Both the position numbers and the translations under genes were made by a program. The notes under the pieces were generated by a model. It saw only the letters and a program-made list of their open reading frames with translations. It made no database searches and had not been told where the DNA came from. From positions 1-53,906 of the forward strand of contig JABDKX010000108.1 in assembly GCA_013001975.1 (NCBI GenBank): 53,906 nt of DNA, in the 5' to 3' direction. Shown here piece after piece: positions 1 through 53,906 of the stretch (positions are counted from its first letter, which is position 1; each line of letters begins with the position of its first letter). The DNA is from Saprospiraceae bacterium (GTDB taxonomy: Bacteria; Bacteroidota; Bacteroidia; Chitinophagales; Saprospiraceae).

Positions 1-60
1 ATTGTATTCATTGTTCACATTGAATCATTGAATATTGTCTACCAGAATACTTAACATTTA

Positions 61-90
61 TTTGTAATATCAAATAAGGTATTAACTTCG
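61..90 (+). promoter_or_regulatory. Probable Bacteroidota-type promoter for the choice-of-anchor B gene
   Basis: A TTTG (61-64) is followed after 18 nt by TAACTTCG (83-90), one mismatch from the Bacteroidota -7 consensus TAnnTTTG. The implied transcription start lies about 25 nt before the ATG at 123. This is consensus matching only. Confidence 0.45.
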
Positions 91-122
91 CGGTTTATTT
101 AACAATTATTGAAATTATAGTG

Positions 123-2510
123 ATGAGATCACAATTACTTCTTTTATGTGTTTTTGGCATATTAAATATTAATGCACAAGATAATCTTAACATCGAATTT
201 GTATCTAATGTCCAAGTTGGTGAAAACGGCAATGATATATGGGGATATGTAGATGGCAATGGGACAGAATACGCCATTATGGGAAGTCGTGCTAATACTT
301 GGATTTGGAGTTTAGAAGATCCTGCCAAACCAATAGAAAGAGCTAAAATCCCTGGTGATGCCACTACATGGAGAGATATAAAATCATGGGATGATCATTT
401 ATATGTTACTTGTGATAGTGGTGATGATGGTTTGTTGGTCATTGATATGAGTATGGCTCCAGACAGCATACGTTTTCAATATTTGACTCCCGGTATTGAA
501 GTGGATACGACAATAACACAATTAGGGAGATGTCATAATTTATATATTGATGAAAATGGCTTTTGTTACTTAGCAGGTTGTAGGATTTCAGGTGCAAATA
601 AAGCTATTGTTTTAGATTTGAATCAAGACAAATGGACACCTCCAATTGTTGGTGTGCATGGTGGGAATAATCGCGAATATGCACATGATTTGTATGTAAA
701 AAATGACATGCTGTATGCTTCTGAAATTAATAAAGGAGAATTGGCAATTTACGATGCAACCGATAAAACGAATCTGATTAAATTAGGTTCAGCTGGGACA
801 TCATTTTCATTTACACACAACGCTTGGACTTCAACTGATCAAAATTATATTTTCACCACTGATGAAAGAGCTAACGCATATGTAGACGCTTTTGATATTT
901 CGGATCCTACTAATATTGTAAAACTGGACAGATATCGTCCTTTAGAAACAGAAGGCAGAGATGTCATTCCTCATAACACGCATTATCTTGATGGCTTTCT
1001 TGTAACATCATGGTATACAGATGGTGTTGTTGTCATTGATGGGAGCAATCCATCCAATTTAATCAAAGTGGGTGCATTTGATACCTTCTTAGGATCAGAT
1101 GGTGGCTTTAGTGGTTGCTGGGGTGCTTATCCATATTTACCGTCAGGATTATTATTAGCTAGTGATATAAATTCTGGTCTATATGTTTTATCTCCAACTT
1201 ATAACAGAGCGGGATTCCTAGAAGGAATCGTCACCAATAGTGATACAGGAAATGCGGTTAACGGTGTGGATGTTTCAATTACAGCTTCTCAGTTAAATGA
1301 AGGCATGACAAATGCGTTAGGATCTTATAAAACAGGATTAGAAGAGGAAGGAACTTTTATGGTTACTTTTTCACACCCTGACTACGAAATTAAAACTGAG
1401 ATGGTAGATCTTAAAAGTGGTGAGATTACGAATCTTGATGTTGCATTGACACCATTGAAAAAGGTAACTTTTAAAGGTTCTGTTTTCGATGCTTCCAATG
1501 GCAGTGTTATACCAAATGCTGTTATTGTATTCAAAAATGATAAAAGAGAAATAAAATTAACGACAGACGAAAATGGCAACTTTGAATCAACTGAAGTCGA
1601 AGACAATTACAATGTAACAATTGGATCTTGGGGTCATTTAACTAAGGTATTTAATGTTACATCAGGAGGTTCGAGCAATGATTTGACTTTCGAATTGGAA
1701 CAAGGATATGCAGATGGTTTCGAATTAGACTTGGGATGGCAACAATTTTCAACTGCTGTAACAGGTGGTTGGGTTAGAGAAATACCTATTGGGACATTCG
1801 CAACTGGCGTACCGATTGCGCCAGGAGATGATGTGCCCGAGGACTTAGGTGATAAATGCTATGTCACTGGAAATGGCGGTGGAAGTGTCGGATTTGACGA
1901 TGTTGATGAAGGAGAAGTGGTTTTAGTCTCTCCTACTTTCAATGTGAGCGACATGGTAAGCCCAACTTTAAATTACAAATATTGGTTTGTAAATACATCA
2001 GGAGAAGGTCCAATTGACGACACCTTGGATGTCAGAGTTTGCGATATCAATGAATGTGTTACAGTTGCCAGATATGTTGGAGCTCAAAATGAATGGAGTG
2101 AATTACAAGAAATTTCTTTGACAGAAATGGTTGATATTACACAAGATTTACGAGTTGAATTTGTGACATCAGATTACAAAACGCCTGAAAGTTCAGGACA
2201 TCTTGTTGAAGCTGCGATTGATGTTGTCAGCATTACGGATAATGATCCAGTTTCAAGCACAGGATCTACCTTAGACAACGAAATTGCCATTTATCCGAAT
2301 CCATTTGAGAACAAGATTAATTTGGAGCAAATGGGTCAAAATAGGTATGTATCTTATGAAATATATGATGCGCTAGGTAAAATTATCCAAATGGGTGACT
2401 TGAATGACAATTTAAGTCTCATTGACCTAAATGTGACTTCAGGCATTTACACGTTGAAATTAAATGGAATTGAGCGTCAAGTACTTATCAAAAAAATTGT
2501 AAAAAAATAA
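123..2510 (+). CDS. Secreted choice-of-anchor B family protein with T9SS sorting domain
   Basis: Large secreted protein of 795 residues. Residues 1-19 (MRSQLLLLCVFGILNINAQ) form a signal peptide. Residues about 25-365 have the LVIVD-like propeller repeats of the choice-of-anchor B family (for example MGSRANTWIWSLEDPAKP and further 'DISDPTNIVKL'-type strands). Two CarboxypepD_reg-like beta-sandwich domains follow (about 367-445 and 450-527), then a jelly-roll-like region, and a final T9SS type A domain starting at IAIYPNPF. It is therefore expected to be exported by Sec, passed through T9SS and anchored at the surface or released. A GTG at 120 precedes the ATG at 123 directly; ATG is preferred because it gives a normal signal peptide. 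No ligand or enzymatic activity is evident; an adhesive or scaffold role is inference. Confidence 0.85.
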   Translation: MRSQLLLLCVFGILNINAQDNLNIEFVSNVQVGENGNDIWGYVDGNGTEYAIMGSRANTWIWSLEDPAKPIERAKIPGDATTWRDIKSWDDHLYVTCDSGDDGLLVIDMSMAPDSIRFQYLTPGIEVDTTITQLGRCHNLYIDENGFCYLAGCRISGANKAIVLDLNQDKWTPPIVGVHGGNNREYAHDLYVKNDMLYASEINKGELAIYDATDKTNLIKLGSAGTSFSFTHNAWTSTDQNYIFTTDERANAYVDAFDISDPTNIVKLDRYRPLETEGRDVIPHNTHYLDGFLVTSWYTDGVVVIDGSNPSNLIKVGAFDTFLGSDGGFSGCWGAYPYLPSGLLLASDINSGLYVLSPTYNRAGFLEGIVTNSDTGNAVNGVDVSITASQLNEGMTNALGSYKTGLEEEGTFMVTFSHPDYEIKTEMVDLKSGEITNLDVALTPLKKVTFKGSVFDASNGSVIPNAVIVFKNDKREIKLTTDENGNFESTEVEDNYNVTIGSWGHLTKVFNVTSGGSSNDLTFELEQGYADGFELDLGWQQFSTAVTGGWVREIPIGTFATGVPIAPGDDVPEDLGDKCYVTGNGGGSVGFDDVDEGEVVLVSPTFNVSDMVSPTLNYKYWFVNTSGEGPIDDTLDVRVCDINECVTVARYVGAQNEWSELQEISLTEMVDITQDLRVEFVTSDYKTPESSGHLVEAAIDVVSITDNDPVSSTGSTLDNEIAIYPNPFENKINLEQMGQNRYVSYEIYDALGKIIQMGDLNDNLSLIDLNVTSGIYTLKLNGIERQVLIKKIVKK

Positions 2511-2529
2511 ATTTAGTTAGGCAAAACAC

Positions 2530-2561
2530 TTGTATCTAATAAGTAATTATTTATATATTTG
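2530..2561 (+). promoter_or_regulatory. Probable promoter of tRNA-Glu
   Basis: TTG (2530-2532), a 21-nt spacer, then TATATTTG (2554-2561), an exact match to TAnnTTTG. The mature tRNA begins 30 nt downstream of the -7 element, leaving a short 5' leader. It is among the best promoter matches in the window. Confidence 0.65.
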
Positions 2562-2591
2562 CCGTCGCTTAAAAGATAAGCGAATTCTATT

Positions 2592-2663
2592 GGCCCGTTC
2601 GTCTAGGGGTTAGGACGCCAGGTTTTCATCCTGGTAGCAGGGGTTCGAATCCCCTACGGGCTA
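2592..2663 (+). tRNA. tRNA-Glu (anticodon UUC)
   Basis: Full cloverleaf of 72 nt. Acceptor arms GGCCCGT and ACGGGCT pair (G1-U72 wobble), with discriminator A at 2663. The anticodon stem CCAGG/CCTGG encloses the loop TTTTCAT, giving anticodon TTC for GAA/GAG codons. The T arm is AGGGG/CCCCT with a TTCGAAT loop. The 3' CCA is not encoded and must be added. A hairpin terminator follows at once. The last 11 nt of the gene plus downstream sequence are duplicated from 3013. Confidence 0.97.
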
Positions 2664-2665
2664 CA

Positions 2666-2700
2666 ACAAGACCTTCTTGCAATTTGCAAGAGGGTCTTTT
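2666..2700 (+). terminator. Intrinsic terminator of tRNA-Glu
   Basis: AAGACC and CTTGCAA pair with TTGCAAG and GGTCTT around a short A/T loop, and the 3' arm runs into TTTT. It starts five nucleotides after the tRNA end. A close copy at 3026-3060 lacks a clean T tract. Confidence 0.7.
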
Positions 2701-2840
2701 CATTTATAAGACTGTTGAGCTTGCTCATAAAGGCTTGGAAATGAAAAGACCTAAGATTTACGAAGTAAATAAAGGTCTTGTTGTACTATATAAAAACGAT
2801 GTTGGGATCATCGAAGATAATCCCCGCTACAAATGAACTT

Positions 2841-3000
2841 AAGGAATGAATTAATATTCGCTCCTTTTTTTATGCTCTACAGTGAAATGATTTAATGGAC
2901 GCCCTTCGGGGATTCTTGCTGCCCGCCCGAAACCAAGTTTCGGTGCCCTCTCTTTAAGGTGATTGCTATCACCTTAATTATTATTTCTATGAAATAATAA
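2841..3000. other. Structured repeat element, copy 1 (five consecutive hairpins)
   Basis: Five inverted repeats in a row: P1 TTCGCTC (2857-2863) with CAGTGAA (2880-2886); P2 CCC-TTC-GGG (2902-2910); P3 CCGAAAC/GTTTCGG around CAA (2927-2943); P4 AAGGTGAT/ATCACCTT around TGCT (2956-2975); P5 TTATTATTTC/GAAATAATAA around TAT (2978-3000). The P2-P3 part is clearly more GC-rich than its surroundings. I do not recognise it as a known RNA family. A structured RNA, a REP-like palindromic element, or a remnant of a mobile-element end are all possible. Confidence 0.6.
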
Positions 3001-3012
3001 CCGTTCGGTTAT

Positions 3013-3285
3013 CCTACGGGCTACAACAAGACCTTATTGCAATTTTGCAAGAGGGTCTTGTTGTATTATATAAAAACGATTTTGGGATCATCGAAGATAA
3101 TCCCCGCTACAAATGAACTTAAGGAATGAATTAATATTCGCTCCTTTTTTTATGCTCTACAGTGAAATGATTTAATGGACGCCCTTCGGGGATTTTTGCT
3201 GCCCGCCCGAAACCAAGTTTCGGTGCCCTCTCTTTAAGGTGATTGCTATCACCTTAATTATTATTTCTATGAAATAATAACCGTT
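3013..3285. repeat. Duplicated segment, copy 2 (with tRNA-Glu 3' fragment)
   Basis: Second copy of the segment. It opens with the last 11 nt of tRNA-Glu and the terminator-like hairpin, then joins directly to the hairpin block because the 73-bp spacer of copy 1 is absent. The tRNA fragment cannot fold into a tRNA. The arrangement looks like a tandem duplication, or like the duplicated tRNA 3' ends left by an integrase; no integrase gene lies in the window. Confidence 0.8.
3121..3280. other. Structured repeat element, copy 2
   Basis: Copy of the element at 2841-3000, shifted by 280 bp, with all five hairpins intact: P1 3137-3143/3160-3166, P2 3182-3190, P3 3207-3223, P4 3236-3255, P5 3258-3280. 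The single difference I see within this stretch (C versus T at 2915/3195) lies between P2 and P3 and breaks no stem. Confidence 0.6.
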
Positions 3286-3369
3286 TGCATTTGTCTCTCT
3301 TTTATTTGATACTATGATAATGATTAAAAAATAGACAGGTGACTTTTATTATTCAACTTATACATACTA

Positions 3370-3477
3370 ATTAAGTGAATATTTATTCACTCCTTTTTTT
3401 ATGTCTAAGAGTGAAATGAATTATTTGACGCACGTAGTGGATTCTTTCTGCCACTCCGAAACAGAGTATCAGTATCA
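3370..3477. other. Structured repeat element, copy 3 (diverged; P1-P3 only)
   Basis: A clearly related but diverged copy. P1 is TTCACTC (3386-3392) with GAGTGAA (3409-3415), perfectly paired where the other copies have a G-U and a mismatch. P2 is CAC-GTA-GTG (3431-3439), replacing CCC-TTC-GGG with paired changes. P3 (CCGAAAC 3456-3462, GTATCAG 3466-3472) is partly degenerate, and P4-P5 are not recognisable. The T-run after P1's first arm and the 'gaaatga' after its second arm are also retained. Confidence 0.5.
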
Positions 3478-3559
3478 AAAAACTTAAAAAATATTCTTAA
3501 AACTCTGAACGATAACTACAATCCTAACGTTGTTTTTAATATAATTGCCTATTATATCA

Positions 3560-3582
3560 TGTAGGATATTGCATTTCCTACA
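3560..3582. promoter_or_regulatory. Inverted repeat upstream of cysteine dioxygenase (candidate operator)
   Basis: TGTAGGA (3560-3566) and TCCTACA (3576-3582) are perfect 7-bp arms with 9 nt between them, ending 30 nt before the start codon. The position fits an operator or a leader hairpin. No regulator gene is adjacent. Confidence 0.35.
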
Positions 3583-3612
3583 CACAAATCAATTTAATAA
3601 GAATTAATATTT

Positions 3613-4131
3613 ATGAGTATACAAGATACTGACATCCAGCATTTGGTTATAGAAGCAAGAAAGATTGTTAATGAAGAATTGACTGATTTATCTGGTCTAA
3701 ACAAATTGCTTTCTCGCCAAACACTCCTACCCTTTGCTGACTGGATGGACAAATCTTATACTCGTGTTTGCTTGCATGAAGATGAGGAATTTGAATTGGT
3801 ATTGATCTGTTGGCAGCCTATGGCTAAAACAGTCATCCACAATCATAATAAACAAAACTGTTGGGTTTTTTGCTTTGACTCAAATTTTGAAGAAACGATA
3901 TTTTGTGAGAAGGGTCAGGATAAATTAAAGATCAAACAAATTGAAAAAGGCGGCATAACTTTTATGACAGAAGGAAATAATTGTCATACCCTTCAAAATA
4001 AATCTACTTCTCAGGCATTGTCACTTCATTTATATAACAGACCAATAAAAACATGTGGCATAGTTAAGCCATCATCGGAAAGTGTACATCTTGAAAAAGC
4101 TGTATTGGAGTATGATGCTGTTCTTCCTTAG
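3613..4131 (+). CDS. Cysteine dioxygenase family protein
   Basis: Cupin-fold iron enzyme of 172 residues, expected to oxidise L-cysteine (or a related thiol) with O2 to the sulfinic acid in the cytoplasm. The 3-His iron site is visible: H76 and H78 in IHNHNKQNCW, and H125 in NNCHTL. C83 lies five residues after H78 and Y141 sits in SLHLY, the places occupied by the Cys-Tyr crosslink pair of mammalian CDO; R51 in YTR matches the substrate-carboxylate arginine. Length is close to bacterial CDO (about 170-200). It stands alone: a long non-coding stretch precedes it and a strong palindromic terminator follows. Substrate choice between cysteine and 3-mercaptopropionate is not settled, although the retained arginine favours cysteine. 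Confidence 0.85.
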   Translation: MSIQDTDIQHLVIEARKIVNEELTDLSGLNKLLSRQTLLPFADWMDKSYTRVCLHEDEEFELVLICWQPMAKTVIHNHNKQNCWVFCFDSNFEETIFCEKGQDKLKIKQIEKGGITFMTEGNNCHTLQNKSTSQALSLHLYNRPIKTCGIVKPSSESVHLEKAVLEYDAVLP

Positions 4132-4158
4132 GTTTCATTTTTAATTTAAGTAAGTTCA

Positions 4159-4200
4159 GGACCTGACAGGTTGTACAACCTGTCAGGTCCTTTTTATTTT
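4159..4200 (+). terminator. Perfect 32-bp palindrome with T tract (terminator)
   Basis: GGACCTGACAGGTTGT (4159-4174) is immediately followed by its exact reverse complement (4175-4190), then TTTTTATTTT. It is placed to end the cysteine dioxygenase transcript. From memory, similar ACCTGACAGGTT palindromes recur in intergenic regions of many Bacteroidota genomes, so it may be a dispersed repeat used as a terminator. Confidence 0.8.
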
Positions 4201-4245
4201 CTTACTTTTATATAGAAAGATCATTCTTGCCCCAAAATTAGAACT

Positions 4246-4995
4246 ATGGAAGCCACCACAATAGATGACGTTTTAACGCATTTAGATGCTATTATAGCAA
4301 CATCAAAAAATGAACTTAGTACAATTGGCTATTTCGCTGCTATGTATAGAACGGTTACACAAACTGTAAAAAATAATTTGGGAACAGACTTCTTTCAAAA
4401 TGATGATCGTATGGAAAAACTGGATGTGATCTTTGCCAACAGATACCTGAAAGCTTATTCGGATTACAATCAAGGTAAGGATGTTACGGCATCTTGGAAA
4501 TATTCATTTGAAGAATCTAAAAATAACAGACTTATCGTACTACAACATCTGATGCTGGGTATGAATACACATATTAATCTAGACCTTGGCGTTGCGGCTG
4601 CACAAATTTCTACTCCAGAAAACATTGAAGACCTTAAAATTGATTTTAATAAAATCAATGAAATACTTGGCGGCTTAGTAGAAAGAATGGAAAGAGATCT
4701 TTCTGAGATTACACCCTTCTTAAATACAATTATCAAAATATTTAAAAACTTTGATAAAAAACTTATCAATTTTAGCATGACAATTGCAAGAAATGGTGCT
4801 TGGAAATTTGCAAATAAAATTGTTGGCAAAAGTGATCTTGATTTACAGAATATAATTAAGGAAAGGGACCTAAAAATCATAAAACTTTCAGATGGCATTG
4901 TTAATTCTGGCTTCTTCAAAGGACTGCTTTTTAAAATCCTTAGGTTTTGTGAAAAAGGAAATGTAGAAACCAAGATTGAGGCTATGGAAAAATAG
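4246..4995 (+). CDS. DUF5995 family protein
   Basis: Soluble protein of 249 residues, mostly helical, without signal peptide or membrane segment. The central part (residues about 60-125, including FANRYLKAY, SWKYSFEES and LMLGMNTHINLDLGVA) resembles DUF5995, a family of unknown function with conserved N-H-I-N-like polar residues. The C-terminal half is lysine-rich helix. It lies alone between a terminator and the symporter gene 85 bp downstream in the same direction. Function unknown. Confidence 0.7.
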   Translation: MEATTIDDVLTHLDAIIATSKNELSTIGYFAAMYRTVTQTVKNNLGTDFFQNDDRMEKLDVIFANRYLKAYSDYNQGKDVTASWKYSFEESKNNRLIVLQHLMLGMNTHINLDLGVAAAQISTPENIEDLKIDFNKINEILGGLVERMERDLSEITPFLNTIIKIFKNFDKKLINFSMTIARNGAWKFANKIVGKSDLDLQNIIKERDLKIIKLSDGIVNSGFFKGLLFKILRFCEKGNVETKIEAMEK

Positions 4996-5080
4996 TAATT
5001 AAAAGTCCAAATACGAATTTGATTATTGTATTTGTTGATTGATGAATAAATACTTACATTCAGCAAACTAACATAAAACA

Positions 5081-6565
5081 ATGCTGACCAAATTTATCGT
5101 CTTAGGAATCTACGTTGCCATATTATTCTTGATAGGCATATTCGCTTCTAGGAGAATCAAAGGCATGAGCGACTTTTATGTCGGTGGCAAGAACATGGGC
5201 TTTTGGGCAGTCGCATTCTCTGCTAGAGCAACGGGAGAATCTGGTTGGCTATTAATAGGATTAACAGGAATGGGTGCTCTCGCTGGTTATTCTGGTTACT
5301 GGGTTGTACTTGGTGAATGTTTAGGCGTTTTCATTTCATGGTTCTTTATGGCGAAGATATTTAAAAGAAAATCTGATGCTTACAAATCCATAACAATCCC
5401 AGATTATCTAGAGAGCCATTTCAAATCATCCACACATACGTTAAGAATACTTGCAGCTTCTGTTCTATCAATATTCGTTGTCATCTATGTGAGTTCTCAA
5501 ATCGATGCAACTGGCATTGCCTTCGAGTCTATGTTAGATGTTAACTATTTTACTGGTGCCCTTATCGGATTTTTCATAGTACTTATTTATATATTTTTTG
5601 GTGGGTTTGTAGCTGCTGTTTGGTCTGATTTATTTCAAGGCTTATTAATGTTTTTTGGGCTAGTATTACTTCCGATCGTTGTTTGGTTTTCAATCGATCA
5701 TGGACAATCAATAACTGAAGGCCTAAATGCCATAGATCCTGCTCTAACTGATATATGGGGCGGCAATGAAGATGGTTTAATGAATCTGTTTACAATTTTA
5801 GGATTCTCCATGATAGGCTTAGGATTTCTTGGATCTCCTCAAGTATACGTAAGGTTTATGTCTATCAAAAACGAGGCTGAAATAGACAAAGGAAGGTGGG
5901 TCGCGATCATTTTTACATTACTAACGGATGCTGCAGCTGTTACCATTGGAATTTTAGCTAGGGTACTCTTTACCGAAAATGGTCAAGACCCAGAAGCTGT
6001 TTTTGGCGTCGGTGCAACTGATGTACTCAGTATGATGACTGAAAATTTCCTTCCTTTCATTTTAGTGGCCATTTACATTGCAATTGTTTTATCTGCCATC
6101 ATGTCAACTATCGATTCATTATTAATCATTGCATCAAGTGCGATTACAAGAGACTTTTATCAGAAAATATTCCATCCTGAAATCAAAGATGATGAATTGA
6201 CAAAACTATCAAGAATAGTAACAGTCATTATGGCTATTGTTGCTCTTGGAATTGCGATGACCATTGCCTTGGTTTCTCCTGAAAGGCAAGTATTTTGGGT
6301 CATCATTTTTGGATGGTCAGGTATTGCTGCTACATTCTGCCCTGTTATTATTCTTAGTTTATTCTGGGACGGCTTTACAGAAAAAGGAGCCATTGCTTCC
6401 ATGATTTCTGGATTTATAAGTGTCATTGTTATTAAATTTGTTTTACAAAACATAGAAGGTATAGGTGAGTATTTTGTAGCACTAGATGTTTTAGGCCCTT
6501 CTTTTGTTGTGGCTATGTTGTTTGGATGGGGAGTTAGTAAATTTGAAACAATGCGAACAATGTGA
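5081..6565 (+). CDS. Sodium:solute symporter (SSS family, PutP-like)
   Basis: Integral membrane transporter of 494 residues with about 13 hydrophobic segments. The family signature is clear: FASRRIKGMSDFYVGGKNMG near the N-terminus, FSARATGESGWLLIG, and LSAIMSTIDSLLIIASSAITRDFY around residue 340, which holds the conserved Ser/Thr sodium-site residues. PutP-like proline/sodium symport is the closest guess; substrate cannot be assigned from sequence. The gene ends in TGA at 6563-6565 and a 9-bp satellite begins within its last codons or directly after, so the C-terminus (ETMRTM) may have been reshaped by the repeat. Confidence 0.85.
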   Translation: MLTKFIVLGIYVAILFLIGIFASRRIKGMSDFYVGGKNMGFWAVAFSARATGESGWLLIGLTGMGALAGYSGYWVVLGECLGVFISWFFMAKIFKRKSDAYKSITIPDYLESHFKSSTHTLRILAASVLSIFVVIYVSSQIDATGIAFESMLDVNYFTGALIGFFIVLIYIFFGGFVAAVWSDLFQGLLMFFGLVLLPIVVWFSIDHGQSITEGLNAIDPALTDIWGGNEDGLMNLFTILGFSMIGLGFLGSPQVYVRFMSIKNEAEIDKGRWVAIIFTLLTDAAAVTIGILARVLFTENGQDPEAVFGVGATDVLSMMTENFLPFILVAIYIAIVLSAIMSTIDSLLIIASSAITRDFYQKIFHPEIKDDELTKLSRIVTVIMAIVALGIAMTIALVSPERQVFWVIIFGWSGIAATFCPVIILSLFWDGFTEKGAIASMISGFISVIVIKFVLQNIEGIGEYFVALDVLGPSFVVAMLFGWGVSKFETMRTM

Positions 6566-6566
6566 C

Positions 6567-6690
6567 AATGAATGCAATGTGACAATGAATACAATGAATG
6601 CAATGAATACAATGAATACAATGAATGCAATGAATACAATGAATGCAATGAATGCAATGAATGCAATGAATATAATGAATATAATGATTC
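6567..6690. repeat. 9-bp tandem satellite (AATGAATRC)n
   Basis: Eleven uninterrupted 9-bp units of AATGAATGC, AATGAATAC or AATGAATAT run from 6584 to 6682. One unit at 6567-6575 lies before an irregular AATGTGAC, and a degraded unit follows. Because 9 is a multiple of 3, all frames stay open and give artificial Met-Asn-Thr or Tyr-Ser-Leu-His repeats; none looks like a gene. The array starts one base after the symporter stop codon. Confidence 0.9.
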
Positions 6691-6790
6691 AATATAACGA
6701 GTAAATAAGCAAAAGGTGTCCTCGCCTCTTTGCGAATTAAACAATAAAGTCAATGTAAATAAATAGTCAATATCAAATCCAATTAGTCAA

Positions 6791-7306
6791 ATGATATATT
6801 CAAGAATTTATTCAATGCTTTTTAAAACATTTTTTCTTGTACTCATATTTACTAATGTCAATGCTCAAATAAATACCTTAAAACTAAACTCAAGTAGCTT
6901 AGGCATTGGTTTTTACAATTCATCTGCTGAGTCAAACCGGATAGGCTTAGGCATTAATTTTGATATTTCAGTTAAAGGCAAAAATAATATCTATTCAATA
7001 TATGCAGGTAGGGCATATCTTATCAATATAAATGAATTTATAAAAGAAATTTTAGAATTCAATTTCACCTATGGAAAGGAAGTTTATCTTAATAATTTCA
7101 TAGTTGCTGAAGGACATATCGGAGTTGGTTATACAAGTCATAAGGCTTCTAATACTGAAACTCATTCTGCTGTGGGTATTCCCATCAGGTTAAAACTGTA
7201 TGTTAAATTTGGTAAGCATTTTTCAATGGGTGTTAATCCAAATATTAATATCAATACCTTTGAAAGAGTTTTATCTGGACATCTCATTTTCCAACATCAT
7301 TTTTAA
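6791..7306 (+). CDS. Small predicted outer-membrane beta-barrel protein, unknown function
   Basis: Protein of 171 residues with an N-terminal signal peptide ending NVNAQ at about residue 26. The rest alternates short amphipathic strands rich in Gly, Asn and aromatic residues (SLGIGFYNSS, NRIGLGINFDISV, GHIGVGYTS, HFSMGVNPNINI) and ends in aromatic-rich FQHHF, as in 8-stranded barrels. An in-frame ATG at 6815 (MLFKTFFLVL) would give a shorter, equally good signal peptide and may be the true start. Only 9 bp separate it from the DinB-like gene, so the two may be co-transcribed. Not assigned to a named family. Confidence 0.6.
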   Translation: MIYSRIYSMLFKTFFLVLIFTNVNAQINTLKLNSSSLGIGFYNSSAESNRIGLGINFDISVKGKNNIYSIYAGRAYLININEFIKEILEFNFTYGKEVYLNNFIVAEGHIGVGYTSHKASNTETHSAVGIPIRLKLYVKFGKHFSMGVNPNININTFERVLSGHLIFQHHF

Positions 7307-7315
7307 GATAAGATA

Positions 7316-7807
7316 ATGGATTATAAACCAAAAGATGGATTCCTATATTATTACAACTTGGTTAAATCAGGTGATTATAAATCAAATTTCTCTTCGATAA
7401 ATACGTTCGATTTTTTAGATACCATAACTGAAGAAAAATCAAATTACAGATATGCACCAGACAAATGGAGTATAAAACAAGTTGTTGGTCATATGACTGA
7501 TCATGAAAGAATAAAAATGTTTCGTGCTTTTTTATTGAGTCGCAAGCAAAATGTCGAACTATGGGGTTATGACCAAAATGCATTGGTAGAAAACAGTCGA
7601 TTTGACAATCAAACCATTTTAGAACTTAAAAATGATTTTCGAAAAGTAAGAGCAGCATCTGTTAGCTTTATAAATGCTTTATCGAGTGAACAGCTTTTAA
7701 CTAAAGGAATGGCCAGAGATCACAGTATTACATTAGAACAGTTTTTAATCTCCATCATTGGGCACGAGATGCATCATGTCACTATATTAAAGGAAAAATA
7801 TCTTTAA
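7316..7807 (+). CDS. DinB superfamily protein
   Basis: Soluble four-helix protein of 163 residues. Features of the DinB/YfiT-like metal-binding fold are visible: KWSIKQVVGHMTDHER (first His) and the C-terminal GHEMHHVTILKEKYL with the HxxxH pair. YfiT-like members act as metal-dependent thiol transferases, including bacillithiol S-transferases. Since a YtxJ-type protein also lies in this window, a role in low-molecular-weight-thiol chemistry is possible but is inference. It follows the barrel gene by 9 bp. Confidence 0.8.
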   Translation: MDYKPKDGFLYYYNLVKSGDYKSNFSSINTFDFLDTITEEKSNYRYAPDKWSIKQVVGHMTDHERIKMFRAFLLSRKQNVELWGYDQNALVENSRFDNQTILELKNDFRKVRAASVSFINALSSEQLLTKGMARDHSITLEQFLISIIGHEMHHVTILKEKYL

Positions 7808-7945
7808 ATTAACCTATCTACCTATTTCTACAATCCTTCTTGTAATTTATTCAATGACTATCAAATAAAGATTAAATAAAATTTACATATTTGTCCTCCC
7901 TTTATTATATCTACATGAATACTTGAATTTAGTGCAACTATATAA

Positions 7946-9580
7946 ATGAACAAAGCACCCATTTTATTTACAAACAAGAACAGAACAGAACGTATCCAAA
8001 GTGCTCAGTCTGTCGATTATGATTTAATCATAATTGGCGGTGGCATAACAGGAGCAGGCATAGCTTTAGATGGTTCATTAAGAGGTTTGAAAGTTTTATT
8101 GGTTGAAAAAAATGATTTTGCATCTGGCACCAGTAGTAAGTCCACTAAGTTAATTCATGGTGGTCTAAGGTATTTAAAGCAATTTGAATTTGGCCTAGTA
8201 AGAGAAACTGGGTTAGAAAGAGCAATCGCCCATAAGAATGCCGTTCATCTTGTTCATCCAGAAAACATGTTACTCCCAATTGTAAAAAACGGATCATTTA
8301 ATGCTTTTACAGCCAGTCTTGCAATTAGTGTGTACGATTTACTAGCTAAAGTCGAGAAAGACCAACGGAAGCAAAAGCTTTCAAAACAAGATGTAATATC
8401 GACTGAGCCTCTATTAAAAAAGGAAGGATTGAAATCTGGAATTTTATATTCAGAATACAGAACTGATGATGCCAGACTCACGATTGAATTAATCAAATCG
8501 GCCAATAGAAATGGTGCAGATATTTTCAATTATCTTGAAGTTGAAAATTTTGTTTACTCAGGCAACAAAACCAGTGGGATTATAGCTATCGATCATGCGA
8601 ATGGCAAGAAAATAAAACTAAAAGGCAAATCGATTGTAAATGCAGCAGGTCCTTGGGTTGATAAATTGAGAATTGTTGATTCTCCGAAAACTGAAACCAA
8701 TATTCAACTTTCTAAAGGAGTACATATTGTAATCGACAGGGAAAAATTAAATATTAACCAATCGGTATATTTTGATGCTTTTGACAACAGAATGATCTTT
8801 GCTATTCCAAGAGGAAACATAGTTTATATTGGCACAACAGATACCTTCTATTATGATGACAAAGATGCTATTCATTGCACAGAAAGTGACATCAACTATC
8901 TTTTGAATGCAACGAATCATATGTTTGATATTCCAACACTCAATATAAATGATGTAAAGTCCACATGGGCTGGACTAAGACCCTTGATTAGAAAAAAAGG
9001 AAAAAGCGCTTCAGAGCTTTCACGAAAAGATGAAATATTTGTTTCAGATTCTGGATTGATTACAATCGCCGGTGGAAAGCTGACAGGATTTAGAAAAATG
9101 GCAGAAAGGGTTGTTGACTTAGTTCTTGAAAAGCAAAATAAAGATTGTGTTCCATGTCAAACAGAAGAATATAAAATTCATGGCAATCCATTTGAAGATT
9201 ATGATGAGTATGAAGCATTCCAAAAATCGCTAGCAAACAGATACCCTGACTTTGATGCTATTGAACTGGAATATCTGTCAGATACATTTGGCAAAGATTG
9301 TCTAGAAATTATTGAAACCGCTGAATCTTCAAAAGATAGATTGTTGATAAATCAACTGGATTATGCTATTAATTTTGAGTCTGCTTTTCTTCCCATAGAT
9401 TTTATAGAAAGGAGAACAGGTTGGCTATACTTTAGCCCAGAAAAAGTAAGGAAATATTTGTCTTTCATTGTAACTTATTTTGCAAAGGCATTTTCGCGTG
9501 ATCAGGCTTGGATTGATCGAAATTTAAATTATTGTGAAAAAATATATTCTGAGAATACTTTGGCAGATTTTAAAAGTTAG
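7946..9580 (+). CDS. glpD: Glycerol-3-phosphate dehydrogenase (FAD-dependent)
   Basis: Oxidises glycerol 3-phosphate to dihydroxyacetone phosphate and passes electrons to quinone at the inner face of the membrane. The FAD dinucleotide motif GGGITGAGIALDG starts at residue 31. It is followed by the GlpD signature SGTSSKSTKLIHGGLRYL, then STWAGLRPLIR and TIAGGKLTGFRKMAERVVD, which contact FAD and substrate. A C-terminal helical DAO_C-like domain completes the 544 residues, typical of the family. No glycerol kinase or facilitator is next to it. It converges on the SGNH-hydrolase gene with a gap of about 25 bp. Confidence 0.93.
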   Translation: MNKAPILFTNKNRTERIQSAQSVDYDLIIIGGGITGAGIALDGSLRGLKVLLVEKNDFASGTSSKSTKLIHGGLRYLKQFEFGLVRETGLERAIAHKNAVHLVHPENMLLPIVKNGSFNAFTASLAISVYDLLAKVEKDQRKQKLSKQDVISTEPLLKKEGLKSGILYSEYRTDDARLTIELIKSANRNGADIFNYLEVENFVYSGNKTSGIIAIDHANGKKIKLKGKSIVNAAGPWVDKLRIVDSPKTETNIQLSKGVHIVIDREKLNINQSVYFDAFDNRMIFAIPRGNIVYIGTTDTFYYDDKDAIHCTESDINYLLNATNHMFDIPTLNINDVKSTWAGLRPLIRKKGKSASELSRKDEIFVSDSGLITIAGGKLTGFRKMAERVVDLVLEKQNKDCVPCQTEEYKIHGNPFEDYDEYEAFQKSLANRYPDFDAIELEYLSDTFGKDCLEIIETAESSKDRLLINQLDYAINFESAFLPIDFIERRTGWLYFSPEKVRKYLSFIVTYFAKAFSRDQAWIDRNLNYCEKIYSENTLADFKS

Positions 9581-9605
9581 GTCGGTAAACTCCAACTAAA
9601 CAACA

Positions 9606-10325
9606 TCAATTATCTTGATACAACTTTGAGAGCATTGGATATAATCGAGAAGTCCATCCTTCGTATCCTAGCGTATTCATATGCAACATGTCTGCTATAA
9701 ATATATCTTTTCGTACTTCACCGTTATCATCTAACATAGTTATACTTGTATCGAAATAATGCAGGTTTGTTTTTGAATCAACAAAAGATTTTATCATTGT
9801 ATCCGCTTCTTTGTATTTAGGCCATAATGACCATCTCGCTGGAGATGGTTTCATCGATAGGTAAACCAATTGTGTTTTAGGTAATTTACTTTCTAGGTTG
9901 GATACAAATTTTTTAAATGACGCTAAAACCTGCTGTGGTAGGCTTCCTTCTGCTATGTCATTTTCGCCACAGTAATAAACCACAAATTTCGGTTGGTGTT
10001 TATAAAGATATCTGTCAGCATAATAAATGACTTCAGGATTTGTGGCACCTCCAAATCCTCTGTTAATTACTGGCAAGTTATTCATATCATCTGCCAAAGT
10101 GGTCCAGAGTCTGATACTGGAACTACCAGTAAACACGATCGCGTTTGAAGCGTATCGCGCACGTTGGTCCATTAATTCGAATTGCTTTATTTCTTCTTCA
10201 AATCGTAAGTTAGGTTTTTCAACATGTAAGTCATTAGTAACATCTTCTTTTACATTTTGCTTATTAGAATTACAAGCTGAACAAAAGATTATAAGACCAA
10301 ATAATGTAAAAGAAAATAATTTCAT
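9606..10325 (-). CDS. SGNH/GDSL-type hydrolase lipoprotein
   Basis: Lipoprotein of 239 residues: lipobox FCSAC with C18 as acylation site. The SGNH blocks are present: block I FTGSSSIRLW (nucleophile Ser), block II GFGGAT (Gly), block III YYCGENDIAEG (Asn in GEND), and block V DMLHMNTLGY with the catalytic Asp-x-x-His. This places it among GDSL-like esterases, probably acting on acylated carbohydrate or lipid in the periplasm or at the outer membrane. It is 15 bp downstream of the TPR glycosyltransferase on the same strand, so co-transcription is likely and a role on glycan acyl groups is a reasonable inference. Confidence 0.8.
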   Translation of the reverse strand: MKLFSFTLFGLIIFCSACNSNKQNVKEDVTNDLHVEKPNLRFEEEIKQFELMDQRARYASNAIVFTGSSSIRLWTTLADDMNNLPVINRGFGGATNPEVIYYADRYLYKHQPKFVVYYCGENDIAEGSLPQQVLASFKKFVSNLESKLPKTQLVYLSMKPSPARWSLWPKYKEADTMIKSFVDSKTNLHYFDTSITMLDDNGEVRKDIFIADMLHMNTLGYEGWTSRLYPMLSKLYQDN

Positions 10326-10340
10326 GATGTGAGGAATTAA

Positions 10341-12296
10341 TTATTTTAAAATTAAGTCGATAATTTTTGACTTGCCTTTGAAACCAAGTTTTTGAGCTTC
10401 TCTAATGTCTGATTTTGCTTCATCCAGATTCCCTAAATGATAATTTGAAATGGCTCTTTCATAAAAGTGATAAGGATCTTTGCTCAGTCGAATTGAAGTA
10501 TTAGCTGCCTTCAAAGCTTCATCATATTGAGCAAACAAATTATGGATCCGACTTTTGTGATACCACATAATGGGCACATTAGACTTCATTTCCAGATAAC
10601 GATTTATATCATCCAAAGCCCTATTATTTTTATTCATTGCAATATAGGTTGCTGCTCGATTTCTATAAACATCAGCATAATTGGGATCTATTTTTTCAGC
10701 ATCGCTCAACAACGACAGCGCTTGATTATGTTCATTTAATTTAAGATAGGTAGATGCCGCATTTACTTTAAACTCAACATCATTAGGTTTCAACTTGACA
10801 GCCATTAAGTCATATTCCAAACCTTTTCTTATAGAATCCTTATTAGTAAAATTATAATACATTTTGGATATGGCGGTATACGTTTTTGTACTATTAGGAT
10901 TCAGTTTAATCAGCTTCGTATAATCGGCAATAGCTGCATCAATATTATTATTGTCGCGATAGTAATTGGCACGATTTCTCCAAGCCAATGTAGAGTTTTC
11001 ATAATGCCCAATGACATATGTCCAAAGCACTTCACCGTTTTTCCATACTTTCGTTTGTTTAAATGTCAAGAAAGTATAGCTCAATAAAACGATAACAACT
11101 AAACCATAAATTATAACTTTCTTTTCCTTGTAGTTTTGAACAGCTTTGTTTAGAAAGTATGCGAAAATAAAGAAGAGACCGAAATATGGAATATAGGTAA
11201 ATCGATCTGCAAGATAACCTTGACCAGCCCCTAAAATTTGAAGTAATAAAATAACGTTCGCAATAAAAAAAGCTAAACCAAAAAACATAACTCTCCACTT
11301 TTTGAAATATGCCCAAAGCAACAATAGTCCTGTCCCAAGAAATGGAATTAAAGCAACATAATGCCAAACAGACAAAGTATTTGGATAGACATATAAGGGA
11401 GACATTTTATAAGGAAGAATACTTTTTATATAATAAATACAACACGAATAAGCTCCGATAAAAAGTCTGTCAAGTCCCTCAAAAGGTTGATCTGAAAACG
11501 TACTGTTTTCGCTCAGGAAATGCATATTAATCAATCCAATTATTAACGACCCAACAAAAAGAGGTAATTTGACAACGATATCTTTAACCTTTAGCCTGTG
11601 ATCATCTGATAAATAAATATCAATTAGCAAAAGTGAGACCGGAAATATGACAGCTTGGATTTTCGAGAATAATGATAGTGCAAAAAAGAAAGCAACCAAT
11701 ACAATTGATTTATAATTAAAGCCTTCTTGTTTGCCCTTTATATATGACAACATACCTGCCAAGTAAAAGACGCCGAAGAGCACATCTTTTCTTTCAGTTA
11801 GCCAAGTTACAGATTCCACACGCAAAGGATGTAACGCGAAAAGACCTGCCAAAACCAAGGAGCCAAAGAGACCCAATTTTAATCTTTTACCAATCAAATA
11901 AACCAACAAGACACAAATCAAATGCAACAAAATATTGTTCAAATGCCAATATTCTAGTTTGTCAAATCCAAACAACATCTTTTCAATATTAAAAGACAGC
12001 AGTGTTAATGGAATATATGTTCCTTCAGTATCAGAAGTAAATATTTCTTTAGTATTGGTCCAAAAATTATCAGCATTGGCATTAATGACAAGGTCATTTT
12101 TATATATGAAAATATCGTCATCCCAATTAACAAACCCGTTTTTCATACTTGGAGAAAAGGCAAGAAATGTGACAAGCAATAGAACAATTATGGATAGATA
12201 GTTTTTGAGATTAAAAGACGATTTGCTTTCTATCCTTACATCCTGTGGAGAAGTCTTTTTATTATCCTTATGTCTTCTGGATTTCTTTTTAGTCAT
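10341..12296 (-). CDS. TMTC-like membrane glycosyltransferase with TPR domain
   Basis: 651 residues. A basic cytoplasmic N-terminus (MTKKKSRRHKDNKK) leads into about 11-12 transmembrane helices to residue about 405, then tetratricopeptide repeats to the C-terminus (for example AAIADYTKLIKLNPNSTKTY, ALSLLSDAEKIDPNYADVYRN). The first extracytoplasmic loop carries FVNWDDDIFIYKN and a later helix carries HPLRVESVTWLTERKDVLFG. Both resemble eukaryotic TMTC and bacterial PMT-superfamily (GT-C) proteins, where the acidic pair is thought to be catalytic. It probably transfers a lipid-linked sugar to protein or glycan, with the TPRs as acceptor platform. Acceptor and sugar are unknown. Confidence 0.75.
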   Translation of the reverse strand: MTKKKSRRHKDNKKTSPQDVRIESKSSFNLKNYLSIIVLLLVTFLAFSPSMKNGFVNWDDDIFIYKNDLVINANADNFWTNTKEIFTSDTEGTYIPLTLLSFNIEKMLFGFDKLEYWHLNNILLHLICVLLVYLIGKRLKLGLFGSLVLAGLFALHPLRVESVTWLTERKDVLFGVFYLAGMLSYIKGKQEGFNYKSIVLVAFFFALSLFSKIQAVIFPVSLLLIDIYLSDDHRLKVKDIVVKLPLFVGSLIIGLINMHFLSENSTFSDQPFEGLDRLFIGAYSCCIYYIKSILPYKMSPLYVYPNTLSVWHYVALIPFLGTGLLLLWAYFKKWRVMFFGLAFFIANVILLLQILGAGQGYLADRFTYIPYFGLFFIFAYFLNKAVQNYKEKKVIIYGLVVIVLLSYTFLTFKQTKVWKNGEVLWTYVIGHYENSTLAWRNRANYYRDNNNIDAAIADYTKLIKLNPNSTKTYTAISKMYYNFTNKDSIRKGLEYDLMAVKLKPNDVEFKVNAASTYLKLNEHNQALSLLSDAEKIDPNYADVYRNRAATYIAMNKNNRALDDINRYLEMKSNVPIMWYHKSRIHNLFAQYDEALKAANTSIRLSKDPYHFYERAISNYHLGNLDEAKSDIREAQKLGFKGKSKIIDLILK

Positions 12297-12375
12297 GATA
12301 CTGACAGCGCAATGCTATATATTATACTTTTTTATAATATAAATATACCAAATATGAATTAAGAATAAGAATTAT

Positions 12376-12489
12376 GAATTATGAATTATGAATTCTTGTT
12401 TGTAGTAGCTTGTAACTACGGTATTAGAATCAGAATTATGAATTATGAATTCTTGTTTGTAGTAGCTTGTAGCTTCGGCATCAGATTCC
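12376..12489. repeat. 57-bp tandem duplication in an intergenic region
   Basis: Two adjacent 57-bp units (12376-12432 and 12433-12489) share CTTGTTTGTAGTAGCTTGTA exactly and diverge at a few positions near the 3' end. The 5' part of each contains GAATTATGAATTATGAATT microrepeats. It lies between the DUF983 gene and the TPR glycosyltransferase gene. The small ORF it opens on the plus strand has no protein-like features. Confidence 0.75.
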
Positions 12490-12495
12490 AACATC

Positions 12496-12858
12496 TTAGG
12501 AATAACTTTTATCATACCTCACCATCATATGAATCCATAAAGATCGAGATCCTCGCAATATTTTAAAAAAGAAAAGTGCCCCAAAAAGAATAACGATGCC
12601 CATAGCAGCTTCCACTGACCACTTGAAATAAAAGACAAGTAACAAAGCCAAAGGTAATAAAGTAAAAGTCGAAATAATATACGATAAAAACATAGCACCA
12701 TAATAAAACCCTGGCTCTGGTTCCATCGCTTGATTACAAACCGAGCAATTTTTATTCATCGCTAATGGATCTGAGAATTTAAATGGCTCCACAAACATCT
12801 GACCTTGCCTACATCGAGGACATTTATTTTTCCACATAGCACTTAGAGAAAATCTCAT
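12496..12858 (-). CDS. DUF983 family membrane protein
   Basis: 120 residues. Two CxxC knuckles (C13/C16 in CPRCRQG and C38/C41 in CSVCNQ) in the N-terminal half would bind zinc. They are followed by FYYGAMFLSYIISTFTLLPL and a second hydrophobic segment, giving two membrane spans. This is the DUF983 pattern, common in Bacteroidota; biochemical role unknown. Its ATG overlaps the methyltransferase stop codon by 4 bp (ATGA at 12855-12858), so translational coupling is likely. Confidence 0.85.
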   Translation of the reverse strand: MRFSLSAMWKNKCPRCRQGQMFVEPFKFSDPLAMNKNCSVCNQAMEPEPGFYYGAMFLSYIISTFTLLPLALLLVFYFKWSVEAAMGIVILFGALFFFKILRGSRSLWIHMMVRYDKSYS

Positions 12859-13619
12859 ATTTCAATTTTAGAATTCGAAATTAATAAATCTGATGAAGAC
12901 GGCAAGATCGTTTTCAAGAAAGAAAACGTCTTTAAAAACTTAAAATATAAGGTTGTAACCAGCGATCTGTTTATCGTTTGATGACTATCATATTTGTTGA
13001 CATAATACAGATTTAAATCTTTACACATTTTTTTAACTCTCTTGGGAACAATAACATCTTCTGGTGTACTGTGAGGTGCCCAATTAACATATTTATAATA
13101 TAATTTGTAAAACAATGATGAAGATGTCGGTTCATACAAGAAAATAATATGACCATTTGGCTTTAAAAGTCTTTTCAACTCTGCCAATGTTTCTTTGTGC
13201 TTTACGAAATGGTGAAATGCAGCGTAACAAAATATTAAATCAAAACTGGCGTCAGCAATAGGTATTTCATAGCTCTTACAAGCAAGAGATTGGTCAATTT
13301 TGACTTTATAAATATCTTCCCAATACTTTATGGAATCAACAGCATATGAAGAAATATCTGTTACCGTAAATTTAGCAAAAGGTAAGTAATACTTCTTTGT
13401 AAAACAAGATGCCCATCCTTGTCCTGCGCCTATTTCTAGTACATCAGTCTTATTATTGATAATGGACTTATATTTCTGTAATTTATAATCCAGATGAGAT
13501 GCTTCCTGAGTTTTATTTAGAAAGTTGGCTTTAGTAAACTTCGAAGGGCCTTCTTCAGGGCTGTCTCTCCAGAAGTTTATTTCTATATTCTCTTTTTTTT
13601 CTAAATCCAATTTCTTCAC
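12855..13619 (-). CDS. Class I SAM-dependent methyltransferase
   Basis: 254 residues. Motif I VLEIGAGQGWAS (about residue 60) binds S-adenosylmethionine; the acidic loop VTDISSYAV, motif IV SFDLIFCYAAFHHF and the post-motif LKRLLKPNGHIIFLYEP follow in the usual order. The C-terminal about 80 residues are less conserved and probably contact substrate. It is of the Methyltransf_11 type found with polyketide, lipid or glycan modification; substrate unknown. The -7 element on the minus strand (TACTTTTG, 13632-13625) is so close to the ATG at 13619 that the mRNA may be almost leaderless. Coupled to the DUF983 gene. Confidence 0.8.
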   Translation of the reverse strand: MKKLDLEKKENIEINFWRDSPEEGPSKFTKANFLNKTQEASHLDYKLQKYKSIINNKTDVLEIGAGQGWASCFTKKYYLPFAKFTVTDISSYAVDSIKYWEDIYKVKIDQSLACKSYEIPIADASFDLIFCYAAFHHFVKHKETLAELKRLLKPNGHIIFLYEPTSSSLFYKLYYKYVNWAPHSTPEDVIVPKRVKKMCKDLNLYYVNKYDSHQTINRSLVTTLYFKFLKTFSFLKTILPSSSDLLISNSKIEI

Positions 13620-13677
13620 AAGTACAAAAGTATTTATATAATTTAAAATTTAGGCACAAACCCACAAGGAGTTATAT

Positions 13678-13685
13678 TACTTTTG
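13678..13685 (+). promoter_or_regulatory. -7 promoter element of moeA
   Basis: TACTTTTG matches TAnnTTTG exactly, about 15 nt before the ATG at 13701. A potential TTG start at 13683 lies inside this element, which argues for the ATG. No clear -33 TTTG is seen at the usual distance. Confidence 0.4.
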
Positions 13686-13700
13686 TTTGTAATAAAATTA

Positions 13701-14885
13701 ATGATGATAAGCTCTGATCAAGCATTAGAATTGGTATTGGAAAACTTAATGACTTTAGGGACAGAATCTATTCCTTTACAGGCGTCTCTTGGTAGGGTTT
13801 TAGCTGAGGATATCAATGCATCTAGAGATTTTCCACCGTTCAACCGTGTCGCTATGGATGGCATAGCCATTAAATATAACGCATCAAATGAAGTTAATAC
13901 CTATATATGCAAAGGATTACAGTCAGCAGGAATGGCCCCTTTGACCTTAGGTGATGAAAGTAATTGTTTGGAAGTAATGACAGGTGCCATGCTGCCTTTT
14001 GGGACTGATACAGTCATACCATATGAACATACAAGTCAACAAGAGGGCAAATTTATTGTCAATTTACCTATAAAGGCAGGTTCTAACATACATCGAAAAG
14101 GAAAAGATTTGAGTAAGGGTGATACGCTTATTCCAAAAGGTCAATTTATCAGAACCCAAGAAATAGCCATCTTAGCAACTGAAGGAAAGGTCAAAGTAAG
14201 GGTTTTGGCAAACCCTAAAATTGTTATTATTTCCACAGGAGATGAATTGGTTGAATTAGAAATGAATCCTGAACCGTATCAGATTCGAGCTTCAAATAAG
14301 TATATGTTGTTGTCAGCACTCAGTAAATTAAATATAGATGCTGATTCAATTCACATTGATGACGATAAAGATAAACTGGAAGAGACTATTTCTAAAATTT
14401 TAAATGAGTACGATGTCATTTTAATGAGCGGTGGCGTATCTAAAGGAAAACTTGATTTCATTCCTGATGTTTTATCAGAACTAGGCGTAACAAAGGTTTT
14501 TCATCGCATTGCTCAACGTCCAGGCAAGCCATTTTGGTTTGGACAGAAAGCGCATAATACATTTGTTTTTGCCTTTCCAGGAAATCCAAGTTCTACCCTT
14601 GTTTGTTTTAAAAAATACTTTGAACCTTGGCTGATGACTACTCAAGGACAAAAGCAAGCATTAATTAAGGTAAAACTAAGTCAAGAATTTGAATTTAAAC
14701 CAAACCTCACCTACTTTGCACAAGCAATAATCGAACATTCAGAAGGTCAATCTTTTGCACAAATATTAACAGGAAATGGATCTGGTGATCTGGCTAATTT
14801 AACTAGGATCGACGGGTTTGTTGAATTACCTCAAGGCAGTGATCTTTACAATGAAAAGACTTTATATAATTTTATTAAAATATAG
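13701..14885 (+). CDS. moeA: Molybdopterin molybdenumtransferase
   Basis: Inserts molybdate into adenylylated molybdopterin, the last common step of molybdenum cofactor synthesis. From the ATG at 13701 it has 394 residues, normal for MoeA. Motifs: RDFPPFNRVAMDGIA near the N-terminus, MTGAMLPFGTDTVIPYE, IISTGDELVE, MSGGVSKGKLDFIPDVL (MPT-binding loop) and FAFPGNPSSTLVCF. It is followed after 3 bp by the mobA-type fusion gene, forming a cofactor mini-operon. No moaA/moaC/moeB or molybdoenzyme gene is in the window. Confidence 0.92.
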   Translation: MMISSDQALELVLENLMTLGTESIPLQASLGRVLAEDINASRDFPPFNRVAMDGIAIKYNASNEVNTYICKGLQSAGMAPLTLGDESNCLEVMTGAMLPFGTDTVIPYEHTSQQEGKFIVNLPIKAGSNIHRKGKDLSKGDTLIPKGQFIRTQEIAILATEGKVKVRVLANPKIVIISTGDELVELEMNPEPYQIRASNKYMLLSALSKLNIDADSIHIDDDKDKLEETISKILNEYDVILMSGGVSKGKLDFIPDVLSELGVTKVFHRIAQRPGKPFWFGQKAHNTFVFAFPGNPSSTLVCFKKYFEPWLMTTQGQKQALIKVKLSQEFEFKPNLTYFAQAIIEHSEGQSFAQILTGNGSGDLANLTRIDGFVELPQGSDLYNEKTLYNFIKI

Positions 14886-14888
14886 TAT

Positions 14889-15998
14889 TTGAAACCAGAA
14901 GGGAAACATAAAAAAATTGCAAAAGTTAAGATTAATAACTTTAGTCGTTACGATTTGAGCTTATTAGGATTTACATCTGATTTCAGCAAACTTTCCACAG
15001 ATCTTAGCAAGTTAATAGTTAGTAATCATAACATTTGCATAGTTGATAAAATAAACAATAAAGCTTCTGGATATATTTCAATCATTGGAAGTCGTGGTGT
15101 TCATAAAGTGATAAACCCGAAAACAGTTCATGAACATGACTTCAGAATTGAGGCAGAAAAGCATGATTTAGCTATCATAAACGGAGATCATTTTGCATCT
15201 TATCATGGTATCATTTATTGTGATTCCCAAACAGAAAATGTTCTTAAAACCAAAGTGCAAAACATCGAACATGTCTCTGCTATTATATTAGGAGATGTCA
15301 ACAAGCCATTTGATTGGTTATCTAATGCACTTGAACAAAATTTAAATGACATTCCTATCATACAGGCAAAACAATTGCCTGACCATATTGAAACTATTTT
15401 AAAAAATAATATACCTACTTTAAGTGGAATAGTATTGGCAGGAGGCAAAAGCCAACGAATGGGTGAAGACAAAAGCCAAATGGTTTATCATGAACTAAAT
15501 CAAGAAAAGCACTTGGCTACCCTATTAAGCAAATGCAGCATAACTCCCTATATATCAAAACAATACATTGAAGAAAAAGGTGGTCAATTTGACATAATCC
15601 CGGATTCATTTATGGATCTAGGCCCATTAGGAGCTATTTGTTCTTGCTTTCTGAAATTAAGAAATCATGCACTATTGGTAATCGCATGTGACTTACCGTT
15701 AGTTAATATGGATACAATAGAATTACTTATAAAAAATAGAAGGCCAGACAAATATGCGACTTGTTTGAAGTCTCAAAATAAAGATTTCCCAGAACCACTT
15801 ATTGCGATATATGAACCAAAGTCTTTCCAACGATTAATGCAATTTCTTTCAATTGGGTATTCTTGTCCGCGCAAGTTTTTAATAAATACCGACGTTCACA
15901 TTATTGAAATAGACAATGATGACTACATAATGAATGTAAACACACCAGAAGAAAGAAAAGATGCTTTGGATAAAATCAAAAATGCAAACGAACAATGA
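14889..15998 (+). CDS. MobA-type molybdenum cofactor nucleotidyltransferase with extra N-terminal domain
   Basis: 369 residues, in two parts. Residues about 180-369 are a MobA-like NTP transferase: GIVLAGGKSQRMGEDKS is the nucleotide-binding loop, with DLGPLGAI and VIACDLPLVNMDTI further on. This would add GMP or CMP to Mo-molybdopterin. Residues 1-175 are an additional domain without a clear family; AEKHDLAIINGDHFASYHG weakly recalls the region of MobB that follows its P-loop, but no P-loop is present. The start is TTG at 14889, 3 bp after the moeA stop; no ATG exists before the NTPase domain. It overlaps the next gene by 4 bp. Confidence 0.75.
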   Translation: MKPEGKHKKIAKVKINNFSRYDLSLLGFTSDFSKLSTDLSKLIVSNHNICIVDKINNKASGYISIIGSRGVHKVINPKTVHEHDFRIEAEKHDLAIINGDHFASYHGIIYCDSQTENVLKTKVQNIEHVSAIILGDVNKPFDWLSNALEQNLNDIPIIQAKQLPDHIETILKNNIPTLSGIVLAGGKSQRMGEDKSQMVYHELNQEKHLATLLSKCSITPYISKQYIEEKGGQFDIIPDSFMDLGPLGAICSCFLKLRNHALLVIACDLPLVNMDTIELLIKNRRPDKYATCLKSQNKDFPEPLIAIYEPKSFQRLMQFLSIGYSCPRKFLINTDVHIIEIDNDDYIMNVNTPEERKDALDKIKNANEQ

Positions 15999-17707
15999 TT
16001 AACAAGACTTCTAATAAACTCAATCTTATTTTATATATTATTTTAAGTTGTCCTTATTTTATTATGGCCCAATCAATATTATTGAACGAAGATCACTCCG
16101 ATTGGGAAAATGTAGATTTAGTGAGTTCAGATTTTGATGACGGACAGTTTATTGATATAAGAGAATTAAAAATTGCTAATGATGACAACTACCTCTTTCT
16201 AAGATTCAGCTTTGATCAAGAAATTATACTCCAAGATGAAAACGATATAACACTGTATCTAGACATAGATAATGAAATTACAACTGGGAATAGTTTTAAT
16301 GGCATGGGTGCAGATATCATTTTTAATTTCGGACAAAAAAGAGGTAATTTTTATGGTAACCAAATCTTCAGCATTTTTCATAATGATATAGGCCTGATCA
16401 GTTCTCCTACCGTCTCAAGTACAGAGTTTGAAATTGGTATCAAGCGACAATTTGATTTTACAAACCTCTCAATGGCTAACGATATCAAATTATTTATCAG
16501 AACCAGCAGCTTTCTTGGAGATTACATACCAAATGAAGATGAGCCAGCTTCATATCAAATGAAGGACAATATTCCATCGTTTGCAGGAGACTACAATATC
16601 TTTCCAGATCCCAATGCAGACTTCAGGGTTATGAGTTATAATGTATTGAGAGATCAAATATTTGAACCTGAAAGTAAGGATGCTTATTCAAGAATCTTAT
16701 CAACGGTTAAACCGGATATATTTTGTTTTCAAGAAATCTATGATCACAATGCAACAAGTCTCCTCAATTATTTAGAGGACTTGGACGTTATCAATACGAT
16801 TCAAGAAGAATGGTATGCCATTAAGGATGGAAGAGACTTGATAACGCTTAGCAAGTATCCGATCAAGTTTCATCGTGAAGTATTTGGCAATAGTTTTTTA
16901 GTTGCCGATGTTGATGGCCAAGATTTAATTATCATTAATTGTCATTTACCGTGTTGTGATAACAATAATGGTAGAGAAGAAGAGATAGATGCGATCTTAT
17001 CCTTTTTACGGAATGGCTTAGAGGGCAACGCACCATATCCCATTATTTCTGGTACACCATATATGATCTTGGGTGATATGAATTTCGTAGGGTTTGCCAG
17101 TCAAGTAGAAAGTTTGTTAACAGGCAATATTGACGATAATTATCGATTTGGTGATGATGTTATTTTGGATTGGGACGATGGTTTAATGACTGATGTCAAG
17201 CCACAAACAACAGGATTTCCTGCTACATTTACGTGGTACAACCCTTTTGGATCCTTCTCAGCTGGAAGGCTAGATTATTGCATTTACACAGATGCTACAA
17301 TGGAAGCTACGAATAGTTATGTGCTGAATACCAATGGATTAAGTCAATCTGAAATACAAGAAACAGGTTTAGAAATCGACGACGTTAACCAAGCTTCTGA
17401 TCATTTACCATTAATAATGGATTTTAAGCTCTTACAGACGTCTACAATCGATTTTAGTGATGAAATAACCATAGAATTAAGCCCAAATCCATTTAAAGAC
17501 TATCTAAATATCAAATCTGATAATGATGTCTATTCAATACAGCTTATAGATAACAATGGCAAAATTGTATTTTTTAAATCACTTGGTGCACACTTAGGAA
17601 AAGAAATAAACATTCAAGTTACAAATCACTTAAAATCAGGATCTTATACTGCCATAATTCATACGAAGAATGGTTATAGTTCAAAGCCGTTGATAGTTGT
17701 TAATTAG
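15995..17707 (+). CDS. Secreted endonuclease/exonuclease/phosphatase family protein with T9SS sorting domain
   Basis: 570 residues. A signal peptide (to about residue 26, FIMAQ) is followed by a CBM9-like beta-sandwich (about 30-180: NYLFLRFSFDQEI, TLYLDIDNEITTG). Next is an EEP catalytic domain (about 205-475) with FRVMSYNVLRD, FCFQEIYD (metal-binding Glu), INCHLP, ILGDMNF and the terminal SDHLPLIMDF. A T9SS type A domain ends the protein (IELSPNPFKDYLNIKS). It should be a secreted, Mg-dependent phosphodiesterase or nuclease acting on extracellular nucleic acid or phosphoesters. The 4-bp overlap (ATGA, 15995-15998) with the mobA-type gene suggests co-translation, though the functions appear unrelated. 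Confidence 0.85.
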   Translation: MINKTSNKLNLILYIILSCPYFIMAQSILLNEDHSDWENVDLVSSDFDDGQFIDIRELKIANDDNYLFLRFSFDQEIILQDENDITLYLDIDNEITTGNSFNGMGADIIFNFGQKRGNFYGNQIFSIFHNDIGLISSPTVSSTEFEIGIKRQFDFTNLSMANDIKLFIRTSSFLGDYIPNEDEPASYQMKDNIPSFAGDYNIFPDPNADFRVMSYNVLRDQIFEPESKDAYSRILSTVKPDIFCFQEIYDHNATSLLNYLEDLDVINTIQEEWYAIKDGRDLITLSKYPIKFHREVFGNSFLVADVDGQDLIIINCHLPCCDNNNGREEEIDAILSFLRNGLEGNAPYPIISGTPYMILGDMNFVGFASQVESLLTGNIDDNYRFGDDVILDWDDGLMTDVKPQTTGFPATFTWYNPFGSFSAGRLDYCIYTDATMEATNSYVLNTNGLSQSEIQETGLEIDDVNQASDHLPLIMDFKLLQTSTIDFSDEITIELSPNPFKDYLNIKSDNDVYSIQLIDNNGKIVFFKSLGAHLGKEINIQVTNHLKSGSYTAIIHTKNGYSSKPLIVVN

Positions 17708-17708
17708 G

Positions 17709-18809
17709 TTATTCTTGTTCGCCACCATTCAAACTTTGCTGCAATCCTTCCAATTCTTGCCACTTACCAGAAGCAGCTAAAGAAGCTTGTTCAGGCCATG
17801 TTTGAGGATTATGCATTTTATATCTAGGACCTTCTGCTAACAAAATAGACCTTAGGACATCTGGCGTAGTATCTGCCAATGCCCAATAACTCTTAATGCC
17901 TGAGTTACTTAATATTGAAGATATCTTTGGACCTATACCCTCTATCTTTTTCAAATCATCGACTCTGTTGGGATCTCGCTGAAGAATCCGTCTTTCCACT
18001 ATATCAGACTCCATTTTTGTCCTGGTTTCATTAACAAGCGTTTTTGAAACTTCTACCGTGTCCAAGTTTTCCATGGCCTTTCTTAGTAAATCTAAGTCCA
18101 CACGCTTAACAACTTCTACTTCTTTAACTATTTCAATAGGAACCTCACGAATGACCTCAACCTCAACTTCTTTGATGACTTCGACTGGCACTTCTTTTAT
18201 GACTTCCTTTATTATTTCTTTTTCAACAATAACTTCAACAGGGACTTCTTTTATAACTTCAACTTCTTTGATTACTTCTACAGGAACCTCTACAACAACT
18301 TCTTTGATGACCTCAACTTCTTTGATAACCTCAATTTCATTGACCATTTCTACAGGAACTTCTCTTATAACTTCTACCTCATTGATAACTCTTTTTTCTT
18401 GAGCGACGGGTACTTCTTTTATTACCTCTATTTCTCTAATAACATCTACCTCTTTTATTACCTCGACTTGTACTTCTTTAACGACTTCAACTTCTTTTAT
18501 AACTTCTTTATACTCTACATTAGATTTTGCATCAGATTTGTACTTTTCGTATTCATGTTTAATTGAAGTAAGTGAAGAGGTAACATTTTTGTACTCATCT
18601 GTTAAAGATTGATACAAGTTTTCAACCTCATTTAATTTAGCTGAGTCTTTCTCAGATTGAGATTTTAGTTTTGCCAAATCAGATTTCTGAGCAGAAATAT
18701 TGCTTAATAATTCTTCTACCTTACTATTCCCTATACTTTTCCCAAGTAAAAATCCCAGTAATGTAGATCCTGCCATCAAAAGCAACGGTAACCATATACT
18801 AATACTCAT
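17709..18809 (-). CDS. Membrane-anchored repetitive coiled-coil protein with C-terminal helix-hairpin-helix domain
   Basis: 366 residues. An N-terminal transmembrane helix (SIWLPLLLMAGSTLLGFLLG) is followed by a coiled coil (about 30-95) and then about 145 residues of degenerate repeats on the theme EVIKEVPVE / EVIKEVEV. The C-terminal about 80 residues carry DLKKIEGIGPKISSILSNSG, a classic helix-hairpin-helix core, and RYKMHNPQTWPEQA. This tail resembles HhH modules found in other Bacteroidota coiled-coil proteins; whether it binds DNA or protein is unknown. The alternating Val/Glu/Lys repeat could form an extended beta or helical rod. It follows the OmpA-like gene by 27 bp, suggesting a shared envelope role. 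Confidence 0.7.
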   Translation of the reverse strand: MSISIWLPLLLMAGSTLLGFLLGKSIGNSKVEELLSNISAQKSDLAKLKSQSEKDSAKLNEVENLYQSLTDEYKNVTSSLTSIKHEYEKYKSDAKSNVEYKEVIKEVEVVKEVQVEVIKEVDVIREIEVIKEVPVAQEKRVINEVEVIREVPVEMVNEIEVIKEVEVIKEVVVEVPVEVIKEVEVIKEVPVEVIVEKEIIKEVIKEVPVEVIKEVEVEVIREVPIEIVKEVEVVKRVDLDLLRKAMENLDTVEVSKTLVNETRTKMESDIVERRILQRDPNRVDDLKKIEGIGPKISSILSNSGIKSYWALADTTPDVLRSILLAEGPRYKMHNPQTWPEQASLAASGKWQELEGLQQSLNGGEQE

Positions 18810-18836
18810 GATTGTTCGTTTATTTTTTTTAATAAC

Positions 18837-19337
18837 TTATTGCCCGAAAGCAACGACAACACCTTTCTGTAATACATCGCCATCAAAGCAATTTGGATTG
18901 GCCAATTTAGCTGAAGCAAGTAATTGACTTGAGTTTACACCTAGCGTCAAAAAATATGTTTTCACACTATATGCTCTTGCCAATCCTAGATTTTCATATT
19001 CTGTTTGATTGGTTTCATCCTCTAAGAAAAGTCCCTTTATCTTCATTTTCCTTTTAGGATTTTCATCCAAATATTTACCAATACTCAGAAGTAATTCTTC
19101 AAATTCTGGAGAAAGTAAATAATGATCAAAACTGTTACGTGAAAACTTAAAATTCTCTAATGATACTTTCTTGAAATCACCATCTTTAAATAACAATGCA
19201 GGTTTACAAGGTTCACCTTTTAGCAAAGGAGTCGCTTCAATTTGACTTTCACCAGAATTATTAGAGATATATTTATTACAAAGAAAGTATCCCAGTACAA
19301 ACCAGATTATTATTAATGCAATATATAATGGTCTCAT
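18837..19337 (-). CDS. OmpA-like domain protein, membrane anchored
   Basis: 166 residues. One N-terminal transmembrane helix (LYIALIIIWFVLGYFLC) anchors a periplasmic domain. Residues about 85-160 resemble the OmpA C-terminal fold: a strand-helix-strand start, then LGLARAYSVKTYFLTLGVNSSQL, which matches the helix before the last strands in OmpA/Pal proteins. Peptidoglycan binding is the usual function, but the Asp and Arg that bind diaminopimelate are not obvious, so this is uncertain. It is upstream of the coiled-coil/HhH gene in one transcription unit. Confidence 0.6.
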   Translation of the reverse strand: MRPLYIALIIIWFVLGYFLCNKYISNNSGESQIEATPLLKGEPCKPALLFKDGDFKKVSLENFKFSRNSFDHYLLSPEFEELLLSIGKYLDENPKRKMKIKGLFLEDETNQTEYENLGLARAYSVKTYFLTLGVNSSQLLASAKLANPNCFDGDVLQKGVVVAFGQ

Positions 19338-19519
19338 TTGAAATCATTTTTAAATACATAAGGATAAATACAGAAAATCTTTGCAAGATTCTCTAAGTAG
19401 TTTTTAACAACGTGGTTTTTGAGTTTGGAATATGTTGAATATAAAATTGACTTTATTCGCTTTGCGTCCATTACAGGAGCAGGCGCTAAGCCATGGTAAA
19501 AAGAGATTAATGCATTCAT
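19334..19519 (-). CDS. Possible small protein upstream of the OmpA-like gene
   Basis: A 61-codon ORF whose stop overlaps the OmpA-like start by 4 bp (19334-19337). The product is basic and has no signal peptide or recognised motif. The overlap is the only support; it could be a coupled leader ORF or chance. Not similar to any family I recognise. Confidence 0.25.
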   Translation of the reverse strand: MNALISFYHGLAPAPVMDAKRIKSILYSTYSKLKNHVVKNYLENLAKIFCIYPYVFKNDFK

Positions 19520-19647
19520 AAAACAGGTATTCCAACCTTTTTTAATCCAATTTCCGTTCCAAAAACTACTAAATCATTCAATAACCCTCAATTTTGAAGA
19601 ATATATAAAGTCAATATTTATCTTTAAGCCATAAAATCTATTGATCT

Positions 19648-21009
19648 ATGCCAAAATTATTATCCCTTATTATTTCACTAACTTTCGGGTTAACATCAAT
19701 CATAGCACAATCACCTCCTCAATCGGATTCTAGAATGTATGATATAATTGATGCTGTGTCAGCTGAGAGAATTCAAGGCGATATTGAGAAATTGGTCAGT
19801 TTTGGTACACGTCATACGTTATCTGATACCGTTTCTAATGAACGTGGTATTGGAGCAGCGAGACGATGGATCAAGTCAGAATTTGAATCTATTTCGGAAT
19901 CATGCGATAACTGCTTGGAAGTCAAATATCACAAAGGCTTGGTTAAAGAAGGTGAGTCACGAAGAATACCTACAGAAACTTGGATTGTAAATGTATTGGC
20001 TATTAAAAGAGGTAGCCAATTTCCTAACAGATATATCATCATGTCTGGTGATATTGATTCCAGAGTAAGCAATCCCTTAGATGGTGAATCAGATTCACCT
20101 GGCGCCAATGACAATGCATCAGGTATGGCCGGCGTCATTGAAGCAGCTCGCGTATTGTCTAAATATGATTTTCCTTGTTCTATTATATTTGCAGGTCTGT
20201 CTGGAGAGGAACAAGGTCTGTTTGGAGGAAAATTTTTAGCTGCAGACGCTAAAGATGCTGGATGGGATATTATTGGGGTTTTAAACAACGATATGATTGG
20301 AAATATTCATGGAATTGATGGTGTCATTGACAACACGAGCTTCCGAATATTTTCTGAACCAATGCCCCCAAACTCAAGCGAGCAAGCACTGATATGGAAT
20401 CGATTCTATGGAGGTGAAACAGATGGTCCATCAAGACAATTGGCAAGGTATGTAGACAAAATGACTTCACAATATTGCACCAATCTTAAAGGAACGATGA
20501 TTTATCGCTTGGACAGATTTGGTAGAGGCGGTCATCACCGTCCTTTTAATGATGAAGGTTTCCCCGGGATTAGAATCATGGAGACACATGAAAATTACAC
20601 GATGCAACACCAGGACATCAGAACTGAAAATGGCATTGCTTATGGCGATGTCATTGAAGGTGTAGACTTCGATTATGCTGCAAAATTGACTGGCGTTAAT
20701 GCAATCTGCTTAGCTGGTTTAGCATGGGCACCTAAGCAACCTGCATTTGTTATGATAGGTGGTGCAGTTAAACCATCTACAAAGTTGAAATGGGATCCTG
20801 TTGATGACGAGAATATACATGGTTATAAAGTATATTGGCGAAATACAACTTCTCCTCAGTGGGAATTCTCAAAGTGGGTTGGAAAAAACACAGATGTCAC
20901 ACTAAAAAATATCATAATTGATAATTACCTTTTTGGTGTTGCCAGTGTCAACAGCCAGGGCAATGAAAGCGTCGTTGTTTATCCTAAAACGTTAATACCT
21001 AGAAGATAG
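19648..21009 (+). CDS. Secreted M28 family zinc aminopeptidase-like protein
   Basis: 453 residues with a signal peptide ending SIIAQ (about residue 21). The M28 di-zinc site is visible in order: MSGDIDSR, GANDNASGMAGVIEAARVL (bridging Asp), AGLSGEEQGLFGG (Glu base and Glu ligand), LNNDMIGN (Asp) and a His-rich segment GGHHRPFNDEG ... METHENY. Residues about 370-453 form an Fn3-like module (KLKWDPVDDENIHGYKVYWR). No T9SS tail is present, so it is probably periplasmic or released. It would remove N-terminal amino acids from peptides. It converges with the FG-GAP gene, leaving one base between stops. Confidence 0.87.
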   Translation: MPKLLSLIISLTFGLTSIIAQSPPQSDSRMYDIIDAVSAERIQGDIEKLVSFGTRHTLSDTVSNERGIGAARRWIKSEFESISESCDNCLEVKYHKGLVKEGESRRIPTETWIVNVLAIKRGSQFPNRYIIMSGDIDSRVSNPLDGESDSPGANDNASGMAGVIEAARVLSKYDFPCSIIFAGLSGEEQGLFGGKFLAADAKDAGWDIIGVLNNDMIGNIHGIDGVIDNTSFRIFSEPMPPNSSEQALIWNRFYGGETDGPSRQLARYVDKMTSQYCTNLKGTMIYRLDRFGRGGHHRPFNDEGFPGIRIMETHENYTMQHQDIRTENGIAYGDVIEGVDFDYAAKLTGVNAICLAGLAWAPKQPAFVMIGGAVKPSTKLKWDPVDDENIHGYKVYWRNTTSPQWEFSKWVGKNTDVTLKNIIIDNYLFGVASVNSQGNESVVVYPKTLIPRR

Positions 21010-21010
21010 A

Positions 21011-24000
21011 TTAGTAAGTATATATTTGCATTGCATCATTATTATTTGCAATAACTAATAATGATTGGTTTTTACTTTTAATCAGAGCGACATCGCGGAC
21101 ATCTTTATCAGCTGAAACGCCTGTTTTTTCATTTCTAGAAACGACGAAATTACCAGAATCATCCATCGTCACCAAGCATCCTTTTCCAGCGTCAGAACGT
21201 GTGGTTTCAACTTCTCTGTTATACATATTTCCAGCTAAGAAAATATCTGTCTTACCGTCTTTATCAAAATCGTCTACTGCTATACCGTAAACTGGAGATA
21301 TTTGAGCTTCACCAGGTAATACGACTTGCTCAAACGACTTACCCTTATTGATGAAAATACTGTTTGAAAAAGTTTGAGCTTCCTGGAGAACAGTTTGATC
21401 TGTAATCAATCCATCTAAGACGTCAGTTATTTCAGCTGATCCAAAATCGCTGTATGATTTAAATTTATCACTTACAAACGGCATCTGTTGAGAAGAACAT
21501 TGTCTCCCTCTTACTGGATAACATTTATCGCCTTCGTAGTAACCCAGATATACATCGTTGCTACCATTTTTATCAAAATCATCGACAAAGAGTTTGAATG
21601 GTTTATCTACAGATGCTTTATATTTAATATTATGTCCAAGGTTTCCAGCTATGATATCCAAATCATTGTCACCATCCACATCAGCTATTTCAATGGCATT
21701 CCACCAACCCTTAGTATTCTTCAAGTTAAAATTCTCTGTGATTTCTTTTAAGCCATCTTTTGAAGAACTATAGATTTGTATTGGCATCCACTCTCCTACC
21801 GTTATTAACTCTAGTTTTCCATCGCCATTGATATCCGCCACTTTTCCGTCAGTCACCATGCCATAATTCTCAAAGAAAGGTGCCTTGACTTTTGTCACAT
21901 CAACATATCTTTCGCCATTATTTTCTAATAAAAAACTATTGACTTTTCGACCATATTTTCCTGGTTGCTGTCTGCCTCCTACAAATAAATCCAAATCGCC
22001 GTCACCATCATAATCAAATGGCACAACTGTAGAAGTACTCACTTTTATATTGGGTAATAAATTAGATTTTGTAAATGCGCCTTTGCCATTATTTATATAA
22101 AGTCTGTCTAAATATCCTGTTGTCCCTTCTTTATACTCAGAGCCACCACTGCAAACATAAAGGTCTAAATCATTATCGTTATCAAAATCAAAAAATACAG
22201 CACCACCATCTTCAAAGCCAGCATCTATTGCAGGAAATGCATTAATTGATTGAAATTGCTTGTCGTTAATACCTGCCAGTAATTGTGCTTTATTTCCTGC
22301 TGAACCACCTAAATAAATATCCGTGAATCCATCATTATTGACATCACCTTGTGCCATAATTGGTCCTAAGGTAGAAGTTTTATAAGGCAATAATATTTCA
22401 CGCTTATAATCATTATACTCATTCTCTATATGTACAAGATTATTATTAGGTAACGCTCTAAAGATGCCTTTAGAACCAGATTTTTTATTGTTACCTGATG
22501 ATGCTTCACTATATTTTACAACCAAGGTTTGGTTTGCTTTAATATCACTCAGATCGGTCACTTTATTATCAGGCCAAATTACTTTCAATTGATCAACACT
22601 TTTATCTTTACCAAGCCCAAAATGCACCATTGTTTGACAAGAAGACATATATCCTCTATAAGGCGTCATCTCAATTGCTTGTGTGCTGCCTCCCGCAGAT
22701 ACTTCAATTCTAGCATTAATCCCTTTTTTATTATTAGGACTTCCCTCCAGATTAATTGAAAGATAATTGTTTATCAGTTTTTCATTAGCAGTATTCTTGT
22801 AAAGGCTGGCTTCCATACTCATATTATTGATAATCATATCCAAGTCTCCATCATTATCGAAATCTGCATATGCTGCTCCTTGTGACCAAGTTGGCGTTCC
22901 CAGTCCCCAAGTGTTTGTTTGTTTAGAAAAATTTAATCCACCTTCATTTTTATAAATGAAATTGGCAATTTTTTGTGTTGGTGCTTTTTTAGATATTTCT
23001 AATGGATCAATACCTAAATTCTTTTGGTTAGGATTTTTTGCTTTCTTCTTCCTTTCTTCAAATAATTTTTTCCGCCAGATTTGAAAATCCTTGTTACGCA
23101 TCTCCTTTATCAATCCGTTTGTCACTACGAGATCTTTCAATCCATCTTGGTCAAAATCCACAAACAATGGTGACCAACTCCAATCTGTATTTGAAATTCC
23201 TGATAACTGCGCAATTTCACTGAAAGTCTCATCGCCATTATTTAATTGCATGGCATTAAACATATATTGATAATGATATCCATTGCGTGCTAAAGCAAAA
23301 AATTTCTCAGGATTCATTCCAGACATATTTGTTTTTTGTCTGTAATTATCTTCCGCTACCATATCAGCAACATAGACGTCCAAATGTCCATCATTATTTA
23401 TGTCTGCAATATCCACACCCATACTGAAATTACTCATGTGCTTTAAAGAACTGTCTGTAATGTTTTTAAATGTGCCATTTCCATTATTTTTATAAAGGAT
23501 ATCTGGTTCATCATAATCACATGCCACATAAATATCAGTTAAGCCATCTTGGTTAAAATCAAATGCAGTTGCACTTAAACTGTATGCATAATTTGTTATT
23601 CCTGAAAAGTCTGTAACATCGACAAATTTTCCATTATTGTTTTTGTATAACCTATCTGTAAAACTGTAATCGACTTTTCCTTTGAGTCTTGTTTTTTCTG
23701 CTAATGAATTAGGCGGTTGATTGGCAAGGTAAACATCCAAATCTCCATCATTGTCATAATCAAAGAAATTTGCCATAATACCATATCCGTTATCATTTAA
23801 GCCCATTTCTTTGGCCTTGTTTGTAAACGTACCATCTCCATTATTTATATAGAAGACATTTTCTCTTTTGCTGGCATCATCATATAGAAACTTACAAACA
23901 TAGATATCATCAAATCCATCATTGTTAATATCAACCACGGCTACTCCAGTGGACCAATTCATTGGGTTGATACCACTTTTAGCTGAAACGTCTTCAAACT

Positions 24001-24322
24001 TGAAATCGCCTTTGTTTCTATACAGCTTATCGCCTTCCATATTCGAAGCAAAATAGATATCCATCAATCCATCATTATCGGCATCTAAAACAGCAACGCC
24101 TGCTCCTTGTAACATACCATCAAAAGTGATCACATTAATCGCTGGATCCTCTTTGATTCTATTATTAAACGTGATACCAGATACAGAAGAAGGGATTTCT
24201 TCTAAGAATTGCACCTTAGAAGTATCATCAGGATAAACACGTGAATCGGCATTATCTTCAGAACAACCAATAATTACAATTGAAAAGACTAATAAATAAC
24301 CTATATATTTTATCATCAACAA
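21011..24322 (-). CDS. FG-GAP/VCBS repeat lipoprotein with ASPIC/UnbV domain
   Basis: 1103 residues. Lipobox VIIGC with C20 as lipid site. Many FG-GAP/VCBS repeats of the form DxDNDGxxDIY (for example VAVLDADNDGLMDIYFAS, ANFFDYDNDGDLDVYLAN) build one or two calcium-binding propellers. Between them an ASPIC/UnbV domain (about 530-605) has GINARIEVSAGGSTQ and PYRGYMSSCQTMVHFGLG. Such proteins are common in Bacteroidota next to SusC/SusD pairs; here neither neighbour is one. Surface attachment or polymer binding is likely but unproven. A second ATG two codons in is an alternative start. Confidence 0.85.
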   Translation of the reverse strand: MLMIKYIGYLLVFSIVIIGCSEDNADSRVYPDDTSKVQFLEEIPSSVSGITFNNRIKEDPAINVITFDGMLQGAGVAVLDADNDGLMDIYFASNMEGDKLYRNKGDFKFEDVSAKSGINPMNWSTGVAVVDINNDGFDDIYVCKFLYDDASKRENVFYINNGDGTFTNKAKEMGLNDNGYGIMANFFDYDNDGDLDVYLANQPPNSLAEKTRLKGKVDYSFTDRLYKNNNGKFVDVTDFSGITNYAYSLSATAFDFNQDGLTDIYVACDYDEPDILYKNNGNGTFKNITDSSLKHMSNFSMGVDIADINNDGHLDVYVADMVAEDNYRQKTNMSGMNPEKFFALARNGYHYQYMFNAMQLNNGDETFSEIAQLSGISNTDWSWSPLFVDFDQDGLKDLVVTNGLIKEMRNKDFQIWRKKLFEERKKKAKNPNQKNLGIDPLEISKKAPTQKIANFIYKNEGGLNFSKQTNTWGLGTPTWSQGAAYADFDNDGDLDMIINNMSMEASLYKNTANEKLINNYLSINLEGSPNNKKGINARIEVSAGGSTQAIEMTPYRGYMSSCQTMVHFGLGKDKSVDQLKVIWPDNKVTDLSDIKANQTLVVKYSEASSGNNKKSGSKGIFRALPNNNLVHIENEYNDYKREILLPYKTSTLGPIMAQGDVNNDGFTDIYLGGSAGNKAQLLAGINDKQFQSINAFPAIDAGFEDGGAVFFDFDNDNDLDLYVCSGGSEYKEGTTGYLDRLYINNGKGAFTKSNLLPNIKVSTSTVVPFDYDGDGDLDLFVGGRQQPGKYGRKVNSFLLENNGERYVDVTKVKAPFFENYGMVTDGKVADINGDGKLELITVGEWMPIQIYSSSKDGLKEITENFNLKNTKGWWNAIEIADVDGDNDLDIIAGNLGHNIKYKASVDKPFKLFVDDFDKNGSNDVYLGYYEGDKCYPVRGRQCSSQQMPFVSDKFKSYSDFGSAEITDVLDGLITDQTVLQEAQTFSNSIFINKGKSFEQVVLPGEAQISPVYGIAVDDFDKDGKTDIFLAGNMYNREVETTRSDAGKGCLVTMDDSGNFVVSRNEKTGVSADKDVRDVALIKSKNQSLLVIANNNDAMQIYTY

Positions 24323-24382
24323 CTTAGCTTTAATGACACAAATATATAAATAGTATCTAAGACAATTAAGCCTTAAAAGACA

Positions 24383-25285
24383 CTAAAAGCGGCTTAATTT
24401 ACTTGCTGGGAATAAGACATTGATTGATTTGGGTAACAATTCAAAATTTAGCGGTTTACTAAACTCAAAACTCTCTCCATCAATGTGAAAATAGTATGGA
24501 TATTTTGATTCAATTGTAACCGTCTTACATTTTTCAATAGAAACCAATCGGCTTTTATGTAAGCTGTTGTTTAACATGCGCCATGTTGACAATAATATTC
24601 TAAATATAGATGCCTTTTTGATAAACACGACATCAAGGAGTCCGTCTGTCATTTCAGCTAGAGGCGCTACTGTAAAGTTATAGCCATACATCGCTGCGTT
24701 TGCCACAGCAATGGTAGTAAAGGGTCCTTCAATGGATTTATTGTTCAATTTTACTGTGAATTCTGGAGCTTTAAAGTTGAATATTTCTTTTCTAACCAGG
24801 TTGAAATACATTTTAAAGCCTCGTTTTTCTCCTTCATGGGCTTTGAAAGCTATTAAAGCATCAAATCCTACACCTGCCAGATTTAAGAAAAATCTATCAT
24901 TGACTGTACAAGAGTCAATACATTTCGATTCTGCAGTATTTAGAATTTTAATGGCTTTTTTGATGTTTCGCCCCAGACCAATATGCATGGCAAAACCATT
25001 ACCGGATCCATAAGGAATAATACCTAAAGCTGTTTTTTGATTGACAATAGATTTGGCGACTTCATTGACTGTTCCATCGCCTCCACATGCCACCACGATA
25101 TCAGTATGGCTTTCAACAGCTTGCTGAGCTAAAACAGAGGCATGACCAGCAGATTCAGTGAATTGCAATTCATAATCAAACTTGGACTTATCCAAATATT
25201 GATCAATCAGGGTTGGCAAGGCATTTTTGCTTTTTGCTCCTGAAAAAGGATTTACAATGAAAACGATTTTTTGTTTAGAATACAT
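24383..25285 (-). CDS. Diacylglycerol kinase-type lipid kinase (YegS/BmrU family)
   Basis: 300 residues, the usual length. The ATP-binding catalytic core is clear: VFIVNPFSGAKSKN near the N-terminus, VACGGDGTVNEVAKSIV (GGDGT), and LGIIPYGSGNGFAMHIG. The C-terminal lobe has FLNLAGVGFDALIA, EMTDGLLDVVFI and FHIDGE. It phosphorylates a lipid such as diacylglycerol, sphingosine-like long-chain base or phosphatidylglycerol at the inner membrane. Bacteroidota make sphingolipids, so a long-chain-base kinase is possible, but the substrate cannot be read from sequence. Confidence 0.85.
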   Translation of the reverse strand: MYSKQKIVFIVNPFSGAKSKNALPTLIDQYLDKSKFDYELQFTESAGHASVLAQQAVESHTDIVVACGGDGTVNEVAKSIVNQKTALGIIPYGSGNGFAMHIGLGRNIKKAIKILNTAESKCIDSCTVNDRFFLNLAGVGFDALIAFKAHEGEKRGFKMYFNLVRKEIFNFKAPEFTVKLNNKSIEGPFTTIAVANAAMYGYNFTVAPLAEMTDGLLDVVFIKKASIFRILLSTWRMLNNSLHKSRLVSIEKCKTVTIESKYPYYFHIDGESFEFSKPLNFELLPKSINVLFPASKLSRF

Positions 25286-25345
25286 TTCTTTTTTCTACCT
25301 ATTGGGAGAGCAAAGATAATTTATTCATGGACATTGGGTTATAAA

Positions 25346-28300
25346 CTAGAAATTCCTATTTACATGAACTATCGTATTTGAATACAACTCAACGCCATTT
25401 GTGTCCCGAATTACAAGAAAATAGACCCCACCGAATAATTCGTAATTTCTGATCGTAAAGAAATTATTATTAATATTATTTCTTTGAAAATGGACGCGTC
25501 TTCCAGATACACTCTCGAAAATATAAGTATTCACTTCGCCATCGTAATTAAGATGAATCCTCAGTTCTTCATCGAATGGATTTGGAAACATTTTCGCTTC
25601 GATAAATAGGTCAATTCCATTACAATCTTCATCGATATCATTATCTGGAATTTCAATACCGATTGGACTTATGCCAGAGTTTGAATCATCACAATCTAAG
25701 CTATTGTCAACATAACCAATTGGAGGTTGCATTATACAGGTATCGGTTGGCATCATTAAATTTCCAAATCCATCATTATCCGAATCAAGATAATATGTGA
25801 ATTTAGGAAGGCCTTCGTCTGCCTTGCCATCACAGTTATTATCAACAGCATCACATATCTCAATACCATCTGGATTAATAGAATTATCTGAATCATCACA
25901 GTCAGAAGAATTGTCAACAAAACCAACAGGAGGAATCAAAATACACGTATCAGCGAATACCAATTGATTTCCAAATCCATCTTGATCTAAATCTTCATAA
26001 TACCTATTCTTCGTAAGTCCTTCATCTGCACGACCATCGCAGTTATTGTCGATGGCATCACATATTTCTGAAGCGTTAGGATTGATCAATTCATTCATGT
26101 CATTACAATCGCTGAGATTGTCCACAAATCCAACTGGTGGTGTTATTATACAGGTATCCACAAAAATACTCGCATCACCGAAACCATCATTATCAAAATC
26201 AAAATAATATCTGTTTCTTGGTAAACCTTCATCAGCCCTGCCGTCACAATTATTATCTATGGCATCACATATTTCTGGAGATATTGGATTGATCGAATCT
26301 ACTTCATCATTACAATCGTCAGGATTAGAAGCATAACCTGATGGGGAAAACAACAGACAAGTGTCAATGGGAAACATTTCATCACCATAACCATCACTAT
26401 CAACGTCTAAGTAATATGTAAAGAGTGGTAAATTGTCATCAATAAATCCTGAACAATTATTATCTCTTCCGTCACATATTTCGTTAGCAGCTGGGTTTAT
26501 GTTTGGATTAGTGTCATCACAATCTTGATAGGTATAAAATCCATCATTGTCTACATCATCAAATAGGAAAGACTCTGCTTTAGAAATGACATCCTTTGCT
26601 ATTTCTATACCAATTAACCTACCTGGTATATCATCTGCAGGTGGATGAATTCCTCCCCAAATCCTTGACAAACTTGTTTGATCAGAAGCATCTCTAAAAG
26701 TCGCCCACTGCAAGATTATGTCTTCGCTTGGTCCATCTTCAAAAACAAGAAATTCATTCCGCTCAGCTGAAAACTCAGCCATTCCACCAGGAAAAAATTC
26801 ACTTCCTGTCATATGAGCTAATAAGTCAGCTGCCGCCCTAGAATAAGTTGAATGCCCAGAGACATATCCAGCGAATGGCGGTGTAACAAATGAAGGTCTT
26901 TGATATGGCCACCAATCATCAGCTAATATCCAATCAACGCCTGCCACATCTACTTCTGGATCTTCAATAAATTCAGGTCCTTTCCAAGCATAAAGTTTAA
27001 TCTTATTTAAATTTTCAAGATTTGGACCAACAAGAGGGTCGCCTTCTTCAACCAATTCAATATATCCTTCTACCAAAGGCATACCACCCACATGATAATT
27101 AGGTAAATTCTCATCCGTACATTGTCCTCTACCAGCCATTGAACGTATCGCGGATATCGGTCTTAAGTAATCATAATATCCTTTAATACCCCATGCTGCT
27201 ATAGCACAATCATGCATTGCACTACCCATCATCAGATAGGATTTAACATCCCATTCTAATAAATCTATTTGCTCTCCTTTACCATTATATTTCCTTTCAA
27301 AAGCAGGATGGTCAGTCACATAATTAAGAAGCGTAAACCAATGCCCTGGTGGTGTTTCAGAATCAGGACCATCAGCCCAAAATTCTGCAAGTACTCTACC
27401 ATAATCCCCTCTAGGTACCATATTAGGTTCATATGGTTCTCCTGTATAAGGATTAATTTCATGACCTTCGCCAATGTCTCCACCATCAATATAATTGTAA
27501 AAGTCAGGATAATCAGTAAAGTCCGTCGGCAGCTCATTCACATTGCCGATCGCTCCAGGTGAAATATCCCACATAACACCATCATCAGGATCTAAATGGC
27601 TGGACCAAATTGATACCATTGCGAATCCCCACTTAAATTGATCAGACATGGCATTCGATTCTTCCAATGATACCTGCGGTGGCGTTCCAGGATCATGGTA
27701 TACATAATAATCAAATCCATCTCGTTGATATATCATTAAATCATCTGTACTTAAAGCAAAAGGCGTCACTTGACCCCATTCTGGGCTTAAGAAATCAGGT
27801 GTGTCATTCGAGGTGACATTCCCTGATTGATCAATAAATTCTTCTAATGTCAAAGGCTGCCATCGATTTGGATCATTTAAGGGCATAACGCCGCTTTCTG
27901 TTATCAACAAAGGATCATTCACTGGCTCATAAGCTATGTTGGCATAATCATTTGCTTGATTTGAATTGTCATTATCACCAAACTCAATAATTTTTTCTGC
28001 GACATAATTTCCTAATGCGGCTGGATTGCCACTCGAATAATCTGTCGAGCTGAATGCCAGACTATAACCTCGATCGATCATAATTTGATTCATCCGTCCA
28101 AATATACTTCCTGCCCCAGGTGATCTTAAGAATCGATTAAATAACAAGCGGTAAATCGCATAGCTGATCGCTTCTTCAATGTCTGCTTCAGGCGTTGATG
28201 AAACTGGGATACCATCAAACTCAATCTCTATTCCATTAACAGTATTCCCAAGCAAGTAAGGATCTGCTTCAGGATGGTAAACAGCCCATATATCATACAT

Positions 28301-28480
28301 GGCAATCGAAGTATGCCATAAATTTCTTGCATGAACTGTAGGACGTGCAAAATCATTTCTAATTCCATTGAGAACCTCCTCATTCCAGACCCTCGCAATG
28401 CTGTGTTCTTGAGCATTAATAGTAGTTATCATACCACAGAATACGGCTATTCTGAGGACTAAGGCTATCTTAACTTTCAT
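25346..28480 (-). CDS. Secreted vanadium-dependent haloperoxidase-like protein with MopE repeats and T9SS sorting domain
   Basis: 1044 residues. A signal peptide ends TTINAQ (about residue 24). A PAP2/vanadium haloperoxidase domain (to about 635) keeps the vanadate-binding set of fungal chloroperoxidase in the same spacing: K433 and R440 in KGYYDYLR, S541-G542-H543 in SGHS, and R606 and H612 in RIWGGIH. Next come four MopE-type modules of about 70 residues, each with a calcium-like D-x-D-x-DG loop (DLDQDGFGN) and an ICDxxDNNCDG signature. A variant half module and a T9SS type A domain (KMFPNPFDEELRIHL) end the protein. It may use vanadate and H2O2 to oxidise halide at the cell surface, or act as an acid phosphatase; the fold allows both. 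Confidence 0.85.
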   Translation of the reverse strand: MKVKIALVLRIAVFCGMITTINAQEHSIARVWNEEVLNGIRNDFARPTVHARNLWHTSIAMYDIWAVYHPEADPYLLGNTVNGIEIEFDGIPVSSTPEADIEEAISYAIYRLLFNRFLRSPGAGSIFGRMNQIMIDRGYSLAFSSTDYSSGNPAALGNYVAEKIIEFGDNDNSNQANDYANIAYEPVNDPLLITESGVMPLNDPNRWQPLTLEEFIDQSGNVTSNDTPDFLSPEWGQVTPFALSTDDLMIYQRDGFDYYVYHDPGTPPQVSLEESNAMSDQFKWGFAMVSIWSSHLDPDDGVMWDISPGAIGNVNELPTDFTDYPDFYNYIDGGDIGEGHEINPYTGEPYEPNMVPRGDYGRVLAEFWADGPDSETPPGHWFTLLNYVTDHPAFERKYNGKGEQIDLLEWDVKSYLMMGSAMHDCAIAAWGIKGYYDYLRPISAIRSMAGRGQCTDENLPNYHVGGMPLVEGYIELVEEGDPLVGPNLENLNKIKLYAWKGPEFIEDPEVDVAGVDWILADDWWPYQRPSFVTPPFAGYVSGHSTYSRAAADLLAHMTGSEFFPGGMAEFSAERNEFLVFEDGPSEDIILQWATFRDASDQTSLSRIWGGIHPPADDIPGRLIGIEIAKDVISKAESFLFDDVDNDGFYTYQDCDDTNPNINPAANEICDGRDNNCSGFIDDNLPLFTYYLDVDSDGYGDEMFPIDTCLLFSPSGYASNPDDCNDEVDSINPISPEICDAIDNNCDGRADEGLPRNRYYFDFDNDGFGDASIFVDTCIITPPVGFVDNLSDCNDMNELINPNASEICDAIDNNCDGRADEGLTKNRYYEDLDQDGFGNQLVFADTCILIPPVGFVDNSSDCDDSDNSINPDGIEICDAVDNNCDGKADEGLPKFTYYLDSDNDGFGNLMMPTDTCIMQPPIGYVDNSLDCDDSNSGISPIGIEIPDNDIDEDCNGIDLFIEAKMFPNPFDEELRIHLNYDGEVNTYIFESVSGRRVHFQRNNINNNFFTIRNYELFGGVYFLVIRDTNGVELYSNTIVHVNRNF

Positions 28481-28609
28481 ATCAAACTTTTAACCAACTG
28501 TTTAACAACTTGGTAAAGATATATATATTATTAATATGTCCCATTACGGACATCCAAAAAAGTCAGTTAAATGCTAAAAATAAATAAGAGCTACTTTTCA
28601 ACGACAATT

Positions 28610-31348
28610 TTATCGCCTAAATCCACCTCTTCTTCCACCGCCACTACCGCCACTGCTTTGTCCTTTAATCGCATAGGTAAATGACAACATATAGTACTGG
28701 CCCAGAGAGTTGATAACAGAATTTTGAATGAAATTTAAATTTTGAGTTCTTGAAATGCCTTGATTTTTATTAAGAATATCGAATACTGAAAACTTTAATT
28801 CTCCTCTCTGATCCTTTAAAAAGTATTTAGATATACTCGCCTTCCAAATAGGAATCGTTGTTGCTTCACTAAAGTCTTCTTCTGAATAAAAGTTTACATC
28901 TATTTCTGTGCTGAAAGCCAAGCTGTTTTTGTGATTATAAGTTATTTCACCAAATACATTTTGTGAAGAGTAATTCAGGTTATTTCTTTCAGACTCAGAA
29001 TATTTATTGATATTGTATGAATAACTACCTCCCAAACGCCAATCCAATTTCTCTTTGTTTCTGTTCTCAAATCTCAGTCGTACATTTCCATTTATTCTAT
29101 CTGTTTTATTTTCTCTGTTATTTATAAATGTAAATCCTTTAGAGTATCCAATTCTGTTTCGCAAACTCATTGTAATATTTATAAATCTGAGGGGGGTTGA
29201 ATACTCAGCAGAACCCGTTGAATTAAAATTGTAATCTACATTGGTAGGACTTTGCATCTGAACAAAATTCTCATCAATAAATGATTCATTAATTATTTGA
29301 TTCTTGGTATAATTAAAGTTGAAGAAAGCATAGAAACTTCTAAAATTAAACTGATCATATTTGAAGTAATTTAATCTTAGACGGTGGCTGTATTCTGGAA
29401 TCAAATCTGGATTTCCTATGTATATATTAAGTGGATTGCTGTTATCAGGTATTGGCTGCAATTGTTCTAACGAAGGCATGTTTACATTAGTAGAATAAGA
29501 CAGTCTGATGTTATGCGCTTGTCCAATTTCATATCGCCAATTAATTCTAGGTAAGAATCTTAAAACATCTTTTTTAATCGATATTTCTTCAAAAAGTAAA
29601 TCACCTTGTAAGTGAGAATTTTGAACTGCTGCTTCTAAGGTTAGTTGTGAAACATCCGAATTAAAATGAAAAGCTGTTGAATATCGATCGTAATAGTAGT
29701 CTCTAACATAAGCATTACTTAAATCTTGATTCAACGTTTGCATATCCGCTTCAATATCAAAATACTCTGTTAATACATCATTATTAAAATTCTGTCTTCT
29801 GTATTTAAATTCTAGATATTTCCCATATGAAAGTGGCTCAACAAATGAAAACTCTAATCTGTATTGGTTGTCCTGGTCACTTTGAATAACATCTTGAACC
29901 AATAATGTTTCCAATGTATTATTATCGCTAAAAATTATATTTTGCGAATTCAGATCTGCTAACAAATCATTGGTAGCATCATTTAAAGAACCATTAAAAG
30001 TGAAAATTCTTTTTTTAACAGAGCCAAACTTTTTACGGTAAGTCAAATTAGAACTTAAGTTTAAGTTTTTACCATTCGTTTGATAGTCACTGTCTGTTAA
30101 GTTTGCAACAAAATTATCACTCACAATTTCTGTGTAATTATCAGATATTAAATTACCATTATTATAAGTCAATCCACCTCTAATTCTTAAATCTTGCGTT
30201 GAATCTATCTCATGTTCAAACTCTAAGTTTACTCTATGGTTGTCACTTTTATTAATCTGATCTGAATTTTCATTTTCGAAAAAGCTCTCCGATTCAGATA
30301 CAAAATTCTCTTTTATACTTTCACTCTCAATTTCATTTTCAATTGAATTTATAAAGTAATTAATTGATAATTCTGTTTTGTCAGAGAAGTCATGGTTGAT
30401 ATTCAAACCTCCTGCATTTGTTACGACAAAACCATTGCTCAGTCCATTAAAAATAGGAGCATTCCCTCCCCTTCTAAATCCGCCAAAACCGCCCATGAAA
30501 CTCGCGTAATCACTTACAGAAAAACCTTGTTCATTTACATTATTGAAATTACCAATAATTGACATTTGGGTCGTTGGATTAAATCTATTCAAGCTAATTT
30601 TCCCGTTGTATCTGTCATCGGAACCATAACCTGCACTCAGATTTCCAAAATAACCATTCTTCCGATCCTCTTTTAATTCCAGATTTATTGTTTTTTGTCT
30701 TTCACCATCATCAACCCCTGAAAATTCTGCCATATCTGATTTTTGATCAAAAATCTGAACTTTATCAACGGCATCAGCAGGAAGGTTTCTGGTTGCAATC
30801 GTAGGATCATCGCCAAAAAACTTCTTCCCATCAACCAGGACTTGTTCCACATCTTCACCTTGTGCTTTTATAGACCCATCACTTTCAACTTCAACGCCAG
30901 GTAATTTCTTGAGTAAGTCTTCAACAACTTCATTGGGTTGCGTTTGAAAAGCAGCAGCATTAAATTCAAGCGTATCTTTTTTGACTAATAAAGGTACGTG
31001 TTCGCCCTTAATTTCAACCTGCTCTATTAATGCTGAGTTGACTTTAAGTGTAACTGTCTTCAGGTCTATGTCACTATCCTCGATTACCAGAGGTTGAGAA
31101 TATTGTTCAAAACCTAAGTAAGTGATTTGAATAAGATATGAAAGTGGTTTTAAATTATCAATTCGGAATTTCCCTTCTTTACTAGTTAGCCCAAAACTGA
31201 CAATTGTTGAATCTTTTTCATTTAAGACAACCACAGTTGCACTTGCTAACATTTCGCCACCGCCTTCGACAGAACCATTAATACTAAATTTTTGTGCGCT
31301 TACTAGGGTTCCAAAAAATAAAAGCGCTAACAATAGAAATTGTTTCAT
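28610..31348 (-). CDS. TonB-dependent receptor-like outer-membrane protein (OMP_b-brl_3 type)
   Basis: 912 residues. A signal peptide (LVSAQ at about 18) precedes a CarboxypepD_reg-like domain (about 20-105: FSINGSVEGGGEMLASATVVV). A plug domain follows (LLKKLPGVEVESDG, VLVDGKKFFGDDP, ADAVDKVQIFD), and then a large beta barrel ending near residue 895. The tail is Gly/Arg rich (SSGGSGGGRRGGFRR). The gene is 31 bp downstream of the GLPGLI gene on the same strand, the common arrangement for this receptor group. The imported or exported ligand is unknown; some members act in peptide or siderophore handling. Confidence 0.85.
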   Translation of the reverse strand: MKQFLLLALLFFGTLVSAQKFSINGSVEGGGEMLASATVVVLNEKDSTIVSFGLTSKEGKFRIDNLKPLSYLIQITYLGFEQYSQPLVIEDSDIDLKTVTLKVNSALIEQVEIKGEHVPLLVKKDTLEFNAAAFQTQPNEVVEDLLKKLPGVEVESDGSIKAQGEDVEQVLVDGKKFFGDDPTIATRNLPADAVDKVQIFDQKSDMAEFSGVDDGERQKTINLELKEDRKNGYFGNLSAGYGSDDRYNGKISLNRFNPTTQMSIIGNFNNVNEQGFSVSDYASFMGGFGGFRRGGNAPIFNGLSNGFVVTNAGGLNINHDFSDKTELSINYFINSIENEIESESIKENFVSESESFFENENSDQINKSDNHRVNLEFEHEIDSTQDLRIRGGLTYNNGNLISDNYTEIVSDNFVANLTDSDYQTNGKNLNLSSNLTYRKKFGSVKKRIFTFNGSLNDATNDLLADLNSQNIIFSDNNTLETLLVQDVIQSDQDNQYRLEFSFVEPLSYGKYLEFKYRRQNFNNDVLTEYFDIEADMQTLNQDLSNAYVRDYYYDRYSTAFHFNSDVSQLTLEAAVQNSHLQGDLLFEEISIKKDVLRFLPRINWRYEIGQAHNIRLSYSTNVNMPSLEQLQPIPDNSNPLNIYIGNPDLIPEYSHRLRLNYFKYDQFNFRSFYAFFNFNYTKNQIINESFIDENFVQMQSPTNVDYNFNSTGSAEYSTPLRFINITMSLRNRIGYSKGFTFINNRENKTDRINGNVRLRFENRNKEKLDWRLGGSYSYNINKYSESERNNLNYSSQNVFGEITYNHKNSLAFSTEIDVNFYSEEDFSEATTIPIWKASISKYFLKDQRGELKFSVFDILNKNQGISRTQNLNFIQNSVINSLGQYYMLSFTYAIKGQSSGGSGGGRRGGFRR

Positions 31349-31379
31349 TGTAAAGTTTAAGTTGATTTAGGGTATAAAA

Positions 31380-32135
31380 TTATTTCCCCCTGCCAAAGAA
31401 ATATCCTCTTCCACCGCCTCGACCTGCACGCATCTGCTCCATTTCTTTCATTTTATCTTCGCGCATAGTTTCAAATTCTTGTTGTGAGATTTGTTTGCCT
31501 TCACTTGGCCTTGATATAACGCTTTCTTCAAAAGTTTTTAATTCAACATTTTGCGCAGTGATTAATCTTTCACCATCATTTATATCAACATGGAGTATAA
31601 CCCCTGGTAATCCAAAGAAATCATCTGGACCAGTTGAAACAGGAATCATAGGTGTAAACCAAACCACAATTGAATTCAAGGAATCTTTAAAAGTTGCTTT
31701 TTGACAAATGTAATCACCAACTTGTTTTTGATCACCAGTCATTTTCCACTTTTTCGAATCTCTTACACCTTCGATTAAAAACTTCTTGCCGAAAAAATCT
31801 CGGCTGTCTACAGATTGGTTATCGTTAAAATTTGTGTAATAAACACTGGCGTTATTATCCCTATTCCAACGACCACGTCTTCTTCTTTCGCCTCTAAACT
31901 CTTCATCTTTCTTTTTTTCCTTAACAACACCTTTATAAACAGCTTCTTCGCTATTGAAATAGAGAATTTTTTCTGAGGTTCTAAATTCGGGGATTCTGTC
32001 TTTCAATGCCTCCATCTCAGGTGGCAAAGTCTTGTGAATATTACGTTTGTCTTCATAAGTTATTTGGCCTTCTTGATTTTGAGCAAAAGCATAAGAAACG
32101 GTTAATAATAAGATTATAATAAATGAATTTTTCAT
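31380..32135 (-). CDS. GLPGLI family protein
   Basis: 251 residues with a signal peptide (SYAFAQ, about residue 19). The family hallmark FFGLPGVILHVDIN lies near residue 175. Its surroundings (KFLIEGVRDSKKWKMTGDQKQVGDYICQKATF ahead of it) follow the usual GLPGLI pattern of a single-domain periplasmic protein. The end is Arg/Gly rich (RAGRGGGRGYFFGRGK), like the tail of the downstream receptor. It likely works with that receptor in the periplasm or outer membrane; the molecular role of GLPGLI proteins is unknown. Confidence 0.88.
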   Translation of the reverse strand: MKNSFIIILLLTVSYAFAQNQEGQITYEDKRNIHKTLPPEMEALKDRIPEFRTSEKILYFNSEEAVYKGVVKEKKKDEEFRGERRRRGRWNRDNNASVYYTNFNDNQSVDSRDFFGKKFLIEGVRDSKKWKMTGDQKQVGDYICQKATFKDSLNSIVVWFTPMIPVSTGPDDFFGLPGVILHVDINDGERLITAQNVELKTFEESVISRPSEGKQISQQEFETMREDKMKEMEQMRAGRGGGRGYFFGRGK

Positions 32136-32277
32136 ATATATATTTTTATGCGCCTATCCATAACTGTTTTTAGACAGATAAATGTCTGTAAAGTTTAAAC
32201 AATTTATAAATTTTATGATTTAGGTAACAAATGTACTATTTAACCGTCTTAAATTTATACTTAATATCAAAACCCAC

Positions 32278-33672
32278 ATGAGCACAAAACATACATTCAC
32301 AGCATTAACTTTGGCCTTAAGCATAATATTAGGTGGTTTGTCACAATCAGACTCACAAAAGTATAATAGAATAGAAATATTACCCAGTGATCAAAGAAGT
32401 GGAGATCCTGAAGCTGGCTTTAATTATCTTGTAAATGGTGCCTACGTTCATTCAGGTATTCCTTTTGACGCATTTGGCTCTTTTTTGCCCAAAGACTCAA
32501 CGAATATTTTAAATCGGGAAGGTCAAAGTGCATATGTTACGCCAACATTTAATTTAACTGAACATGACAACGGTGTAAAACTGTTAACACCAAATTGCTT
32601 AACCTGTCATGCTGATAAAATTAATGGTGAATTTATTGTTGGACTTGGCAATAACAGCTTTGATTATACGATTAATACAAATGCAATGACCAATATGCTA
32701 TCAATGGTTATAAAGCAACGTTTTACAGAAGCTTCGAAGGAGTGGGAGGCATTTGAAGCTTTTCATAAATCTTCCAGCGCTCTAAGCGATAATATCACCA
32801 CTAAAGTTAGAGGCATTAATCCCGCAGATAAATTAACTTCAGTACTTGTAGCCCATAGAGATAATCAAACTTTGGAATGGCTAGATAAACCTGCATTAGA
32901 GATTCCGGAAAAGACAATTCCGACAGATGTTCCTGCTTGGTGGTTATTAAAAAAGAAAAATGCAATGTTTAGTACAGGGATAGGAAGAGGTGATTTTTCA
33001 AGATTCTTGATGGCCTCTTCATTACTGACACTTAAAGATTCTAGTGAAGCAGCGCAAATTGACAAGCAGTTTCCAAATGTATTAGCTTGGATCAACACAA
33101 TCGAGCCACCAAAATATCCGAAAGATATCAATCATGAATTGGCTCAAAAAGGAAAAAAATTATTTGACTTAAATTGTTCTTCTTGTCATGGTACGTACGG
33201 CAAAGATGAATCCTACCCTAACCTATTAATCAGTTTAGAAGAAGTTGGGACAGATCCAGAACTTTCAAAAGCCTACACTGATGGCTTGTATTCTAACTTT
33301 GTCAATTGGTATGAAGACAGTTGGTTTGCAAAAGGATCGCATCCTGGTAAAATTGTAATTGAACCAGGTTACGTGGCCCCTCCCTTAGATGGTGTTTGGG
33401 CAACAGCACCTTATTTCCACAATGGTTCAGTCCCACAAATTGAGGCTGTATTAAATTCTAAAATAAGACCCACATATTGGAGTCGTACTTTTGACAGCCA
33501 TGACTATAATTATGAAAAGCTTGGATGGAATTATCAGCGTCAAGAATCAAAAAATGATAATCAAACATATGATACATCTTTAGAAGCATATGGAAATACA
33601 GGTCATACTTTTGGAGATGACTTGACGCAAGATGAACGAATGGCTGTAATTGAATATTTAAAAACTATATAA
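32278..33672 (+). CDS. Secreted di-haem c-type cytochrome
   Basis: 464 residues with an N-terminal signal peptide. Two haem c attachment motifs occur: CLTCH at 107-111 and CSSCH at 300-304. The second domain carries GKKLFDLNCSSCHGTYG and later APPLDGVWATAPYFHNGSVP, a motif of cytochrome c peroxidase-like and di-haem oxidoreductase families. It is probably a periplasmic electron carrier or di-haem oxidase/peroxidase. There is no adjacent redox partner: the divergent neighbour is the GLPGLI gene and the convergent one is ggt. The exact reaction is unknown. Confidence 0.78.
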   Translation: MSTKHTFTALTLALSIILGGLSQSDSQKYNRIEILPSDQRSGDPEAGFNYLVNGAYVHSGIPFDAFGSFLPKDSTNILNREGQSAYVTPTFNLTEHDNGVKLLTPNCLTCHADKINGEFIVGLGNNSFDYTINTNAMTNMLSMVIKQRFTEASKEWEAFEAFHKSSSALSDNITTKVRGINPADKLTSVLVAHRDNQTLEWLDKPALEIPEKTIPTDVPAWWLLKKKNAMFSTGIGRGDFSRFLMASSLLTLKDSSEAAQIDKQFPNVLAWINTIEPPKYPKDINHELAQKGKKLFDLNCSSCHGTYGKDESYPNLLISLEEVGTDPELSKAYTDGLYSNFVNWYEDSWFAKGSHPGKIVIEPGYVAPPLDGVWATAPYFHNGSVPQIEAVLNSKIRPTYWSRTFDSHDYNYEKLGWNYQRQESKNDNQTYDTSLEAYGNTGHTFGDDLTQDERMAVIEYLKTI

Positions 33673-33674
33673 AT

Positions 33675-35417
33675 TTAGTAACCACTTACAGAATCATCAT
33701 TCCTGCGATCTGCGGCTGCATCTAAAATCCCATCATCATTTACAACTATTGTTTCAACTTTACCAATTGATTTTCGTGAAACTGTGGCATGTCCCATTTT
33801 CTCTAAAGTATCGATTATGTTCTCATCTAAACATCTTTCCTCAATTTGAATTTTGTCTGGTAACCATTGATGATGGAAACGACAACTTTGTGTGGCAGCA
33901 TTAGCATTCATACCAAAGTCAATTATATTAACTATCGTTTGAAAAACACTTGTTATTATTGTTGAACCACCTGGCGTGCCAACTACAATTTTCAATTCAC
34001 CATCTTTCTCAACGATTGTAGGTGACATTGAACTTAACATTCTTTTTCCAGGTGCGATGGCATTGGCTTCATTACCCACTAAACCAAAGAAATTTGGAAC
34101 ACCTGGTTTAGCACTGAAATCATCCATCTCATTGTTAAGTAAAAATCCTGCTCCATCAACAACTACTTTTGATCCATAACCTGTATTAATAGTTGTAGTT
34201 AATGATACTGCATTACCCCATTGGTCTACTATTGAAAAATGTGTCGTTTCCTCACTTTCTTTAATGTCACTAGGTTCTATTTCTGAGCTTAAAGAAGCTT
34301 TGCTAGGATCAAAGTTTGACATTCTCATTTGATTGTAATCATCATCTATCAAAGTCGCTATAGGTACATCATAAAAATCCATATCTCCCAAATGTTTAGA
34401 ACGATCAGCATAAACACGGCGTTCTGCTTCCACCATCAAATGAATAGCTTCTGTAGAATGAAATCCCATTGATTCAATATTGTAAGGCTCTATACTGTTA
34501 AGTAATTGAATTAATGCGATGCCACCACTGCTAGGCGGAGGCATTGAAATAATTGTATATCCACGATAATCTGAGACAACCGGCGCTCTCCATTTTGAAG
34601 TATATTTTTTTAAATCTTCTAAATTAATAATGCCTCCGTTTTGATTCATTTCTTCTACAAGTAAATTTGCGACTTCACCTTCATAAAATCCAGCTCTTCC
34701 ATTTTTAGCAATGGCTTCAAGTGTCTTTGCAAGATCCGGTTGAGTCAATATATCTCCTTGTTTCCATGCTTTACCTTTGACAAAAGCTATAGGTTTATCA
34801 TTTACTTTTTTAAATTCCTTGCGCCTTTTGTTTAAGGAAGAGGCTTGCTTATTAGTGACATAAAAACCTCTTTGCGCCAATTCAATTGAAGGTTCGACAA
34901 GTCTACTCCAATTTTTCAGTTTCGAATATTTATCAAAAGCTTTTTCCATTCCGTCGACAACTCCAGGCACACCGCAAGCCAAATGTCCTAATAAACTTAG
35001 ATTAGGAATTACATTTTTATCTGCATCTAAATACATGTCTTTGTTTGCATTAGCTGGAGCTGTTTCTCGAAAATCTAATGCATCATATAACCCTTCCTCA
35101 GTTCTGATAACCATAAACCCTCCTCCACCAATATTTCCTGCTATAGGATACGTTACGGCGAGTGCAAATTGAACAGCAATTGCAGCATCAATAGCATTGC
35201 CGCCATCTTTTAATACTTGCACGCCTACCTCGGAAGCTAAATGATGCGCTGAAGAAACGGCAGCATTTTTATATTGTTGATGCTTGGCTATTTTGATCGG
35301 CAAATGGAATTCATCAATTTGAGTTTGTGTGTTTTCATCAGTCCTACAACTTGAAACGATCATTAAAAAAGTTAGAAGCGTAAGCATAAAAGACAAGTAT
35401 CTATTTTTCACATTCAT
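33675..35417 (-). CDS. ggt: Gamma-glutamyltransferase, lipoprotein type
   Basis: 580 residues. The N-terminus has a lipobox (IVSSC, C24), so the enzyme is probably attached to a membrane rather than free in the periplasm. The family features are complete: GGNAIDAAIAVQFALAVTYPIAGNIGGGGFMV and RETAPA in the large subunit, the self-cleavage nucleophile T391 in TTHFSIVD, and SMSPTIV plus GTPGGS oxyanion residues in the small subunit. It cleaves gamma-glutamyl bonds of glutathione-like peptides or transfers the group to amino acids. It converges with the cytochrome gene (3-bp gap). Confidence 0.92.
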   Translation of the reverse strand: MNVKNRYLSFMLTLLTFLMIVSSCRTDENTQTQIDEFHLPIKIAKHQQYKNAAVSSAHHLASEVGVQVLKDGGNAIDAAIAVQFALAVTYPIAGNIGGGGFMVIRTEEGLYDALDFRETAPANANKDMYLDADKNVIPNLSLLGHLACGVPGVVDGMEKAFDKYSKLKNWSRLVEPSIELAQRGFYVTNKQASSLNKRRKEFKKVNDKPIAFVKGKAWKQGDILTQPDLAKTLEAIAKNGRAGFYEGEVANLLVEEMNQNGGIINLEDLKKYTSKWRAPVVSDYRGYTIISMPPPSSGGIALIQLLNSIEPYNIESMGFHSTEAIHLMVEAERRVYADRSKHLGDMDFYDVPIATLIDDDYNQMRMSNFDPSKASLSSEIEPSDIKESEETTHFSIVDQWGNAVSLTTTINTGYGSKVVVDGAGFLLNNEMDDFSAKPGVPNFFGLVGNEANAIAPGKRMLSSMSPTIVEKDGELKIVVGTPGGSTIITSVFQTIVNIIDFGMNANAATQSCRFHHQWLPDKIQIEERCLDENIIDTLEKMGHATVSRKSIGKVETIVVNDDGILDAAADRRNDDSVSGY

Positions 35418-35598
35418 ATTAATAATTTTAGATAAACACAGTAACCGAAATTAAGAAAAGAATTCAATTTTATTCTGGAGAATAAAATTTACTTTTCTAA
35501 AATGCCCAAGGGTAAAATTTAAATTTATTATATATAGTAAAAAATCAACATATATATTATATATTCGTTTATCTTTTAATTAAAATTTGAATTACCTT

Positions 35599-35937
35599 AT
35601 GAGCAAATTTCAAGAATGCATGGATACCTTTGATAAAGAATTTAAAAAATTAGGTATTAAGTACGATGCAAAATTATTAACTAAGGTTGCTAAAGCTTGC
35701 GGACCATCTCTTTACAACAAAGACTCATCTAAAGTTGCTGCTGGAGATAAAAAAGAATTGGAAAGAGTAAAGAAAAACTTTTTAATCAAAAAACTAGGTT
35801 TAGCTGACACACCAAAATTAGATGAAGGCATGAAAGATGTCATCATGCAAATTGGTAAATCTAACAGAAATAAATACAGAGCCATGTTCTACTATTTATT
35901 AGTTAAGAGATTCAGAAAATCTAAAGTGTTCGCATAG
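35599..35937 (+). CDS. DUF2853 family protein
   Basis: Small, basic, soluble protein of 112 residues from the ATG at 35599 (a TTG four codons upstream is less likely). MSKFQECMDTFDKEFKKLGIKYDAKLLTKVAKACGPSLYNKDSSKVAAGD is typical of DUF2853, a helical single-domain family of unknown function. It has its own strong terminator just downstream, and TATATTCG at 35560-35567 is a possible -7 element. It appears to be a single-gene unit. Confidence 0.82.
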   Translation: MSKFQECMDTFDKEFKKLGIKYDAKLLTKVAKACGPSLYNKDSSKVAAGDKKELERVKKNFLIKKLGLADTPKLDEGMKDVIMQIGKSNRNKYRAMFYYLLVKRFRKSKVFA

Positions 35938-35958
35938 TATTTAGAATACAGATTAACG

Positions 35959-35993
35959 AAGAGCAAGTAACTTAATTCTTGCTCTTTTTTTTT
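35959..35993 (+). terminator. Intrinsic terminator of the DUF2853 gene
   Basis: AAGAGCAAG and CTTGCTCTT form a 9-bp stem with a 10-nt loop, followed by an unbroken T run. It begins 22 bp after the stop codon. Confidence 0.88.
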
Positions 35994-36063
35994 ACTTAAT
36001 TTTTCCGTGAACTAATTATCACCTTATTAAGTTAATACGATTGTAATCATTCAATGAAATTTT

Positions 36064-36387
36064 ATGTGGAGAACTTTAGAAGATATTAATCAACTGGAAA
36101 AGATAAGCCAAGAATCTTTTGAAAAACCTGTTGCTATTTTCAAACACAGTACAAGATGTGGTATCAGTAGAATGGTGCTTAGAAATTTTGAAGGTGAAAT
36201 TAAAAGCAAAGATTCTGTAAATACCGAATTATATTTTTTAGACCTGATCGCCAATAGAGATATTTCAAACGAAATTGCTTCAAAATTTGACATCACACAT
36301 GAGTCTCCTCAACTAATAATAATCAAAGATGGCAAAGCTATTTTTGATGTTTCTCATCATGGCATTAGTGCAGACAATATATCCTAA
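36064..36387 (+). CDS. Bacillithiol-system redox protein YtxJ-like
   Basis: 107-residue thioredoxin-fold protein. The segment VAIFKHSTRCGIS holds the single active-site cysteine of YtxJ proteins, with Ser in place of the resolving Cys. SPQLIIIKDGKAIFDVSHHGIS gives the cis-Pro loop and last strands. Relatives are monothiol bacilliredoxin-like proteins proposed to remove bacillithiol from proteins. Its presence suggests the organism makes bacillithiol, although no bsh gene is in this window. It converges on the M48 peptidase gene. Confidence 0.82.
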   Translation: MWRTLEDINQLEKISQESFEKPVAIFKHSTRCGISRMVLRNFEGEIKSKDSVNTELYFLDLIANRDISNEIASKFDITHESPQLIIIKDGKAIFDVSHHGISADNIS

Positions 36388-36456
36388 TCCAACGCAACAA
36401 AGTGAGATTGCCAATCATGGTCTTTTTTATAGATTCGCTTAAGAATCAATTTGCCA

Positions 36457-38136
36457 TTAATTCCCTTTTTTCTTTTTCGTTTTTGTTTTGGTGCCAGAGG
36501 TCGTTGATGGTTTACTAATTTTACCTAACCTCCCTGCTTCACCACTTGTTGTTTTAGATTCTGAACCTTGAGGTTCTTTTTTAGGTTGACTACCAGTCTC
36601 TGTTTGCGTATTTGTAGGTTGATTATTATTAGTCGTAGACCCCGAATTTGTGCCAGCTCGCTCGGGTCGATTATGTTCTTGAGAAAATGTTTTTAGAAGC
36701 ATTCCTGCAGACACCTGATCACCCAACTCCATACCGTTAACAATTGCCAGTTCATTCAAATCAGCTTGTGTCGATCCTAAATCAGTCAATGCATTTTGCA
36801 AAGTGCCACTTCTCTTTACAGGCAACACTTTGATCCTAGTTGCAGTTACATCAATCTTGGATTGGTCCGTTAACTTTCTAAAATTACCCATGGTTTGTTC
36901 AAAAGTATTGATGTAACGATTAAAGTCATTTTTAGCAGCTATCCCATGAAAAATGTAAATCAAATTATCGTACTGTATATAATATGAAAGCAATCTAATT
37001 GGCTCACCTGTTTGTTGACCACTTTGATCAGTTGGTGTTTGATCAGCAACAACAGCAATCGCATTGAATCCATTTATTGTTGTTCTTCTTGATTCCACAA
37101 CTGTTAACTTAAATTGTTCGATACTGGCTTGGGCTGCAGCATCTAAGTTTGACTCTGCGGATAGTGTCATGAGCAATAATGCTTTACCATCTTCGGGGAC
37201 AATTTGAATTTGAGAAGGTGAATTGACCAATTGCCACCCGTTAGGATAAGGAAATTGAAATAGTAATTCTGGATGATAAAACATATTCCCTAATGTGTAT
37301 CCTTGCATTGGATCTTCGCCATATACAATTCCGTCAATCATATTCAAGTATTCATTTCGGTTGACTTTCAAGTTTGATTTGTCGACTACTTTCTGGGCTA
37401 CATCTGACATTTCATGAACCTTTTCATATCTGTTAACAGGATTTGGATGTGTAGATAAAAAATCAGGAATTGAAACGCCCGCTTCACCTTGTAGTCTGTT
37501 TAAAGTTTTGAAGAAATCTGCCATCTCATGAGAATCATAACCTATTGTTGTTGAATAGACAACACCTAATTCATCAGATTGACTTTCATGGTCTCTACCA
37601 AATTTTAGAAACAACAATCCAAGGCCTTGACTGGCTTGATTGGCAAATTGTGCAAAATCTTCACTTGCAATAATACCTGCAAATAAACCTAACTGGCCTA
37701 TCATTTGAGCACTGTATTGCTTAGCTGAGTGTCTGGCAGTTATATGACCAATTTCATGACCCAAAACACCTGCAAACTCTGCCTCATTATTAAAATGCGC
37801 CATAATACCTCTGGTAAAATATACATATCCACCAGGGACTGCAAATGCATTGACAACTGGTGAATCTAGTATCCTAAATTGATAATCTAAATCAGGTCTG
37901 TGCGAAATTGCGCCCATCGCCTTTCCTTTCTCATTGATGAAAGCCTGCATTTCAGCATCATCATAAAGGCCATATTGCTGAATAATAGCAGGATCAGATT
38001 GTTGACCTAAAGCTTTTTCTTGCCCTTCTGACATCAACATAAATTCTTTACTTCCTGTAACTGGGTTTCTGGCACATGAAGTCAATAATAAAATGGCAAT
38101 TAGATAAAATAAACTATTTTTGAAGGATAATTTCAT
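36457..38136 (-). CDS. M48 family metallopeptidase lipoprotein
   Basis: 559 residues with lipobox LTSC (C21). The zinc site is H127-E128-x-x-H131 in GVLGHEIGHITARHSAKQ; a downstream HESQSDELG supplies the third ligand Glu and Asp. This is the BepA/LoiP-like M48 group that degrades or assembles envelope proteins. Residues about 300-420 form an extra domain. Residues about 430-490 (GTLQNALTDLGSTQADLNELAIVNGM) look LysM-like, and the last about 70 residues are a Thr/Ser/Lys-rich tail. It would act in the periplasm on misfolded outer-membrane proteins. Confidence 0.85.
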   Translation of the reverse strand: MKLSFKNSLFYLIAILLLTSCARNPVTGSKEFMLMSEGQEKALGQQSDPAIIQQYGLYDDAEMQAFINEKGKAMGAISHRPDLDYQFRILDSPVVNAFAVPGGYVYFTRGIMAHFNNEAEFAGVLGHEIGHITARHSAKQYSAQMIGQLGLFAGIIASEDFAQFANQASQGLGLLFLKFGRDHESQSDELGVVYSTTIGYDSHEMADFFKTLNRLQGEAGVSIPDFLSTHPNPVNRYEKVHEMSDVAQKVVDKSNLKVNRNEYLNMIDGIVYGEDPMQGYTLGNMFYHPELLFQFPYPNGWQLVNSPSQIQIVPEDGKALLLMTLSAESNLDAAAQASIEQFKLTVVESRRTTINGFNAIAVVADQTPTDQSGQQTGEPIRLLSYYIQYDNLIYIFHGIAAKNDFNRYINTFEQTMGNFRKLTDQSKIDVTATRIKVLPVKRSGTLQNALTDLGSTQADLNELAIVNGMELGDQVSAGMLLKTFSQEHNRPERAGTNSGSTTNNNQPTNTQTETGSQPKKEPQGSESKTTSGEAGRLGKISKPSTTSGTKTKTKKKKGN

Positions 38137-38262
38137 AATGAAGATTTTGAATTCAAGGTGAAGTTATAATTTTGCAATGGATAATTAATATTAGGACGAA
38201 AAAATTGTAAGAAGTAACGTCTATGATATATGATTTAAACTTTATATAACGTTTTTATTTGA

Positions 38263-38940
38263 GTGGTTGTTAAAAACAAAATACCATCATTATTTACACT
38301 AATGAATTTGTGTTGTGGGTTTGCTGCAATACTTATAGCAGATTTACACATCAGTAGTATTCTCATTTTAACTGGGATGTTCTTCGATGTCATTGATGGT
38401 CTAATCGCTCGATTACTCAAAGTCCAAAGTGATATTGGTAAGGAGTTGGATTCCTTTGCAGATATCGTCAGTTTTGGTGTTGCTCCTGCTTACTTATATA
38501 CACTCATAAGTCCCATTGACCATTGGACTTACTATATGCCTGCTTTTTTCATTTTGATTGGGAGTGCATTGAGATTAGCCATTTTTAATTTGCAGCCAGA
38601 AGCCAAATATTTTACGGGCTTACCGACACCAGCAAGTTCCTTTTTCTTAGTGGGATTGTTTATTGGCGTCGAATTTGACAGCGACGTTATGCAAACAATC
38701 ATTGAGTATCCATTCATTTATACAATGATTCCAGTTGTGTTAATGCTATTAAATTTAAGCAAGATCAAAATGTTTTCATTTAAGCAAGTTGGAAAAAATT
38801 TGAACTATAATCTGTTTATACTTGTATGTATAATAACTTTTACTGCGTTGACGATGATCAATTACAAATTAGCGATGCCTATTGGGGTTATCATTTATAT
38901 CATTCTATCATTGATTTACAGTATTAAAATTCACAAATAA
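38263..38940 (+). CDS. pssA: CDP-diacylglycerol-serine O-phosphatidyltransferase
   Basis: 225 residues and about 6-7 membrane spans. It makes phosphatidylserine, the precursor of phosphatidylethanolamine. The CDP-alcohol phosphotransferase motif is in order: DGLIARLLKVQSDIGKELDS followed by FAD, i.e. DG-x2-AR-x8-G-x3-D-x3-D. The opening KNKIPSLFTLMNLCCGFAAI is typical of PssA. A stop codon lies directly before the GTG at 38263 and no ATG precedes the conserved sequence, so GTG must be the start. The ferredoxin gene follows after 14 bp. Confidence 0.9.
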   Translation: MVVKNKIPSLFTLMNLCCGFAAILIADLHISSILILTGMFFDVIDGLIARLLKVQSDIGKELDSFADIVSFGVAPAYLYTLISPIDHWTYYMPAFFILIGSALRLAIFNLQPEAKYFTGLPTPASSFFLVGLFIGVEFDSDVMQTIIEYPFIYTMIPVVLMLLNLSKIKMFSFKQVGKNLNYNLFILVCIITFTALTMINYKLAMPIGVIIYIILSLIYSIKIHK

Positions 38941-38954
38941 GAACTTAGTATAAG

Positions 38955-39302
38955 ATGGCGATTATTATAACAGATGAATGTATCAATTGTGGCGCGTGCG
39001 AGCCTGAGTGCCCTAATAATGCAATTTATGAAGGAGGAGTAGAATGGGCCATTACTGATGGAACAAACTTAGAAGGGAATTATACTTTAGAAAATGGTCA
39101 AGTTGTAGACGCAAAAGCATCTCAATCTCCAATAGATGAAGATGTTTATTTTATCGTTCCAGACAAATGTACAGAGTGCCAAGGTTTTCATGAAGAACCA
39201 CAATGTGCAGCAGTTTGTCCTGTCGACTGTTGTGTGCCTGATGAAGATCGAGTGGAAACCGTTGCTGAATTGCTTGAAAAGAAAAGCCGCTTACATTTAT
39301 AA
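38955..39302 (+). CDS. 4Fe-4S dicluster ferredoxin
   Basis: 115 residues. First cluster ligands C9, C12 and C15 with C19 in [12 protein letters not shown]. The second set is C72 and C75 (KCTECQ), then C84 and C88 (CAAVCP), with an eight-residue insertion between the second and third cysteines as in Alvin-type (YfhL-like) ferredoxins. This type carries low-potential electrons in the cytoplasm. It follows pssA by 14 bp and is closed by a hairpin terminator. Redox partner unknown. Confidence 0.9.
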
Positions 39303-39305
39303 ATC

Positions 39306-39345
39306 AAAAAAGCCTTGACATAAGTATCAAGGCCTTCTTTTTCTC
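39306..39345. terminator. Bidirectional terminator between ferredoxin and a small minus-strand ORF
   Basis: GCCTTGA (39312-39318) pairs with TCAAGGC (39327-39333). On the plus strand CTTCTTTTTCTC follows; on the minus strand a run of six T follows (39311-39306). It can end the ferredoxin message and any transcript of the small ORF at 39379-39492. Confidence 0.75.
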
Positions 39346-39378
39346 TTGGGTAGACTATTCGGTAATTAAGTTGTTAAG

Positions 39379-39492
39379 TTACACACCTAACCACCCTTCG
39401 TATTCTTCATCATATCTCTTAGAAATCATCTTTGACAATTTCTTCGGTGATTTTGTGAAAAATCTAACTAATAGATTAAAAAATTTGATCAT
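39379..39492 (-). CDS. Possible small protein of 37 residues
   Basis: Starts MIKFFNLLVRFFTKSP and ends YDEEYEGWLGV. The N-terminal half is a basic, amphipathic, hydrophobic helix that could lie on a membrane; the end is acidic and aromatic. TAATTTTA (39503-39496 on the minus strand) is near the -7 consensus, and the minus-strand terminator lies about 45 bp after the stop. The composition looks protein-like, and it is the only ORF I can support in this 480-bp gap; the remainder (39493-39783) is AT-rich with one weak inverted repeat. Confidence 0.4.
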   Translation of the reverse strand: MIKFFNLLVRFFTKSPKKLSKMISKRYDEEYEGWLGV

Positions 39493-39783
39493 GGGTAAAA
39501 TTATAATTTGCTTTTCTTAATAGTATAGACGAAATAAACAGTAAAAAGGTTGGCTCTAAACCAATTATTTAACATTTTATTATAATAAACCTCCCAATTG
39601 TCAATTTCTTTACCAAAGATATATCAACAATCGCCGTAAAACAAGTCATATTAAAATTTTATTTAATATATTTCATAATCCTTTTTATTAGGTCGGATTT
39701 CTTTTATTCAAACTTAAATTTTCCTTCATATTATATTTTTCCTTAATAAGAAATCCTTATAATTGTACTTAATTTATTCGCCA

Positions 39784-40233
39784 ATGCGTCACATCATATT
39801 AATATCAGTTTTTTTAATCTCAGTTATTGCTTGTAAGGAGGAAAAAAAACAAGAGACTCAGGCAGCAGAGCCTGTGAAAAAAGTAGTCTCTGATAATGAG
39901 ATTCCACCTCAAAACAGAATCAAAGGCACTGACATCAAACAAGTGACTGTTCATGAAGCAAAAAAATTAGGTAGTGAAGGATATCAGTTTTTAGATGTCA
40001 GAACAGAGGAAGAAATTGCGAGAGGTAAAATCGAAGGAGCCATTGAGATGAGTGTAAAAGCATATGACTTTCAACATAAAGTCAATCAAATGGATCGTGA
40101 TATTAAGCTGATTGTATATTGTAGTGCTGGAAATCGGAGTGCATTGGCAGCTAAATTATTTGGGATATTAGAATTTACCAATGTAGTTGAAATGCCAGGA
40201 GGATATTCCGAATGGCGAACAACATTCAAATAA
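39784..40233 (+). CDS. Rhodanese-like domain lipoprotein
   Basis: 149 residues from the ATG at 39784 (a TTG 21 bp upstream would only lengthen the signal sequence). Lipobox SVIAC with C17. A single rhodanese domain (about 55-148) has YQFLDVRTEEEIARGKIEGAI and the catalytic loop YCSAGNRSALAAK, whose Cys carries the persulfide. It is expected to be a sulfur-transfer or sulfide-handling lipoprotein in the periplasm. The barrel gene 39 bp downstream may be co-transcribed. Confidence 0.85.
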   Translation: MRHIILISVFLISVIACKEEKKQETQAAEPVKKVVSDNEIPPQNRIKGTDIKQVTVHEAKKLGSEGYQFLDVRTEEEIARGKIEGAIEMSVKAYDFQHKVNQMDRDIKLIVYCSAGNRSALAAKLFGILEFTNVVEMPGGYSEWRTTFK

Positions 40234-40272
40234 TAAAACTTGTCCTTATGGACTTAATCTAAACATATAAAT

Positions 40273-41001
40273 ATGAAAAAATCAATATTACTACCTATCC
40301 TTTTAATCTTCGCCGTAAGCTTAGGTGCTCAAAAGATGGACTTTTGGTTGGATGCAGGTGCAAAAATCCAATATGGTGGAACAATGTTATTTAACAGCGC
40401 AATAGGTGATGATCCTAATTATGATTATACCATTACGACGAGTACCAAGATTGGTGGTAAAATAGGAATCAACTGGAATTACACTGGTGTTTCGTTTGAG
40501 GTTATGACTGGTAAAACCAAAGGCCTCTTCCAAAATACAACAGCCGCAGGTGGTCCTGATACAGAAGTCAGTGTATCTTCAACTGATATTTATGTCCTAT
40601 TCAGAGATGCTCGTAAAAAAGGATATTTCGAATTAGGTCCTAAAGTTAGCTTTTTGGGAGATGTTACAACTAAAGATGTTGGAGGCTCGCCTAGTCCAGC
40701 GATTGATCCTGATTTCTATCAGAAAAATCCTATGGCAGCTGTCATTGGATTTGGTACATACATTTTAGGAAATGATGGCGCTTTCAGTGGTATCTTAGGA
40801 TTAAGATTTGAATATGGTTTTACTGACATCGTCAGCGATGCAGGAAGAACATCTGAAACAATGAGACAACCGGTTAACTATACTGGTGATGCTGGAAGTA
40901 CAAATCCTATATTTGCAGGACTCGTATTTGAATTAAACTGGGGTATTGGTGGCGTTGGTCAGGCACGATGTGGTGAAAAATCGAAGTTTATTTGGTTCTA
41001 A
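40273..41001 (+). CDS. Predicted outer-membrane beta-barrel protein, unknown function
   Basis: 242 residues with a clear signal peptide (LLIFAVSLGAQ). The rest alternates amphipathic strands (MDFWLDAGAKIQYGG, KIGGKIGINWNYTGVSFEVMTG, GYFELGPKVSFLG, GILGLRFEYGF) and loops of Gly/Asp/Thr, as in small outer-membrane barrels. It ends with ELNWGIGGVGQARCGEKSKFIWF, with an aromatic C-terminus as expected for BAM recognition. It lies between the rhodanese lipoprotein and a strong terminator. Not assigned to a named family. Confidence 0.65.
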   Translation: MKKSILLPILLIFAVSLGAQKMDFWLDAGAKIQYGGTMLFNSAIGDDPNYDYTITTSTKIGGKIGINWNYTGVSFEVMTGKTKGLFQNTTAAGGPDTEVSVSSTDIYVLFRDARKKGYFELGPKVSFLGDVTTKDVGGSPSPAIDPDFYQKNPMAAVIGFGTYILGNDGAFSGILGLRFEYGFTDIVSDAGRTSETMRQPVNYTGDAGSTNPIFAGLVFELNWGIGGVGQARCGEKSKFIWF

Positions 41002-41020
41002 AACCAATATGACATAAATA

Positions 41021-41058
41021 AAAAAAGCGGCTTTCTACTTTAAGAAATCCGCTTTTTT
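41021..41058. terminator. Intrinsic terminator after the barrel gene
   Basis: AAAAAAGCGG and TTTCT pair with AGAAA and CCGCTTTTTT around a short loop, with one bulge on each side. A and T runs flank the stem on both sides, so it can work in either direction. Confidence 0.8.
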
Positions 41059-41153
41059 AATACCTTTAATAACACCCTTTGGTATATAGACACCTATAAT
41101 GCCCTTTACCCCTATTCTTATCATTAAAAATTTTCTAAATATTCACTTTTGTA

Positions 41154-41201
41154 TATGTTTTTGCTATAAAAAGCCGATTTTTCGTATGTTTTTCGTCTAA
41201 A
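41154..41201 (+). promoter_or_regulatory. Direct repeats upstream of the SRPBCC gene (candidate operator)
   Basis: TATGTTTTTGCTATAAA (41154-41170) and TATGTTTTTCGTCTAAA (41185-41201) are 31 bp apart, about three helical turns. TTTG in the first copy and TATGTTTT in the second are spaced like -33 and -7 elements. TAAACAA (41198-41204) and TTGTTTA (41218-41224) add an inverted repeat just before the ATG. Confidence 0.4.
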
Positions 41202-41230
41202 CAATTTAATATTTTTCTTGTTTAACTGGT

Positions 41231-41713
41231 ATGAAAACATACAAATTAGAAAGAACACAACGGATAAAAGGAGACATAGCAGAAGTTTGGGACTTCTTTT
41301 CTAATCCTGAAAACTTGGATAATTTGACTCCTCCAAATATGGGTTTTAAAATATTGAGCGAAATGCCCTTACCTAAAATGCATGAGGGACAGATTATTGA
41401 ATATCATGTATCTCCAATTCTTAACATTCCTTTACATTGGAAAACAGAGATCACAGAAGTCATTCCTTATAAGTCCTTTGTTGATAACCAATTAAAAGGA
41501 CCATATAAACTTTGGCATCACGAACATATATTTGAAGTCGATGGCGATGAAGTCATCATGAAAGATATCGTGCAATATCAACTTCCATTTGGAATACTAG
41601 GACAAATGTTTCATCCCATCTTCATCAAAAACAAACTTGAAGATATTTTTACTTACCGATATAAACGTGTTGAAGAATTATTTCGTCAACAAGAATCAGA
41701 ATTGGCTAACTAA
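41231..41713 (+). CDS. SRPBCC family protein
   Basis: 160 residues of START-like helix-grip fold: ERTQRIKGDIAEVWDFFSNPENLDNLTPPNMGFKIL at the start and YRYKRVEELF on the long C-terminal helix. No signal peptide. Members bind hydrophobic ligands. In several Flavobacteriia a similar protein lies near carotenoid or photolyase genes controlled by MerR/LitR-type regulators; that comes from memory of those clusters and no such gene is present here. It overlaps the end of tpiA tail-to-tail by 8 bp. Confidence 0.82.
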   Translation: MKTYKLERTQRIKGDIAEVWDFFSNPENLDNLTPPNMGFKILSEMPLPKMHEGQIIEYHVSPILNIPLHWKTEITEVIPYKSFVDNQLKGPYKLWHHEHIFEVDGDEVIMKDIVQYQLPFGILGQMFHPIFIKNKLEDIFTYRYKRVEELFRQQESELAN

Positions 41714-42461
41714 AAGAATTGATTATTGGAACGAAGGTTTCTGATTTTAAAGAAGCGCCACCAACTAAGCCGCCATCAACATCCGTTTGACCAAATATTT
41801 CTTCGGCATTATTTGGTTTAACACTCCCTCCATATAGAATTGATATTCCATTAGCAATATCGTTATTATACTTCTCTTCTATCAATGATCTTAAGTAACT
41901 GTGCATATCTTGGGCTTGTTGAGGAGAAGCTGTTACCCCTGTTCCGATTGCCCAAATTGGTTCGTATGCAATAATCAGCTGGCTAAACTGTTCGCCTGAA
42001 AGGTGAAATATACTATTTTCAAATTGTGCTTTCACGTATTCATTTTGACCTCCGTCTTCACGTACGTTTAACGGTTCGCCACAGCAAAAGATGGGCGTTA
42101 ATCCTGCTTCTAGAAGAGCGTCAACCTTTAATTTTAAAAATTCATCAGACTCATTAAAAAGTTCTCGTCTTTCCGAATGTCCAATTATGACATGATTGAT
42201 GCCTATTGACTTCAACATAGGAATACTGATTTCTCCAGTATATGCTCCAGACGCTATATGGTGACAATTTTGTGCAGCAATATGAACGTTGCTGTTATCC
42301 TCAGCAAGACAAGCTGTTCGAGCTAAAGCAATGGCTGGCACGCCTAATATTACTTGGACGTCAGCTGGTATTTCTGAATTGACAATTTCTTCTGTCAATT
42401 GCTTCCCTTCATCATAAGTCAAATTCATTTTCCAATTACCTGCTGCTATTTTAATTCTCAT
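41706..42461 (-). CDS. tpiA: Triose-phosphate isomerase
   Basis: Interconverts dihydroxyacetone phosphate and glyceraldehyde 3-phosphate in glycolysis. From the ATG at 42461 it has 251 residues, matching the family. Catalytic residues: K11 in NWKMN, H95 in IIGHSERR and E167 in AYEPIWAIGTG; the phosphate loop YGGSVKP and DGGLVGGASL close the barrel. An earlier in-frame ATG at 42485 lies inside a TACATTTG -7 element (42490-42483), so the later start is preferred. The 3' end overlaps the SRPBCC gene. Confidence 0.95.
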   Translation of the reverse strand: MRIKIAAGNWKMNLTYDEGKQLTEEIVNSEIPADVQVILGVPAIALARTACLAEDNSNVHIAAQNCHHIASGAYTGEISIPMLKSIGINHVIIGHSERRELFNESDEFLKLKVDALLEAGLTPIFCCGEPLNVREDGGQNEYVKAQFENSIFHLSGEQFSQLIIAYEPIWAIGTGVTASPQQAQDMHSYLRSLIEEKYNNDIANGISILYGGSVKPNNAEEIFGQTDVDGGLVGGASLKSETFVPIINSFS

Positions 42462-42582
42462 TTTAAATTTCATTTTATTCAACAAATGTAATTTTTTATG
42501 AACAATTAATAAAAGGTCTTATGATTTGCCTCTTTTTATTATTTTAGGGTTCTTAAGTAAGAAAAGTGTTAAAAGATACAAT

Positions 42583-44640
42583 GTGAAGAACCCAAGTCCC
42601 TACATAGATCGAGATATTAGCTGGTTATCTTTTAATTATAGGGTCTTACAAGAAGCCAAAGATCCGAATGTCCCATTATTAGAACGCATAAAATTTCTAG
42701 CTATATATTCATCAAATCTGGATGAATTCTTCCGAGTCAGGGTTGCCAATCATAAAAATTTGGTTCGAGCAGGTAAGAAAACTTATAAAAAATTAAGCTT
42801 TGAACCACGACAAATCCTTAAGGAGATACTTAATATTGTAAATGAACAACAAGAGGAGTTTAGTCAAATCATTCATAATCAACTGATACCAGCCTTAAAG
42901 AAGAAAGGCATTCATATTCTCAGATTTAAAGAGTTAAACGACGAACAAAAGCAATTCAGTGATGCTTTTTTTGAAGATAATCTGTTGCCATATATTCAGC
43001 CAATACTTTTAAAAGAGGATAAAATCAAGCCTTTTCTATTAAATGGTGCCTTATATTTAGCTGTATTGATGCGAGATAAGGATGAGAATAAAAAATCGTT
43101 TTATTATGCATTGGTTCGAATTCCTACAGAACACACTTCTCGGTTTTTAATGTTGCCGAGTAAAAAGCAAGGCGAGAAGGAACTCATTTATATTGATGAT
43201 GTTGTCAGAGAAAACATTAAAGATATTTTTCCTGGATTCCAAATCATTGGAAGCTACTCTATTAAATTAACACGAGATGCTGAGCTTTATATTGATGATG
43301 AATATTCCGGCGATTTAATTGAAAAAATAAAAAAGAGTCTGAAGAAAAGAAACGTTGGTCCGGCATCTAGATTAATTTATGATAGAGAAATGCCACAACA
43401 TTTCGTCGAATACCTTAAAAATGTTTTTGATCTTAAAGCGATCGACATCGTTCGAGAAGGCCGTTATCATAATAATTCAGATTTGATGAGTTTCCCTGAT
43501 TTTGGTAAAAAGTCACTCAAAGACGATGATTTGCCTCTTATCAAATATCAAACGCTAGAATCTTCTTCAAACATTTTTTCAGAAATCAAAGATAGAGACC
43601 ATTTACTCTTTTATCCGTATCATAGTTATTATAGTGTTGTTAAGTTTTTCCAGCAAGCTGCTAATGATCCAAAAGTCACACACATTCAAGTTTTACAATA
43701 TCGCGTCGCCAAGAAGTCAAAGATTATGGATGCTTTGATATTCGCAGTAAAAAATGGAAAAAATGTGACAGTATTTATTGAGGTTAAAGCCAGATTTGAC
43801 GAAGTGGCCAACTTAGCTTGGGGTGAAAAACTCGAAGCGGCAGGTGTAAAAGTTTTGTACAGTATGCCAGGATTAAAGGTGCATTCCAAAATGGCAATCG
43901 TCAAAAGGGTCACATCAAAGAAAGCATCTTACTATATGTACCTGAGCACTGGTAATTTTCATGAGAAGACAGCAAAACTTTATTCTGACTTTGGACTATT
44001 TACTTGTGACAAAAGAATTATTGAAGAAGCTAAACTGATTTTTAATTATATCAATACTAAGAAAAAACCGAAGCAAGATTTTAAATACTTAGGTGTTGGC
44101 ACATTCAATTTAAAACAAAAATTAATCAAGTGTGTCAAAAAAGAAATTGCTTATGCAAAGCAAGGAAAAAAGGCAAAGATTATTTTAAAAATGAACAGTC
44201 TGCAAGATGCTGAGATGATTGATTTGCTATACAAAGCAGATCAAGCAGGCGTTGTTGTGCAATTAATAATAAGAGGAATTTGCTGCTTAGTACCGGGCAT
44301 AAAAGGAATAAGTGAAAATATAAAAGCTATCAGTATTGTTGATCGATATTTAGAACATGCCAGAGTTTTTGTTTTCAATAACGGCGGCGATGAACTCGTC
44401 TATTTGTCCTCTGCAGATTGGATGGTCAGAAACTTACATCACAGAATAGAAACCATGTTTCCAATTCTAGACCCTAAATTAAAAAAGGTGGTTAAAGATA
44501 TTCTTAAACTTCAACTCAATGATAATAGAAAAGCCAGACTGATTCACTTTAAGAAAACCAATCAATATAAATCTGGTGGAGAGCAAAAAATTCGTTCTCA
44601 ATATGCAATTCATGACTATATTAAACAGAATAAAAATTAA
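42583..44640 (+). CDS. ppk1: Polyphosphate kinase 1
   Basis: Makes inorganic polyphosphate from ATP by way of a phosphohistidine. From the GTG at 42583 (MKNPSPYIDRDISW...) it has 685 residues, the normal size; this start places YIDRDISWLSFNYRVLQEA where PPK1 usually begins. A TTG at 42526 would add 19 residues without family support. Conserved blocks: IYSSNLDEFFRVR, FYPYHSY, VFIEVKARFDE, and KVHSKMAIVKR with the phospho-acceptor His followed by YLSTGNFHEKTAKLYSDFG. It starts divergently from tpiA. Confidence 0.92.
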   Translation: MKNPSPYIDRDISWLSFNYRVLQEAKDPNVPLLERIKFLAIYSSNLDEFFRVRVANHKNLVRAGKKTYKKLSFEPRQILKEILNIVNEQQEEFSQIIHNQLIPALKKKGIHILRFKELNDEQKQFSDAFFEDNLLPYIQPILLKEDKIKPFLLNGALYLAVLMRDKDENKKSFYYALVRIPTEHTSRFLMLPSKKQGEKELIYIDDVVRENIKDIFPGFQIIGSYSIKLTRDAELYIDDEYSGDLIEKIKKSLKKRNVGPASRLIYDREMPQHFVEYLKNVFDLKAIDIVREGRYHNNSDLMSFPDFGKKSLKDDDLPLIKYQTLESSSNIFSEIKDRDHLLFYPYHSYYSVVKFFQQAANDPKVTHIQVLQYRVAKKSKIMDALIFAVKNGKNVTVFIEVKARFDEVANLAWGEKLEAAGVKVLYSMPGLKVHSKMAIVKRVTSKKASYYMYLSTGNFHEKTAKLYSDFGLFTCDKRIIEEAKLIFNYINTKKKPKQDFKYLGVGTFNLKQKLIKCVKKEIAYAKQGKKAKIILKMNSLQDAEMIDLLYKADQAGVVVQLIIRGICCLVPGIKGISENIKAISIVDRYLEHARVFVFNNGGDELVYLSSADWMVRNLHHRIETMFPILDPKLKKVVKDILKLQLNDNRKARLIHFKKTNQYKSGGEQKIRSQYAIHDYIKQNKN

Positions 44641-44680
44641 TTTTCTTAAATTGTAAACTCTAACCAAGAAACATTGTCAC

Positions 44681-45727
44681 ATGCAAAAAGAGTTTGACAC
44701 AGAAATTTTGAATGCATTATCGAATTGGAAAAGCATAATCCAATCATACCAAATTCCAAGTACGAAAAAAGCTATTATTCAAATTTCAAATTCTTTCATA
44801 CCTTACTTAGCGCTTTGGACTTTGATGTATTTTACTTGGCATTGGTCAATCCTCTTTACCATTATGCTTTGCTTTGTAAATGCATTTTTCCTTGTTAGAA
44901 TATTTATAATTCAGCATGATTGTGGTCACCAATCTTTTTTAAAATCGAAGAAATGGAACGCTGCCATTGGCTATTTTTGCAGTTTATTCAGTTCATTACC
45001 TTTTAATTATTGGGCAAAAGTTCATAATCATCATCATGGCCATACTGGTCAACTTGAAGAAAGGGATATTGGAGATGTTAAATTCTTGACTGTAACTGAA
45101 TATAGAGAGATGGGCAAGTTAGGCAGATTACAATACCGCCTTTTTAGAAATCCTATTGTCTTATTTATTGTGTCTCCTATAGTCTATTTCACGATATCAA
45201 ACAGATTTCCATTTGAAAAATTCAAAGGCATTTTTAGAAGTGTCAAGTGGGCTCAAGTCAGAAATAATTTAATAATCCTTCTAGTTTATATTGCATTGGG
45301 TGCACTGATTGGTTGGGTTAAGTTTATTGTCATTCAACTTTCTACCATATTTATTTTTGCAGTTATTTCGTTTTGGTTTTTTTACATCCAACATCAGCAT
45401 GAAACGGCATATAATGAATGGCGAAAAAATTGGAATTATGTTTTGGCTGCTGTACGAGGAGCAACTTATTACCGATTACCTAAAGTATTTCAATGGTTGA
45501 CTGGAAATATCGGTTTGCATCATATTCACCATCTGTCTTCACGTATTCCAAATTACAACTTGGAAAAATGTATGAAGGAAAATCCAATACTAAATAAGTA
45601 TGCAAACATTTTAACATTTAAAGAAAGTTTGAAATGCATTCATAATAAGCTGTGGGATGAACAAAAGAAAAGAATGATATCCTTTCGAGAGTTTTATACA
45701 TTAGAAAAAATGAGATTAAGCATGTAA
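44681..45727 (+). CDS. Fatty acid desaturase
   Basis: 348 residues, integral membrane di-iron enzyme. Three histidine boxes: H79-DCG-H83, HNHHHGH (115-121) and HHIHH (280-284). Four hydrophobic spans lie around them. The spacing matches membrane acyl-lipid desaturases (DesA/delta-12-like group). It would introduce a double bond into membrane lipid acyl chains, as needed for cold adaptation. It lies 40 bp after ppk1, but no functional link is evident. Confidence 0.87.
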   Translation: MQKEFDTEILNALSNWKSIIQSYQIPSTKKAIIQISNSFIPYLALWTLMYFTWHWSILFTIMLCFVNAFFLVRIFIIQHDCGHQSFLKSKKWNAAIGYFCSLFSSLPFNYWAKVHNHHHGHTGQLEERDIGDVKFLTVTEYREMGKLGRLQYRLFRNPIVLFIVSPIVYFTISNRFPFEKFKGIFRSVKWAQVRNNLIILLVYIALGALIGWVKFIVIQLSTIFIFAVISFWFFYIQHQHETAYNEWRKNWNYVLAAVRGATYYRLPKVFQWLTGNIGLHHIHHLSSRIPNYNLEKCMKENPILNKYANILTFKESLKCIHNKLWDEQKKRMISFREFYTLEKMRLSM

Positions 45728-45782
45728 TTCTAAAGTTCTTTCTGCTTTATTTGTAAATTAATAGTTCATTTAAAATTTACAA

Positions 45783-47138
45783 ATGACGAACAGAAGAGAC
45801 GTTCTCCGTAAATTAAGTTTTGGTGCTTCTTCACTACTAACACTACCCTACGGCAATAAAGACACACTCAAATTATTTTTACCTGAAAAGGATCAAACTG
45901 ATTCTATATTAAACCCCATTACAGCCATTGTCCTTGGTGCAGGCAATCGAGGGAATCTGTATGGTAACTATGGTTTGCATTATCCAGAACAGATGAATAT
46001 TGTCGGTGTTGCTGAGCCCATTCCTTTAAGAATCCAACGTTTTTCCACTCAACACAATATTGAAGAAAATAAACAATTTGAAACCTGGGAACATGTTTTC
46101 GAACAACCGAAATTTGCAGATGCTGTTATAATAACGACACCAGATGATTTGCATTATGGGCCTTGTATGAAAGCACTCGAAATGGGATACGATGTGTTGC
46201 TTGAAAAACCAATAGCACCCACGGAGATAGAATGCAGAAACATTTTGAAATTAGCTAAGCAAACAGGTCGCATTGTCGCTGTCTGTCATGTCCTCCGTTA
46301 TGCTCCATATTTTATGAAATTAAGAGAGTTGGTTCAAAATGGAAGTATAGGTGAATTAATCAGCGTCCAACACTTTGAACCTATTGAGCATATCCATATG
46401 TCTCATAGTTATGTTCGTGGAAACTGGCATAATAGTAAAAAAACAACACCAATCATTCTAGCAAAATCTTGTCATGACTTAGATATTTTAAGATGGATAG
46501 TTGGCAAACCGTGTAACAGAATTTCTGCTTTTGGAAATTTAAAATGGTTTACAAAATCAAATATGCCAGAGGGTGCAACACCCAGATGTATGGATGGATG
46601 TCTTGTAGAAAAAGAATGCCCTTACAGTGCAATGAAAATCTACTATCGTAACAGACAAAGAACATTTGTTTTTGATTTACCAACTGACCCAGAAAAACAA
46701 GGAGATTATATTTTGGAGAAATTAAGAACAACTGATTATGGACGATGTGTTTATCAAATGGAAAATGATCAACCTGATCATTATATAGTCAATATGGAAT
46801 TTGAATCAGGTATAACCTCAGCATTCAGCATGGAAGCTTTTACATCATATCATGGTAGGCGAACAAGAATTATGGGCAGTCACGGAGATATCGTTGGGGA
46901 TATGACTAAATTTCAATTCACAAATTTTATCACAGGTGAGGTTAATAATTGGGAAATGTCTACAGATGGCCATGGCGGTGGTGATTGGAAATTAGCAGCA
47001 GATTGGATTCGGGCAGTATCAAGAAATGATGCATCGTTGTTATCGTCAACGATTGATGATTCAATTGAAAGTCATATTATGGGTTTTATGGCCGAAAAGA
47101 GCCGAAAAGAAGGCAATATCATCAATGTCAGGCTCTAA
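45783..47138 (+). CDS. Gfo/Idh/MocA family oxidoreductase with Tat-like N-terminus
   Basis: 451 residues. The N-terminus MTNRRDVLRKLSFGASSLLTL looks like a weak twin-arginine signal, common in Bacteroidota members of this family. The Rossmann fold begins at TAIVLGAGNRGN and contains VIITTPDDLHYGP and YDVLLEKPIAPTEIEC (conserved EKP). A cysteine-rich insertion (RCMDGCLVEKECPY, about residue 275) recurs in one Gfo/Idh subfamily. The C-terminal domain carries SHCHDL-like AKSCHDLDIL. It is a sugar or inositol dehydrogenase-type enzyme, probably NAD(P) dependent; substrate unknown. Confidence 0.82.
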   Translation: MTNRRDVLRKLSFGASSLLTLPYGNKDTLKLFLPEKDQTDSILNPITAIVLGAGNRGNLYGNYGLHYPEQMNIVGVAEPIPLRIQRFSTQHNIEENKQFETWEHVFEQPKFADAVIITTPDDLHYGPCMKALEMGYDVLLEKPIAPTEIECRNILKLAKQTGRIVAVCHVLRYAPYFMKLRELVQNGSIGELISVQHFEPIEHIHMSHSYVRGNWHNSKKTTPIILAKSCHDLDILRWIVGKPCNRISAFGNLKWFTKSNMPEGATPRCMDGCLVEKECPYSAMKIYYRNRQRTFVFDLPTDPEKQGDYILEKLRTTDYGRCVYQMENDQPDHYIVNMEFESGITSAFSMEAFTSYHGRRTRIMGSHGDIVGDMTKFQFTNFITGEVNNWEMSTDGHGGGDWKLAADWIRAVSRNDASLLSSTIDDSIESHIMGFMAEKSRKEGNIINVRL

Positions 47139-47169
47139 ACATTTACGACAGATAAAACAAATTATAATC

Positions 47170-47201
47170 TTGAAGGTTATTGTATTAAATAAATAAATTT
47201 A
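47170..47201 (+). promoter_or_regulatory. Probable promoter of the fad operon
   Basis: TTG (47170-47172), a 21-nt spacer and TAAATTTA (47194-47201), seven of eight matches to TAnnTTTG. The -7 element overlaps the left arm of the palindrome at 47195-47217. Confidence 0.5.
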
Positions 47202-47217
47202 ACTTAGAGTTAAATTT
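47195..47217. promoter_or_regulatory. Perfect 10-3-10 inverted repeat, candidate operator of fadN-fadA
   Basis: AAATTTAACT (47195-47204) and AGTTAAATTT (47208-47217) are exact reverse complements separated by TAG. The site covers the likely -7 element and start point and ends 15 nt before the ATG, the position expected for a repressor operator of TetR/FadR size. No regulator gene is nearby. Confidence 0.55.
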
Positions 47218-47232
47218 TATAAAACGGTTTAA

Positions 47233-49629
47233 ATGAAGCATTATATTAATAAAGTCGCTGTATTAGGATCTGGTGTTATGGGTTCAGGCATTGCATGCCA
47301 ATTAGCCAATGTTGGTCTTGAAGTTATTATGTTAGACATAGTCCCATTCAATCTGCCAGAAGATAAGGCAAATGATAAAGCCATGAGAAACAGCATTGTG
47401 AATGGCGCATTGAAAGCAGCGCTTAAAACAAAGCCAGCACCGCTCTATGACAAATCTTTTGCCAGCAGAATTACGACGGGCAATTTTGATGATGATATGG
47501 ATAAAATTGCTGACGCCGACTGGATAATAGAAGTGGTTATAGAAAAATTAGATATTAAAAAATCGATTTTTGAAAGAGTAGAAAAGATCAAAAAAGACTC
47601 AGCATTTGTTACTTCAAATACTTCAAGTATTCCAATTCACATGTTGGTAGAAGGACGATCAGACGACTTTAAATCTAAATTTTGTGGCACACACTTTTTC
47701 AACCCGCCAAGATATATGGAACTGTTGGAAATAATACCGCATTCTGGAAGTGATCAAAATATGATTGACTTTTTCATGGATTTTGGTGATAAGAAATTAG
47801 GAAAGCGCACTGTACTTTGTAAAGACACGCCTGCTTTTATCGCCAATAGAATTGGTGTAATGTCAACGTCAAAACTGTATGAATTAACAGAAAAGCATGA
47901 TTTTAAAATTGAAGAAGTCGATGCATTAACAGGGCCATTAATTGCACGACCAAAGACGGCTACATTTAAATTACAGGATTTGGTCGGACTTGATACAGGC
48001 GATAAAGTATCTCAATTTGTTTTAGCATCCGTAAAGAATGATTCTTTCTTTGAAAAAATTCAAGGAAAAGAGAATCCCAAGTGGTTGCAACATCTGTTAG
48101 ATAATAAGTGGTATGGTAGAAAATCTAAAAAAGGATTCTACTTGATGGAAAGAAAAGCTGATGGATCTAAAAACTTCAAAGCACTCAATCTGAAAACGCT
48201 TGAGTATGAGGATTCGATCAAACCAAAACTTCCAAGTGTTGGAGACACTAGAAAAATAGAAATCTTAGATAAGCGATTACAGACACTCATAGATCACGAA
48301 GCTAAGGGCGGTCAATTTTTGAGAGAATACTTTGCAGAGCTTTTTGCATACAGTGCTCAACGTGTTCCTGAAATCACAGATCACTTGTATAGTATAGATG
48401 ATGCGATGCGAACAGGATATGCTTGGGATTATGGACCATTTGAGTATTGGGATTTTGTAGGCTTAGAAAAAGGTATTGAAATTGCGAAGGAATATGACCT
48501 AGCCATTGCTGATTGGGTATCAGACATTTCAAAAGCAGGGTTTACATCTTTTTACAAAGTTGAAAATGGTGTAAAAAAATATTATGATATTGATAGCAAG
48601 TCATATAAAGATGTTCCTGGGATGGATGCTTATATCATCCTAGAAAATTTCAGTCATAAAGAACCGGTTATTCAAAACAGTGAATGTGCTGTTCATGATA
48701 TTGGCGATGGTGTCCTTTGTGTAGAATTCAGAAGTAAATCTAATGCGATTGGTGAAGGTATAGGTCGTGGCATATCTGAAGCTATTGACTTAGCAGAAAG
48801 TGGACAATACAGAGGTGTTGTCATTGGCAATAACGCTAAGAATTTTACAGTCGGTGCCAACTTGATGAACATTGGCATGGTTGCTATGCAAAAGGAGTTT
48901 GACAAGTTAGACAAGATGGTAGACTCTTTTCAACAGTTGACTATGAAATGTCGATATTCTAACGTACCGGTTGTAGCTGCTACACAAGGATATGTATTTG
49001 GGGGTGGATGCGAAATTACAATGCATTGTGATGCCTCGCGATTGGCAGCCGAATCATATATCGGGCTCGTAGAAGTTGGTGTAGGTTTATTACCTGGTGG
49101 AGGTGGCACTAAAGAAATGGCAGTGCGTGCATCTGATAGTTTTTTCGAAGGTGATGTTCAAATGCCCACTTTAATCGAACATTTCAAACCTGTGGTGACT
49201 GCCTCAGTCGCAACTTCGGCTTATGAAGCTTATAATCTGAACTTGATGGATAGTAAAAAGGATCAGGTAGTTGTAAATGGAAAAAGAAATATTTATGAAG
49301 CTAAGAAAGCGGTTATAAATATGTCAGAGAATTATCAAAAACCTATTTCTCGGAATGATATAATGGTATTAGGTAGATCTGGATTAGCGACCCTATATAC
49401 AGCAATCAATGAGTTTAAGTTGGGTAATTACATGTCAGATTATGATGTTGAAATTGCTCGCAAAGTTGCATATGTTATGTGTGGTGGCGATTTAACTTCT
49501 CCTCAAAAAGTAAGTGAGCAATACTTATTAGATATAGAAAGAGAAGGCTTTTTGAGTCTGTTAGGAAATCAAAAAACCTTAGACCGTATTCAATACATGT
49601 TAATGAACAACAAACCATTACGAAATTAA
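47233..49629 (+). CDS. fadN: 3-hydroxyacyl-CoA dehydrogenase/enoyl-CoA hydratase
   Basis: 798-residue bifunctional beta-oxidation enzyme: hydrates enoyl-CoA and oxidises 3-hydroxyacyl-CoA with NAD+. Domain order is dehydrogenase first (VLGSGVMGSGIACQLANVGL, residues 10-29; CGTHFFNPPRYMELLEIIP with the catalytic His) and hydratase last (residues about 490-690: GGGCEITMHCD and LVEVGVGLLPGGGGTKE, with the catalytic Glu pair). This is the FadN order of Bacillus and Bacteroidota, opposite to E. coli FadB. The thiolase partner follows after 23 bp. A palindrome overlaps the promoter. Confidence 0.92.
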   Translation: MKHYINKVAVLGSGVMGSGIACQLANVGLEVIMLDIVPFNLPEDKANDKAMRNSIVNGALKAALKTKPAPLYDKSFASRITTGNFDDDMDKIADADWIIEVVIEKLDIKKSIFERVEKIKKDSAFVTSNTSSIPIHMLVEGRSDDFKSKFCGTHFFNPPRYMELLEIIPHSGSDQNMIDFFMDFGDKKLGKRTVLCKDTPAFIANRIGVMSTSKLYELTEKHDFKIEEVDALTGPLIARPKTATFKLQDLVGLDTGDKVSQFVLASVKNDSFFEKIQGKENPKWLQHLLDNKWYGRKSKKGFYLMERKADGSKNFKALNLKTLEYEDSIKPKLPSVGDTRKIEILDKRLQTLIDHEAKGGQFLREYFAELFAYSAQRVPEITDHLYSIDDAMRTGYAWDYGPFEYWDFVGLEKGIEIAKEYDLAIADWVSDISKAGFTSFYKVENGVKKYYDIDSKSYKDVPGMDAYIILENFSHKEPVIQNSECAVHDIGDGVLCVEFRSKSNAIGEGIGRGISEAIDLAESGQYRGVVIGNNAKNFTVGANLMNIGMVAMQKEFDKLDKMVDSFQQLTMKCRYSNVPVVAATQGYVFGGGCEITMHCDASRLAAESYIGLVEVGVGLLPGGGGTKEMAVRASDSFFEGDVQMPTLIEHFKPVVTASVATSAYEAYNLNLMDSKKDQVVVNGKRNIYEAKKAVINMSENYQKPISRNDIMVLGRSGLATLYTAINEFKLGNYMSDYDVEIARKVAYVMCGGDLTSPQKVSEQYLLDIEREGFLSLLGNQKTLDRIQYMLMNNKPLRN

Positions 49630-49652
49630 TTGATAGAATAAGAATTAAAATT

Positions 49653-50822
49653 ATGGAAGCATATATAATAGCAGGATATAGATCAGCAGTAGGTAAAGCA
49701 AAGAAGGGCGGTTTCAAAAACTACAGATCTGATGATCTGGCTGTCGACGTGGTAAAACATTTGATAAGTACTGTACCAGAAGTTGATCCAAAACTTATAG
49801 ATGACATGATTGTGGGATGTGCCAATCCAGAAGGTGAACAAGGCCTTCAAATTGGCAGGCTCATTTCTGCTCGTGCATTAGGTCATGAAGTACCAGGTAT
49901 GACAGTTAACAGATATTGTGCATCAGGTCTAGAAACAATTTCTATTGCTACTGCGAAAATTAAAGCAGGTATGGGCCATGCATATATTGCAGGTGGAACG
50001 GAAAACATGAGCATGATTCCTATGACAGGATACAAACTTGCGCCTTCTTATAAAGCAGCTACTGATTACATCAACTATCATGTTGGTATGGGATCGACTG
50101 CCGAAGCTGTTGCCAGCAAGTACAATATAAGCAGGGAGGCAGCTGATGAATTTTCTTATAATTCACACAAAAAAGCTGCTGCTGCAATCGACGGCGGAAA
50201 ATTTGACGGTGAAATTGTCCCTGTAACTGTTAATGAAGTATATGTTAAAGATGGCAAAAGGGTTGAAAGTTCGCATACTGTTTCTATGGATGAAGGTGTC
50301 AGAAGATCAACTACAATTGAAGGCCTTGCTAAACTCAGACCGGTATTTAAAAACAAAGGCATTGTTACTGCGGGTAACTCTTCACAAACATCCGACGGTG
50401 CAGCTTTTGTTTTAGTCGTTAGTGAAGAATTGGTAAAACAATTTAATTTAAAACCAATTGCAAGATTAGCATCTTGTGCTGTTGGTGGGCTTGATCCATT
50501 ATACATGGGTATGGGTCCTTGTGTTGCTATTCCAAAAGCGCTTAAACAAGCAGGCATGAAACTTTCTGATATTGAGCAAATTGAATTAAATGAAGCATTC
50601 GCAGTACAAGCATTGGGTGTAATTCAAGAAGCAGGATTAAATCCTGATATTGTAAATGTCAATGGCGGTGCCGTTGCATTGGGACACCCTTTAGGTTGTA
50701 CAGGTGCTAAATTATCTATTCAACTGTTTAATGAGATGCGCAGAAGAAATCAAAAGTATGGTATGGTAACGGCGTGTGTTGGTGGTGGTCAAGGAATTGC
50801 TGGGATTTATGAGTTGTTGTAA
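49653..50822 (+). CDS. fadA: Acetyl-CoA acyltransferase (thiolase)
   Basis: 389 residues. Cleaves 3-ketoacyl-CoA to acetyl-CoA and a shortened acyl-CoA. Nucleophile C89 lies in VNRYCASGLETI; the oxyanion and base motifs NEAFAVQALG, GHPLGCTGAK and CVGGGQGIA (acid/base Cys) are intact. It follows fadN by 23 bp, completing a two-gene beta-oxidation operon; acyl-CoA dehydrogenase and ligase are not in this window. It converges with the TonB receptor gene (7-bp gap). Confidence 0.94.
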   Translation: MEAYIIAGYRSAVGKAKKGGFKNYRSDDLAVDVVKHLISTVPEVDPKLIDDMIVGCANPEGEQGLQIGRLISARALGHEVPGMTVNRYCASGLETISIATAKIKAGMGHAYIAGGTENMSMIPMTGYKLAPSYKAATDYINYHVGMGSTAEAVASKYNISREAADEFSYNSHKKAAAAIDGGKFDGEIVPVTVNEVYVKDGKRVESSHTVSMDEGVRRSTTIEGLAKLRPVFKNKGIVTAGNSSQTSDGAAFVLVVSEELVKQFNLKPIARLASCAVGGLDPLYMGMGPCVAIPKALKQAGMKLSDIEQIELNEAFAVQALGVIQEAGLNPDIVNVNGGAVALGHPLGCTGAKLSIQLFNEMRRRNQKYGMVTACVGGGQGIAGIYELL

Positions 50823-50829
50823 CTTAAGA

Positions 50830-53166
50830 TCAAAATTTATAATTAATACCAAGCGTTAGGCTTCTACCCAAGTCATCAGCAAAATATCGTTGCCTATTGA
50901 GATAATCACGGTATGCTACATTAAATAAATTGTCGACTTTAACAAAACATCTGATTTTGAAATTTGAGGATATCACATTTGTTGATGCCTTAAAACCAAA
51001 TAGGTTATAAGCTGGTGGCGTTTCTAAAAAGTCTTGTTCAAATAGTATGTTATTTTGCCTCATTACAAATCGATTAGAAATCTCTATTTCCGAATTTTCT
51101 AAAGTAAAATTGTCAAATAATTTAGCTGACTTTTTAATCCGATAAATTAGACTTGCAAAAAAGCTATTCGGCGGCATAAAGATTAAAGGTCTTTTATTTC
51201 GAGTATCTTCTCCTTTTAAATAGCTGTACTTTATAAGTCCAAAAAGGGAATTTCCTAGAGTGAATTGTGCTGACAAATCCATACCAAAAATATTAGCATC
51301 TGTTTGTTCATATTTGAATACTGGAAATGCCCCACGAATTGTAAGTTCAATTTCATCTTGTGGATTTAGGAATATAAAATTCTTGAAATGTTGAAAATAC
51401 AATAATGTATTAAAAGAGAAATTAGCGCCTGGGCTCCATTTGTACTCAACTGTATTTTTTAAAGCTTTTTCCAAAACGAGATCTACATCTCCTTCTTCAA
51501 TACCACTAACCCCTTGATGCAAACCTGAACTGTAAAGTTCATTAACAGCTGGATTTCTCATGGCATAACCTGTGTTCCAGCTCAGCGATTGATTATTAGA
51601 TAGTTCAAAAGTAATCGCCAGCAAACTACTGATGTTGTGAAAATTATTTTTAAACCTTATGATCTCTCTTGGAATGGTTCGACTGATGGTTGCCACATTT
51701 TGAAATTCATAATCATATCGAATGCCAAAATTAAAATCTGTTTTCTTACTTCTTTTTGCAATAGTCGAAAACACCCCACTTTTCAATGACCAATAATCAG
51801 GAATTAATGGCAGAATACCCGTTTCTGGATTGTTATTGTTGTCTGTTAGAATATTTTGATTACCAACTTTAAGCTTCCAATTATCTCCTAGATTCCTAGT
51901 AAACTTCAATTCAGAATTAAAAGTATATTGAGACAGACTTAATGCTGGAGTATCAGACCTTCCTCCCCTTCTAATGTCAAATTCTTTACGATCATTAATT
52001 TGACCCGCAATGACGAGCTCCACATATTGATCTTCTTTTAAAAAATATTTTCCTTTTAGTTTGGCTAAGTGGTGTGAGACTATTTGTTTAGGCGCATCAA
52101 GACCATAGCTAAATTTTGGTTCGGTAAAGAAAGGAACATCTCTAACAAACGCTTGCTCCAAATCAGTTAAGTTGCCTATATGTGATCCTCTTAATACGCC
52201 CAATTCTGTATTAAAGGAACTGGCATAAAAATCTAAAAACAGTTTTTCATTAATTGATTTTTCGAGTTGCAAAGCAAAACTGGCTTCTTCATTTCCGGTA
52301 TTATTTAGAAAATATTCTGATGTCTTGCGATCACCATATTTTTTAAAAGTCCCATTAAAACGCCACGCCAAAGATTCTGCATATTTACCTAATCGCGTAT
52401 TGAGAACATGTCCTCTTCCGTTGGTCTCATATACATAGTTGACCTGACCATGCAAGTGTGGTTCTCTTTCAATTCGCTTAGGTTCCACTAATATCGCGCT
52501 GCCCAAATTGCCACCACCATATTCTATGACACTGGCTCCTTTTAACACAGTTATTTTGTCTGCTGCGAAAGGATCAATTTCAGGACTATGGTCATTTCCC
52601 CATTGTTGACCACTTTGCATAATACCATTATTAAGAACGATTAATCTGTTCCCATAAAGACCATGAACAACTGGCTTTGAAATCCCTGTACCATTTTTTA
52701 TAAGATGGACTCCAGCTTCGTTTTCAAGTAACCCAGATAAATTTTGATTGGCATTATCTTCTATTGTTTGCCTTCTAACTGAGAGGTTGGGTTGATTGAC
52801 GAATTCATCACTCTTCCCTTCAATCACCACAGCTCCTAACGATACAGGTGTATGTGATAAAAATATTGTTAAAGTAGTATCTGTAAGCAAATCTAAGTGC
52901 ATTCTTTCTCCATCACAACCTATGTGTGAAAAAGTCAAATGATAGGCTCCAGGGCAAACATCATTAATAAGAAATTTGCCTTCGTCATCAGTCGTAGTTC
53001 CTCTTGAGAGTTCCTGTATAAATATATTTACGAAGGATAATGGCGTATTAGGTGCCTCATCATATACGGTGCCTCGTACTGTTAAGTTACAACCTTGTCC
53101 ACTAGAAATCAGACTAATGAATACAAAAGTTAATGTTAATATCTGTTTTAATAAATTATTGAACAC
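50830..53166 (-). CDS. TonB-dependent receptor, probable metal importer
   Basis: 778 residues from a GTG start at 53166 that overlaps the upstream lipoprotein gene by 11 bp. A signal peptide (FVFISLISSGQG) and a CarboxypepD_reg-like domain (LTVRGTVYDEAPNTPLSFVNI) precede the plug (about 125-225: ENEAGVHLIKNGTGI, GNRLIVLNNGI, GQQWGNDHSPEIDPFAADKI). A 22-strand barrel ends with LTLGINYKF, an aromatic C-terminus. The plug's GNDHSPEID and other His resemble ZnuD-like receptors, so zinc or another divalent metal is the likely cargo; this is inference, supported by the small lipoprotein partner and the palindrome upstream. Confidence 0.8.
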   Translation of the reverse strand: MFNNLLKQILTLTFVFISLISSGQGCNLTVRGTVYDEAPNTPLSFVNIFIQELSRGTTTDDEGKFLINDVCPGAYHLTFSHIGCDGERMHLDLLTDTTLTIFLSHTPVSLGAVVIEGKSDEFVNQPNLSVRRQTIEDNANQNLSGLLENEAGVHLIKNGTGISKPVVHGLYGNRLIVLNNGIMQSGQQWGNDHSPEIDPFAADKITVLKGASVIEYGGGNLGSAILVEPKRIEREPHLHGQVNYVYETNGRGHVLNTRLGKYAESLAWRFNGTFKKYGDRKTSEYFLNNTGNEEASFALQLEKSINEKLFLDFYASSFNTELGVLRGSHIGNLTDLEQAFVRDVPFFTEPKFSYGLDAPKQIVSHHLAKLKGKYFLKEDQYVELVIAGQINDRKEFDIRRGGRSDTPALSLSQYTFNSELKFTRNLGDNWKLKVGNQNILTDNNNNPETGILPLIPDYWSLKSGVFSTIAKRSKKTDFNFGIRYDYEFQNVATISRTIPREIIRFKNNFHNISSLLAITFELSNNQSLSWNTGYAMRNPAVNELYSSGLHQGVSGIEEGDVDLVLEKALKNTVEYKWSPGANFSFNTLLYFQHFKNFIFLNPQDEIELTIRGAFPVFKYEQTDANIFGMDLSAQFTLGNSLFGLIKYSYLKGEDTRNKRPLIFMPPNSFFASLIYRIKKSAKLFDNFTLENSEIEISNRFVMRQNNILFEQDFLETPPAYNLFGFKASTNVISSNFKIRCFVKVDNLFNVAYRDYLNRQRYFADDLGRSLTLGINYKF

Positions 53167-53716
53167 TTAGATCAAATGTAACTTCAATATCTGACTCACC
53201 ACCAGCATTTGATATATTTCCGTCAGATACGCCTGTAGCTGATTTATCGGGTTGGTGTCTTAAAACAATAGTCAAGGTACCATTGGAGTTATCGCCTGTC
53301 GTTAACGTACTTAGTAAACCTACAGGATGCCCATTTTCATCTTGATCATTATAATCAACTGATACATTAACCCCCGAGCTTTGAAAAAAGAATTGGTGTT
53401 CCTCGTCTTCTTCTTCAATTTCTTCAGTAATGTTTTCAGCAGGAGACTCAGACTCATTTAATAGTTCTATTGATCCATTATATGTTTCATTAGCAGCAAG
53501 AGTGCCACCAGTTAGTATTGGAGCATTCCCACCATCACCATCTAAGTCCTGAAAACTTAAAGTAATCGAAGCACCTCCAGATGCAGGTGTTAATGTATAA
53601 TTAAGGGTTGTAATGACTTCTTCTTCAACAGGTATTACAGGGTCATCATCACCACAAGAATTGAAAAATAGGGAAGTTGCTACAGCAACAGCAATAAATA
53701 ATAATTTGTTTGTCAT
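53156..53716 (-). CDS. Small lipoprotein ('type 1 periplasmic binding fold superfamily'-like) paired with the TonB receptor
   Basis: 186 residues with lipobox FFNSC (about residue 21). A beta-sandwich-like body contains LDGDGGNAPILTGGTLAANETYNGSIEL and then an acidic stretch NITEEIEEEDEEHQFFF, with more Asp/His near VLRHQPDKS. The same sequence type is annotated as 'type 1 periplasmic binding fold superfamily' in other Bacteroidota and usually sits before a TonB receptor. The acidic and His residues could bind metal. Its stop lies inside the receptor gene start, implying coupled translation. Confidence 0.75.
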   Translation of the reverse strand: MTNKLLFIAVAVATSLFFNSCGDDDPVIPVEEEVITTLNYTLTPASGGASITLSFQDLDGDGGNAPILTGGTLAANETYNGSIELLNESESPAENITEEIEEEDEEHQFFFQSSGVNVSVDYNDQDENGHPVGLLSTLTTGDNSNGTLTIVLRHQPDKSATGVSDGNISNAGGESDIEVTFDLSVQ

Positions 53717-53749
53717 AGATTCAAAGTATTAAATTATGAATGTATTTCA

Positions 53750-53757
53750 CAAATATA
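53750..53757 (-). promoter_or_regulatory. -7 promoter element of the lipoprotein-receptor operon
   Basis: On the minus strand TATATTTG (53757-53750) matches TAnnTTTG exactly, 34 nt before the ATG at 53716. The palindrome at 53767-53781 lies directly upstream, over the spacer/-33 region. Confidence 0.45.
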
Positions 53758-53766
53758 ATAATTTAT

Positions 53767-53781
53767 TGCAACAATGTTGCA
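53767..53781. promoter_or_regulatory. 7-1-7 palindrome, candidate FUR-family (Zur/Fur-like) operator
   Basis: TGCAACA (53767-53773), a central A, and TGTTGCA (53775-53781) form a perfect 15-bp inverted repeat with a single-base centre, the format of FUR-family boxes. It lies 10 bp upstream of the -7 element of the lipoprotein-TonB receptor operon. The remaining sequence to 53906 shows no gene. Confidence 0.5.
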
Positions 53782-53906
53782 TTTATATAAAAGATTGTAC
53801 ATTACCGAAATTGATAATGTTGTGACCTCAATAGCGAATCTTGAGAAGGAATAATAAGGAGATGTATTTCACTAAAACACCCTTGATCTTGAATTTAATA
53901 CATAAT

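Follow-up and report, generated by a model that had tools for sequence, protein, structure and literature searches.

The question raised by this locus is what kind of element lies downstream of a tRNA-Glu gene in the window, by which we mean the whole stretch of 53,906 nucleotides that was analysed, where a hairpin-rich repeat in three copies carries base changes on both sides of its stems. The sequence-only reading had taken such changes as a sign of a structured RNA or a palindrome under selection, and named a REP-like element or the end of a mobile element as alternatives. The features of the repeat locus, which adjoins the tRNA gene, are listed below; E1 and E2 denote two elements described further on.

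2592..2664, + strand: tRNA-Glu (anticodon TTC), called by ARAGORN and by Rfam (tRNA, 62.8 bits)
2666..2698, + strand: terminator-like hairpin 3' of tRNA-Glu, duplicated together with the tRNA 3' end (inverted and direct repeats)
2774..3005, + strand: repeat copy 1, of the 280-bp unit shared with copy 2 (232 nt, 99% identical, spacing 280)
2901..2915, - strand: antisense fragment of tRNA-Glu bordering E1 on the left (13/15 bases; local inverted match, p 0.007)
3013..3059, + strand: second copy of the tRNA-Glu 3' end and terminator, immediately 3' of E1 (96% versus 2653-2698)
3054..3285, + strand: repeat copy 2, 99% identical to copy 1
3181..3195, - strand: antisense fragment of tRNA-Glu bordering E2 on the left (12/14 bases)
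3376..3473, + strand: diverged copy 3, with the flank retained, an antisense tRNA-like stretch at 3425-3444, hairpin 1 decayed and hairpin 2 not found

As assembled, copies 1 and 2 are tandem repeats of a 280-bp unit located 3' of tRNA-Glu(TTC). A second tRNA 3' end with terminator lies between them (2653-2698 versus 3013-3059), and antisense tRNA-Glu matches lie at the left edges of all three copies. The hairpin-rich nature of the repeat and its paired changes were confirmed, as was the near identity of copies 1 and 2. The third copy was recovered as a relative with 76% identity over 98 nt, but was not confirmed as a folded one: with filters off, it scored 3.2 bits against the full-length element model (3456-3476) and 7 bits against a partial one (3374-3391), compared with 64.7 bits for copies 1 and 2, and the fold of the region 3360-3480 was no better than those of shuffled sequences (z -0.42, 61 of 200 as good). 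The region 2820-3012 in copy 1 folded beyond its shuffles, with a z of -3.73 and 0 of 200 as good. The two stems that had been singled out for their paired changes, P1 and P2, belong to the flank and not to the element conserved by the wider family. The change in P2 from CCC/GGG to CAC/GTG is a real paired change, but it is a single event in a 4-bp stem, and P2 lies within the antisense tRNA fragment (16/20 bases in copy 3). P1 has a competitor in a shorter local hairpin preceding a T-run, which is part of the minimum-energy fold in copy 1 and reads AGTGAAT/ATTCACT in copy 3. The statement that no known RNA family looks like this repeat agrees with our Rfam search, in which the tRNA was the only match in the window at the gathering score; the best other match around the repeat, Clostridiales-1, reached 28.8 bits against a cut-off of 48, and was rejected together with GibS and other weak matches, all of them far under their cut-offs. 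A 31-codon open frame (2741-2836, ATG at 2741) crosses the flank of copy 1, and its last part recurs in copy 2 with two changes, one silent and one replacing. At 6504-6753 in the window, there are also short tandem repeats that are open on both strands, MN-rich one way and HSLYSL-rich the other way.

Copies 1 and 2 each hold one non-coding element of about 97 bp, which we call E and which consists of three hairpins and a tail. Its two instances in the window are as follows.

2916..3012, + strand: element E1 (model R1, 64.7 bits at 2927-2979; outer edges read from comparison), with head 2916-2926, hairpin 1 2927-2943, spacer 2944-2953, hairpin 2 2954-2977, hairpin 3 2978-3000 and tail 3001-3012
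3196..3292, + strand: element E2 (model R1, 64.7 bits at 3207-3259; coordinates are those of E1 plus 280), with hairpin 1 3207-3223, hairpin 2 3234-3257, hairpin 3 3258-3280 and a degenerate tail

The 5' part of the consensus of E reads CCCAC, followed by hairpin 1 (7 bp, loop usually TGAT) and then by TTCCTTCNCT, and its 3' part comprises hairpin 2 (10 bp, loop usually ATTTA or GTTTA), a variable hairpin 3 and a tail resembling CCGTTCAGTCAT. Across the copies, the stems are variable and the loops and spacers are constant.

Searched at the DNA level, the window's own genome gave strong matches at the window locus only, the rest being of 22-32 nt with E-values of 0.02 or worse, and a search of 198 relatives with a 193-nt query gave mostly weak, short matches. 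At one locus in genome G022 (L019), tRNA-Leu and its terminator are followed by an E hairpin and then by a copy of the tRNA-Leu 3' end. The pattern of hairpin 1, spacer and the start of hairpin 2 was found at ten places in 7 of the 198 genomes, all seven from Saprospiraceae, with no place for the reversed control and none in the 78 genomes of other families in the order. The seed alignment A6 (five sequences, 56 columns), in which all 17 pairs hold in 5/5 sequences, with six changed on both sides and none on one side, gave covariance model R1, which matched in 48 of 248 Saprospiraceae genomes sampled; model R2, built from 110 matches, did so in 71 of the 248. The covariance-model search for more copies and covariation that had been proposed for this repeat thus yielded both, the covariation being strong. 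At least 23 R2 matches were found in each of G005, G026, G062 and G098, these copy numbers being lower bounds since 23 candidates were scored per genome. In an order-wide sample of 248 genomes, for which the share from other families was not shown, 9 matched R1 at an E-value of 0.001 or less, all of them Saprospiraceae. The window's own genome has E at six places, namely, two in the window, two on contig C74 beside tRNA-Val and one each on C256 and C257. The genomes searched were largely drafts of many contigs, some of which end at E.

The sequence CTGCCCGCCCGAAAC, with one mismatch allowed, was present in 50 of the 198 genomes, and among the loci examined it continued into the hairpin only at the window, L019 and L053. 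In the genome collection, a pattern from the flank common to all three copies gave no match, and a hairpin-1 pattern matched two contigs, that of G022 and one from Bacillota (L074), the latter having no R2 match within 8 kb. Two exact patterns gave no match in IMG/VR, and the phage and plasmid collections gave short scattered matches in 5 and 3 records, respectively. No description of the E repeat was found among the titles and abstract openings retrieved from the open-licence literature. The copy-flank sequence GGATCATCGAAGATAATCC recurs near a contig end beside other hairpins (L006; G000:C161:26389-26410), and TTTTTTTATGCT, whole or minus its last bases, occurs in several genera (G107, G190, G136 and G013; L010, L012, L016 and L022); in L010 and L012, it stands directly behind a terminator-like hairpin, which could reflect a shared tail or coincidence. 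G098 (L077) contains a long series of dissimilar hairpins, several of which precede a TTCACTC- or CCTTC-like spacer; they may belong to a broader class of hairpin arrays.

E is mostly intergenic, with 6 of the 110 copies within open frames of at least 100 codons, compared with 66% of random places in the same loci. It is also enriched at tRNA genes. Among 61 loci searched with R1, which were hand-picked from the ranked places listed and from earlier matches rather than drawn at random, a tRNA gene was present within 500 bp in 17 (tRNA-Val in ten of them) and absent in 44, whereas 0.85% of random places in 49 control loci were within 500 bp of a tRNA; this control is rough, because the control loci were pattern-chosen and held one tRNA among them, and the 61 E loci are not fully independent. 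In the 37 of the 61 loci with a gene called on both sides (24 at edges were left out), the tail side faced a gene 3' end in 28 (one-sided p 0.0013), within 40 bp in 8, and the head side did so in 20, within 40 bp in 1.

Stem covariation is widely regarded as the strongest evidence that an RNA is functional, and it is very strong in E. Alignment A7, which represents 98 distinct copies of the 110 and was fitted to the model structure and therefore leans towards pairing, was 97.0% paired over 1627 cells; 492 cells had changed on both sides, compared with a shuffle mean of 144.5, and 14 on one side. Hairpin 1 was represented by 35 distinct arms and hairpin 2 by 64. RNA stems would favour G-U over A-C pairs. 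In A7, 1559 cells were Watson-Crick, 20 were G-T and 17 were A-C, and in A8 (27 distinct copies, 429 cells), the numbers were 418, 5 and 3, respectively. A control set of 71 tRNA acceptor stems, taken from the fetched loci, had 11 G-T and 1 A-C; the contrast with E is modest (Fisher p 0.036), with the tRNA register chosen in favour of Watson-Crick pairs. Furthermore, copies with mismatched stems recur: a T-T mismatch in hairpin 1 is common to 5 of 8 dispersed copies of one unit in G313, with A-C in a sixth, and in G089, an A-C mismatch is common to 4 of 6 copies of one unit and two copies of another unit share a G-T. Because G-T and A-C are equally rare and copies with mismatched stems recur, RNA-level selection is not supported, and the earlier interpretation of the paired changes as a sign of structured RNA is not sustained. 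The mismatch spectrum and the recurring mismatched copies lead us to read the stems as DNA palindromes with arms that are rewritten together.

Within one genus, E can be present in one species and absent in another. In G005, the leuC-leuA spacer contains three E copies in 118-bp units, and it is short and free of E in G000, G001, G003 and G011; neither R1 nor R2 matched at the leuC-leuA loci L161-L164 and L166. Similarly, E was found in 1 of 30 tRNA-Val loci sampled (21 from Saprospiraceae and 9 from other families of the order) and in none of nine further ones (five from the window's genus, one a repeat of an earlier locus), and G000 and G008, from the same tRNA-Val list and outside the 30 sampled, have E beside tRNA-Val. 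Where E accompanies tRNA-Val, its left edge often holds a fragment of that genome's own tRNA-Val variant (GAGCATTAC in L107, L111 and L132; GAGCGCTGC-like in L113, L131 and L147), and its right edge continues as TCTAAACC of antisense tRNA-Val in L098, L107, L111, L113, L125, L131 and L132. Neither the left-edge fragment nor the right-edge joint was seen at the E-free tRNA-Val loci compared by eye.

At some of the E loci, direct repeats or an inverted copy of nearby sequence border the element. The left edge was compared with upstream sequence for 49 distinct copies, each the first in its cluster with no opposite copy nearby and enough flank; at p<=0.01, 6/49 matched in inverted and 6/49 in direct orientation, compared with 1/49 for the inverted control, and at p<=0.05, the numbers were 9/49, 9/49 and 5/49, respectively, a small excess. 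Direct flanking repeats at a shuffle p<=0.01 were found for 50 of 99 copies (11 of the 110 were omitted for too little flank), many of which are not independent insertions because tandem neighbours are included; the cleanest, in L113, extends over 79 bp without a difference. At the window locus, no orthologous empty site could be aligned, because the neighbouring cysteine-dioxygenase-like gene is just 33-41% identical within the genus.

From these comparisons, the window repeat is best read as a dispersed non-coding DNA repeat of Saprospiraceae, represented by two copies and a decayed remnant. We give an even chance to the account in which this hairpin repeat has been spread and rewritten largely by template switching during replication. 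Copies of E would arise and multiply largely via replication-linked template switching at hairpins, in which the nascent strand would fold back onto local sequence, often a tRNA, and the element and its neighbourhood would be recopied; tandem units would then expand by recombination between direct repeats. In the window, E belongs to a 280-bp unit that was duplicated in tandem along with part of tRNA-Glu. Template switching would also copy one stem arm onto the other, so that the stems would change as palindromes with the loops and spacers left in place. Template switching in replication is reported to create and mend hairpins (PMC8794818). Several findings count against template switching: the left-edge inverted fragment was found in a minority of loci only, with a small excess at p<=0.05, and a purely mutational account would predict less constancy in the loops and spacers than is seen. 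The dependence among the direct flanking repeats, the modest tRNA contrast and the unit ends in G313 described below, which look like ordinary transposition, also weigh against it. The genus comparisons were also too distant for base-by-base alignment of junctions, and no event was caught between two strains. The constancy of the loops and spacers suggests that something still recognises them, such as a protein that binds single-stranded DNA or hairpins. No single mover accounts for all contexts of E, and we favour template switching as the source of E and of its local multiplication, E being carried by other elements where possible, a combined reading that we regard as about as likely to be right as wrong.

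In G313, E lies inside a dispersed non-coding unit of about 375 bp with inverted ends of about 20 bp (AGGTGYATTTCATTTTTTCGC), resembling a miniature inverted-repeat transposable element (MITE), in L242, L243, L244 and L246. At the unit ends, 5-bp direct repeats, as in ordinary transposition, were seen by eye in 2 of 5 copies inspected, and the inner part of the unit is shared by L237 and L238 of G089, a genome of the same genus. Since E lies inside the inverted-end unit there, it may simply ride along in G313. As a general account, E would be a passenger or internal part of non-autonomous transposons moved by a DDE transposase; however, no inverted ends were seen by eye at the window, tRNA and leuC-leuA copies inspected, and the other unit of G089 and the G026 copies have different surroundings, so that we consider this account conceivable but unlikely.

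A further possibility follows from the parts of E that stay constant. E could be a new kind of mobile site, read at its loops and spacers by a putative Saprospiraceae recombinase or nuclease specific for single strands, which would insert it at fold-backs of tRNAs and 3' ends and leave local inverted and direct copies. Such a putative loop-reading enzyme would be indifferent to the stem sequence, and the stems would therefore be free for arm-by-arm rewriting. We regard this as a speculative idea with a rather low probability.

The same constant loops and spacers, together with the covariation in A7, the fold of the E1 region (z -3.73) and the orientation of the tail side towards a gene 3' end (28 of 37 loci, 8 of them within 40 bp), would suit a structured non-coding RNA or 3'-UTR element with stems kept by selection for RNA pairing. 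This account appears improbable, because G-T (20) is no commoner than A-C (17) among the 1627 cells and mismatched copies recur, as described above, and because the copies are scattered and polymorphic and lie in both orientations relative to neighbouring tRNAs.

The tRNA loci also bring to mind a miniature integrative element that would enter tRNA genes by site-specific (tyrosine) recombination and restore the gene, with the tRNA fragment as the attachment core. An intact tRNA with a partial direct tRNA copy behind E at several loci and the identical tRNA-Val joint TCTAAACC in seven loci are consistent with this, but 44 of the 61 loci lack a tRNA gene within 500 bp, and the duplicated tRNA part varies, being the 3' end in tRNA-Glu and tRNA-Leu loci and the 5' half in tRNA-Asp and most tRNA-Val loci; there is little likelihood that E is such an element.

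The earlier reading was right to name a REP-like or other mobile element as an alternative, but its transposase version, in which E would be moved by a Y1 (RAYT or IS200-type) transposase recognising single-stranded DNA hairpins, gained no support from gene presence, and we hold it to be very doubtful. In its favour, E is a short extragenic palindrome in several copies with constant-loop hairpins, and Y1_Tnp is common in Saprospiraceae (187 of 248 genomes). Tested as gene presence per genome, however, and with phylogeny uncorrected, Y1_Tnp was found in 35 of 48 genomes with E versus 152 of 200 without in the R1 list, and in 51 of 71 versus 136 of 177 in the R2 list; G026, G062 and G239, which have at least 23, at least 23 and at least 20 copies, had no Y1_Tnp match. 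GTAG and CGTC tags beside the hairpin are described for REP elements (PMC3733652), whereas the profile of the hairpin 1 flank had neither tag and reads CCCAC on the left. A reverse transcriptase as the mover was rejected, as RVT_1 was present in 22 of 48 genomes with E versus 108 of 200 without (R1 list) and in 33 of 71 versus 97 of 177 (R2 list), with phylogeny uncorrected in both, and had no match in G000, G005 and G098. Many near-identical reverse-transcriptase genes were observed in one genome (G215:C1), resembling a multiplied group II intron.

E is an apparently undescribed repeat of a large environmental family, which reshapes the surroundings of tRNA genes. With very strong covariation in the stems and no sign of RNA-level selection in their mismatches, it serves as a caution for RNA discovery, and the family could be a natural test bed for the evolution of hairpins by template switching. 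E may also break assemblies, as two contigs of the window's own genome (C256 and C257) end within 20 bases behind its modelled core.

Several known systems resemble E in part. The rtT RNA repeats (RF00391) behind E. coli tyrT form tandem units that each repeat the tRNA 3' end. By description, they share with the window the tandem units downstream of a tRNA that carry its 3' end, an arrangement that was also present at L116; unlike rtT, E has no Rfam match at the gathering score in the window, and it is scattered beyond one tRNA locus in both orientations. Integron attC sites are single-stranded DNA hairpins in which the stem sequence varies and the recognition parts are fixed, and E is like them, by description only, in its variable stems and fixed parts; unlike them, E came to notice with neither cassette genes nor an integrase. 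MITEs are non-coding and dispersed as E is, and in one genus E lies inside an inverted-end unit; unlike MITEs, E in the window has no inverted ends seen around it. REP/BIME sequences with RAYT (PMC3733652) are, like E, short extragenic palindromic repeats, several to many in number and sometimes arranged in arrays. Unlike them, E has three successive hairpins, constant loops and spacers with variable stems, and no tag beside hairpin 1, and it showed no link to the presence of Y1_Tnp across 248 genomes. The quasipalindromes attributed to template switching (PMC8794818) are like E in their perfect stems, double changes and inverted local copies; the hairpins described there are mutation events in existing genes, whereas E is a conserved and multiplied repeat family.
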